From: a virus
Length of the DNA stretch: 33,593 nt
Strand: one strand, 5' to 3'
IMG/VR virus record: IMGVR_UViG_3300006738_000033
Location: 1 to 33,593 of that record
Shown here in pieces: positions 1-33,593 of the stretch. Position numbers and translations under genes: made by a program. The notes under the pieces were generated by a model. It saw nothing but the letters and a program-made list of their open reading frames with translations. It ran no database searches and was not told where the DNA came from. The number at the start of each line of letters is the position of its first letter. The stretch's first letter is position 1.

Positions 1-406
1 AACCTTGACTTTTAACGGTAGAGTGTCACAGAATGACAGTTCAATGACATCAGGTGTCACAAGTACTAACCCTTTCAGACCCATGTGTGAGGGCATTTTG
101 TATCTACTTTTGAGTAATGATGTCACCCTATCTATTAAAGTAAAGGTATTTGTTTTTAAATTCTGTTGAGTTTTTGCTGTCACTAATGTCATTAGGTATA
201 TATAGGTCTAAAAACATAGGTAAAAGTGCTTCAGAATAGTGTGTGAGGGTAGTATTCTTTACTAAATCTTTAATGACAGCAGTGTGACAACTGTGTGACA
301 ACGATGACGGCTACTGTCATTATTGCAATCTTAACAATCTACACCTTTTGACGTGTCAAGCACGCTGGATAGGGGGGCTACACGAGAAGAGGGATAGAAA
401 TAAAAG
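1..406. repeat. Non-coding region with phased TGACA/TGTCA sites
   Basis: No gene is visible here. TGTCA or its complement TGACA occurs about twelve times in roughly 360 bases, where chance would give fewer than one. Left cluster: starts at 24 (TGTCA), 34 and 45 (TGACA), 55 (TGTCA). Right cluster: 274, 285, 296 (TGACA), 305 (variant TGACG), 315 (TGTCA). Others lie at 121, 178, 187 and 354. Spacing inside each cluster is 10-11 bp, so the sites face the same side of the helix. TGTGACAAC is repeated exactly at 283-291 and 294-302. This looks like an operator or replication-origin iteron array for a DNA-binding protein; which of these cannot be told from sequence. Confidence 0.6.
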
Positions 407-844
407 TTATATATTAGCGCCTTTCTTTAAGTTATCCTCAGCCGAGAGGTGTTGAAGGTTAGCGCAGCAGTGAAGACCTCCTTTAGATATAGGATAAATA
501 TGATCTACATGCCACCCATTTGGACAAGATTTGTAGATCTGTTTTATCTGTTCATCAGTGCAGCATTTGCATCGTTGAGACTTCTTTAACGCTCTATACT
601 TGGCCTGCGTGGCTGCCCTAGAATCTAAATTCGCCTTCCGCCATTTTTGGAAGTTCAATCTGTGTTTTTCCTTATTGGCTTGTCTCCATCTCCTCGTTTG
701 TACTTTACACGTTTTCGGGTCTCGTACTCTGCATTTCTTACAGGTAGGACGATATCCATCTTTTTTGGTCTTATCTTTATGAAAACTCTCCAGAGACTTA
801 ATCTCATGACACTTACCGCAAGTCTTTATTTCTATATCTTCCAT
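407..844 (-). CDS. HNH homing-type endonuclease
   Basis: A 145-residue protein with two CxxC pairs near the N-terminus (C9/C12 and C35/C38), likely a zinc knuckle, a basic middle region, then a C-terminal HNH nuclease motif: WHVDH around residues 111-115, an Asn near 129 and SAEDN near 134-138. Such free-standing HNH nucleases are common in phage genomes and cut DNA with a divalent metal. It stands alone on the minus strand, divergent from the late block. The ATG is only seven bases from a good TATAAT box and no Shine-Dalgarno site is visible, so the message may be leaderless or nearly so. Confidence 0.85.
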   Translation of the reverse strand: MEDIEIKTCGKCHEIKSLESFHKDKTKKDGYRPTCKKCRVRDPKTCKVQTRRWRQANKEKHRLNFQKWRKANLDSRAATQAKYRALKKSQRCKCCTDEQIKQIYKSCPNGWHVDHIYPISKGGLHCCANLQHLSAEDNLKKGANI

Positions 845-850
845 ATCTTA

Positions 851-879
851 ATTATACACCAGATGATGATTATCTGCAA
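851..879 (-). promoter_or_regulatory. Sigma-70-like promoter for the HNH gene
   Basis: On the minus strand TTGCAG (874-879) is followed after exactly 17 bases by TATAAT (851-856). The predicted transcription start falls at or within a base or two of the HNH start codon at 844. The rest of the 845-943 gap shows no matching host-type promoter for the rightward block. Confidence 0.6.
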
Positions 880-943
880 CATTTATCTTATCCTAATCGT
901 TTATATATTGCAAGGAAAAAACGTGAACCAGGAGGAGCGTACA

Positions 944-1402
944 ATGGTAGACCATAGCAAGAAATCACTGGCCAAAACTCTCTATCTGCATGAGAACATG
1001 ACGTTAGCGGAGATAGCAGAGAAGACAGGCATTAAACTCAACACATTAAAGTACTACGTAGATAAAGGCTCTAAGACAGAACCAGCCTGGAAAGACGCAA
1101 AGTCAGCGGGAAAGGATAATGAGCTTCTTGAGGTCTTAAAGGACGACAAGGGTAATATTTCCGACATTTATAGCCTAGGATTGTCAGTAGTACAGCGTAG
1201 TTTAGCTAATATGGAGCTTAGAGGCGAAGAGTTGAGTGTTCAAGGTGTCGACAGGCTCCTATCCGCACTAGATAAGATAGACCGTTGGAAGCGCTTAGAA
1301 GAGACCAAAAAAGAGGTAGACGCCGATAATCTAGAGCTAACACAGAGCGAAGCAGACATTACAGAGCATATTTTCTTTAAGAAAGGTGAGGAAGCTTCAT
1401 AA
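944..1402 (+). CDS. Terminase small subunit (probable)
   Basis: A 152-residue protein, assigned from position next to the large terminase and from an N-terminal helix-turn-helix (LAEIAEKTGIKLNTLKYY, about residues 18-36), which in small terminases recognises the packaging site. The rest is helical and charged. The open frame extends far upstream into the antisense of the HNH gene, but the ATG at 944 has a strong AGGAGGAG seven to eight bases before it and gives a normal length. Its stop overlaps the large terminase start (TAATG). No catalytic motif is expected. Confidence 0.7.
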   Translation: MVDHSKKSLAKTLYLHENMTLAEIAEKTGIKLNTLKYYVDKGSKTEPAWKDAKSAGKDNELLEVLKDDKGNISDIYSLGLSVVQRSLANMELRGEELSVQGVDRLLSALDKIDRWKRLEETKKEVDADNLELTQSEADITEHIFFKKGEEAS

Positions 1403-2949
1403 TGAATCAGGATCAAATCTTTGAACTGAGAGTTAAGAAAGCACTTGCCTATTTAGCAACTATATGGAAGCCTCACGCAGGCCAAATCGAGGCAGGACAG
1501 GCTGTTTTCACAGAATTAGCTAAAATGATCTACATCGAGTGCGGTCGTAAGTTCGGTAAGTCCGAATGGGCAGTATTTCTATGCTGGATGTTTGCTATTC
1601 TTAACCCTAACTCAGAAGTATACTATCTAGCGCCCGCGGTTAAGCTGGCAAAGGAACTAGTCTGGTCGAATCAGCGTATGCAAACCTGTAATTCCTATGA
1701 TCGTAGCTTTAAGAAGAATATGGAGCGAATTTTAGGTGGTGAAATATATATTTATAAGCAAGAAATGCGTATAGTTCTTCCTAATGGTTCCTTTATTAAG
1801 GTTGATGGCTCTGATAACATCGATTCTCAGCTCGGATTGAAGCCCGATTTGATCATTGCGGATGAAATGAGGACTTTTAAGGAAGATTGGCTGGAATTTA
1901 TGACTCCTAACCTCGCGGCGAAGGATGGCACCCTAGTTTGTATTTCTACCCCTCCTTTAGGCCCAAATAGAGCATATGAGCATGCATTAGAGTGTAAAAA
2001 TAAGATGAACGATGGTAATCCCCGGTATTTCTACTTAAATTTGCCTTCTGAAACGAATGATGCGGTTCCTCACCTACAAAATTGGCTTAAAGAGGAAAAA
2101 GAGCGCCTAATCGCCTTAGGTAGAGAGAATGAGTGGAGACGAGAGTACATGGCCGAGTACATCTCTTCAAATGAACATGCTATTATACCTCAATTAAGCA
2201 GAAAAACGAAGACATTATCAAATGATCATCAAATAAAAGACAAAGTGCCCAAACGTCACTGTTTTGAAGCGTATATTTGCATAAATCCTGGAAATTCGAC
2301 CATTGCAGGAGCTCTGTTAGTGCTTTTAAACAAGCTAAATGGAGAGATCATCATATTAGATGAGTACAAAGAATGGGACTCTCAGAAGACATCGGCCATG
2401 GAAATGTGGCCTAAAATAGAGGATAAGTTCCTTGCTCACCTGGAAAACGTGGGACTAAAGGACTTCGTTCCCTCTGAAAACGTGGTAATCATCTGCCCTC
2501 CTAAGACACCATGGTTTAAGCGTGATATGCACGAAGCATATGACTTAGTAGTAGAGGACGCTGATAAGGTCTGCGATAAGCCTGAGTATAATATAGGTCT
2601 TATAAAAGATCTACTCATTTCAGGTAAATTGATAGTCCACGAGGACTGCAGAGAACTGATCAAGGAGAGCGAGACGTACATTAGGAACCCGAAGACCTAT
2701 ACGATCCCCGGTGATCAATCCAAGCTCCTTATATACAGTCTGAGAGCAATCCTATGTGCTACAGGATATACGTCTGACCTCATAGAATTGACAGAAGAGA
2801 AGCAAGATGACGAGAAATTCCTAGAAAAGATATTAAATGCCCAAACTTTCGAGCAGAAGATGAGGGATATTCGTTTAGAGAAGTATGGGATATTACACGA
2901 CGAGGATGCTTCAGTCTTTCCAGAGGATTTAGAACACGATATATTATAG
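1402..2949 (+). CDS. Terminase large subunit
   Basis: The DNA-packaging motor ATPase, 515 residues, a usual length. Walker A is GRKFGKS at residues 48-54 and Walker B is LIIADE ending at D154-E155. The C-terminal half (from about 285) has the layout of the RNase H-like nuclease that cuts the concatemer. Oddly, the first acidic position of that fold reads INPG (N294) where DPG or DPA is usual, and the usual D-A-L-R segment near the C-terminus reads YSLR. Translation is coupled to the small subunit by a 1-base overlap. ATPase call is firm; state of the nuclease is uncertain. Confidence 0.93.
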   Translation: MNQDQIFELRVKKALAYLATIWKPHAGQIEAGQAVFTELAKMIYIECGRKFGKSEWAVFLCWMFAILNPNSEVYYLAPAVKLAKELVWSNQRMQTCNSYDRSFKKNMERILGGEIYIYKQEMRIVLPNGSFIKVDGSDNIDSQLGLKPDLIIADEMRTFKEDWLEFMTPNLAAKDGTLVCISTPPLGPNRAYEHALECKNKMNDGNPRYFYLNLPSETNDAVPHLQNWLKEEKERLIALGRENEWRREYMAEYISSNEHAIIPQLSRKTKTLSNDHQIKDKVPKRHCFEAYICINPGNSTIAGALLVLLNKLNGEIIILDEYKEWDSQKTSAMEMWPKIEDKFLAHLENVGLKDFVPSENVVIICPPKTPWFKRDMHEAYDLVVEDADKVCDKPEYNIGLIKDLLISGKLIVHEDCRELIKESETYIRNPKTYTIPGDQSKLLIYSLRAILCATGYTSDLIELTEEKQDDEKFLEKILNAQTFEQKMRDIRLEKYGILHDEDASVFPEDLEHDIL

Positions 2950-2957
2950 GGAAACCA

Positions 2958-3233
2958 ATGACCAAAAAGCATACGAAGGATAAGTTATTTAATACCGGAT
3001 GTGAGAACTGTCACGACAGAGCTCATTCACTAAACGAGAACTTTACATTTGTAGATCTTTCAATTAGAGAGGAACCTTTTAAAATAGTAGTTAGAAGTAA
3101 GGTATGCCTAAGATGCGGACCTGTCCTAATCTTTGAAGTGCATGAACAGCTAGCAGACATGCTAGAAGAAGCTCTGCAGATAGCAGGATATGACTTGAAT
3201 AACGAAAATCTAGAGATACAAAGGGTTAAATAA
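2958..3233 (+). CDS. Small zinc-ribbon protein, unknown function
   Basis: A 91-residue protein with CENC (C15, C18) and CLRC (C50, C53), a two-knuckle arrangement suggesting one bound zinc. The C-terminal third is an acidic helix. The ATG follows AGGGAAACCA. It lies eight bases after the terminase gene, between packaging and portal genes. I do not recognise a family; a role in packaging, DNA binding or assembly is only position-based inference. Confidence 0.7.
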   Translation: MTKKHTKDKLFNTGCENCHDRAHSLNENFTFVDLSIREEPFKIVVRSKVCLRCGPVLIFEVHEQLADMLEEALQIAGYDLNNENLEIQRVK

Positions 3234-3234
3234 C

Positions 3235-3414
3235 ATGTACAGAATTATTTCTGAATATACAGCTACTTCAGGTGGTTACAACGGAATAACAAGAACATAT
3301 AAAAAAATATCAATAGCTTATAACACGAAAGAAGAAGCAGAACGAGAAGCAAAATATATAAGAGAAGCATCATCAGCAAAAGTCGTAACAGTCGTGAAAG
3401 ATGGAGAAGAATAA
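3235..3414 (+). CDS. Hypothetical 59-residue protein
   Basis: A short frame starting with ATG one base after the previous stop and ending at TAA 3412-3414, two bases before the next ATG. It reads MYRIISEYTATSGGYNG at the start, then a basic, helix-prone stretch rich in Glu, Ala and Lys, and ends KDGEE. The tight packing between neighbours and an upstream AAAGGG support it as a real gene. Function unknown. Confidence 0.6.
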   Translation: MYRIISEYTATSGGYNGITRTYKKISIAYNTKEEAEREAKYIREASSAKVVTVVKDGEE

Positions 3415-3416
3415 AT

Positions 3417-3743
3417 ATGGAAATCTTATTAGTAATACTGACCTCTGTGGCATTTATCTCATCAACAATTAGTATAGCGTTGTCATGTTATATCAAAAGC
3501 ACTTTAGAGGCACAGCTGACTTCTAAAATAGCCGAAGATCTATATGCAGCGAAAGAGGAACTTATCGGAGTGGAACATCGCCTTGAAGGCTTGATGGATA
3601 AGAAACTGAATAGTTCCGCGGCACAAATGAGAGAAATAGCGCAGAACGACGCCGTAGATCTTGTTGAAGCCACTATAAATAATCAAGGGAACTTACCTAG
3701 CGAGGGATTAGGTATTGGATCATTCAAAAATTTAGGAAGGTAG
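3417..3743 (+). CDS. Membrane-anchored coiled-coil protein
   Basis: 108 residues. Residues 3-26 are strongly hydrophobic (LLVILTSVAFISSTISIAL) and form one N-terminal membrane segment or signal anchor. The rest is a charged helix with heptad character (about 30-65), then a loose Gly-rich tail. GGAGAAG precedes the ATG. It lies between the terminase genes and the portal. Could be a small lysis or membrane accessory protein; no family recognised. Confidence 0.6.
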   Translation: MEILLVILTSVAFISSTISIALSCYIKSTLEAQLTSKIAEDLYAAKEELIGVEHRLEGLMDKKLNSSAAQMREIAQNDAVDLVEATINNQGNLPSEGLGIGSFKNLGR

Positions 3744-3748
3744 TATAG

Positions 3749-5878
3749 ATGGCTTTATATGGAAACAATTTTAATGATGGCTTTGGATCGCATACACCGA
3801 TATCCATTAAGCCCTTGACCCCTAATGTGGTCTCAAATGAAGAGGACACATTAGAGTGGGTTAAAGAGACAGCAGACTTGCTGGGCGACTACTACAGTAA
3901 CTATAGAGCGCTATATAGAGACAACATCTCTGCTTACGTGGGGGATAGATCATCTAACAATAATTCTGACGGTAACGCCGCCATACTTAATAACGATTCA
4001 CTAACACGAAATCCAACACCCGGTCGCAAAGACCTTAATGTAATTCAGCCTATCGTAGAAGCTCATCTTTCCAGGATAACATCTTCTAGAGCTTCGATAT
4101 CGGTTCTTCCGGTAAATAGTAATGAATTTCACGATCTTTCGGCCGCTAAGACTTCAGAAAACATGATAGACCAATCATTCTCCTCTCAAGGAGTACATGA
4201 CAAATTTGAGTTCGCTGGTCGTACAATGTTGGTATGCGGACATAGTTATATGCTTATGGAATGGGATAACTCCATAGGACCACCTCTATCACAGCTAGAA
4301 GAGCCTATTCTAATGTTAGACGAGCAAGGCGAGCCTATGGTAGATGAAGAAGGTAATGACATTATAGTACATCCTAATACTAAGATGGGTGACTTATCGT
4401 ATAGACCTTTAAGACCTGACCAAGTATTAGAACAGCCTGGCAAACAGTGGGACAAGAAGCATTGGGTAATCACATTAGAACTACGAGATGTATATGAAAC
4501 ACAATTAGAGTACCCCTCAGTAGCAGATGAAATTCGAGGAGGATCTCATAGTCCTACAGACACAAGTTCTTGGTTACACAAACAGTCACATGAATTAGAG
4601 CATCAAGTTCTAGTTATGACATGTTACCACAAAGCGACTAGAGCATTCCCTCAAGGGTGGAAAGTTGTATGTACTCCAGATGTTCTACTTGAGAGCACAG
4701 AGTTAGATTTTCCTACTCTTAATGGTTACAGCTTATTACCTATCGCAAGACTTAGTGATACTTTAGTTCCTGGTTATGAACTTCCACTACCTATGTCCGT
4801 TATGGAAGCAGGTAAAGGATATGCAGAAACATTTAATAGAGTAGACAAAGTCCTCCGTAAGGATCTTTCGCTCAGCGTGCCTAAGTGGATTACACATAAA
4901 CTTTCAGGAGTTAATTATCAACAACTTAATACATCCTCTTCCGTAGTTTCTTTTAAAGGTAATATTGCGCCTCAGTTGGTTAGACCTTCCTCTACCAGCG
5001 GTGACTTCTTTGCTTATAGAAATGGACTACTCCAAGAGATGAAACAGAACACAGGAGCGAGTCACGTATTCAATGCTCCGCCAAGTAACACACGTGCTAC
5101 CTCGATGTTAGAACATCAGGAAGAGCAAGAATTCATGAGAGCAGAGCCACTTATTAGACACATGAACGATTTTATGGCCGAAGTTGCAAAGATAGGCTTA
5201 GCTATAATGGCCGATCGATACTCGGAACATGAAGAACGAGTACTTAAGCTTATGGGCAGTGCAGGGCCTTCAGCTTATATCAGACTACAAACAGCAGATC
5301 TTATGGGTCCATATGACATCAAGTTTGAACGTACCTCGGCTCTTCCTAACTCTAAGCAAGGTAGGATTAACGCTGCGTTAGGTATGTTCGAAGCAGGTAT
5401 TATAGATCAGAACCAGTTCAAGGTATCCATAGGCTATGCCTCAGATCCTGACTTTCAAACATCAGAAACTAAAGCTTATGAGAAGCAGTTACTTGAAAAT
5501 GACTTAATGTCTAGAGGACAACAAATCGAATCTCCACTTGAGCATGAAGATCACGTAGAACACCTTAAAGCACTATATCCAGTAATTGACTCTATTGAGT
5601 TCGCTGAGATGCCCGATGAGATTAAAGGTCAGTTTGTTGCACACTGTATGGCGCATGAGATGTTTGCATGGCGTAGAGCACAGATATCAATATCATATGC
5701 TATTAAGGTAGCAGATAAAGTGCAATGGAAATTCTTCTCAGCGCTCCCCGCAGCTGTCCCCGTTAGCGTGGATAACCCAGGAGCAGTACAAGGAGAGGAG
5801 ATCTTACAGCAGAGAGCTATAACTCCGGGACTAAGTATCCCACAAGAGCCAGGACCTGATAACCCCTCGGCAGTTTAA
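3749..5878 (+). CDS. Portal protein (head-tail connector)
   Basis: A 709-residue protein. Size, position after the terminase and before scaffold and capsid, and the layout fit the large portal of podoviruses: a helical N-terminal clip/stem part (LEWVKETADLLGDYYSNYRA), a conserved segment DLNVIQPIVEAHLSRI, a wing with long insert, and a helical C-terminal crown. The portal dodecamer sits at one head vertex, is the DNA channel and docks the terminase. The start has GGAAGG upstream. The C-terminus is Pro-rich and probably disordered. Confidence 0.88.
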   Translation: MALYGNNFNDGFGSHTPISIKPLTPNVVSNEEDTLEWVKETADLLGDYYSNYRALYRDNISAYVGDRSSNNNSDGNAAILNNDSLTRNPTPGRKDLNVIQPIVEAHLSRITSSRASISVLPVNSNEFHDLSAAKTSENMIDQSFSSQGVHDKFEFAGRTMLVCGHSYMLMEWDNSIGPPLSQLEEPILMLDEQGEPMVDEEGNDIIVHPNTKMGDLSYRPLRPDQVLEQPGKQWDKKHWVITLELRDVYETQLEYPSVADEIRGGSHSPTDTSSWLHKQSHELEHQVLVMTCYHKATRAFPQGWKVVCTPDVLLESTELDFPTLNGYSLLPIARLSDTLVPGYELPLPMSVMEAGKGYAETFNRVDKVLRKDLSLSVPKWITHKLSGVNYQQLNTSSSVVSFKGNIAPQLVRPSSTSGDFFAYRNGLLQEMKQNTGASHVFNAPPSNTRATSMLEHQEEQEFMRAEPLIRHMNDFMAEVAKIGLAIMADRYSEHEERVLKLMGSAGPSAYIRLQTADLMGPYDIKFERTSALPNSKQGRINAALGMFEAGIIDQNQFKVSIGYASDPDFQTSETKAYEKQLLENDLMSRGQQIESPLEHEDHVEHLKALYPVIDSIEFAEMPDEIKGQFVAHCMAHEMFAWRRAQISISYAIKVADKVQWKFFSALPAAVPVSVDNPGAVQGEEILQQRAITPGLSIPQEPGPDNPSAV

Positions 5879-5893
5879 ATTACTTCATATCAC

Positions 5894-5908
5894 GGTACTA
5901 ATAGTACC
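5894..5908 (+). other. Small perfect hairpin between portal and scaffold genes
   Basis: GGTACT-AAT-AGTACC forms a six-base-pair stem with a three-base loop in the 73-base gap. No T-run follows, so it is not an intrinsic terminator; RNA processing or message stability is a possible role. The octamer AACCAAGG occurs twice downstream, the second copy forming part of the ribosome site of the scaffold gene. Confidence 0.45.
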
Positions 5909-5951
5909 ACCACATTAACCAAGGTAAACCGTAATAACCAAGGAGCCTACG

Positions 5952-7448
5952 ATGACTGACGAAACTAACATAGAAAGTAATGATGTAGCACCGACCGATA
6001 AGTCAGTAGACATAAGTGATTTCGGTCCGTCGCAATCAGAAAAATTTAGAGAACAAGCTGAGCGCGTTCACGCACGAAAAGAACGAACATCGAGTATTAT
6101 CGACGACGTCTGGGATAATGCATCTGGAGATGCTAAGACGTTAAAAGAAGCTAACACTTCAATGCAAGATAAACTCGAGAGTGAGGAACGGAATGATGAG
6201 CAGCAGGCAAGTAAACGAAGTGACTCTAGAGAGTCTGATGAAGGAACTGAAGAGTCAGAAAGAACTTTTAAAGACGTTACTGACGAAGTTTGGGACTCTG
6301 CAACAGGAGAACCAGAAGCTGAAGAGAATGCAGAAGGAGACAGCGAGGAATCAGAGGAATCTAACGAACTCCCTGAGGGAGAGGAATCTGAAGAGGGCCT
6401 TCAAGAATCTGGAGAAGATAGATCCGAATCACAACGAGATGATGTAATAACCGCCACCATAGAAGGAGAGGATGGCCCGGAACAGATCGAAATACCAAAG
6501 GACGCAAAGATCACAGTTAAAGTCGATGGGGTCGAGCAGGAAGTCTCACTACAGGAATTTGCCAATGGCATTTCGGGACAGAAAGCAATCTCCCAGAAGT
6601 TTTCCGCTCTTAATGGAGAGCAGAAAGCCTTCGAAAGTCGTTTACAACATTGGAACGAATCGTCAGCAAAAGCCGCAGAGCTGATGAATGACAACAACGC
6701 GGTAGAAGCAATTCAGCATGTAGCTGAGATGATGGGGCATGACCCTCAATTACTTTTTACGAGTTTATTTGAGCAAATCACCCCAGTACTGAACCAATAC
6801 GCTGACTTATCTCAAGAAGGTAGGGCAGAATGGGTTCAAAACATAAAGAATCAAAAGGCGGAATTTCAAGCCAAGTCTGCGCAAGATGAATTGAACAAGC
6901 TGCGAGCCGAACAGGAACAGCAAGGGAAAGTTCAAAATGTTCAGAAAACTTACGGACTGGACGAAGCCACCTTTACTCATGCGTACCACGCACTTGAGGC
7001 CGAGATGGAAGCGGGAACTTTAACCAAGCAGCCAATAACTCCGGAGCTAGTAGGACAGTATACCCAACTAGTACAAAGAGAACATTTTGCTACTGAAGCG
7101 TTAAAAGGAACAAGCCATGAAGGCGACTCACATGCGATAAGTCAGGTACTTCAAGCTGTACACCAAATGGAGCAGCGAGGAGTCGAGATTTCGGAACAAT
7201 CGATAAAGGACATGGTCGCTGATGCCTTAGGTAGAGAGCAACAGATCGAGAAATCGAAGACCGTCAATAAGTCCCTAAAGAAGAAAGGCGTGAAGCCTAA
7301 AGCTAAAGGGAATAAAAAGCCTAAACAGGTTCAAAGGAAGAATCCTAGTGATTCCCAAAAGAGCTGGATGGACAGGGCTTTAGACGAACTCGATGGAGGA
7401 GCTAGCGCTGAAGACTTAGGACTTACGACCAGAAAAAAGCGAAAGTAA
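5952..7448 (+). CDS. Capsid scaffolding protein
   Basis: 498 residues between portal and capsid genes, the standard place for the scaffold that shapes the procapsid and leaves or is degraded before packaging. The N-terminal 160 residues are very acidic and Ser/Glu-rich, the middle is Gln-rich and helical, and the last 80 residues are highly basic with Lys-Arg clusters, ending TTRKKRK, as expected of the capsid-binding end of scaffolds. An internal repeat is visible: IIDDVWDNASGD at 49-60 and VTDEVWDSATGE at 109-120. AAGGAG lies before the ATG. Confidence 0.8.
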   Translation: MTDETNIESNDVAPTDKSVDISDFGPSQSEKFREQAERVHARKERTSSIIDDVWDNASGDAKTLKEANTSMQDKLESEERNDEQQASKRSDSRESDEGTEESERTFKDVTDEVWDSATGEPEAEENAEGDSEESEESNELPEGEESEEGLQESGEDRSESQRDDVITATIEGEDGPEQIEIPKDAKITVKVDGVEQEVSLQEFANGISGQKAISQKFSALNGEQKAFESRLQHWNESSAKAAELMNDNNAVEAIQHVAEMMGHDPQLLFTSLFEQITPVLNQYADLSQEGRAEWVQNIKNQKAEFQAKSAQDELNKLRAEQEQQGKVQNVQKTYGLDEATFTHAYHALEAEMEAGTLTKQPITPELVGQYTQLVQREHFATEALKGTSHEGDSHAISQVLQAVHQMEQRGVEISEQSIKDMVADALGREQQIEKSKTVNKSLKKKGVKPKAKGNKKPKQVQRKNPSDSQKSWMDRALDELDGGASAEDLGLTTRKKRK

Positions 7449-7473
7449 TATTTCGCACCCGTAAGTAACAGTT

Positions 7474-7490
7474 GTCCGGAAATACCGGAT
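7474..7490 (+). other. Hairpin upstream of the capsid gene
   Basis: GTCCGG-AAATA-CCGGAT gives a six-pair stem (one G-T) with a five-base loop, about 40 bases before the capsid start. There is no T-tract. Hairpins like this ahead of capsid genes often mark RNA processing that raises capsid expression; here that is inference. Confidence 0.4.
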
Positions 7491-7532
7491 TACTACTGAA
7501 CTAAAACGAACAAACAACAATAGGAGCTTATA

Positions 7533-8753
7533 ATGGCTACTTCAATTCCAGGAGACAATTACAACCTGTCTTCAACATTTGCGAACTTGTTTAAGCAAGT
7601 TTTTAGAGATGATCCAATGGCCGAACAGGATCTCTTCTTCTTCGATAACGAGCTACTAAAGCGTATTCTTGTAGAGGAAGGCTTTACTGGTACAAACGAA
7701 GAAGTACTACGTACTACATCCTTAATGGGTGGTTACGGTTTCGGATCAACCATGCCTCGTGTTAACGAGTCTGGCAACATTCGTCCTAGACTAACAGCTA
7801 AAAAGTATCACGTCCGTGCATTACTTGACACTGAATCAATGGCGTCTGCAATGGATAGCAAGGGTGCTTTCCACAACCTCGTAGAGCGAGTCAAAGAAGA
7901 TATCCGTCGTGGTATCGACCAAGGTCTTGCCCTTTCACTTTTCCTCGGCGGAGTTGACGGAGACCTTCAGCTAGGTACCATCGCTACATCAGGTGTTGCT
8001 GATTCCGACCCAATTTTCGTACTAACATTAACAGAAGCTCCTGGACATAAGTTCCACGTTAAGCAGATTGTTAATATCGGTACTGGCGACACAGACCCAT
8101 TTGAAGTTACAGCAGTTGACGAAGCTAACCTAGCTATCACTGTAACACAAGTTGGAAGTACTACTCAGGTCCCTGCGGACGCTGACGAGATCTATCTACA
8201 AGGTTCTGAGGACAATGCGTTCACAGGTCTTGCCGGTGCATCTGCTCAGTCTGGTACTCTTAACAACGTTGCTATTAGTGCAGCTAACTCTTGGATTATG
8301 CATCTTGCTACCAAGACAGGTGAGTCTCCTGATGAGAACATGCTATACGAGGAACTTATTAATGTTAAAGACAAGTGTGGTGACTATCCTAACTTGATCG
8401 TTACATCTAAGGTACAGTACCTCAAGATTGCTGAATTCCTTTCAGACAAGAGAGTTCTTAATGATCTTTCTGACAAGATGGGACACGGCGCTCTAAGCAT
8501 TTTAGGACCTAACGGCCCTATCGAAATCATCTGGGACAGACTTTGCCCAGCTGACCGTATCTACCTTCTTAACACCAAACGTATAAAGTTGCGTAAGCGA
8601 CCAATGAGCGGTCTTGTTGAGCATGGTGGAAGCGTACTTATCCCTAACTACGTCGTTGACGATGATAGTTACTTGATCCAGTACCGCTGCTACGGTAACT
8701 TCTTCATTGAGCCTAGGTTCCATGGAGTAATTGACGCTTTAGCAACAAGCTAA
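7533..8753 (+). CDS. Major capsid protein
   Basis: 406 residues, placed directly after the scaffold gene. The pattern fits an HK97-fold shell protein: N-terminal arm, a long spine helix region near residues 105-135 (LVERVKEDIRRGIDQGLALS), and a C-terminal A/P-domain part. A Thr/Val-rich beta segment from about 165 to 230 looks like an inserted surface domain. The gene has a strong start (TAGGAGCTTATA then ATG) and a flanking hairpin on each side, consistent with high expression. Codon choice looks richer in C-ending codons than in neighbours, also typical of capsid genes. Confidence 0.88.
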   Translation: MATSIPGDNYNLSSTFANLFKQVFRDDPMAEQDLFFFDNELLKRILVEEGFTGTNEEVLRTTSLMGGYGFGSTMPRVNESGNIRPRLTAKKYHVRALLDTESMASAMDSKGAFHNLVERVKEDIRRGIDQGLALSLFLGGVDGDLQLGTIATSGVADSDPIFVLTLTEAPGHKFHVKQIVNIGTGDTDPFEVTAVDEANLAITVTQVGSTTQVPADADEIYLQGSEDNAFTGLAGASAQSGTLNNVAISAANSWIMHLATKTGESPDENMLYEELINVKDKCGDYPNLIVTSKVQYLKIAEFLSDKRVLNDLSDKMGHGALSILGPNGPIEIIWDRLCPADRIYLLNTKRIKLRKRPMSGLVEHGGSVLIPNYVVDDDSYLIQYRCYGNFFIEPRFHGVIDALATS

Positions 8754-8762
8754 GAAACAGCC

Positions 8763-8813
8763 TGGGTAAGCTATAAAAACTGCCCACCTTTTTACAACAA
8801 TTAGGGGCCCTAA
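8763..8813 (+). terminator. Possible weak terminator after the capsid gene
   Basis: TGGG (8763-8766) can pair with CCCA (8783-8786) across a long loop, followed by CC and five T (8789-8793). Just downstream TTAGG-GGC-CCTAA (8801-8813) forms a compact hairpin. The stems are short, so at most partial termination or processing is expected. This would lower transcription of the tail genes relative to capsid. Confidence 0.3.
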
Positions 8814-8841
8814 CCCCATCAAATAATAGAGGAGGCCAACC

Positions 8842-9222
8842 ATGGCTATAAGAAGAAGTATTAAAGGTTCACAACCAAAAGCAGTATTGCTTGGTGGACG
8901 TGTCGATGGTTCAGTTGTAACTACATCTGCTGCTAAGACAGGTTTATCGGAAGGTGAATTTGATATGACAATAGCAAAAGGTTCCGGTGGAGCTTCTAAT
9001 GAAGTTACCGTAACATTTGATATTACTTTCAAAAGAATTCCAGTAGTAACAGCATCTCCTATAACAACTAACTGTCATGTAGAAATCAAGTCAGTATCAA
9101 CATCTACTATCGTATTCGAGACCTTTCAGGTAGCGGACGGTACAACTGGTGTCGATGACGCAGATTTCCACTTTCTAGTTCTAGGTTGGGATAGCGGAAG
9201 CAAGTACAATGACAGGAAATAA
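8842..9222 (+). CDS. Putative capsid decoration or small structural protein
   Basis: 126 residues, beta-rich with many Thr, Ser and Val. The central part (SNEVTVTFDITFKRIPVV) and the end (DFHFLVLGWDS) resemble the beta-sandwich pattern of phage surface and lectin-like proteins. GAGGAGG lies eight bases before the ATG. Position right after the capsid gene suggests a head decoration protein, while the end pattern would also suit a fibre or carbohydrate-binding role. Confidence 0.55.
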   Translation: MAIRRSIKGSQPKAVLLGGRVDGSVVTTSAAKTGLSEGEFDMTIAKGSGGASNEVTVTFDITFKRIPVVTASPITTNCHVEIKSVSTSTIVFETFQVADGTTGVDDADFHFLVLGWDSGSKYNDRK

Positions 9223-9603
9223 GATAGGACTTTAAATCCTTGAAAGCATTGACAGTTTGTGGGACAAGGCAACGAAAGTTGACCCGGTGTAGACTTAATC
9301 TAGCGAATGTCGAGGGGTACGCAAGGACTAGACCTCCGCGGTGCGTACGGTGTCAATGTATAAAGGCTCGAAAGAGCTGTATTTGAATGCGGGCTCTTCC
9401 CTGCCTTTTAAGGTAGACGGCGGAGCGGGTTGACGGTGGGCGCTTTATTTACAATTTAAAGAAACATGGCTTAAAAAGTAGAACAAAAACGACCCCTAAT
9501 TCGTTCATATATTAGGACATATTTAACCGTCTGTAAGGACAAACTCATATTGCGGAGCTTATAAGAAGCCATTCTTAGCTTGCGGTGTATAAAGGAGGAC
9601 AAA
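9223..9603 (+). ncRNA. Structured non-coding RNA candidate in a 381-base gap
   Basis: No gene fits this gap, and the 9247-9460 part is more GC-rich than its surroundings. Helices visible by eye: CATTGACA (9247-9254) with TGTCAATG (9351-9358); GTACGCA (9317-9323) with TGCGTAC (9342-9348); CAAC-GAAA-GTTG (9270-9281); GCTC-GAAA-GAGC (9366-9377); GGG-CTCTT-CCC near 9392; and CTGCC/GGTAG around 9400. Two GNRA loops and a closed multibranch domain argue for a folded RNA of about 200 nt lying within the late transcript. I could not match it to group I or II introns, RNase P, tmRNA, hammerhead or other known classes. The last 120 bases before 9604 are AT-rich leader. Confidence 0.55.
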
Positions 9604-10176
9604 ATGGCACAAGACAATTTTACTAGAAGGTGGAAGCCACATAGGCTCATAGACCTTAATTTCTCATCTATTGGAGATAATTGGCATAAAGCTGGTTGGG
9701 AAGTAGGAACAGACGCTGCAGAAGCGGGCACTACAGATACAATCATCAACGCTACAGCCCACTCGGCAGTCGCAGGAGACGTCATCGTAATGACATCCGG
9801 CGGGGAGGACGGTGAAGCTACAGAAGTAAGTTCAGTTACAGCTAACACAATTACCTTAATATCAGCTATGTCAGGCGCCCCATCGGCGACTGAGACATTT
9901 ACAATTATACGACCCGTAGTTCTTAATAGAGCAGTTATCTGTAGGATAGACAGTTCTTTAGACGCTAAAGTACTTATAGCAGAATTAGACAGTATCCCAA
10001 CATTTGCGCACACTTCAGTTAGAGCTAACGCCGATGCTTCATTTGACTTAAAATCAAATAATAAGCACATGGGCGCTAGTAACGCATTTGACGCTACAGA
10101 CGAATTTTATCTTTGGGTAAAAACAGATAGTTCTGCTCCTACATCAGGTGAACTAGATATAACCATTATAGAGTAA
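9604..10176 (+). CDS. Structural protein, beta-rich, unknown role
   Basis: 190 residues. The ATG at 9604 has a very strong AAAGGAGGACAAA before it, so upstream in-frame codons are ignored. Residues about 45-95 show a Gly-Asp, Val, Thr alternation (GDVIVMTSGG then SVTANTITL) similar to segments inside the capsid, connector and nozzle proteins of this phage. The C-terminal half is beta-rich and ends GELDITIIE. Context between capsid and fibre-like genes suggests a virion component; the exact role is not known. Confidence 0.6.
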   Translation: MAQDNFTRRWKPHRLIDLNFSSIGDNWHKAGWEVGTDAAEAGTTDTIINATAHSAVAGDVIVMTSGGEDGEATEVSSVTANTITLISAMSGAPSATETFTIIRPVVLNRAVICRIDSSLDAKVLIAELDSIPTFAHTSVRANADASFDLKSNNKHMGASNAFDATDEFYLWVKTDSSAPTSGELDITIIE

Positions 10177-10187
10177 GGAGAGCTTAG

Positions 10188-11483
10188 ATGCCATCAACAA
10201 CAACCACGGAGAACCACTCCATTACATATCCCGCTGAGGGAGCTGAAGGTTGGTATGCCACCTGGGAAACTCTTATTCAAGATATCACTGATAACTTTGA
10301 TGATATAGTCAATTTCAGAGCAGCTATCCTTAAAGATACTAATGGTAATGAGCTCATGGCCTTTACAGCCACGGGTTCCGCTGTGAATCACCTAGGTTTA
10401 GCTAACGCTGCTACAGGTAACGCTCCTGTCCTCGAGACCTTAGGAGACGATACTAATGTAGACGGCATTATCCAAGGTAAAGGGACAGGGAGTATCATAG
10501 TTGAGAACCTAGTAGTGGGACAAGTAACCAACCTGGGGATAACATATTCCTCTAGTACGCTTAGTGTGTCAGGAGCGAAGACAGCACTTTCGTCCACTAA
10601 TCCTGCATTTTTATGCCTTCCTAGTAAAACTGCCGGACTAAACGTTACGGTTAAGGTCACCGCGGATCAAGGATTTCTTGATGATACAGGAGCCTCTGAA
10701 ATTATAGGTAATCTCTTCGGAATGACAACAAGCGTAGCAGTAACTGTAGACGTTCCATTTTACATATATGCAGTCTTGAATGACGCAGAAACAGGTGTTG
10801 CATTTATGTGTAGTCGTATTCCTCATAGAGCATTATCCCCCGCAGTAGCAGAAATAGGTGCTCCAGATGATGCGGTAGCGGATGCACAGTACAGTTTTTT
10901 CAGTTTTGACAATATAGATGAAACTCTATACGACGGAAATCCTTGTATATGTATAGGCGCCTTCCGTATGCAAATGAGTGCTTCCGATGACTGGACAGTT
11001 CAAGCTCTAAGTACAGAAGACGGAATAGGTCGATTTCATGAACATACACTATTTAGTATGCCTGAAGGACAATTCGGCGCAGATGCCTCCACAATAACTA
11101 TTGCGAACGGCGGGACAGCAGCGACTTTCGGCGATAACACAGGTAATTATTATATACATAGATCAGGAAATGTAGAGTACGGATATAGTATGAGAAACGA
11201 CGGAGGTACAGATGGATCAGGTTCTGTTGACGCTTTAGTAGCGATACCCTTCTATGCTGACGGAAGCATAGTAGGAATTGGAGGACACATAGGCGTTTCC
11301 AACGTTCGAAATAGTACTTCGAACACATATAAAGCAGAAATAACCGGCGTTCGCGGCAGTGGAGCTCAGGGCTTATTCATATTTAAGGGAGGATCTCTGG
11401 CGTTCTGGCAATGGTCCGAATTCGGAAACGGGAACAGGGAAATCTGGGGAACCCAATATTATAAAATTAAAGATGAAGCGTAA
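10188..11483 (+). CDS. Fibre-like structural protein, copy 1
   Basis: 431 residues. The N-terminal part begins with Thr-rich residues, then has a helical region (EGWYATWETLIQDITDNFDDI) often seen at fibre N-termini. The middle (about 125-310) is nearly the same as the next gene's product, including a 23-residue identical block encoded at 10890-10958. The C-terminus is Gly/Ser/Thr-rich beta sequence that differs completely from copy 2. This modular pattern fits receptor-binding or tail-fibre proteins with exchangeable tips. AAGGAG lies before the ATG. A head-surface fibre is an alternative. Confidence 0.6.
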   Translation: MPSTTTTENHSITYPAEGAEGWYATWETLIQDITDNFDDIVNFRAAILKDTNGNELMAFTATGSAVNHLGLANAATGNAPVLETLGDDTNVDGIIQGKGTGSIIVENLVVGQVTNLGITYSSSTLSVSGAKTALSSTNPAFLCLPSKTAGLNVTVKVTADQGFLDDTGASEIIGNLFGMTTSVAVTVDVPFYIYAVLNDAETGVAFMCSRIPHRALSPAVAEIGAPDDAVADAQYSFFSFDNIDETLYDGNPCICIGAFRMQMSASDDWTVQALSTEDGIGRFHEHTLFSMPEGQFGADASTITIANGGTAATFGDNTGNYYIHRSGNVEYGYSMRNDGGTDGSGSVDALVAIPFYADGSIVGIGGHIGVSNVRNSTSNTYKAEITGVRGSGAQGLFIFKGGSLAFWQWSEFGNGNREIWGTQYYKIKDEA

Positions 11484-11502
11484 GCTATAGGAGAAATAAA
11501 AA

Positions 11503-12708
11503 ATGAGCTCAAGCGAAAAGAAACTCCCAGCCGACGGTACAGTCGACTCAGGGATGATAACAGATGGAACAATAGTCAACGCGGATATAAATGCATCCGC
11601 AGCTATCGTACAATCGAAATTAAGTCTGGATGATGCTACAGACACAGCAAAGGGTATAGCAACCTTCGACGAGAATGATTTCTTAGTTACTTCTGGTGAT
11701 GTGACTAGAGCAGTTAGAACACGCTATCAAGTTAGTGTTCCTGGAGGATCTGTTGAAAATCTAGGAGTAACTTTATCTGGAGGTACATTCACAATTACCG
11801 GAGCGGATGGTACTGCGTTGAGCGCCACTAATCCTGCGTGGATAGTAATGCAAGATAAGTCCTCACCGGGCCTCTTAAAACAATTTGAGGTCACTGCCGA
11901 TCAATCATTTATTGATGATGCAGGATCTAGTGAAATCATAGGTAATCTATTTGGAGTAACTACTGGAGTAGCGTGGGGCAATGATTGTCCTTTCTACATC
12001 TACGCGGTATCTTCAGATGATGAGGCATCTATAGCATTTATGATATCTAGAATTCCACATAGAACTACCGCACCAGCAGTAGGAGAAATTGGAGCACCCG
12101 ATGATGCAGTAGCAGATGAGGAATATAGTTTCTTCTCCTTTGATAATATAGATGAAACGTTATATGATGGAAACCCTTGTATATGTATAGGTTCTATTAG
12201 AATGCAAATGAGCGCATCTGATGACTGGACAGTACAGACATTAGCAGTGACTGACGGGATAGGACAATTCAATGAAAATACTGAGTTTTATTACCCTAAA
12301 GGACATCACGGGGCGGCGGCTTCCACTTATACGATTGCTAACGGAGGAACTTCTGCGGCGTTTGTGACAAATAACGTAAGGTACTACCTTGCTATGAACG
12401 GAGACATTTCAGTAAATTGGGAAACTATTAGCGACGCAGGAACCGACGGTTCTGGAGCAGTAGAGGCTCGATTCGCAGTTCCTATGCAACCTGACGCCAC
12501 TGCGATAAATAATGCGGGTCATAATTTTATGATCGCATTTAGATTTGCTGGGGGCATATATTTAAACGGTCGAGGAGAGATCCCTTCGGGACAGAATTAC
12601 TTCAGAATTCGAGAGAGTAGCGCTAGCGCATTTAAAACCTGGGCAGACTTCTCAAATGGTAATAGGAACATACAAGGTTTCTTTACATATAAAGTTAACC
12701 AAGCATAA
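11503..12708 (+). CDS. Fibre-like structural protein, copy 2
   Basis: 401 residues, paralogue of the gene just upstream. The N-terminus carries a typical fibre-base segment (INASAAIVQSKLSL). Residues about 90-290 match copy 1 closely; the identical 23-residue block is at 12124-12192. In that block many third codon positions differ while the amino acids stay the same, so the duplication is old and the protein part is under purifying selection. The C-terminal tip is unrelated to that of copy 1 and is aromatic and Gly-rich. GGAGAAAT precedes the ATG. Confidence 0.6.
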   Translation: MSSSEKKLPADGTVDSGMITDGTIVNADINASAAIVQSKLSLDDATDTAKGIATFDENDFLVTSGDVTRAVRTRYQVSVPGGSVENLGVTLSGGTFTITGADGTALSATNPAWIVMQDKSSPGLLKQFEVTADQSFIDDAGSSEIIGNLFGVTTGVAWGNDCPFYIYAVSSDDEASIAFMISRIPHRTTAPAVGEIGAPDDAVADEEYSFFSFDNIDETLYDGNPCICIGSIRMQMSASDDWTVQTLAVTDGIGQFNENTEFYYPKGHHGAAASTYTIANGGTSAAFVTNNVRYYLAMNGDISVNWETISDAGTDGSGAVEARFAVPMQPDATAINNAGHNFMIAFRFAGGIYLNGRGEIPSGQNYFRIRESSASAFKTWADFSNGNRNIQGFFTYKVNQA

Positions 12709-12723
12709 TAGGAGAATTAAAAC

Positions 12724-13269
12724 ATGGACCCATTTACATTAGCTCTAATAGGAGCAGCTTTAGGCGGCGGTATAGGTGCAGCGAAAGGCGGAAAAGGTGG
12801 AGCACTTAAAGGTGCATTAGCCGGTGGAACTTTAGGTTTCGGCGGTGGTTCCCTATTGGGAGTAGGTGCGGCAGGCGGAGCGGCAGCCGGTGGAGCAGGC
12901 GCGGCAGGAGCAGCAGGTGCGGGAGCATCGACAGCGGCCGGAGGTGCAGCAGCGGCAGAAGGCGCAGCAGCCAGTGGAGGATTATCCTTCGGACAGCAGC
13001 TAGGACTCGGTGGACTGCAAGGTGGACTTGGAGTACTTCAAGGAAAACAACAAGCTAGCGCCCAAGCTAAACAACTGGACGCTCAGTTAGCGGCTCAACA
13101 TCAAGGTAATCTACTTAACATAGCTAGTCAGCGGTTACAGACGGCCGACCAGATAAGAGCAAACTCAGAGCAAAATAGAATTAAGGCAGAAAGAGAAGCG
13201 AACGAAGCCCAGCAGCAAGCTTTCGGTAATATCGTTAGTGGTTTTAGACAGTCAATATTAGGGAGATAA
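12724..13269 (+). CDS. Gly/Ala-rich internal virion protein (putative)
   Basis: 181 residues. Residues 5-95 are almost only Gly and Ala with glycine-zipper spacing, able to insert in membranes. Residues 100-175 are a Gln/Ala-rich amphipathic helix (QASAQAKQLDAQLAAQH). This two-part design resembles T7 gp14-type core proteins, which leave the head and form a channel in the host envelope for DNA entry. Position before connector and nozzle genes agrees. The assignment rests on composition, not on a catalytic motif. Confidence 0.5.
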   Translation: MDPFTLALIGAALGGGIGAAKGGKGGALKGALAGGTLGFGGGSLLGVGAAGGAAAGGAGAAGAAGAGASTAAGGAAAAEGAAASGGLSFGQQLGLGGLQGGLGVLQGKQQASAQAKQLDAQLAAQHQGNLLNIASQRLQTADQIRANSEQNRIKAEREANEAQQQAFGNIVSGFRQSILGR

Positions 13270-13272
13270 CAA

Positions 13273-14223
13273 ATGTCACAAAGAGTAGACAAAATGGTAG
13301 AGAGCATTAGACGCCTCACCCATACAAATTCTTATACAGATTCTCCTACTTCTACTGCTCAGCGTGGTCTTCAAACTCAAACGATTGTTGATTTACTAAA
13401 TGAGGCACTGGAAGTAGTTCACGGCATTTTATATGATAATGGAACTCAAGCTCACATTAAGGAAGCATTATTAAATATTGCTGCCGATACTGAAGCTGTC
13501 ACTATCTCTACAGATGCATTCTTAGGAGTCAACGTTTTAAACGTAGAATTCAAGTATGGATCAGGAAGTAATGACTACCGCAAACTAAAAAAGATATCAG
13601 AACATGAGAGAGACACCAGAAGCTCTGGAGATCCCTTAAGTTACGTACACCGCAAAAATGAAATTCTGTTAAGCCCTATACGCGCATCGGCCCTAACCAG
13701 CGGACTTCGCGTCACTTATGAGCACCAATTACCCACAGTAGACGTACGTAGAGGCAAAGTCTCTGCAGTAGATGATGGGGACGATCCAACGAGTATTACA
13801 ATAGCAGCCAATGGCTTAGCTACTGCAGCATTGTCTGATTCTGATTTAGTAGGAACTTACATCTCAGTAGTAGATAAAGATGGTAATATACAAATGCAAG
13901 ACATACCGGTTACGGCTTATGATACTGGTACTGGAGTTATAACATTAGGAACTTTCACTTCGTCTTCTTCTGAAGTCGTAGCTGTAAATGATTATGTAGT
14001 TATAGGCTCTAATGCGAGTACACATCTCCCATTTCCTAGATCAGTAGAACCTTTCGTAATTGAATATGTTAAACGAAATATATATGATCTTAATGGTGAC
14101 CCAATGATTAATGCATCAGAGCGTAAACTTATAGCTTTACAATTTAGACTAGAATCCATGTTCGCCGAATGGAGTAGCGACATCAAGAGTATACCAGAAC
14201 TAGACATAGATAGATTTATTTAA
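13273..14223 (+). CDS. Head-tail connector (adaptor) protein
   Basis: 316 residues, placed just ahead of the nozzle gene. The N-terminal half has the helical pattern of podovirus adaptors (TIVDLLNEALEVVHGIL at about 37-53), and the C-terminal end has another helix (FVIEYVKRNIYDLNGDPM) followed by ALQFRLESMFAEW, typical of ring proteins that bind under the portal. A beta-rich insert lies at about 160-240. GGGAGATAAC is upstream of the ATG. T7 gp11 and P22 gp4 are functional analogues; no precise homologue can be named. Confidence 0.65.
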   Translation: MSQRVDKMVESIRRLTHTNSYTDSPTSTAQRGLQTQTIVDLLNEALEVVHGILYDNGTQAHIKEALLNIAADTEAVTISTDAFLGVNVLNVEFKYGSGSNDYRKLKKISEHERDTRSSGDPLSYVHRKNEILLSPIRASALTSGLRVTYEHQLPTVDVRRGKVSAVDDGDDPTSITIAANGLATAALSDSDLVGTYISVVDKDGNIQMQDIPVTAYDTGTGVITLGTFTSSSSEVVAVNDYVVIGSNASTHLPFPRSVEPFVIEYVKRNIYDLNGDPMINASERKLIALQFRLESMFAEWSSDIKSIPELDIDRFI

Positions 14224-14238
14224 TAATAAGGAGAAATA

Positions 14239-16830
14239 ATGGCACGCGGATATCAGATACCGATCACATATGCTCCTGGCGGAATAGATCTAAGATTACC
14301 TGAAACACTTAAAAATGTACAGAACGCCAGAGACGGTCTCAATTGGAGACTTTCCCCCTCATTTGACCTTGTCAAAAGGGAAGGCTACCAGTTGCGTGCG
14401 ACTAGCGATGTAGGTTATGGTTTAGTCGTATATGAAAAGAGAACTGAAACTGCCGCCGTAGGTGTACAAGGTTTCGGTGATTTTGCGTTTGGTGTAGAAC
14501 CTTTTGGCTCACCTACCACTCTTGGTTTTGGTGACATATCATTTGATCTAGTAGGACTAGACGACGTTCCTAAGAAATGGACAACTTTTAATTTTGGAAT
14601 AACTTATTCGGGATCCAACGCTGCCTCTGTCACGATCAAAGCGACCTCTACTACAGATGTTACTCTAACGCTCGTGGATAACGGAGTCACAGTGTTGACT
14701 AGTAACCTGGGAACAGGTACAGAAGTATCCCCTGTGGATCTTGATGCGCTTAAGGTCTTAGTAGACGCAGTCTCAGACTTCAGTTCCACTGTGGCTACGG
14801 GGTCAGGCGCAATCCCTGCTGCCTTTTTAGATTACAAAAATGCCGCCGCTTTTACTTCTTCTATTGAATTAGAAATAGGAGGAGGATATTGGGCAGCCAT
14901 AAACTCACCCATGACCACCCCATTACCTAAAGTAGCGGAGCGTATCTCATTAGATGACTTTGAAAACCCTGATTCCGTTTCAATTAATGGAGCTCTTTAT
15001 ATTGTAGATGGTTATGATGCAATGATTAAATATGATGGACAGAACCTCTACAGAGCTGGAGTTAAACAAGGAGCAGACCCTACAGGAGCAGTTGATACTG
15101 GTACTGGTGTGGGTGCGACCTTTACAGGGATATGGAACTACCGAGTTAGTTATGAACAAACAGACGCAATATCTAATATGGTTGAAGGGGAAGTTTCTAG
15201 CGACTCGGCCGACATAGATAACTCCGCCGGGCCTTACGCTATTGACGTTACAGCTACTAATATCTTAGCTAGTGAAGGATATAACACAAATGCAGGATTG
15301 GCAACAAGTACTCATACTTCTACTAATGTGGCAACTAACCAAGAGCGTATTAATCTTGATGACGCTGCGGGTGGCGCCCACACACTTAAAGTCGGCGATA
15401 AAGCTTATTTCTACGACACTGAAACATCTACTTATATTACTAAAGAAGTATTGGCGGTTACTTCTAGTACCGCTACTCTTTCTAGCACGGTTACTGTTGG
15501 CGTAACAGATAATGCACCTGTCTCTAACCAACTTAAAGTTAAGATCTGGAGAGCAGAAGTTGTGGGTGGTGTAGATCCTGTCCTAACAGATTACAAATTG
15601 GTCGTATCTTTACCTAATAATCCATTCGCATCAACTCAAGTATATAGCGACCAAGTTATCCCTGCGGATATAGGGGCAGAATTCGTACAATTCAATAAGA
15701 CTAAAGGTCTTCCTCCTAACAACAAATATATAGTACAATGGAGAAACCAGTTAGTCATGGCAGGAGACCCTGCTAATCCTACTAAGCTTTACTATTCAGA
15801 GTTCGCGGATAGCGTCTCCCCAGAGAACTTCCCTGCGTTAAACACAAAGGAAGTACCTCAAGGTGGTGGAGGTAAAGTAACAGGACTAGGCGTACTAGAT
15901 AGAAACTTATTTATATTTAATGAAGATAGAGTATGGATCGGTGAAGGTAACCTAGCTGAAGACTTTCTACGTATCGATATCCTCGCCGACAATATAGGCT
16001 GTGTGGCACATCACACCATTGCGACAATAGACAACAGTATTTATTTCCTTAGTAATAAAGGTGTAGCTAGAATAACCAGATCAGGTTCTACATATAAGGT
16101 AGAGAACGTATCTAGACCAATTGACCCTGTATTTAAACTCGGCGCGAATAACGATTTTAGACCTTCATTCCGTAGAGCAGTAGCAACATCTTGGATAGCT
16201 GAGAATAAATATGTTCTTCATATGCCTTCAGAAACTACGGCGGGTGGATTCACCTACGCCGACTCAGATAGTAGAGTATATGTATTAGACATTGAAAGAA
16301 ATGCATGGTTTGTTTGGTCCAATATAAACGCTCACGGAGGACTCGTTGAGTGGGATGATGGGAATAGTGATGATGTATTATGGTTCCATTCAAGAGAGGC
16401 CGCCGGATCACATCTATTGCACAGAACGAATTTAACTAAAACTGAAATTGATTACGTAGATCATTCGTCCGCCATATCGGGTATTAGCTGGGAATACTGG
16501 CCTCAATGGGATTTCTTAAGATCTCCTAAAGACAGAAAGATGTACACAGAATTATCAATAGACTCTTTTGTAAAGGAATCCAATTTGGCGTTTACTCCTA
16601 CTGGAGGAATTACTGTTGGTGTTTATCATGACTTTAACAAGAGCACTGAATTATATAACTTTACATCATCTTTACTTACTGATGATAGGTCGATTACAGA
16701 GGCCCTTGGGAATAACGTGGTTAGATCCCTAGGTTTAAAATTTAGTAACAATACAATCAACGAGCAAGTACTTTTATCGGGGTGGGCGCTAGAAGCCCGA
16801 TCTCTCGGAAATGGACTAAGGAGACCTTAA
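14239..16830 (+). CDS. Tail nozzle (tubular protein B-like)
   Basis: 863 residues, mostly beta strands. It opens with APGGIDLRLPETLKNVQNARDG, a segment typical of podovirus nozzle proteins, and residues about 480-700 contain repeated Trp/Gly motifs such as QWRNQLVMAGDP, LGVLDRNLFIFNEDRVWIGEG and IYFLSNKGVARI, as in the beta-propeller of T7 gp12-type proteins. Several Ig-like Thr/Val-rich inserts lie between. It would form the hexameric tube below the adaptor ring. AAGGAG precedes the ATG. A C-terminal beta domain may bind fibres. Confidence 0.75.
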   Translation: MARGYQIPITYAPGGIDLRLPETLKNVQNARDGLNWRLSPSFDLVKREGYQLRATSDVGYGLVVYEKRTETAAVGVQGFGDFAFGVEPFGSPTTLGFGDISFDLVGLDDVPKKWTTFNFGITYSGSNAASVTIKATSTTDVTLTLVDNGVTVLTSNLGTGTEVSPVDLDALKVLVDAVSDFSSTVATGSGAIPAAFLDYKNAAAFTSSIELEIGGGYWAAINSPMTTPLPKVAERISLDDFENPDSVSINGALYIVDGYDAMIKYDGQNLYRAGVKQGADPTGAVDTGTGVGATFTGIWNYRVSYEQTDAISNMVEGEVSSDSADIDNSAGPYAIDVTATNILASEGYNTNAGLATSTHTSTNVATNQERINLDDAAGGAHTLKVGDKAYFYDTETSTYITKEVLAVTSSTATLSSTVTVGVTDNAPVSNQLKVKIWRAEVVGGVDPVLTDYKLVVSLPNNPFASTQVYSDQVIPADIGAEFVQFNKTKGLPPNNKYIVQWRNQLVMAGDPANPTKLYYSEFADSVSPENFPALNTKEVPQGGGGKVTGLGVLDRNLFIFNEDRVWIGEGNLAEDFLRIDILADNIGCVAHHTIATIDNSIYFLSNKGVARITRSGSTYKVENVSRPIDPVFKLGANNDFRPSFRRAVATSWIAENKYVLHMPSETTAGGFTYADSDSRVYVLDIERNAWFVWSNINAHGGLVEWDDGNSDDVLWFHSREAAGSHLLHRTNLTKTEIDYVDHSSAISGISWEYWPQWDFLRSPKDRKMYTELSIDSFVKESNLAFTPTGGITVGVYHDFNKSTELYNFTSSLLTDDRSITEALGNNVVRSLGLKFSNNTINEQVLLSGWALEARSLGNGLRRP

Positions 16831-16834
16831 AACG

Positions 16835-17131
16835 ATGAAATTCTCCTATAATCTAGATAAAAGAGAACTTTCCTTTGGACTTACTCGTTTAACATTTGAC
16901 GACAACTTCCAGTCTTTCATATCAGAAGACGTGGTTATTGCGGCAGGTGCTGAGAAACAAATACAATATCAACTACCAGAGGGTAAGATAGCTAAATACT
17001 ACATATCTCTGGGACAGACCGGGAACGGCTTAGTTACGAAAGGTACCACCGCTTGGACGGCCAAGCATATATACCTTAAGAATAACGGTGCCGAAGCAGT
17101 CACAATAACTTTAGCAATATTAGGAGCATAA
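16835..17131 (+). CDS. Small structural protein
   Basis: 98 residues, four bases after the nozzle gene. Beta-rich, with aromatic N-terminus (FSYNLDKRELSFGLTRLTF) and a C-terminal half with Thr, Gly and alternating hydrophobic residues ending VTITLAILGA. It may be a small tail or head-completion protein. AGGAGACC lies ahead of the ATG. No family recognised. Confidence 0.55.
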   Translation: MKFSYNLDKRELSFGLTRLTFDDNFQSFISEDVVIAAGAEKQIQYQLPEGKIAKYYISLGQTGNGLVTKGTTAWTAKHIYLKNNGAEAVTITLAILGA

Positions 17132-17135
17132 CACA

Positions 17136-18392
17136 ATGGTAGAGAAATCAGCCGAAGAAAAGGCAAAGGAAGCTAAGCTGATCCTGAAAGAACAGTTGGC
17201 GCTCCTCACAGAGACAGAAGGCACTCGTATTGCCAAGACACGACAAGAGCGGGAAAAGGACGAGGCATTAGGTAAAAGACGAGGGGAAGAACTTTTTGGA
17301 AAAGAAGCATTAGGTCGTGTGCGCACAGATCCTAGTGGTAAATCTTTACAATTACAGCGGGACAGAGAACAGTCATTAATTAGTCAGAGAGCTCAATCCG
17401 CCGAAGACGTAAAAGGTAGAGAAGCAGAGATCACACGAGGGACATCGGAACTAGATAAACTCATAGCGGCTCGTACAGATCCAAATAGTGAATTAGCTAA
17501 GCTTCAGCGTTCGTCTGGACGTGAGCAGATTAACCGTGCTCTTCAAGGACAATTAGGTCAGATCAGAGCTGCAGGAAACGTAGCACAGTCTGGTGTTAGT
17601 CAAGCTTTAGTAGGAGACGCATTAGGCGGAGCTTTACAAGCTAGAGCAGGTTTAGAGAGAGACCTTCTATTGGGTGGCTTATCTGCTGCAGAGGACTTAA
17701 CTCTCCAGAGAGAAGGATTAAGAGAAAGGGGCACATCAGCTAAGGAAGATTTACGTTCTAGAGGAAGAGCAGAAGAGACTGCATTAAGAGATCGTTTAGA
17801 AGGCCTTCAAGGACAAATACAAGATGATCAACTAAGACGTCAGCTTATCAACCTAGACCAACGTAAGCAAGAGTTATTTGGTAAGTTAAGCACAGAGCAG
17901 AACATTGTTGCACAAGGTGTAGCAGAGCGTTCAGGTGTAAGACAGCAGATTCTTGCGGAAGTAGGAGCAGCCGAATCAACTAGAGCCCAGCGCGAAGCAG
18001 AAGAATTACAGAGAGCAGAGATTGCTAAACCGCCACCTAGCTCAGGCGGGGGCGGAGGTAAAGTCATATGTGGTGAACTCCACAGACAAGGCCTACTCGA
18101 TGACGTAACATATCAAGGTGACTTAGCTTATGCAGTAGGAATGAATCCTGATGTAGTAGCAGGGTACCAAATCTGGGCTATTCAATATGTAGAACTAATG
18201 AAGGTGTCTAAAGTCGCTACTTATATGGCATATCCTATAGGTAAAGCATGGGCCACAGAAATGGCATATCGTGCAGGTTACCTTAAGAAGGGAAGCATCG
18301 CAGGGAAGATCATAAGTTTCTTAGGAGAGCCTGTTTGTAACCTTATTGGTAAGGCAATGAGACTATTCAAATGCAACCGAGTGGAGGCATAA
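17136..18392 (+). CDS. Helical virion protein with conserved C-terminal module
   Basis: 418 residues. Residues 1-300 are a long, charged, Arg/Glu/Gln/Ala-rich helix with coiled-coil character. After a Pro-Gly linker (PPPSSGGGGGK, about 303-313) the sequence changes to a compact C-terminal module starting VICGELHRQGLL, with DVVAGYQIWAIQYVELM and two Cys near the end. This type of C-terminal module is shared by tail and internal virion proteins of many unrelated phages; its function is not settled. Position suggests an internal virion or tail protein ejected into the host. Confidence 0.55.
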   Translation: MVEKSAEEKAKEAKLILKEQLALLTETEGTRIAKTRQEREKDEALGKRRGEELFGKEALGRVRTDPSGKSLQLQRDREQSLISQRAQSAEDVKGREAEITRGTSELDKLIAARTDPNSELAKLQRSSGREQINRALQGQLGQIRAAGNVAQSGVSQALVGDALGGALQARAGLERDLLLGGLSAAEDLTLQREGLRERGTSAKEDLRSRGRAEETALRDRLEGLQGQIQDDQLRRQLINLDQRKQELFGKLSTEQNIVAQGVAERSGVRQQILAEVGAAESTRAQREAEELQRAEIAKPPPSSGGGGGKVICGELHRQGLLDDVTYQGDLAYAVGMNPDVVAGYQIWAIQYVELMKVSKVATYMAYPIGKAWATEMAYRAGYLKKGSIAGKIISFLGEPVCNLIGKAMRLFKCNRVEA

Positions 18393-18393
18393 C

Positions 18394-20295
18394 ATGGTAT
18401 TCGATCCACGTACACCAGGTATAGTACCTGACCCAGAAGATGAGCTATCTATTTCAGATAGAGTACTAAATATGATTTTTGGAGATCCTAACGACCCCAA
18501 CGTACAGGCTGCAGTTCCTAATCCTAGACAACTTTTACCATTTCTTATAAAAGGAGCACGATCTCTTAATTTAGGAGGAGGTCAAGCTCTATCAAAGATT
18601 CCAGGAATAGGAAACCTTTTTAAGGCTGGCGGGAAAGCGGTAAACAACCCTCTAACAGGGAAGTTCGTACCTAATGCATCAGTAACAGGAGGCGTCAATA
18701 CTCTAGTTAAAGGTGCAGCTAACGTAGTAAGAAAAGGTGCAGGATCAATCAAATCAGGAGCAGGAAAAATTAAAGACGCTGCGAGCGGTAACGTAGTACC
18801 AGCGGCGATTATCGGAGGAGCTTTAAATCCTGGAGCTGTAGGTTCTGGAGCCAATATCCTTAGTACGGGAGTTACTGCAGCTAGAGGCGTCACAGGCCAG
18901 GCTATAGAAGGAATACAAAATTTAGTAGGGTTAGGCCCGAGCGAAGAAGAACTCGCTGCAAATCAAACTAGAGCTATAGCTAGCATACCAGGACTCCCTA
19001 GCCCAAGACAAGAAGTAATAAGCGAAGTATCCACTAGATCAGGGATGAATGTACAAGAAGGTCCCGCTGATAGAGAAGCTAAGAGATTACAAGGACTTGA
19101 GGATAGAAGGCAAGCTGCAGAGGATAGCGTTGTTCGACAGGCAGGACTCGGCGTGAGAGCTGAAGGCATTTCTAGTGAGATAACAGAACAGAGACAAAAC
19201 ATAGCAGAGCAGATTGCAGGATTAAGACAAGCACCGGCTGCAGGACGAGACGAATTTAGTCAGCGTTTGGCAGCATTATTAGGAACAGGACTTCCTTCTG
19301 CGATCACAGGACATGGAAATGGTATACAATTAGGTGCACAGATGAGTAATCAAATAGGTTCTCAGTTTGCTTCACAGAGAGCTCAAACAGCGGCTCAGAT
19401 GAAAGCTTTACAAGGAAGAGCTGATAAGCTACTAGGCGTTCAGATAACCGCTCTAGGAAGAGAATCAGAAATAGAAGGAAAGGTAGGAACTCAGTTAGCG
19501 AAGGAATCTGCAGAATTTAGTAAAGTTATAGAAGAAACCAGAAAAGCTGAGGACGAAGGGAGACTAGACGCCACCAGAAGCTTAGACGTGGGAGGCTCAC
19601 GATTTGATACACTTGATGTATCTATGCATGGAGATAAGTTATTCCGTCAAGCAGGAGCCAAAGAGTTAAAGTCCGCAGATCAAAAGATTCTATCTGGCTT
19701 AGTTAGAACTGCCCCTGTCATTCAAGGGAACCTAAGAACTCTACAGAGAATTATTGCTCAAGTAGGAGTAACAGGAGATGCAGCATTATCGGAGCCTGTA
19801 ACTATCGTAGATCCTAGAACAGGAGAAGAGAAAGAGTTTACAAACGCGGCGGCAGCAATGGAAACATTGAGTACTTTGTTTAAAGCTAACGTTAAAGATA
19901 TAGAGAACTTGGGAGCTTTAGGACAAGACGTCTTACAATTTACCTCTGCCTTGATGGATGACCCTACGGGATATTTGACATCTATTAAAGATTGGGCTAC
20001 TCAAGGCGGGCAGACAGGAAAGATTGTACAACAGGTTGACGTATTAGTAGACAATTACACAGTACAAGCAGAAACCTTTTTCGATGCTAATGAGATCAAG
20101 TCTCTATCAAGACTAAATGCTGATAAATTAGATAACGGAGAAGTCCCAGGCTTTTCAAGAATAGCCGAAGATCAACTATTTAAAGATCATCCAGAACGAA
20201 CCGTTAAGATGGTAGATCCCGACGACGGAAAAGTCTTCTACCTTACTCCAGAAGAGTATAATCAAGTAATGAAAAATAGCAGGAAGAGGAGATAA
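18394..20295 (+). CDS. Large internal virion protein (putative)
   Basis: 633 residues, one base after the previous stop. The N-terminal 170 residues are Gly/Ala/Pro-rich with several hydrophobic stretches; the middle and end are Gln/Ala/Glu-rich helices, followed by a soluble C-terminal part ending with a short basic tail (NSRKRR). No enzyme motif such as a lytic transglycosylase is evident. In size, order and composition it matches the ejection proteins that podoviruses store in the head core. It could also be a tail-associated protein. Confidence 0.5.
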   Translation: MVFDPRTPGIVPDPEDELSISDRVLNMIFGDPNDPNVQAAVPNPRQLLPFLIKGARSLNLGGGQALSKIPGIGNLFKAGGKAVNNPLTGKFVPNASVTGGVNTLVKGAANVVRKGAGSIKSGAGKIKDAASGNVVPAAIIGGALNPGAVGSGANILSTGVTAARGVTGQAIEGIQNLVGLGPSEEELAANQTRAIASIPGLPSPRQEVISEVSTRSGMNVQEGPADREAKRLQGLEDRRQAAEDSVVRQAGLGVRAEGISSEITEQRQNIAEQIAGLRQAPAAGRDEFSQRLAALLGTGLPSAITGHGNGIQLGAQMSNQIGSQFASQRAQTAAQMKALQGRADKLLGVQITALGRESEIEGKVGTQLAKESAEFSKVIEETRKAEDEGRLDATRSLDVGGSRFDTLDVSMHGDKLFRQAGAKELKSADQKILSGLVRTAPVIQGNLRTLQRIIAQVGVTGDAALSEPVTIVDPRTGEEKEFTNAAAAMETLSTLFKANVKDIENLGALGQDVLQFTSALMDDPTGYLTSIKDWATQGGQTGKIVQQVDVLVDNYTVQAETFFDANEIKSLSRLNADKLDNGEVPGFSRIAEDQLFKDHPERTVKMVDPDDGKVFYLTPEEYNQVMKNSRKRR

Positions 20296-20299
20296 TCAT

Positions 20300-20959
20300 A
20301 TGCCATTGGAATTCGAATCAGAAGACGCTCTCCAGAATGCATTAACCGCGGAGCAAAGCCTACCAATAGAACAAGAATTGGTAGAGCCTGAACTACAACC
20401 TTTAGAGTTTGGGTCAGAACAAGAGTTACAAGACGCGCTCTCATCACAACAAGATGTTGTCTCACCACCACAAGATGTTGTACAAGATCAACAAGGACTT
20501 CCTCAACAAGCTCCTTCGGGATTAGATCCTGCAGGTTTAGCTTCAGCGGTGCTTGGACAATCTATACCTCAGCCTCAGGAGGCGCCTCAGTTAGACAGAA
20601 AGACTATCATTGATAGTTATGGTCCGCAGAATAATACAATCGCTCAGAAGCTACCTGTAGGGATGGACCCTATACATCCTGCTGATATGGAGGCCGTTAC
20701 AGATGTACTATCTAAATCTTTCTTCTCTATGAGTACTACAGGTATACTATTAGATCCTACAGAGAGAGTGATGTATGTTACCTCTATCATGGAGAATACC
20801 GCGATCCGGGCTGATGTAAGAGCTCAATTGATCGACCAAGCGATGAGGGACGGTAAGATTGTTCCGGAAGCGCTACCTAAGGCCTGGTTCGAAGCGAGAG
20901 GCCTACTATTATTACCTCCTAATTTAAACCTAGACGATCTAGATGGGGAGTTGGTGTAA
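20300..20959 (+). CDS. Structural or assembly protein, unknown
   Basis: 219 residues. The first 70 are acidic and Gln-rich with an imperfect repeat: LEFESEDALQNAL near residue 2 and LEFGSEQELQDAL near residue 35. Pro/Gln-rich linker follows, then a helical globular part (LIDQAMRDGKIVPEAL). GGAAGAGGAGA lies before the ATG. It follows the putative internal virion genes with the same tight spacing. No family recognised. Confidence 0.5.
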   Translation: MPLEFESEDALQNALTAEQSLPIEQELVEPELQPLEFGSEQELQDALSSQQDVVSPPQDVVQDQQGLPQQAPSGLDPAGLASAVLGQSIPQPQEAPQLDRKTIIDSYGPQNNTIAQKLPVGMDPIHPADMEAVTDVLSKSFFSMSTTGILLDPTERVMYVTSIMENTAIRADVRAQLIDQAMRDGKIVPEALPKAWFEARGLLLLPPNLNLDDLDGELV

Positions 20960-20960
20960 C

Positions 20961-21203
20961 ATGAATGATTGGCAAGCGATAGTAATTGATGAACTTAAAT
21001 CATTAAACAGAAAATTAGAAAAAGTTTCAGATAAAATAGATAAAGATACTGAGAAGATCGAGCTCAAATTAGAGAATCTCGATGATAAAGTTGACAGGGA
21101 ACTAGAGCCAATTAAGGCTCATATAACCAAAGTTAAATTCTCGGCGGTTGCTCTTGTGGTCATAGTACCTGTAGTCCTCGCTGTTATAAGAATATGGTTA
21201 TAA
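20961..21203 (+). CDS. XhlA/holin-like coiled coil with C-terminal membrane anchor
   Basis: 80 residues beginning MNDWQAIVIDELKSLNRKL. Residues 10-58 are a Lys/Glu/Asp-rich coiled coil, and residues 61-80 form one membrane helix (VALVVIVPVVLAVIRIWL) at the very end. This is the layout of phage XhlA-type proteins, which act with holins at the cell membrane. It is the last gene of the rightward block, a common place for lysis genes. The ATG is one base after the previous stop, with GGGGAG about ten bases upstream. Function inferred from layout only. Confidence 0.55.
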   Translation: MNDWQAIVIDELKSLNRKLEKVSDKIDKDTEKIELKLENLDDKVDRELEPIKAHITKVKFSAVALVVIVPVVLAVIRIWL

Positions 21204-21740
21204 TATATCCGTCGATAAGTTCAAATGCTTCAACCTCGTCTTGATCTTTGATACACTTGAAGTAGCAGTACCTAGCGGGATACTGAGAACATCGGCGATC
21301 TCAGAGTAAGAAAGACTTACAGTCCTAAGTAATAACACTTTATAGAAATTACCAGGTAGTAGCGGTTTAATAGCCGTTAAGATCTCTATGACATCTCTAT
21401 TCTTTTTAGAAAGATTAGACTTAGCTGGGGTGTATTCCATTGTGTTATCTGTATATAACTCCAACCTGTTAGCGGCCGATTTAAACTTATCTTTCATACA
21501 GTTATCAATAAGGACACAGAACCATGTCTTACGGTTTGTCTCCGTTCCTTGGAATCTACTGTAAGGACATGTCATAGCTTTCCCTATCTTCATAGACTTC
21601 ATATATGCATCATGTACATAATCTAAAGCTTCAGGATCTGTAGGAGCTACATAACGTCCGGCGTATTTACTTAATTTATTTGAGGCAAATGTGGCAAAGT
21701 ATTTGTACCACTTATTGAAAAAATCATCGTGCGAGTTCAT
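21198..21740 (-). CDS. ECF-like RNA polymerase sigma factor
   Basis: 180 residues. The N-terminal half has the region 2 pattern (PEALDYVHDAYMKSM, then KTWFCVLIDNCMKDKFKS). The C-terminal part has region 4: LLPGNFYKVLLLRTVSLS followed by the helix-turn-helix SYSEIADVLSIPLGTATSSV (about 144-163) and IKTRLKHL, close to the usual IAEILgIplGTVksR consensus. Two-region architecture fits the ECF group. It would redirect host RNA polymerase. It is the last gene of the leftward block, reaches the end of the rightward block, and its ATG overlaps the upstream stop. A likely middle or late gene activator. Confidence 0.75.
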   Translation of the reverse strand: MNSHDDFFNKWYKYFATFASNKLSKYAGRYVAPTDPEALDYVHDAYMKSMKIGKAMTCPYSRFQGTETNRKTWFCVLIDNCMKDKFKSAANRLELYTDNTMEYTPAKSNLSKKNRDVIEILTAIKPLLPGNFYKVLLLRTVSLSYSEIADVLSIPLGTATSSVSKIKTRLKHLNLSTDIL

Positions 21741-21915
21741 TTTCTAATCTCTTCTGTAATCGAAGAAAGGCATTGCTTATACCTTCTTCATTGAGTTCAT
21801 CCATATTATAATTATCGTGGAATTCATTTATAAAGAGTGACGTACCTTCGGCTGTTACTTCTAGTATAATGCCGCCTATTTTTTGTCTTATGTTAAATAC
21901 AAAGTTATGTTCCAT
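21724..21915 (-). CDS. Hypothetical protein, 63 residues
   Basis: Small, acidic, with a beta-rich first half (FVFNIRQKIGGIILEV) and helical end (FLRLQKRLENELAR). It overlaps the sigma factor start by 17 bases, so the two are probably translated together. A regulator of the sigma factor, such as an anti-sigma factor, is possible by position only. Confidence 0.55.
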   Translation of the reverse strand: MEHNFVFNIRQKIGGIILEVTAEGTSLFINEFHDNYNMDELNEEGISNAFLRLQKRLENELAR

Positions 21916-21916
21916 A

Positions 21917-22354
21917 TTAGTCCCTACTCATTATAGATGCGCCAAAGTAACTACCTACTATAGCGCTGAGCATATGATAGTCAAACGACGTAAACGGAAC
22001 ACCTGGTACTTCTGTGAATTTAAATACTGTCTCTGTCCAGCCGAAGATCCAAAACCCGTGGTGAACTTCTACAGGCTCTCCGTGTATAATAGGTAGAGCA
22101 GCTAGCCCTAGTAGAAGAGCTACCTTAGCTCCCCAATATACAGACCACGCTGACACTGCAAGAAACCTTTTAGTCCATTGAAATGATTTGTTGGTTATAC
22201 TATTTCTAGCTTTCTGAGAATTCTCATTGTGTGTAGCTATATCTATCAGCCTACTATGTTGTTTCTCTCTGGCCTCACTTCTAGCATTGGCAAATTTAAA
22301 GTATGCCGATATTGCCGTAGATATTACGAATGTGATTACTGATGTAGGTATCAT
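21917..22354 (-). CDS. Three-helix membrane protein, possible holin
   Basis: 145 residues with hydrophobic spans at about 4-20, 64-90 (VSAWSVYWGAKVALLLGLAA) and 122-142 (MLSAIVGSYFGASIM), joined by a charged segment rich in Arg, Glu and Asn. The last span, ending GSYFGASIMSRD, resembles the C-terminus of a widespread phage membrane protein often listed as holin. AGAGGAATAATATC precedes the ATG. It is not next to a recognisable endolysin gene, so the lysis role is tentative. Confidence 0.55.
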   Translation of the reverse strand: MIPTSVITFVISTAISAYFKFANARSEAREKQHSRLIDIATHNENSQKARNSITNKSFQWTKRFLAVSAWSVYWGAKVALLLGLAALPIIHGEPVEVHHGFWIFGWTETVFKFTEVPGVPFTSFDYHMLSAIVGSYFGASIMSRD

Positions 22355-22358
22355 GATA

Positions 22359-22604
22359 TTATTCCTCTGGTTCTTCGAACAGGATTTCTCTTAAATCACT
22401 ATATATACTGTTCCGCTCTCTTTCCGTATCGAAGTAGTGTGTTCTACCTGACATATATAGAGTAAATTGTTTCTTATATTTATAAGTATCGCTAAAGAAC
22501 ATGCCGCCATCCTTAATATCTATTATTATCTGTTCCGTATCTAAGACGATAGGAGCGGACACTTCTGTTATACAATCATTAAATTCATAGTATTTATTAT
22601 TCAT
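22359..22604 (-). CDS. Hypothetical protein, 81 residues
   Basis: Acidic, with beta strands in the middle (MFFSDTYKYKKQFTLYMSG) and an acidic helical C-terminus (LREILFEEPEE). Its start overlaps the end of the endonuclease I gene by eight bases and has GGAG upstream inside that gene. Function unknown. Confidence 0.55.
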   Translation of the reverse strand: MNNKYYEFNDCITEVSAPIVLDTEQIIIDIKDGGMFFSDTYKYKKQFTLYMSGRTHYFDTERERNSIYSDLREILFEEPEE

Positions 22605-23052
22605 TTAACCACTCCTTAGGTATTTGTTTCTTTAGCGGGCTGTATGTATAACCCTTCTTCTCACAGAACATGGCGTATGTTGTTTTACTTCCTTTACGGA
22701 TTTTAGCGTTAGGATTCTGGAAGACGAATCTGATATCGAGATCAGGATGACATAACTTAATGTAGCTATGTTTCATACGATCGTCAGTTGTCCAGCGTCC
22801 CTTAGTTTCTATATACATCTTAGACCCATCCTTCTTTTTAAGAATAAAGTCCGGGGTATACTTCCTAGGTTTCTCCGGTTGAGTATATTCTATCGTGTCT
22901 TCCTCGTAGCCAACCCAGCGATTAAGTGACTCAAGGAACTGCGATACTTCTAATTCAAACCCGCTACGGAATCCTAATTTCTTAGCTACTTGTCTCTGCG
23001 TCGCTGTCTTGTACTTCTTTTCGCTTTTCATCTTTCCACTCTTTCCTTGCAT
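22597..23052 (-). CDS. Endonuclease I, Holliday-junction resolvase (T7 gp3-like)
   Basis: Resolves branched DNA and helps degrade host DNA. Counting from the second Met (23031), the catalytic set is E26, D61, E75 and K77: FELEV, YTPDF and IETKGRW. The E-to-D distance of 35 is the same as in T7 endonuclease I (E20, D55), and the E-x-K pair follows. Start is either the ATG at 23052 or the one at 23031; both have purine-rich upstream sequence, and the longer form would overlap the preceding gene by 71 bases. The N-terminus from 23031 (MKSEKKYKTATQRQVAKKLG) looks more family-like. Confidence 0.85.
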   Translation of the reverse strand: MQGKSGKMKSEKKYKTATQRQVAKKLGFRSGFELEVSQFLESLNRWVGYEEDTIEYTQPEKPRKYTPDFILKKKDGSKMYIETKGRWTTDDRMKHSYIKLCHPDLDIRFVFQNPNAKIRKGSKTTYAMFCEKKGYTYSPLKKQIPKEWLNE

Positions 23053-23308
23053 CTTCAGCTTCCTCTGGTAATTTTAATAGATCGGCTTTAGCTAGTATAT
23101 CAAAGGCAAACGCCAAGTTTTCACTAATGTCTTTAAACCTATGAAGAAGGAAGTTCACAGCTTTCTCCAGTTCCTGGATCCGCTTTTTTAGACTTAGTTC
23201 CTTTTTTGCTCTTACTGCTTCCTTTTGAGGACTTAGCTTTTTCTTCTTCTTGTTCTTTTGCGTGGAACTCGTTAAGTTCTTTGATTCTTGTTTCGCGTCT
23301 TTGCTCAT
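22982..23308 (-). CDS. Lysine-rich coiled-coil protein, overlapping gene
   Basis: 108 residues: a very basic N-terminal half with a run of Lys, then a coiled coil (LKKRIQELEKAVNFLLHRFK) and an acidic C-terminus. The start has a strong GAGAGGAAG seven bases before ATG. Its first 170 bases lie inside the upstream gene in another frame and its last part lies inside the endonuclease I gene. Two copies of A-AAA-AAG occur in this reading frame near residues 34-43, in the overlap. Function unknown. Confidence 0.55.
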   Translation of the reverse strand: MSKDAKQESKNLTSSTQKNKKKKKLSPQKEAVRAKKELSLKKRIQELEKAVNFLLHRFKDISENLAFAFDILAKADLLKLPEEAEDARKEWKDEKRKEVQDSDAETSS

Positions 23309-23468
23309 TTAACTTCCTCTCTAAGATGTGTTGGTTTACTTTTTTAATCAATCTTAATTGCGTACCTCTAGGAGCCGCGTCTAATTGCATAATTGCTTGG
23401 AATAGCGCTCTGTTGTCTTTACCCATGCTATCCACAAATCCTAATAATTTCTTAACTTCATTATCCAT
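23139..23468 (-). CDS. Hypothetical helical protein with basic tail
   Basis: 109 residues from the ATG at 23468, which has GGGAGATAATTAC upstream; in-frame upstream codons are ignored. The first part is helical (MDNEVKKLLGFVDSMGKDNR and LFQAIMQLDAAPRGTQLRL), the tail is Ser/Lys-rich and disordered (KSSKGSSKSKKGTKSKK). It overlaps the next gene by 170 bases in a different frame. A strong promoter lies just upstream at 23494-23522. No family recognised. Confidence 0.55.
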   Translation of the reverse strand: MDNEVKKLLGFVDSMGKDNRALFQAIMQLDAAPRGTQLRLIKKVNQHILERKLNEQRRETRIKELNEFHAKEQEEEKAKSSKGSSKSKKGTKSKKADPGTGESCELPSS

Positions 23469-23952
23469 TGTAATTATCTCCCTGTTTATATTCATTATAC
23501 CAGTCTGTGCCTTCTTCGTCAAGCCTTTTCTTTAAGCATGGGCTATTAGCGTCGGGCGTCCCTGGGGGGTAGCAAGGATGGGTCTCGACTATAAATTCTG
23601 TATCCTCTGTAATCTCTAACTTTATAGGATCTTTATCCTCTTTATACCTATCGTCTATGATCTTTCCATTTTCTACTAACTCCGCTAAGAACCCGATGTT
23701 AGCTGCTATGTGATCGACATGACTTAATCCACTTTCTTCGTCCTTATCTTGTCCTTCTAATAAAGCTACTAAATGCCTATTTAAACTATCAGCAAGTCCG
23801 TGATAGCTCATATGTTTACCACCACCTCTCCAGTTGTGCATACCATATTTCATTTCTCCATACATCATAGCTCTTGCACAAGCTCTCTGTAATGCACCAG
23901 GTACTAAAGATAGCCTGGGTTTCCCTTCATTAAAACGCTTAGCTTCACCCAT
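23461..23952 (-). CDS. DUF5664 dATP/dGTP diphosphohydrolase-like protein
   Basis: 163 residues from the ATG at 23952; a Met two codons upstream (23958) is closer to the AGGAGA and less likely. Conserved motifs of the family are clear: FNEGKPRLSLVP at the start, GEMKYGMHNWRGG, SLNRHLVALLEGQDKDEESGL with SHVDHIAANIGFL, and IIDDR. The acidic and His residues suit a metal-dependent all-alpha pyrophosphatase of the MazG superfamily. Relatives (MazZ) work in diaminopurine phages, but many phages carry the domain without that pathway and no PurZ is seen here. Role: trimming of dNTP pools. Confidence 0.75.
   Translation of the reverse strand: MGEAKRFNEGKPRLSLVPGALQRACARAMMYGEMKYGMHNWRGGGKHMSYHGLADSLNRHLVALLEGQDKDEESGLSHVDHIAANIGFLAELVENGKIIDDRYKEDKDPIKLEITEDTEFIVETHPCYPPGTPDANSPCLKKRLDEEGTDWYNEYKQGDNYNG
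23494..23522 (-). promoter_or_regulatory. Sigma-70-like promoter with extended -10
   Basis: Minus strand TTGACG (23517-23522), exactly 17 bases, then TATAAT (23494-23499) preceded by TGG, which gives an extended -10 (TGnTATAAT). It lies inside the 3' end of the DUF5664 gene and would start transcription near 23487, driving the genes from 23468 down to the sigma factor. Confidence 0.65.
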
Positions 23953-24142
23953 CGCCATACTCTCCTTGTTGTATACGTACTAGTTTTTTTCTGATCATCA
24001 TTAAAGCTACTCTTATCTGTTCATAAGGATCCGGATCATCTTGTCCAGGTAAAGGTAATGCCATATTTGGTAAACGTAATAAGTGTAACATAAATTCTAT
24101 TTCATTATTGATCCCTTCCGCAGGGCTACTTTCTCTATCCAT
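23945..24142 (-). CDS. Hypothetical protein, 65 residues
   Basis: Short, with helical segments (NNEIEFMLHLLRLPNMAL and IRVALMMIRKKLVRI) separated by a Pro/Asp-rich turn. It overlaps the DUF5664 start by a few bases, which suggests joint translation. GGGGATAAC lies before the ATG. Function unknown. Confidence 0.5.
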   Translation of the reverse strand: MDRESSPAEGINNEIEFMLHLLRLPNMALPLPGQDDPDPYEQIRVALMMIRKKLVRIQQGEYGDG

Positions 24143-24144
24143 TG

Positions 24145-24249
24145 TTATCCCCAGATATTAAGTATATGTTTTCCTACAACTAATACGCCTGACCCCGCTA
24201 TTAATCTTCCTATGATATGGATTATCTCCAATAAGATTACCTGTTTCAC
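24145..24249 (-). CDS. Small single-span membrane peptide, GTG start
   Basis: A 34-residue frame starting GTG at 24249 with GGGAG six bases upstream and ending TAA two bases before the next ATG. It reads MKQVILLEIIHIIGRLIAG at the start (Met from GTG), almost wholly hydrophobic, with one Glu, a few basic residues and a Trp near the end. Exact fit between neighbours and a good ribosome site support it. Could be a small holin, a lysis regulator or a membrane toxin-like peptide; nothing decides between these. Confidence 0.5.
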   Translation of the reverse strand: MKQVILLEIIHIIGRLIAGSGVLVVGKHILNIWG

Positions 24250-24260
24250 TGATCGCTCCC

Positions 24261-24818
24261 TTAGATTAAGATTAGAATTGCGGTTCGGACCCAATCGACT
24301 TCCTTGATGTCATAACCTTTAGCTTTTAATAGTTGTATAAATAAGGTAACAGTTTCGTCTACTTTTTCGTTCACTAATTCGTGCTCTTCTTTGGTGAGAG
24401 GCGTTCTATCTAATCCATTAACCTTCCACGTTCTGCTAATAAGTCCAGGTATTTGGTACTTACTGACACCAGAGCTGATCCTTGCCACTTTACAGATCTT
24501 TATCGCAGCTTTAACTGCTATAGCTTCTTCAAGCTTATGCATCTTAGGATCGTCAAAACCTAAGGACACTCCTGCGTTACTTCTTATCTTATGTACCACT
24601 TCATGTAATATAAGGTATATCTGTTGCTTTCCTCTCTTAACATAAATCTTATCTTCCTCTTCTACATAGACTGCGTCTGCGTCAGGGTGATAAGGTATCT
24701 TCTTTGTGATCTCATACTTCACGCCAAGGTCATCCAGGATCCTAGTACTAGTCCCTTGATACCTAGTACATGATACGCTAAGTAAACATAACATTAATAT
24801 GATGAATGATTTATACAT
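24261..24818 (-). CDS. Lipoprotein with HExxH metalloprotease motif
   Basis: 185 residues from the ATG at 24818, which has GGAGGGTAAC in front. Residues 1-17 form a lipoprotein signal peptide with lipobox LSVSC; C17 would be lipidated. Residues 70-76 read ILHEVVH, a zinc HExxH motif, and LEEAIAVKAA about 20 residues later could give the third ligand, as in small gluzincins of the ImmA/IrrE type. It would act at the membrane facing outward or the periplasm. Possible roles: envelope remodelling, lysis or exclusion of other phages. A catalytic role is inferred from the motif. Confidence 0.6.
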   Translation of the reverse strand: MYKSFIILMLCLLSVSCTRYQGTSTRILDDLGVKYEITKKIPYHPDADAVYVEEEDKIYVKRGKQQIYLILHEVVHKIRSNAGVSLGFDDPKMHKLEEAIAVKAAIKICKVARISSGVSKYQIPGLISRTWKVNGLDRTPLTKEEHELVNEKVDETVTLFIQLLKAKGYDIKEVDWVRTAILILI

Positions 24819-24843
24819 GTTACCCTCCATTCGATATACCTTT

Positions 24844-24872
24844 ATTATACCTCATCCACATTTAATTGTCCA
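24844..24872 (-). promoter_or_regulatory. Sigma-70-like promoter for the lipoprotein gene
   Basis: Minus strand TGGACA (24867-24872), 17 bases, TATAAT (24844-24849). It overlaps the last codons of the DNA polymerase gene and would start about 20 bases before the lipoprotein ATG, giving a short leader containing its GGAGG. Confidence 0.6.
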
Positions 24873-26986
24873 TCTTTAAATTTGTATGCTTCAAATACAG
24901 GGTATCCTTCTGTGCTTGTCTTGCCCCAATAGTCTTGTACTGTGGCCTCTACAGTGATTCTATTCTTAGGAGCTATCGTTAACATGGCGTCGCACATCGT
25001 ACTGCATATCTCATCCAAGCATTCTTTCCATTTCGACCTAGGAACTGCGTTGAGGGCTTCATCGTGTACATTAGCGTGGATCTTCGATCCGAATAATACA
25101 TTATTCAACGTTGGGTCTTCCATCTTTTGATACAGCATAACGATCGCACGCTTCATACCGAGTGCCGCTGGGGTCTGCATAGTCTTACAATTAGACAGTT
25201 GATTCCTTGTTCTGTCAGCCAAGTAAACACCCATGATCTCTGTACAGTATTCAATCTTAATCGACTTCTTAAGTCTAGGAATGAACCGGGTCTTTTTAGG
25301 GTTTACTCTATATTTCCATAGCCTGCCGTTCCATGGTACATCGGCGCCAAACCAATCTTTAAACTCTGGGAATCTATCCCTTGCATAGGATAGCCATTTG
25401 TCTACCATGTTCTTCGTAACATCTTTATATCCTTTAGCCTTTACTCCGCTGTGCGCAGTGTCTACCATAAGACCTCCGGCCACTCCTAAACTTATTTGTT
25501 TGGTAGCATCTTGTCTTACTTTCTTAAGTCGTTTGTGCCGACTATCTGTCTTATCTTTGAGAATTGCGAGTCCTTCAGCTTCAGTGAGTTCTTCATTGTA
25601 GATATCGTTATACTGTACTGTGCACAACGCATCATGAATGTTAAGCCCAGTGTTAAGTAACTCACGCAAAGTAGAATGACCTGTTTCACGCTCAAGCACG
25701 GCGCTAGCCATAATAAACTCGAGGTTAGCGTAATCAACGTCAACGAATACATAATCTTCATCTGGGACGAACCCTTTTCTAAAATCGCCATCTCTAGGTA
25801 CCTGCTGAAAGTTCATGGACGGGGTTGAGTGTACGAAGACTTTCTTCGGCTTCCCTGTCGCGGTTAATGCATTGGCCTTATCTCCTTTGTAAAGGTGGTA
25901 GTTACTACTCTTACATGAAGTGCGCAATGTCTTTACTATATTGTTAAAGTCTGGATGGATCCTATCGACGTCCATCTGTGGTATGAATGTAGTACAAGCC
26001 TTAAGGTTATTGCTGTACTCTAGTAGTGCATCGATGCGAGGATCATCAAAACCTGCCATGAATTCTAGCGTTTCTCTGTCTGTTGCTATCTCTCCAGTAT
26101 CTGTCAGCTTTGGCACCTTAACCCCGTTTTCGGCGCATAATGTGTCAATTATGTCACGTTGTATCTTCTTAGATAGGACACCTTTCTCACTCATTATACC
26201 GTAGTCTTTGAGCTTCTCTTTGGCCTCTTCAAACTTAGGGATGTAGTAGTCCTTCAGGGTCTGTACTACTTCGGGATCTGTCCTGATTCCTTCAAGAGTC
26301 ATACCACGTAGAGTATATGCCGATGCTACATTAAGCGGCTCCTGGTTGATAGAACCTGGACCTCTCTCAGCTCTTGCTTCTTCTTGTGCAATGTATATAC
26401 AAAGTGTATACGCCGTATCAGATATAGCATACCTTACAAAGTCTCTTTCCCATTCACTAATTGGAGTACCGTCCACTTCTTCATATCTATAACGTACTGC
26501 GTCTTCATCCTTGTCGGCCGAAATATCAATACCTAACCAACGTTTAGTCAGAGCAGCTAATGCCATAGGGCAGTTAAGATCTCCCTTAGTCGACAGCATA
26601 TAAAGCTGTTCACGGATCATGGTATCTGATATTAGTCCATCTTTAAGGGCATCCCATATACAAGGTATAATTCTAGGATCTACTTTCTTTGCAACGTGTA
26701 GGTCAAAGGCAGCGTTATGCGCGATCAATTTAATATTACCCGCCATGCTCATCAGAGCGAATATGTTACCTACTATGGCTATACCCTTCTCCTCAAAACA
26801 AGGATACAAATAATTATGAATTTTCTTCCCGTTGACTTCCATCACTTCGTAGTGACTCGCATCGCTGAACATATCTTCCTTCTCTAACGTACTAAAGGAT
26901 ATACAAACTGCTGGCGGGTTTACCTTATTCGGGTAAGCTATCAGATGAGTTTCGAAGTCGAAAGCAACCAATTTCATCTCTTGCAT
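24845..26986 (-). CDS. Family A DNA polymerase with 3'-5' exonuclease
   Basis: 713 residues, replicative polymerase. Exonuclease: FDFE (D10, E12), HNAAFD (N91, D95) and YAISD (Y186, D190). Polymerase: motif A VDVDYANLEF (D418, E423), O-helix RQDATKQISLGVAGG (about 491-505), motif C NVHDEA. The O-helix residue matching E. coli F762 or T7 Y526 is L500, and the Arg is one place further from Lys than in the usual R-x3-K. Length matches T7 gp5. GGAGG lies eight to nine bases upstream of the ATG. The gene overlaps the preceding one by 62 bases. Confidence 0.95.
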   Translation of the reverse strand: MQEMKLVAFDFETHLIAYPNKVNPPAVCISFSTLEKEDMFSDASHYEVMEVNGKKIHNYLYPCFEEKGIAIVGNIFALMSMAGNIKLIAHNAAFDLHVAKKVDPRIIPCIWDALKDGLISDTMIREQLYMLSTKGDLNCPMALAALTKRWLGIDISADKDEDAVRYRYEEVDGTPISEWERDFVRYAISDTAYTLCIYIAQEEARAERGPGSINQEPLNVASAYTLRGMTLEGIRTDPEVVQTLKDYYIPKFEEAKEKLKDYGIMSEKGVLSKKIQRDIIDTLCAENGVKVPKLTDTGEIATDRETLEFMAGFDDPRIDALLEYSNNLKACTTFIPQMDVDRIHPDFNNIVKTLRTSCKSSNYHLYKGDKANALTATGKPKKVFVHSTPSMNFQQVPRDGDFRKGFVPDEDYVFVDVDYANLEFIMASAVLERETGHSTLRELLNTGLNIHDALCTVQYNDIYNEELTEAEGLAILKDKTDSRHKRLKKVRQDATKQISLGVAGGLMVDTAHSGVKAKGYKDVTKNMVDKWLSYARDRFPEFKDWFGADVPWNGRLWKYRVNPKKTRFIPRLKKSIKIEYCTEIMGVYLADRTRNQLSNCKTMQTPAALGMKRAIVMLYQKMEDPTLNNVLFGSKIHANVHDEALNAVPRSKWKECLDEICSTMCDAMLTIAPKNRITVEATVQDYWGKTSTEGYPVFEAYKFKDGQLNVDEV

Positions 26987-27146
26987 GTTTAATATCCTCC
27001 ATTAGGAAATATAATTTCTCTACTTTGTTATTGGGAACTTCTAGGTTCCATAAGTCTTGGTGAATCTTCTCTAAGAAGTCCTCACACATTCCGACCATCT
27101 GGTCGCTATTTTTTACTTTTTGCCAAGCGCTTCTTGAGTCTTTCAT
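26925..27146 (-). CDS. Hypothetical protein, 73 residues
   Basis: Charged helical protein (MCEDFLEKIHQDLWNLEV, KVEKLYFLMEDIKHARDEI). GAGAAGG precedes the ATG. It overlaps its upstream neighbour by 41 bases and the DNA polymerase by 62 bases, both in other frames. Partner or regulator of the polymerase is possible by position only. Confidence 0.5.
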   Translation of the reverse strand: MKDSRSAWQKVKNSDQMVGMCEDFLEKIHQDLWNLEVPNNKVEKLYFLMEDIKHARDEIGCFRLRNSSDSLPE

Positions 27147-27510
27147 TGGCCTTCTCCAGTTTATGTATCTTTTCTCCAGCTAGTTCGATAGTTTTTAGTA
27201 GGCCTTCTTTTTCTTCCTGTACTTCATAGAACCGATCTCTGTGGTTGAACCTAGGTCCTTCCACAACCAAGGTCCCGTCGGCACCTCTATAGCCTAGCTC
27301 GTAGTTGTCGTGCTTCCTAAAATACTCTTTCTGTTTATCTAGTTTTTCCGTAGTTAAATCTCCGGTAATACAGGAGTCTATCTCATCCTCTAGGTTGGCG
27401 ATTTCTAGGATCAGTTCCTCTTGGTCTTTATTACTTAGATTCACTAACCCTCTTAATAGACTAAGGCGCTCTTGTATAAATCTTAAAAATAGTTTATCGC
27501 TGACTAACAT
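27106..27510 (-). CDS. Coiled-coil protein, unknown function
   Basis: 134 residues, with long helices rich in Leu, Glu and Lys at both ends (LILEIANLEDEID and IHKLEKANERLKKRLAKSKK) and a small folded middle part (GYRGADGTLVVEGPRFNHRD). GGAGAAGGC lies before the ATG. It sits between a phosphoesterase and the polymerase gene in the replication region. No family recognised. Confidence 0.55.
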   Translation of the reverse strand: MLVSDKLFLRFIQERLSLLRGLVNLSNKDQEELILEIANLEDEIDSCITGDLTTEKLDKQKEYFRKHDNYELGYRGADGTLVVEGPRFNHRDRFYEVQEEKEGLLKTIELAGEKIHKLEKANERLKKRLAKSKK

Positions 27511-27518
27511 GCCTTCTC

Positions 27519-28703
27519 CTATTTAGGTAGTATAACAGGGAACACCTTATATAAGCTATTCTTTCTGTTAGGTGATTTACAATATGTTACAATCGTTTGG
27601 ACAGGTTCTGCCGCATATCCACTACTATCACTGAAGTCATCACCGCAGACTAAGCCGCCGTTAATAATGATCTTCCTTCCAAATTGTCTGAAACTGTGAA
27701 AGTGTCCTATCCTTAAGCCGTGTAGGATCATTTGATACTGCTCGGATCTGTTATTAAGATGTGTCCTTAGTATAGCTTCTGTAGATCCTTTAATCATATC
27801 TCCATGTTCGTACAGGATATTAGATCCTTGAATCTTCAGTACTGCACCGTACCCCTCTGGTATTATAAACTCAATGTTATCATACTTCAGTTTTTTAGTC
27901 AAGAGCTCTAATGTCTTATACACTGTCCACGTATATCCTTCCTTACCTTGTTGAAACATCGCTCTACTTTTACAAGATCTGTCATGATTTCCCGCTGTAG
28001 CTACTACCCTGATAGGCAATCCTACTAACGCTAGAGGTTCTATAACAGCTTCGAATAATATCTCTGTCACGTTGTACAGCTGCCCAGGGGTGCTCTCTTC
28101 GCAGGCCTTAGAACTATCTTCATGGAGCTTATCGTTGTGGATCATATCTCCATTCAGTCCTATCACAAAGTCTTCAACGTTATGTGTCCTGCTATTCCTG
28201 TCATACTCTTCTAGGAATACATTGACTAATTTCTTTAATCTTAGTCGGATCTTTTTATAATCATAGAACTTAGTTTTCAATCCTCCATGTATATCTGAGA
28301 TATCTAGTGCCATGGTCATGTTAGCGTTTCCAACATTTAGGGTATTCGCTTTAGCCTTCTTGATGACTGTTCTATTTCCTGTCAACTTTGCAGCGATTCT
28401 AGTGAAGTCGTCTACTAAATGATCAGTAACATCCCATTCATCTAAGACCTTCTTTAACTTCTTATTGCTGGCCGTACGTCCTTTACGGGCCGTGGCAGCT
28501 TCTCTGATCATATCAATGGTCAATTTCTCGTTCTCACTCAGTTCGAATCTATCTTTATAACGATGAAATAAATTTCTATAATGGCTCTGATCATTTTGAA
28601 AGTTATACTTCTTGTTTAACTGCTTGGTGATCTTCTTCCAACTCACTCCATTCTTCAGCTTATGGAATAGATCTAATATACACTCATCTGGGTACTTCGA
28701 CAT
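27519..28703 (-). CDS. Calcineurin-like metallophosphoesterase with N-terminal helical domain
   Basis: 394 residues. Metal-binding motifs of the family in order: DISDIH (D137, H139), GLNGDMIH (D186), AGNHDR (about 237-242), YEHGD and GHFHS. Residues 1-120 form a separate charged helical domain resembling a DNA-binding helix-turn-helix (KLKNGVSWKKITKQLNKKY). The fold is shared by Mre11/SbcD nucleases and other phosphoesterases. Location beside the DNA polymerase suggests a nucleic-acid substrate. The ATG abuts the previous stop, with GGGAGTAAATAG upstream. Confidence 0.8.
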   Translation of the reverse strand: MSKYPDECILDLFHKLKNGVSWKKITKQLNKKYNFQNDQSHYRNLFHRYKDRFELSENEKLTIDMIREAATARKGRTASNKKLKKVLDEWDVTDHLVDDFTRIAAKLTGNRTVIKKAKANTLNVGNANMTMALDISDIHGGLKTKFYDYKKIRLRLKKLVNVFLEEYDRNSRTHNVEDFVIGLNGDMIHNDKLHEDSSKACEESTPGQLYNVTEILFEAVIEPLALVGLPIRVVATAGNHDRSCKSRAMFQQGKEGYTWTVYKTLELLTKKLKYDNIEFIIPEGYGAVLKIQGSNILYEHGDMIKGSTEAILRTHLNNRSEQYQMILHGLRIGHFHSFRQFGRKIIINGGLVCGDDFSDSSGYAAEPVQTIVTYCKSPNRKNSLYKVFPVILPK

Positions 28704-29114
28704 CTATTTACTCCCTCGTTTGACTTCCACAATTTTGTCTTTATAGGCTTGATACTTCAGGAACCTAATCTTCTTACCTTTTCTCCGGGCCCAGTAGATT
28801 TCGTCTGTAACTCCTTTAGACTGCCGCCAGCCTTCGAGTATTAAGACCCATACTTCGTCCATCTTCTCTACCATCTTACGGTCAGTCTTCTTCCATGTCT
28901 CGTAGTCACCTTTCATTAACCCTGTCTTCTCTTGTTCATGGGATTGAGTGATCGGAGAGAACACTGTAATGCCTGCGACCGCTAATTTAGTTGAAACATA
29001 TGTCAGCATTATGCGTCGCATAGCTTCTATATCTTTATGTGCGTGCGAGTAGGGCCCGGCTAAGTAAATAGCTTTATCTTGCCCTTCCTCTAAAAAATCT
29101 TGATTAGTAGACAT
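28704..29114 (-). CDS. DUF1937 / nucleoside 2-deoxyribosyltransferase-like protein
   Basis: 136 residues from ATG 29114 (MSTNQDF), which has GAGGAGA eight bases upstream; the ATG two codons earlier is too close to that site. Motifs: IYLAGPYSH near residue 18, VFSPITQSH near 54, and a C-terminal DEVWVLILEGWRQSKGVTDEI. The YLAGPY and DEVW segments suit the Rossmann-like fold of deoxyribosyltransferases that exchange bases on deoxynucleosides, or of nucleotide N-glycosidases. A part in nucleotide salvage or base modification is likely but the substrate is unknown. Confidence 0.7.
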   Translation of the reverse strand: MSTNQDFLEEGQDKAIYLAGPYSHAHKDIEAMRRIMLTYVSTKLAVAGITVFSPITQSHEQEKTGLMKGDYETWKKTDRKMVEKMDEVWVLILEGWRQSKGVTDEIYWARRKGKKIRFLKYQAYKDKIVEVKRGSK

Positions 29115-29343
29115 CACCATTCTCCTCTATTTTCTTATCCTCATAAGGAGCGGTAACGCGTCTATAAAATTCTAGTTTACAGCCTTCGAGGGCTCCCATA
29201 ATATCATTCATCGTGTTATAGCATTTACCGGTACGTTCCATATATTCTATAACGAGTTCTGTAAGAGCATAATTTAATTCTCCGGCATTTTTAGGACCGT
29301 CTCCTATTACTCGTTCTCTGTCATGGTCTTGTATATAAGGCAT
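29104..29343 (-). CDS. DUF6899-type conserved phage protein
   Basis: 79 residues starting MPYIQDHDRERV and ending KKIEENGDVY. The segments DGPKNAGELNYALTELV and GALEGCKLEFYRRVTAPYED match a small protein conserved in many phages and some bacteria; its function is unknown. GGGAG lies before the ATG. Overlaps the DUF1937 start by eleven bases. Confidence 0.7.
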   Translation of the reverse strand: MPYIQDHDRERVIGDGPKNAGELNYALTELVIEYMERTGKCYNTMNDIMGALEGCKLEFYRRVTAPYEDKKIEENGDVY

Positions 29344-29346
29344 ATA

Positions 29347-30072
29347 TTATACTCCCGGTTTCTTTGCAGCTTCTATAGCACTCTGACGTGCCTTCTGTTT
29401 TTCTACTCTCTGCATTATATGTAATTTTTTTAGAAATGTCAAGTAGTCTTTGTGAATCTTTACGATAAAGGATGCAGGGATAAACATAGTCTCTCCCCCG
29501 CCGCCTAAGGATACTATACCTATAACCTTTCCTTCACTATTAAAAATAGGAGATCCTGAATGTCCAGGTATAGTAGCTAACTCGGCTCTGACATACATGG
29601 AGTGGATTCCATACCTAGGAATATCGACAAGATAATGATATAAAACTTTACCATATCTAGCGCTGTACCATGTACCTCGGCCGAAGCCTATAGTGTGAAT
29701 CTCCTGTCCTCTCTTTACCTTTCCTAGATCTAATACCAAGGTCTCTCCTCTAGAGAACCCTACCTTGACTAAAGCTAGATCGTGAAGCTTATCAACGCCG
29801 ACAACTAATCCATCTACTACCGTGTTGTTAACCAACTGAACTTTAACTTTATCTTTACCGTCTATTACATGTGCATTAGTTACTAAAAGGTTATGACTGA
29901 TAAAGAATCCTGTACCGTGTCCTCGGCCGTTCATAATCATAGCTATATTGCCATTTTCATGTTCAACGAAATTCTCCTTAACGTACTGCACCGCCGACGG
30001 AGTGTGAACGATACCTGCTCCTAGCATTAGTCCTACTATTATAGTAAGTAATATTTTATTCAGTCTGGTCAT
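29347..30072 (-). CDS. Exported trypsin-like serine protease
   Basis: 241 residues. N-terminal signal peptide or anchor (KILLTIIVGLMLGAGIV, residues 6-22). The S1 triad is complete: H68 in VTNAHVI, D98 in HDLAL, S172 in GHSGSP. The surrounding GTGFFIS and GKVIGIVSLGG also match HtrA/DegP-type trypsin folds, but no PDZ domain follows; the C-terminus is a basic helix. It should act outside the cytoplasm. Proteases of this type are unusual in phages. Possible targets: envelope proteins, phage receptors or lysis barriers. Start codon overlaps the upstream gene by 17 bases and has GGAGAG. Confidence 0.85.
   Translation of the reverse strand: MTRLNKILLTIIVGLMLGAGIVHTPSAVQYVKENFVEHENGNIAMIMNGRGHGTGFFISHNLLVTNAHVIDGKDKVKVQLVNNTVVDGLVVGVDKLHDLALVKVGFSRGETLVLDLGKVKRGQEIHTIGFGRGTWYSARYGKVLYHYLVDIPRYGIHSMYVRAELATIPGHSGSPIFNSEGKVIGIVSLGGGGETMFIPASFIVKIHKDYLTFLKKLHIMQRVEKQKARQSAIEAAKKPGV
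29414..29442 (-). promoter_or_regulatory. Perfect-consensus sigma-70 promoter
   Basis: Minus strand TTGACA (29437-29442), exactly 17 bases, TATAAT (29414-29419). It lies inside the 3' end of the protease gene, with expected start near 29407. It would drive DUF6899, DUF1937, the second phosphoesterase and the DNA polymerase. An A-rich spacer (seven A in a row) is present. Confidence 0.75.
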
Positions 30073-30352
30073 CTAAAAACTCTCCGTTGTTGTCTGCTTC
30101 TTCTAATTCGTCTTTTAAGTCTTGGGTTACTGCCCAAGGATCTAATAAATCTGGCATTGGTTCTACACATACTATAAGGTCTCCGTTATCTTGAGGCATC
30201 ACCAGTTCAGGACAGCCGTAAATAAATCTATCTATGTACATGAAGTCTCCCGATTTAGAGGCTCTCTCTAATTCCTTTTTAAAGTCTTTGTCAGGATTCT
30301 CTACCTTAATAATAATGTTAAATATCGATACTACTTGGCTTCTACTCTTCAT
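30056..30352 (-). CDS. Hypothetical acidic protein, 98 residues
   Basis: Starts MKSRSQVVSIFN with GGGAGAAGCAG upstream; the longer in-frame form would extend antisense-like Arg/Lys sequence into the preceding gene. Predicted mixed alpha/beta, very acidic C-terminus (LKDELEEADNNGEFLDDQTE). It overlaps both neighbours by 11-17 bases. Function unknown. Confidence 0.55.
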   Translation of the reverse strand: MKSRSQVVSIFNIIIKVENPDKDFKKELERASKSGDFMYIDRFIYGCPELVMPQDNGDLIVCVEPMPDLLDPWAVTQDLKDELEEADNNGEFLDDQTE

Positions 30353-30812
30353 TCTGCTTCTCCCTTTTCTTTTTCTTCCCGCTACAACATCCGCAACATC
30401 CGTGAACACCCATCCACTTTCTATCTGACTCCTTACAGGATGCCATAAAATCTGCGTTGGGGTGTCCTACCCCGCATTCACATATATCTTCTATTAGTCC
30501 CGTGTCAAATCTTCGTATCTGATCCACTGCCCAGTCAGGCTTTCTAATCCCTGGGAACTTCTGGTTTGGTGCATATCGTTCTGTTCTATCTGTTAGTGAT
30601 AGAGAAAAGTCTGTATTACTTAAGTACCCGTTCGGTAAGATTACGAGCTTACAGGCCGGATAATGCTTCTTTATTACCGTTCGGGCACATACGATAAAAG
30701 GGTCGCTGGTCTCCATATAAAGAAAGTTCGGTCCTTTACCTAATCGCTTATTGTACCTATCCATATTTCGTTTGATGCAAGCCATCGCATCTAACTTACC
30801 GGGGCTCTTCAT
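30342..30812 (-). CDS. Cys-rich protein, likely zinc-binding, unknown function
   Basis: 156 residues. The C-terminal third contains CECGVGHPN near residue 112, a Cys about 15 further on and GVHGCCGCC near 135, enough Cys and His for one or two zinc sites, then a Lys/Arg/Glu tail. The first 100 residues are a mixed alpha/beta domain. GAGGAAGATAAT precedes the ATG. No family recognised. Confidence 0.6.
   Translation of the reverse strand: MKSPGKLDAMACIKRNMDRYNKRLGKGPNFLYMETSDPFIVCARTVIKKHYPACKLVILPNGYLSNTDFSLSLTDRTERYAPNQKFPGIRKPDWAVDQIRRFDTGLIEDICECGVGHPNADFMASCKESDRKWMGVHGCCGCCSGKKKKREKQNEE
30481..30508 (-). promoter_or_regulatory. Possible sigma-70-like promoter
   Basis: Minus strand TTGACA (30503-30508), 16 bases, TATATG (30481-30486). 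The -35 is perfect and the -10 matches four of six. It lies in the Cys-rich protein gene and could drive the acidic protein and the exported protease. Confidence 0.35.
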
Positions 30813-30822
30813 ATTATCTTCC

Positions 30823-31035
30823 TCACCATACAGGGTTATCTGATTTAGTATATCTACAACAAGTATGCTTTTCCGCGCTGAGTGTAATGTGTGCGTCGGT
30901 TACGTCGGGATCCTTTGCCATGTCGCTGAACCAGTAAAAGTGTTCTAATGCTCTATCCCAATCCTCTGTCTGGATAGTATCGTGATACCACTTTCCTATT
31001 GCTTTATTATATAATCTGTATCCTACTGTGTACAT
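30823..31035 (-). CDS. Hypothetical protein, 70 residues
   Basis: Aromatic-rich small protein (YTVGYRLYNKAIGKWYHDTI, then DWDRALEHFYWFSDMAKD), ending with a Cys pair and Trp. GGAGGACGG lies upstream of the ATG, inside the preceding gene, which it overlaps by 13 bases. The sequence resembles small phage proteins of unknown function. Confidence 0.55.
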   Translation of the reverse strand: MYTVGYRLYNKAIGKWYHDTIQTEDWDRALEHFYWFSDMAKDPDVTDAHITLSAEKHTCCRYTKSDNPVW

Positions 31036-31655
31036 ACGTCACCGTCCTCCGTCTTCTTATCTATAAGTTTATCACACAGCTTAATTATTGTCAAGTCTTC
31101 TACGGGGTAAAAGTCCCAGGCGTCAACTCCTACATGAATCTTAGCGTCCTCAAAGTGTGTTTCGTCCTGCTCTGTTTGTACGTTCCATCTGGTGGCTGAC
31201 CCAGCTTCATTATATTGTTCTTTAACATGTGTATGGCCGTGCACTATAATATCGGTCTTAGCTGCTTTAGCATTCACCCACGGGAACCTCGGATAGTGTT
31301 GTAGCATGAGACGATATCCTTGTAGATTAATACGCTTATGCCACGTAACGTCGTAGAAACCCGCTTCCATATATCTCCTAGCCTCGTTCTGGTCATGGTT
31401 TCCGAGGATGAGTATGATTCTACCGTTGAGAGCGCTAACAAGACGCTTAAGAAGACCGGTGCAGCGACGAAAACTGAAATCGCCAAGATGATAAACAATA
31501 TCATGTGGGCCAATCTTTTCATTCCATTTCTTAATAAGGTCTTCATGCATTTCCTCTAGGTTCTTATACTGGCGCTGATTGTTCAACTGTCTCTTACACA
31601 TCCTTACAATATTGCCATGCCAAAAGTGGTGATCTGATGTGAACCATTTCTTCAT
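31023..31655 (-). CDS. Calcineurin-like metallophosphoesterase
   Basis: 210 residues. All motifs are present: SDHHFWH (D8, H10), HLGDFS (D59), LGNHD (85-88), QHYP (H120) and HGHTH (139-143). This compact form is common in phages and is often listed as phosphoesterase or phosphohydrolase. Substrate cannot be told: nucleic acid, nucleotide or protein phosphate. The ATG has AGAGGAAG seven bases upstream and overlaps the end of the preceding gene by four bases. Confidence 0.88.
   Translation of the reverse strand: MKKWFTSDHHFWHGNIVRMCKRQLNNQRQYKNLEEMHEDLIKKWNEKIGPHDIVYHLGDFSFRRCTGLLKRLVSALNGRIILILGNHDQNEARRYMEAGFYDVTWHKRINLQGYRLMLQHYPRFPWVNAKAAKTDIIVHGHTHVKEQYNEAGSATRWNVQTEQDETHFEDAKIHVGVDAWDFYPVEDLTIIKLCDKLIDKKTEDGDVCTQ
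31066..31094 (-). promoter_or_regulatory. Possible sigma-70-like promoter
   Basis: Minus strand TTGACA (31089-31094), 17 bases, TAAACT (31066-31071). The -35 is perfect and the -10 matches four of six. It is in the 3' end of the phosphoesterase gene and would drive the genes from 31035 onward. Confidence 0.4.
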
Positions 31656-31816
31656 CTCTGCTTCCTCTTTAATCGTTTATATAGCAGTATCTTTTTATAG
31701 AGTAATGCAGATTCAGGAGTGTGATCAACATGACAACATAGGCCTAGGTCTGTCCAGTTCTTACGTAGTAATTCTATCTTTTCCCACATCAATATTACAT
31801 AAGGTTTATTCTTCAT
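31652..31816 (-). CDS. Hypothetical protein, 54 residues
   Basis: Starts MKNKPYVILMWEKIELLRKN at 31816 with GGAGATAAC directly upstream. Basic C-terminus (YKRLKRKQR), a Cys pair in the middle. A GTG 21 codons upstream (31879) also has a good ribosome site, but the frame there crosses a strong terminator-like hairpin, so the shorter form is preferred. Overlaps the phosphoesterase by four bases. Confidence 0.5.
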   Translation of the reverse strand: MKNKPYVILMWEKIELLRKNWTDLGLCCHVDHTPESALLYKKILLYKRLKRKQR

Positions 31817-31834
31817 GTTATCTCCGTTAAATTT

Positions 31835-31866
31835 AAAAGGGAGGGCCCATTTCCTGAGCTCCTCCC
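31835..31866 (-). terminator. Intrinsic terminator or attenuator hairpin
   Basis: On the minus strand GGGAGG, a bulged A, then GCTC pair with GGGC and CCTCCC across the loop AGGAAAT, a ten-pair GC-rich stem, followed directly by TTTT. It is the best intrinsic terminator shape in the window. It would end transcripts coming from the genes above 31969, or end the small RNA proposed here. Confidence 0.6.
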
Positions 31867-31961
31867 ACGAGCCTGCCACAATATCTCTCCTCTTCCGAGG
31901 TGAAGATCGTCCTGGTGAATGGCCCTCCTTGCAGAGGCTAAGGCAGTCACGTTAACTTGTT
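31835..31961 (-). ncRNA. Candidate small structured RNA
   Basis: A GC-rich island in the gap after the 85-residue gene. TATAAT (minus strand, 31968-31973) lies at its upstream edge, giving an expected start near 31961, although no good -35 is visible. Helices: CTGCC (31942-31946) with GGCAG (31873-31877), hairpin CCTC-6-GAGG (31924-31937), hairpin CCTC-GGAA-GAGG (31889-31900) with a GNRA loop, then the terminator. About 127 nt in all. It could be a free small RNA or a leader controlling the downstream small gene and phosphoesterase. No known riboswitch class is recognised. Confidence 0.4.
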
Positions 31962-31968
31962 GCATCTA

Positions 31969-32226
31969 TTATAGAAAAGATGCTGATTTAACTTCTGCTA
32001 TCTTTGCGTCTCGTTCGTCTGTAGTATCAAATGCTTCTTGTACTTGTCTTCCATTACGAAGAATAGCTACTGCGAAGAACTTCAACTTTCTTTCATCTGA
32101 TGTCGGCTGGCCTTGAGCGTCTACTTCTACGGGGATCTCATGTGAAGCTGCTACTACCACGTCTACTGCTGAAGGGTTTACAAATACTGTGTCCCCTTGT
32201 ATATCATTAAAGGTTAAAAAACTCAT
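31969..32226 (-). CDS. Hypothetical protein with VNP motif, 85 residues
   Basis: Starts MSFLTFNDIQGDTVFVNPSA, then alternating strands and a final helix (DERDAKIAEVKSASFL). The G-D-x-V-x-V-N-P opening is shared with many small beta-rich phage and FlbD-like proteins. GGAGACAATAAC precedes the ATG; the gene ends with a double stop TAATAG. Function unknown. Confidence 0.6.
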   Translation of the reverse strand: MSFLTFNDIQGDTVFVNPSAVDVVVAASHEIPVEVDAQGQPTSDERKLKFFAVAILRNGRQVQEAFDTTDERDAKIAEVKSASFL

Positions 32227-32227
32227 G

Positions 32228-32446
32228 TTATTGTCTCCATTTGTTGTACATCCTGAAATACATTCCTATCAGGCATATGTTCAAAACTAGGAGACCCCAA
32301 TGTTGGTATGCGATGATCCATATGAACCATCCAGCCTCCGCTATCAATCCCATTACTGGGGCGTTCTTACTTTTATCACCTGCTAACCACATAGTGATAA
32401 TTGTGAGTATCGAAATTGTAATCTCTGCTATTGTCTCTATCATCAC
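32228..32446 (-). CDS. Small membrane protein, PnuC-half-like
   Basis: 72 residues from ATG 32446. Three hydrophobic stretches: about 5-20, 30-47 (GLIAEAGWFIWIIAYQHW) and 49-65. Spacing of Trp and Gly resembles small phage membrane proteins that look like half of the PnuC nicotinamide riboside transporter fold. In-frame TTG codons further upstream lack a ribosome site and were not used. The function is unknown; transport is only a possibility. Confidence 0.55.
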   Translation of the reverse strand: MMIETIAEITISILTIITMWLAGDKSKNAPVMGLIAEAGWFIWIIAYQHWGLLVLNICLIGMYFRMYNKWRQ

Positions 32447-32474
32447 AACTTCTCTTAAATCAAATGTAGGGTAC

Positions 32475-32486
32475 GGACCGAAGTCC
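32475..32486 (-). other. UUCG tetraloop hairpin in the leader
   Basis: Minus strand GGAC-TTCG-GTCC, an unusually stable tetraloop hairpin, lies between the tmRNA-like element and the small membrane protein gene. No T-run follows, so it is more likely an RNA processing or stability element than a terminator. Confidence 0.45.
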
Positions 32487-32565
32487 TTTAGTTTAATCTG
32501 GTCCCACAGGGTCAATTCCCTTAAGCACAACCCAAACCCCTACGATGCGTTCGGACCTATTTAAA

Positions 32566-32647
32566 TGGTGGAGACGGCCAGAATCGAACTGGCGTCCATG
32601 GCGGTTCCGCGTGCGGCATTACCCCATGTCGAACCCTTCACGTCCCC
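32566..32647 (-). ncRNA. Miniature tmRNA: tRNA-like domain without mRNA part
   Basis: 82 nt ending in encoded CCA. The acceptor stem is GGGGACG paired with CGTCTCC, including G3-U70, the alanine identity pair. Residues 12-20 read GGGTTCGAC, the hallmark segment of tmRNA in place of a D arm. GGAC and the T arm GCCAG-TTCGATT-CTGGC follow. Helix P2 is CATGG/CCATG (20-24 and 47-51), closed by a 22-nt cap with a small CCG/CGG hairpin. Both ends closely resemble bacterial ssrA (B. subtilis starts GGGGACGTTACGGATTCGAC and ends CCGTCTCCACCA). A normal tmRNA has about 280 more bases with a tag frame and pseudoknots here; none is present. It starts five bases after the ligase stop. A normal tRNA is excluded because no D or anticodon arm can form. 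Confidence 0.75.
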
Positions 32648-32652
32648 ATAAC

Positions 32653-33315
32653 TTATTTATCTACTCTCTCTCGTACAAATCTAGGATGTCTAAACTTACC
32701 GTTCGGAGTAAGGCTCATAGCCTCCACTTCAATGATTTTTCCTATAGGAGGGTTTTTAAAGTACTGATCTCGTTGTGCGTCTGTTAGTCCTGTCCCTACT
32801 TTTCCCATGGGTGTCACTAAGGCGCCTGCTTTTCCTAAGTTCTTTCCTTTGCCTTCTATCATTTCTAATACTTCAACGTCGTGTGTCTCTACCGGCTTTA
32901 CTTTGAATAGTCCTTCTGAGCTGCGTATAACTAATCCTTCATATCCCTTACGTACGGCGCTATCGAGTAAACCTTTTACTTCTTTCGGACGAAGTATAAT
33001 ACCGTCTGGATATCCTCCAAATAAGCGCATATCAAGTATAGGGTAGAGTTGGTATAGTGCTTCTTTACTTATCTCCTTTCCCTTGTGCGTCCGCACAGCA
33101 GATACTGAACTTTTCCAGTCTCCTAAATAGACTTCATATATTCCGTCGGGCATGTGTGGCAAATTATGTAAATCCTTTCCTGCACGGGACACCCACTGTC
33201 CGTTTTGTCTTATAGCTTGCACTCCGTCTATTTTATACGCCATGAAAGCTTTAGTAAGATCCCTGTCAAACCTATAAGTTTTGAATTTCAGGATCGATCT
33301 TCTTAAGTCTGTCAT
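32653..33315 (-). CDS. ATP-dependent DNA ligase, short form
   Basis: 220 residues. Motif I is YKIDG with nucleophile K28 near the N-terminus, motif III-like IYEVYL near 70, motif IV GLVIR near 130 and motif V KVKP near 140. A compact OB-fold end (GKIIEVEAMSLTPNGKFRHP) follows. It is about half the length of T4 or T7 ligases and has no extra DNA-binding domain, as in minimal ligases. It seals nicks in replication and repair. Its start lies inside the small gene upstream (44-base overlap). Confidence 0.85.
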   Translation of the reverse strand: MTDLRRSILKFKTYRFDRDLTKAFMAYKIDGVQAIRQNGQWVSRAGKDLHNLPHMPDGIYEVYLGDWKSSVSAVRTHKGKEISKEALYQLYPILDMRLFGGYPDGIILRPKEVKGLLDSAVRKGYEGLVIRSSEGLFKVKPVETHDVEVLEMIEGKGKNLGKAGALVTPMGKVGTGLTDAQRDQYFKNPPIGKIIEVEAMSLTPNGKFRHPRFVRERVDK

Positions 33316-33463
33316 ATGCCTCTTGTCCTAGTTTATCATATTTGCGTAATATGGTAGTTCTTATTTCTTTTACTTCGTCGTCCCTTTGTTCATAAGGGAT
33401 ATCATTCATTTGTCTTAAACACGTTTTAAGTATTCTTCTTAACTCCAATTTCTTATGTAACAC
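33272..33463 (-). CDS. Hypothetical helical protein, GTG start
   Basis: 63 residues, strongly charged, helical (LRRILKTCLRQMNDIPYEQR, TTILRKYDKLGQEAYDRL). Initiates at GTG 33463 with GAGG eight bases upstream. It overlaps the ligase start by 44 bases. Function unknown; the gene is the first seen in the leftward block in this window. Confidence 0.5.
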   Translation of the reverse strand: MLHKKLELRRILKTCLRQMNDIPYEQRDDEVKEIRTTILRKYDKLGQEAYDRLKKIDPEIQNL

Positions 33464-33495
33464 TTCCTGTTCCTCGCATTTACCTCGATTATATG

Positions 33496-33553
33496 TACTT
33501 GACCCACTTTAAGGATTCGAACCTTAATTTCTGCACCAGCCATGGGACAAGTA
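33496..33553 (-). other. tRNA-like T-arm element
   Basis: Minus strand TAAGG-TTCGAAT-CCTTA (33526-33510) is a perfect T arm with canonical loop. It is enclosed by an eleven-pair helix with one T-T mismatch (TACTTGTCCCA, 33553-33543, with TGGGTCAAGTA, 33506-33496), and a small CTG-GTG-CAG hairpin lies between. Alternatively TCTACTT can pair with AAGTGGG next to the T arm as an acceptor stem. No D or anticodon arm fits, so this is not an ordinary tRNA. It may be a decayed tRNA or a second small tRNA-like RNA. The 40 bases to the end of the window show nothing else. Confidence 0.35.
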
Positions 33554-33593
33554 GATATAAAAATTCCCAACGTACGATCTTAAAGGGGAGGGG

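What the first reader, a model, noticed from the sequence alone, without database searches (positions are those of the whole stretch)
32566..32647. Phage-encoded miniature tmRNA made only of the tRNA-like domain
The element has all diagnostic parts of the tmRNA tRNA-like domain (acceptor with G3-U70, GGGTTCGAC, GGAC, T arm, encoded CCA) and a shortened P2 closed by a 22-nt cap, but no tag frame, resume codon context or pseudoknots. Stems are intact, so it does not look decayed. Established knowledge: this domain is alanylated by AlaRS and bound by SmpB and EF-Tu. Inference: it may occupy SmpB or stalled ribosomes without supplying a message, acting as a decoy of trans-translation, or it may add only alanine. 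I know of no described phage RNA of this form.
Basis: partly seen in the sequence, partly recalled or inferred. Interest (0 to 1): 0.9.

Follow-up and report, generated by a model that had tools for sequence, protein, structure and literature searches.

The report
Phage tmRNA stripped of its message
This phage carries a tiny RNA gene that keeps only the tRNA-shaped half of the bacterial ribosome-rescue RNA (tmRNA); one such phage RNA was described before, but relatives turn up in a wide range of phages and look built to be loaded with alanine and to interfere with ribosome rescue.

Summary
Window 32566-32647 (-) matches Rfam tmRNA (65.1 bits, E 2e-23) with the message/pseudoknot domain replaced by 20 nt; ARAGORN misses it. 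It is not decay or an assembly join: a second contig of the virus has it, and 195 of 208 viral loci brought in by IMG/VR patterns hold an intact tRNA-like domain, 152 distinct sequences. P2 covaries strongly. The alanine-identity pair G3-U70 is kept in 151 of 152, A73 in 152. Named Streptomyces phages carry it, four beside a full tmRNA. SmpB: 0 of 74 records searched.

The claim that no such phage RNA is described is wrong: mycobacteriophage DS6A has a TLD-only ssrA, and such a molecule inhibits tmRNA (PMC4131195, PMC11915505). New are the breadth, the retained charging identity, a cap conserved in part of the family, and coexistence with full tmRNA. Best reading: an alanine-charged competitor using host SmpB to enter stalled ribosomes without supplying a tag template. 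Bolder: template-free alanine addition, as TLD plus SmpB does in vitro. Expression and function are untested.

The parts
32566..32647 (-). TLD-only tmRNA gene (82 nt, 3' CCA encoded)
   Evidence: RF00023 65.1 bits; model R1, built without it, 73.2 bits
32641..32647 (-). acceptor stem 5' strand GGGGACG (G3 pairs with U70)
32628..32640 (-). D-loop-like segment TGAAGGGTTCGAC, no D stem
32621..32627 (-). P2 5' strand ATGGGGT
   Evidence: pairs with 32598-32605 with one bulged G
32607..32616 (-). cap hairpin CCG-CACG-CGG, after internal-loop strand AATG (32617-32620)
   Evidence: sequence; conserved in the class of relatives with a 30-nt arm
32598..32605 (-). P2 3' strand ACCGCCAT
32594..32597 (-). 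GGAC linker typical of tmRNA
32577..32593 (-). T arm GCCAG-TTCGATT-CTGGC
32570..32576 (-). acceptor stem 3' strand CGTCTCC
32566..32569 (-). discriminator A73 and encoded CCA
32653..33315 (-). upstream ORF, ATP-dependent DNA ligase C-terminal part; its stop codon ends 5 nt before the element
   Evidence: PHROG 114 E 1.9e-36; Pfam DNA_ligase_OB_2
32228..32530 (-). downstream ORF of unknown function, same strand
   Evidence: no Pfam match

Best explanation
It is a working gene for a message-less tmRNA of the DS6A type. SHOWN here: the tRNA-like fold is under selection in a broad phage family; alanine identity (G3-U70, A73) is kept almost without exception; the tag template and pseudoknots are absent; no SmpB was found in the phage records searched. 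INFERRED: host RNase P and RNase Z (and the CCA-adding enzyme where CCA is not encoded) release it from a phage transcript; host AlaRS charges it; host SmpB and EF-Tu carry Ala-mini-tmRNA into ribosomes stalled without mRNA in the A site; it may take the nascent chain plus one alanine but offers no resume codon. By occupying SmpB and stalled ribosomes it competes with host tmRNA and lowers ssrA tagging of nascent, including phage, proteins.
For: Homology and covariation: RF00023; R1 built without the window; P2 87.4% paired vs 42.2% shuffled (max 48.0) and 28-42% slid, in 100 distinct sequences; 89.2% vs 35-43% slid in the larger set; whole structure 96.9% vs 63.7%, covariation score 0.748 vs 0.147, on an alignment fitted to the structure. 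Charging: G3-U70 151/152, A73 152/152 while acceptor pairs 4-6 vary with compensation. Amount: in one group the element lies 33-299 nt upstream of the major capsid gene, same strand, in 13 of 14 loci with that neighbour, which suggests high late expression. Cofactor: SmpB in 0 of 74 records. Literature: a TLD-only molecule strongly inhibits tmRNA (PMC4131195, passage); TLD with SmpB is enough for ribosome entry and peptidyl transfer in vitro (PMC2481249, passage; PMC3929946, passages).
Against: No transcript, charging or binding data for any member. PMC4131195 says inhibition by a similar molecule did not need charging, so retained charging identity is not explained by inhibition through SmpB titration alone. 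In five records (G006 and Streptomyces phages Riptide, Sushi23, MulchMansion, Anedea) the mini gene coexists with a full-length tmRNA match; a general inhibitor would also hit the phage's own tmRNA. In the last four the TTCGAC and GGAC motifs are altered, and TTCGAC also in BRock and Alone3, so SmpB binding there is uncertain; the Alone3 copy has four mispairs in P2 and T stem and falls below the Rfam cut-off (36.8 bits). The cap has no role in this model. The thermodynamic fold does not support the cloverleaf.
Confidence: 0.5

Rival explanations
1. Template-free alanine addition: the charged RNA is handed from one to the next with SmpB on stalled ribosomes, adding one or more alanines without a message, as a tag-less rescue or an Ala-tailing system run by the phage.
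For: Strict G3-U70 and A73. In vitro, SmpB with TLD alone made polyalanine, the chain passing from one TLD to the next (Shimizu and Ueda 2006 as told in PMC2481249, and PMC3929946; original not read). Mitochondrial tmRNAs without a tag frame are argued to remain useful (PMC11915505). Coexistence with full tmRNA in five records fits a separate job.
Against: I know of no demonstration in a cell, and made no search for one beyond; a ribosome without a stop codon would still need release by another factor.
Confidence: 0.2
2. Passive SmpB sponge: only binding matters, charging does not.
For: [quoted passage not shown]
Against: G3-U70 and A73 would be free to drift but are kept in 151 and 152 of 152.
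Confidence: 0.12
3. Processing signal: the tRNA-like fold is cut out by RNase P and Z to give neighbouring phage mRNAs defined ends, the released RNA being waste; or it is a bait for tRNA-attacking host defences.
For: It sits between genes of one strand, for example between prohead protease and capsid genes (ten loci), or in tRNA arrays with an RNA ligase gene.
Against: Needs neither alanine identity nor the cap; a plain tRNA or hairpin would do; the places vary widely.
Confidence: 0.1
4. Decayed host ssrA, attachment-site remnant or assembly join.
For: Prophages can use host ssrA as integration site and carry fragments of it (PMC9004378, passage).
Against: Same sequence in a second contig of the virus; conserved arm length, 26-32 nt in 130 of 152; covariation; both halves of the domain present, unlike an att remnant.
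Confidence: 0.02

Closest known systems
TLD-only ssrA of mycobacteriophage DS6A (PMC4131195, PMC11915505)
   Same: phage gene, little more than the tRNA-like domain, no tag frame
   Different: no sequence comparison made: the record is not held under the two accessions that I recalled and tried; its cap is unknown to me
Standard bacterial tmRNA, Rfam RF00023
   Same: acceptor with G3-U70, GGUUCGAC, GGAC, T arm, start of P2
   Different: no tag template, no resume codon, no pseudoknots; 82 nt against a model of 374 positions
CDS-less organelle tmRNAs (mitochondrial RF02544; Mallomonadaceae plastids ~65 bp; PMC11915505)
   Same: tRNA-like domain without tag frame
   Different: organelle; the mitochondrial genes usually permuted; here viral and not permuted
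TLD constructs of structural biology (2CZJ, described in PMC3929946)
   Same: 5' and 3' ends of tmRNA joined by a short capped P2
   Different: artificial UUCG cap; the phage arm carries an A-rich internal loop and its own hairpin

Membership tests
Standard tmRNA (RF00023) | tRNA-like domain with G3-U70, A73, D-loop GGUUCGAC without D stem, GGAC, T arm | tested here: met
Standard tmRNA (RF00023) | tag reading frame with resume codon and stop | tested here: not met
   20 nt in place of 312 model positions; no GCC-GCA-to-stop frame (sequence); ARAGORN none
Standard tmRNA (RF00023) | pseudoknots PK1-PK4 | tested here: not met
   no room: 20 nt between the matched ends
TLD-only (CDS-less) phage tmRNA, DS6A type | phage-borne tRNA-like domain of tmRNA without message | tested here: met
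   head, packaging and replication genes in the same virus record
TLD-only (CDS-less) phage tmRNA, DS6A type | inhibits cellular tmRNA when expressed | not testable with these tools
   reported for a similar molecule (PMC4131195)
TLD-only (CDS-less) phage tmRNA, DS6A type | sequence kinship to DS6A | not tested
   record not held under two accessions
Permuted (two-piece) tmRNA | acceptor 3' half precedes 5' half in the gene | tested here: not met
   order is 5' half then 3' half; RF04321 only 20 bits, E 3.1
tRNA | anticodon arm and D stem | tested here: not met
   ARAGORN 0 genes; no RF00005 match in the window

The most novel reading that the evidence does not exclude
A widespread family of phage RNAs turns host SmpB, EF-Tu and AlaRS into a template-free alanine-adding system on stalled ribosomes, replacing the degradative ssrA tag by none or by short alanine tails; the conserved cap is a contact point that adapts the domain to work without the message, and some phages run it beside their own full tmRNA.
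Probability: 0.2. Interest if true: 0.92.

Novelty: new member of a known kind. Interest (0 to 1): 0.7.

Why it matters
A form described in the texts that I saw for one phage, with only 9 'Standard, no CDS' entries among 97,179 unique sequences in the 2025 tmRNA database (PMC11915505), turns out to be a recurring cargo of varied phages that ARAGORN mostly misses (3 of 121 sites overlapped by a call). It suggests that phages act on ribosome rescue by an RNA, offers culturable systems (such as Streptomyces phages LuckySocke, GiJojo, BRock and Riptide) in which to test it, and bears on whether a tRNA-like domain with SmpB can act on its own in cells.

Tried and rejected
Relatives of the window in named phages: no DNA match to the element's flank or to window 9000-33593; DNA polymerase gave only distant hits of 22-29% identity, portal none, so the host is unknown. 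Att-site remnant or assembly join: rejected (and covariation). Permuted or two-piece tmRNA: rejected. A short tag hidden in the cap: rejected (no stop in that frame). A promoter of its own: no sigma-70-like site upstream on its strand in 32100-33593, so co-transcription with the ligase gene is likelier. A constant protein partner: neighbours within 2.5 kb vary (largest cluster 18 of 152 loci). A kink-turn or UAA/GAN motif in the cap: considered, not tested. Phage hits that looked like minis but are permuted tmRNAs: SM1, QDWS595, S-CRM01. The plain MAFFT alignments A1 and A2 misplace part of the acceptor and were not used for counts.

Limits: TTCGAC, GGAC and GTTCRANTC were fixed by the search patterns, so their conservation is not counted; acceptor pairs, G3-U70, A73, P2 and cap were free. 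The filter (acceptor at least 6 of 7 pairs, T stem at least 4 of 5) dropped 14 of 209 matches: L016, L018, L029, L070, L095, L239, L249 and seven with long gaps; L018 still scores 46 bits with R1. The 208 loci include the window and L227, the same virus. R1 was built from 14 of 22 elements with a 30-nt arm. Alignment A4 holds 100 matches, three of them weak (23-24 bits); on it the count of further pair types is not exceptional (66 of 500 shuffles as high). Three of five IMG/VR pattern scans stopped at 120 rows, so totals are lower bounds. SmpB and RF00023 searches covered 74 records each, not all loci, and many are fragments; permuted tmRNA was not sought in them. The count of cap hairpins has no chance control.

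Full report
What is there. On the minus strand at 32647-32566 lies an 82-nt sequence that cmscan assigns to tmRNA (RF00023, 65.1 bits, gathering 47, E 2.2e-23), matched from model position 1 to 374 with 312 positions replaced by 20 nt. ARAGORN reports nothing in the window, and at E up to 5 the other three Rfam matches score far below their cut-offs. It has a 7-bp acceptor stem with G3-U70, GGGTTCGAC without a D stem, a short P2, GGAC, a perfect T arm, A73 and encoded CCA. P2 is imperfect: 7 pairs with one bulged G, or 5 of 7 when read straight. RNA folding alone does not give the cloverleaf.

Where it lies. The window is a 33.6-kb virus record of a tailed phage with terminase, portal, head protein, DNA polymerase, exonuclease and DNA ligase genes. 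No similar named phage was found by DNA; protein hits are remote or absent. The element follows the stop codon of a ligase-like ORF by 5 nt on the same strand. A second, longer contig (42,645 bp) has 99.97% identity over 3,602 bases including the element (place), so it is not a one-off assembly join. A more distant relative with a 43% identical ligase (L378, an 8-kb contig) has no match to the model, which suggests accessory cargo, though that contig is a fragment.

A family. Gap 270-300, as in full tmRNA, hit the limit too, so lengths look bimodal, though the limits prevent exact counts. Over 208 viral loci (window included), 195 hold an element with at least 6 of 7 acceptor and 4 of 5 T-stem pairs; 152 sequences are distinct. 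The arm between the anchors is 26-32 nt in 130 of 152. In 84,980 species genomes, GGTTTCGAC with gap 20-50 gave 24 loci, of which 5 pass the filter; in the ten of these genomes searched with the model, the same five match at E up to 1e-7. Of these five, L129 and L131 carry phage head or packaging proteins and L136 a phage-type glycosyltransferase; L143 matched only PHROGs of unknown function and L137 none, two proteins each.

Selection on structure. In 100 distinct sequences the first seven P2 pairs, placed only by distance from the anchors, are 87.4% standard pairs, against 42.2% (maximum 48.0) in 500 shuffles and 28-42% when slid. In the larger set, arms up to 36 nt, it is 89.2% against 35-43% slid. 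On an alignment fitted to the model (80 distinct rows) 96.9% of cells pair against 63.7% shuffled, with double changes in 18 of 22 pairs, including all seven P2 pairs and all three cap pairs; shuffles reach 15.6 such pairs on average, and further pair types are not exceptional. The acceptor keeps pairs 1-3 nearly fixed while pairs 4-6 vary with compensation.

Charging. G3-U70 is present in 151 of 152; the exception, L044, has a small deletion at the T-stem/acceptor junction compared with L007. A73 is present in 152 of 152; CCA is encoded in 44 of 152, so the others would need the CCA-adding enzyme. That G3-U70 and A73 are alanine identity signals is general knowledge. If only SmpB binding mattered these would be free to drift. 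A GG pair stands within 5 nt before TTCGAC in 91 of 94 distinct sequences from the first scan.

The cap. In the class with a 30-nt arm (31 sequences) the consensus GAAAGCCGCAnGCGGAA carries 0.5-1.8 bits per position (12 of 16 positions at least 1.1) while P2 carries 0.1-0.6; in the 31-nt class (37 sequences) conservation of the cap is patchier. No weighting for kinship was made. A hairpin of at least 3 bp was found in 78 of 100 sequences, without a chance control, and AAA in 57 of 100. Streptomyces phages BRock, LuckySocke, GiJojo, pSt2308, Alone3 and Riptide keep GAAAGCCGCA(C/U)GCGGA although P2 differs among the five distinct sequences. I have no mechanism for this conservation.

Named phages. 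The element is found over the whole model in Streptomyces phages LuckySocke, GiJojo, pSt2308, BRock, Alone3 and Riptide. No RNA is annotated there in the six records: five have no feature, GiJojo a hypothetical gene. It follows a tRNA-Val gene in a tRNA cluster. Sushi23, MulchMansion and Anedea have it too, also after tRNA-Val. The BRock genome paper used ARAGORN (PMC7453282, passages). Riptide, Sushi23, MulchMansion and Anedea also encode a full tmRNA with tag ANSKFAFALAA; in these four the mini's TTCGAC and GGAC are altered, while G3-U70, P2 and GAAAGCC..GGA stay. BRock and Alone3 also depart from TTCGAC, and Alone3 has four mispairs and scores 36.8 bits, below the Rfam cut-off. Of nine tmRNA-bearing phages scanned for a mini at E up to 1e-6, three have one. 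In IMG/VR, one of 35 records (G006) has a mini and a full-length RF00023 match (its ARAGORN tag is unusual); among 31 others every match listed at E up to 1e-16 is mini-sized.

No phage SmpB was found: 0 of 35, 0 of 37 and 0 of 2 records, the control being found in the 10 bacteria of 14 known genomes. ARAGORN gave a tmRNA call overlapping the site in 3 of 121 elements, and no tRNA in 100 of 121 loci.

Neighbourhood. There is no constant partner. In one group the element lies 33-299 nt upstream of the major capsid gene on the same strand (13 of 14 loci with that neighbour), in ten of them with the prohead protease gene on the other side; in another it is 57-112 nt upstream of the portal gene (5 loci) (genes named from one member of each cluster). 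This suits abundant late expression. In the window it is with replication genes.

Mechanism. From the literature: SmpB binds the tRNA-like domain and stands in for the missing anticodon arm (PMC3929946, passages); SmpB with a tmRNA made of TLD alone gives polyalanine in vitro, the chain passing from one TLD to the next, so TLD and SmpB suffice for the tRNA activity (PMC2481249, passage); a molecule similar to that of phage DS6A strongly inhibits tmRNA whether or not chargeable, perhaps by titrating SmpB (PMC4131195, passages; the original, Mao et al. 2009, is not held). My best reading is an alanine-charged competitor; the strict charging identity and the coexistence with full tmRNA keep open that it does something of its own, such as template-free alanine addition.

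Novelty. The kind is known from DS6A. The 2025 database lists 9 'Standard, no CDS' sequences among 97,179 and 79 bacteriophage sequences (PMC11915505, section 12 read); its curators rejected truncated forms and certain large internal deletions, and insisted on all three positions of the CCA tail (passages). That curation and ARAGORN's near silence may explain why the family was overlooked. Ten literature searches (seen as listings, with passages from the papers named here) showed no description beyond DS6A and the organelle forms; most subscription papers are not covered.

Noticed in passing
L390 (Synechococcus phage S-CRM01, NC_015569.1) 985-1157: A very compact permuted tmRNA (RF04321 82.5 bits over 173 nt) with no tmRNA annotated there; the two acceptor strands are separated by only a few bases.
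   Followed up: partly
L391 (Alcaligenes phage QDWS595) 974-1227 and L149 (Pseudomonas phage SM1) 1974-2273: Permuted tmRNAs (RF04321 111 and 118.6 bits) that the records do not annotate.
   Followed up: no
L083 5-81 and 1317-1392; record G016 at 42520 and 109671: Two mini-tmRNA genes in one viral record, in two different records.
   Followed up: no
L006, L054, L074, L080, L188, L200, L221: A still shorter class with an arm of 14-17 nt that has room only for a plain P2 hairpin; G3-U70 and A73 kept.
   Followed up: partly
record G006, C1:77588-77979 (L395): Full-length tmRNA match (94.2 bits) with an odd predicted tag (SPEYRIRLLTNTKW) in the same 124-kb virus as a mini-tmRNA.
   Followed up: partly
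window 23461-23958 (-): dATP/dGTP diphosphohydrolase-like protein (PF18909, E 6.6e-25) in the replication region.
   Followed up: no
window 33505-33530 (-): A T-arm-like stretch (GGTTCGAATCC) near the window end that neither ARAGORN nor Rfam calls as a tRNA.
   Followed up: no
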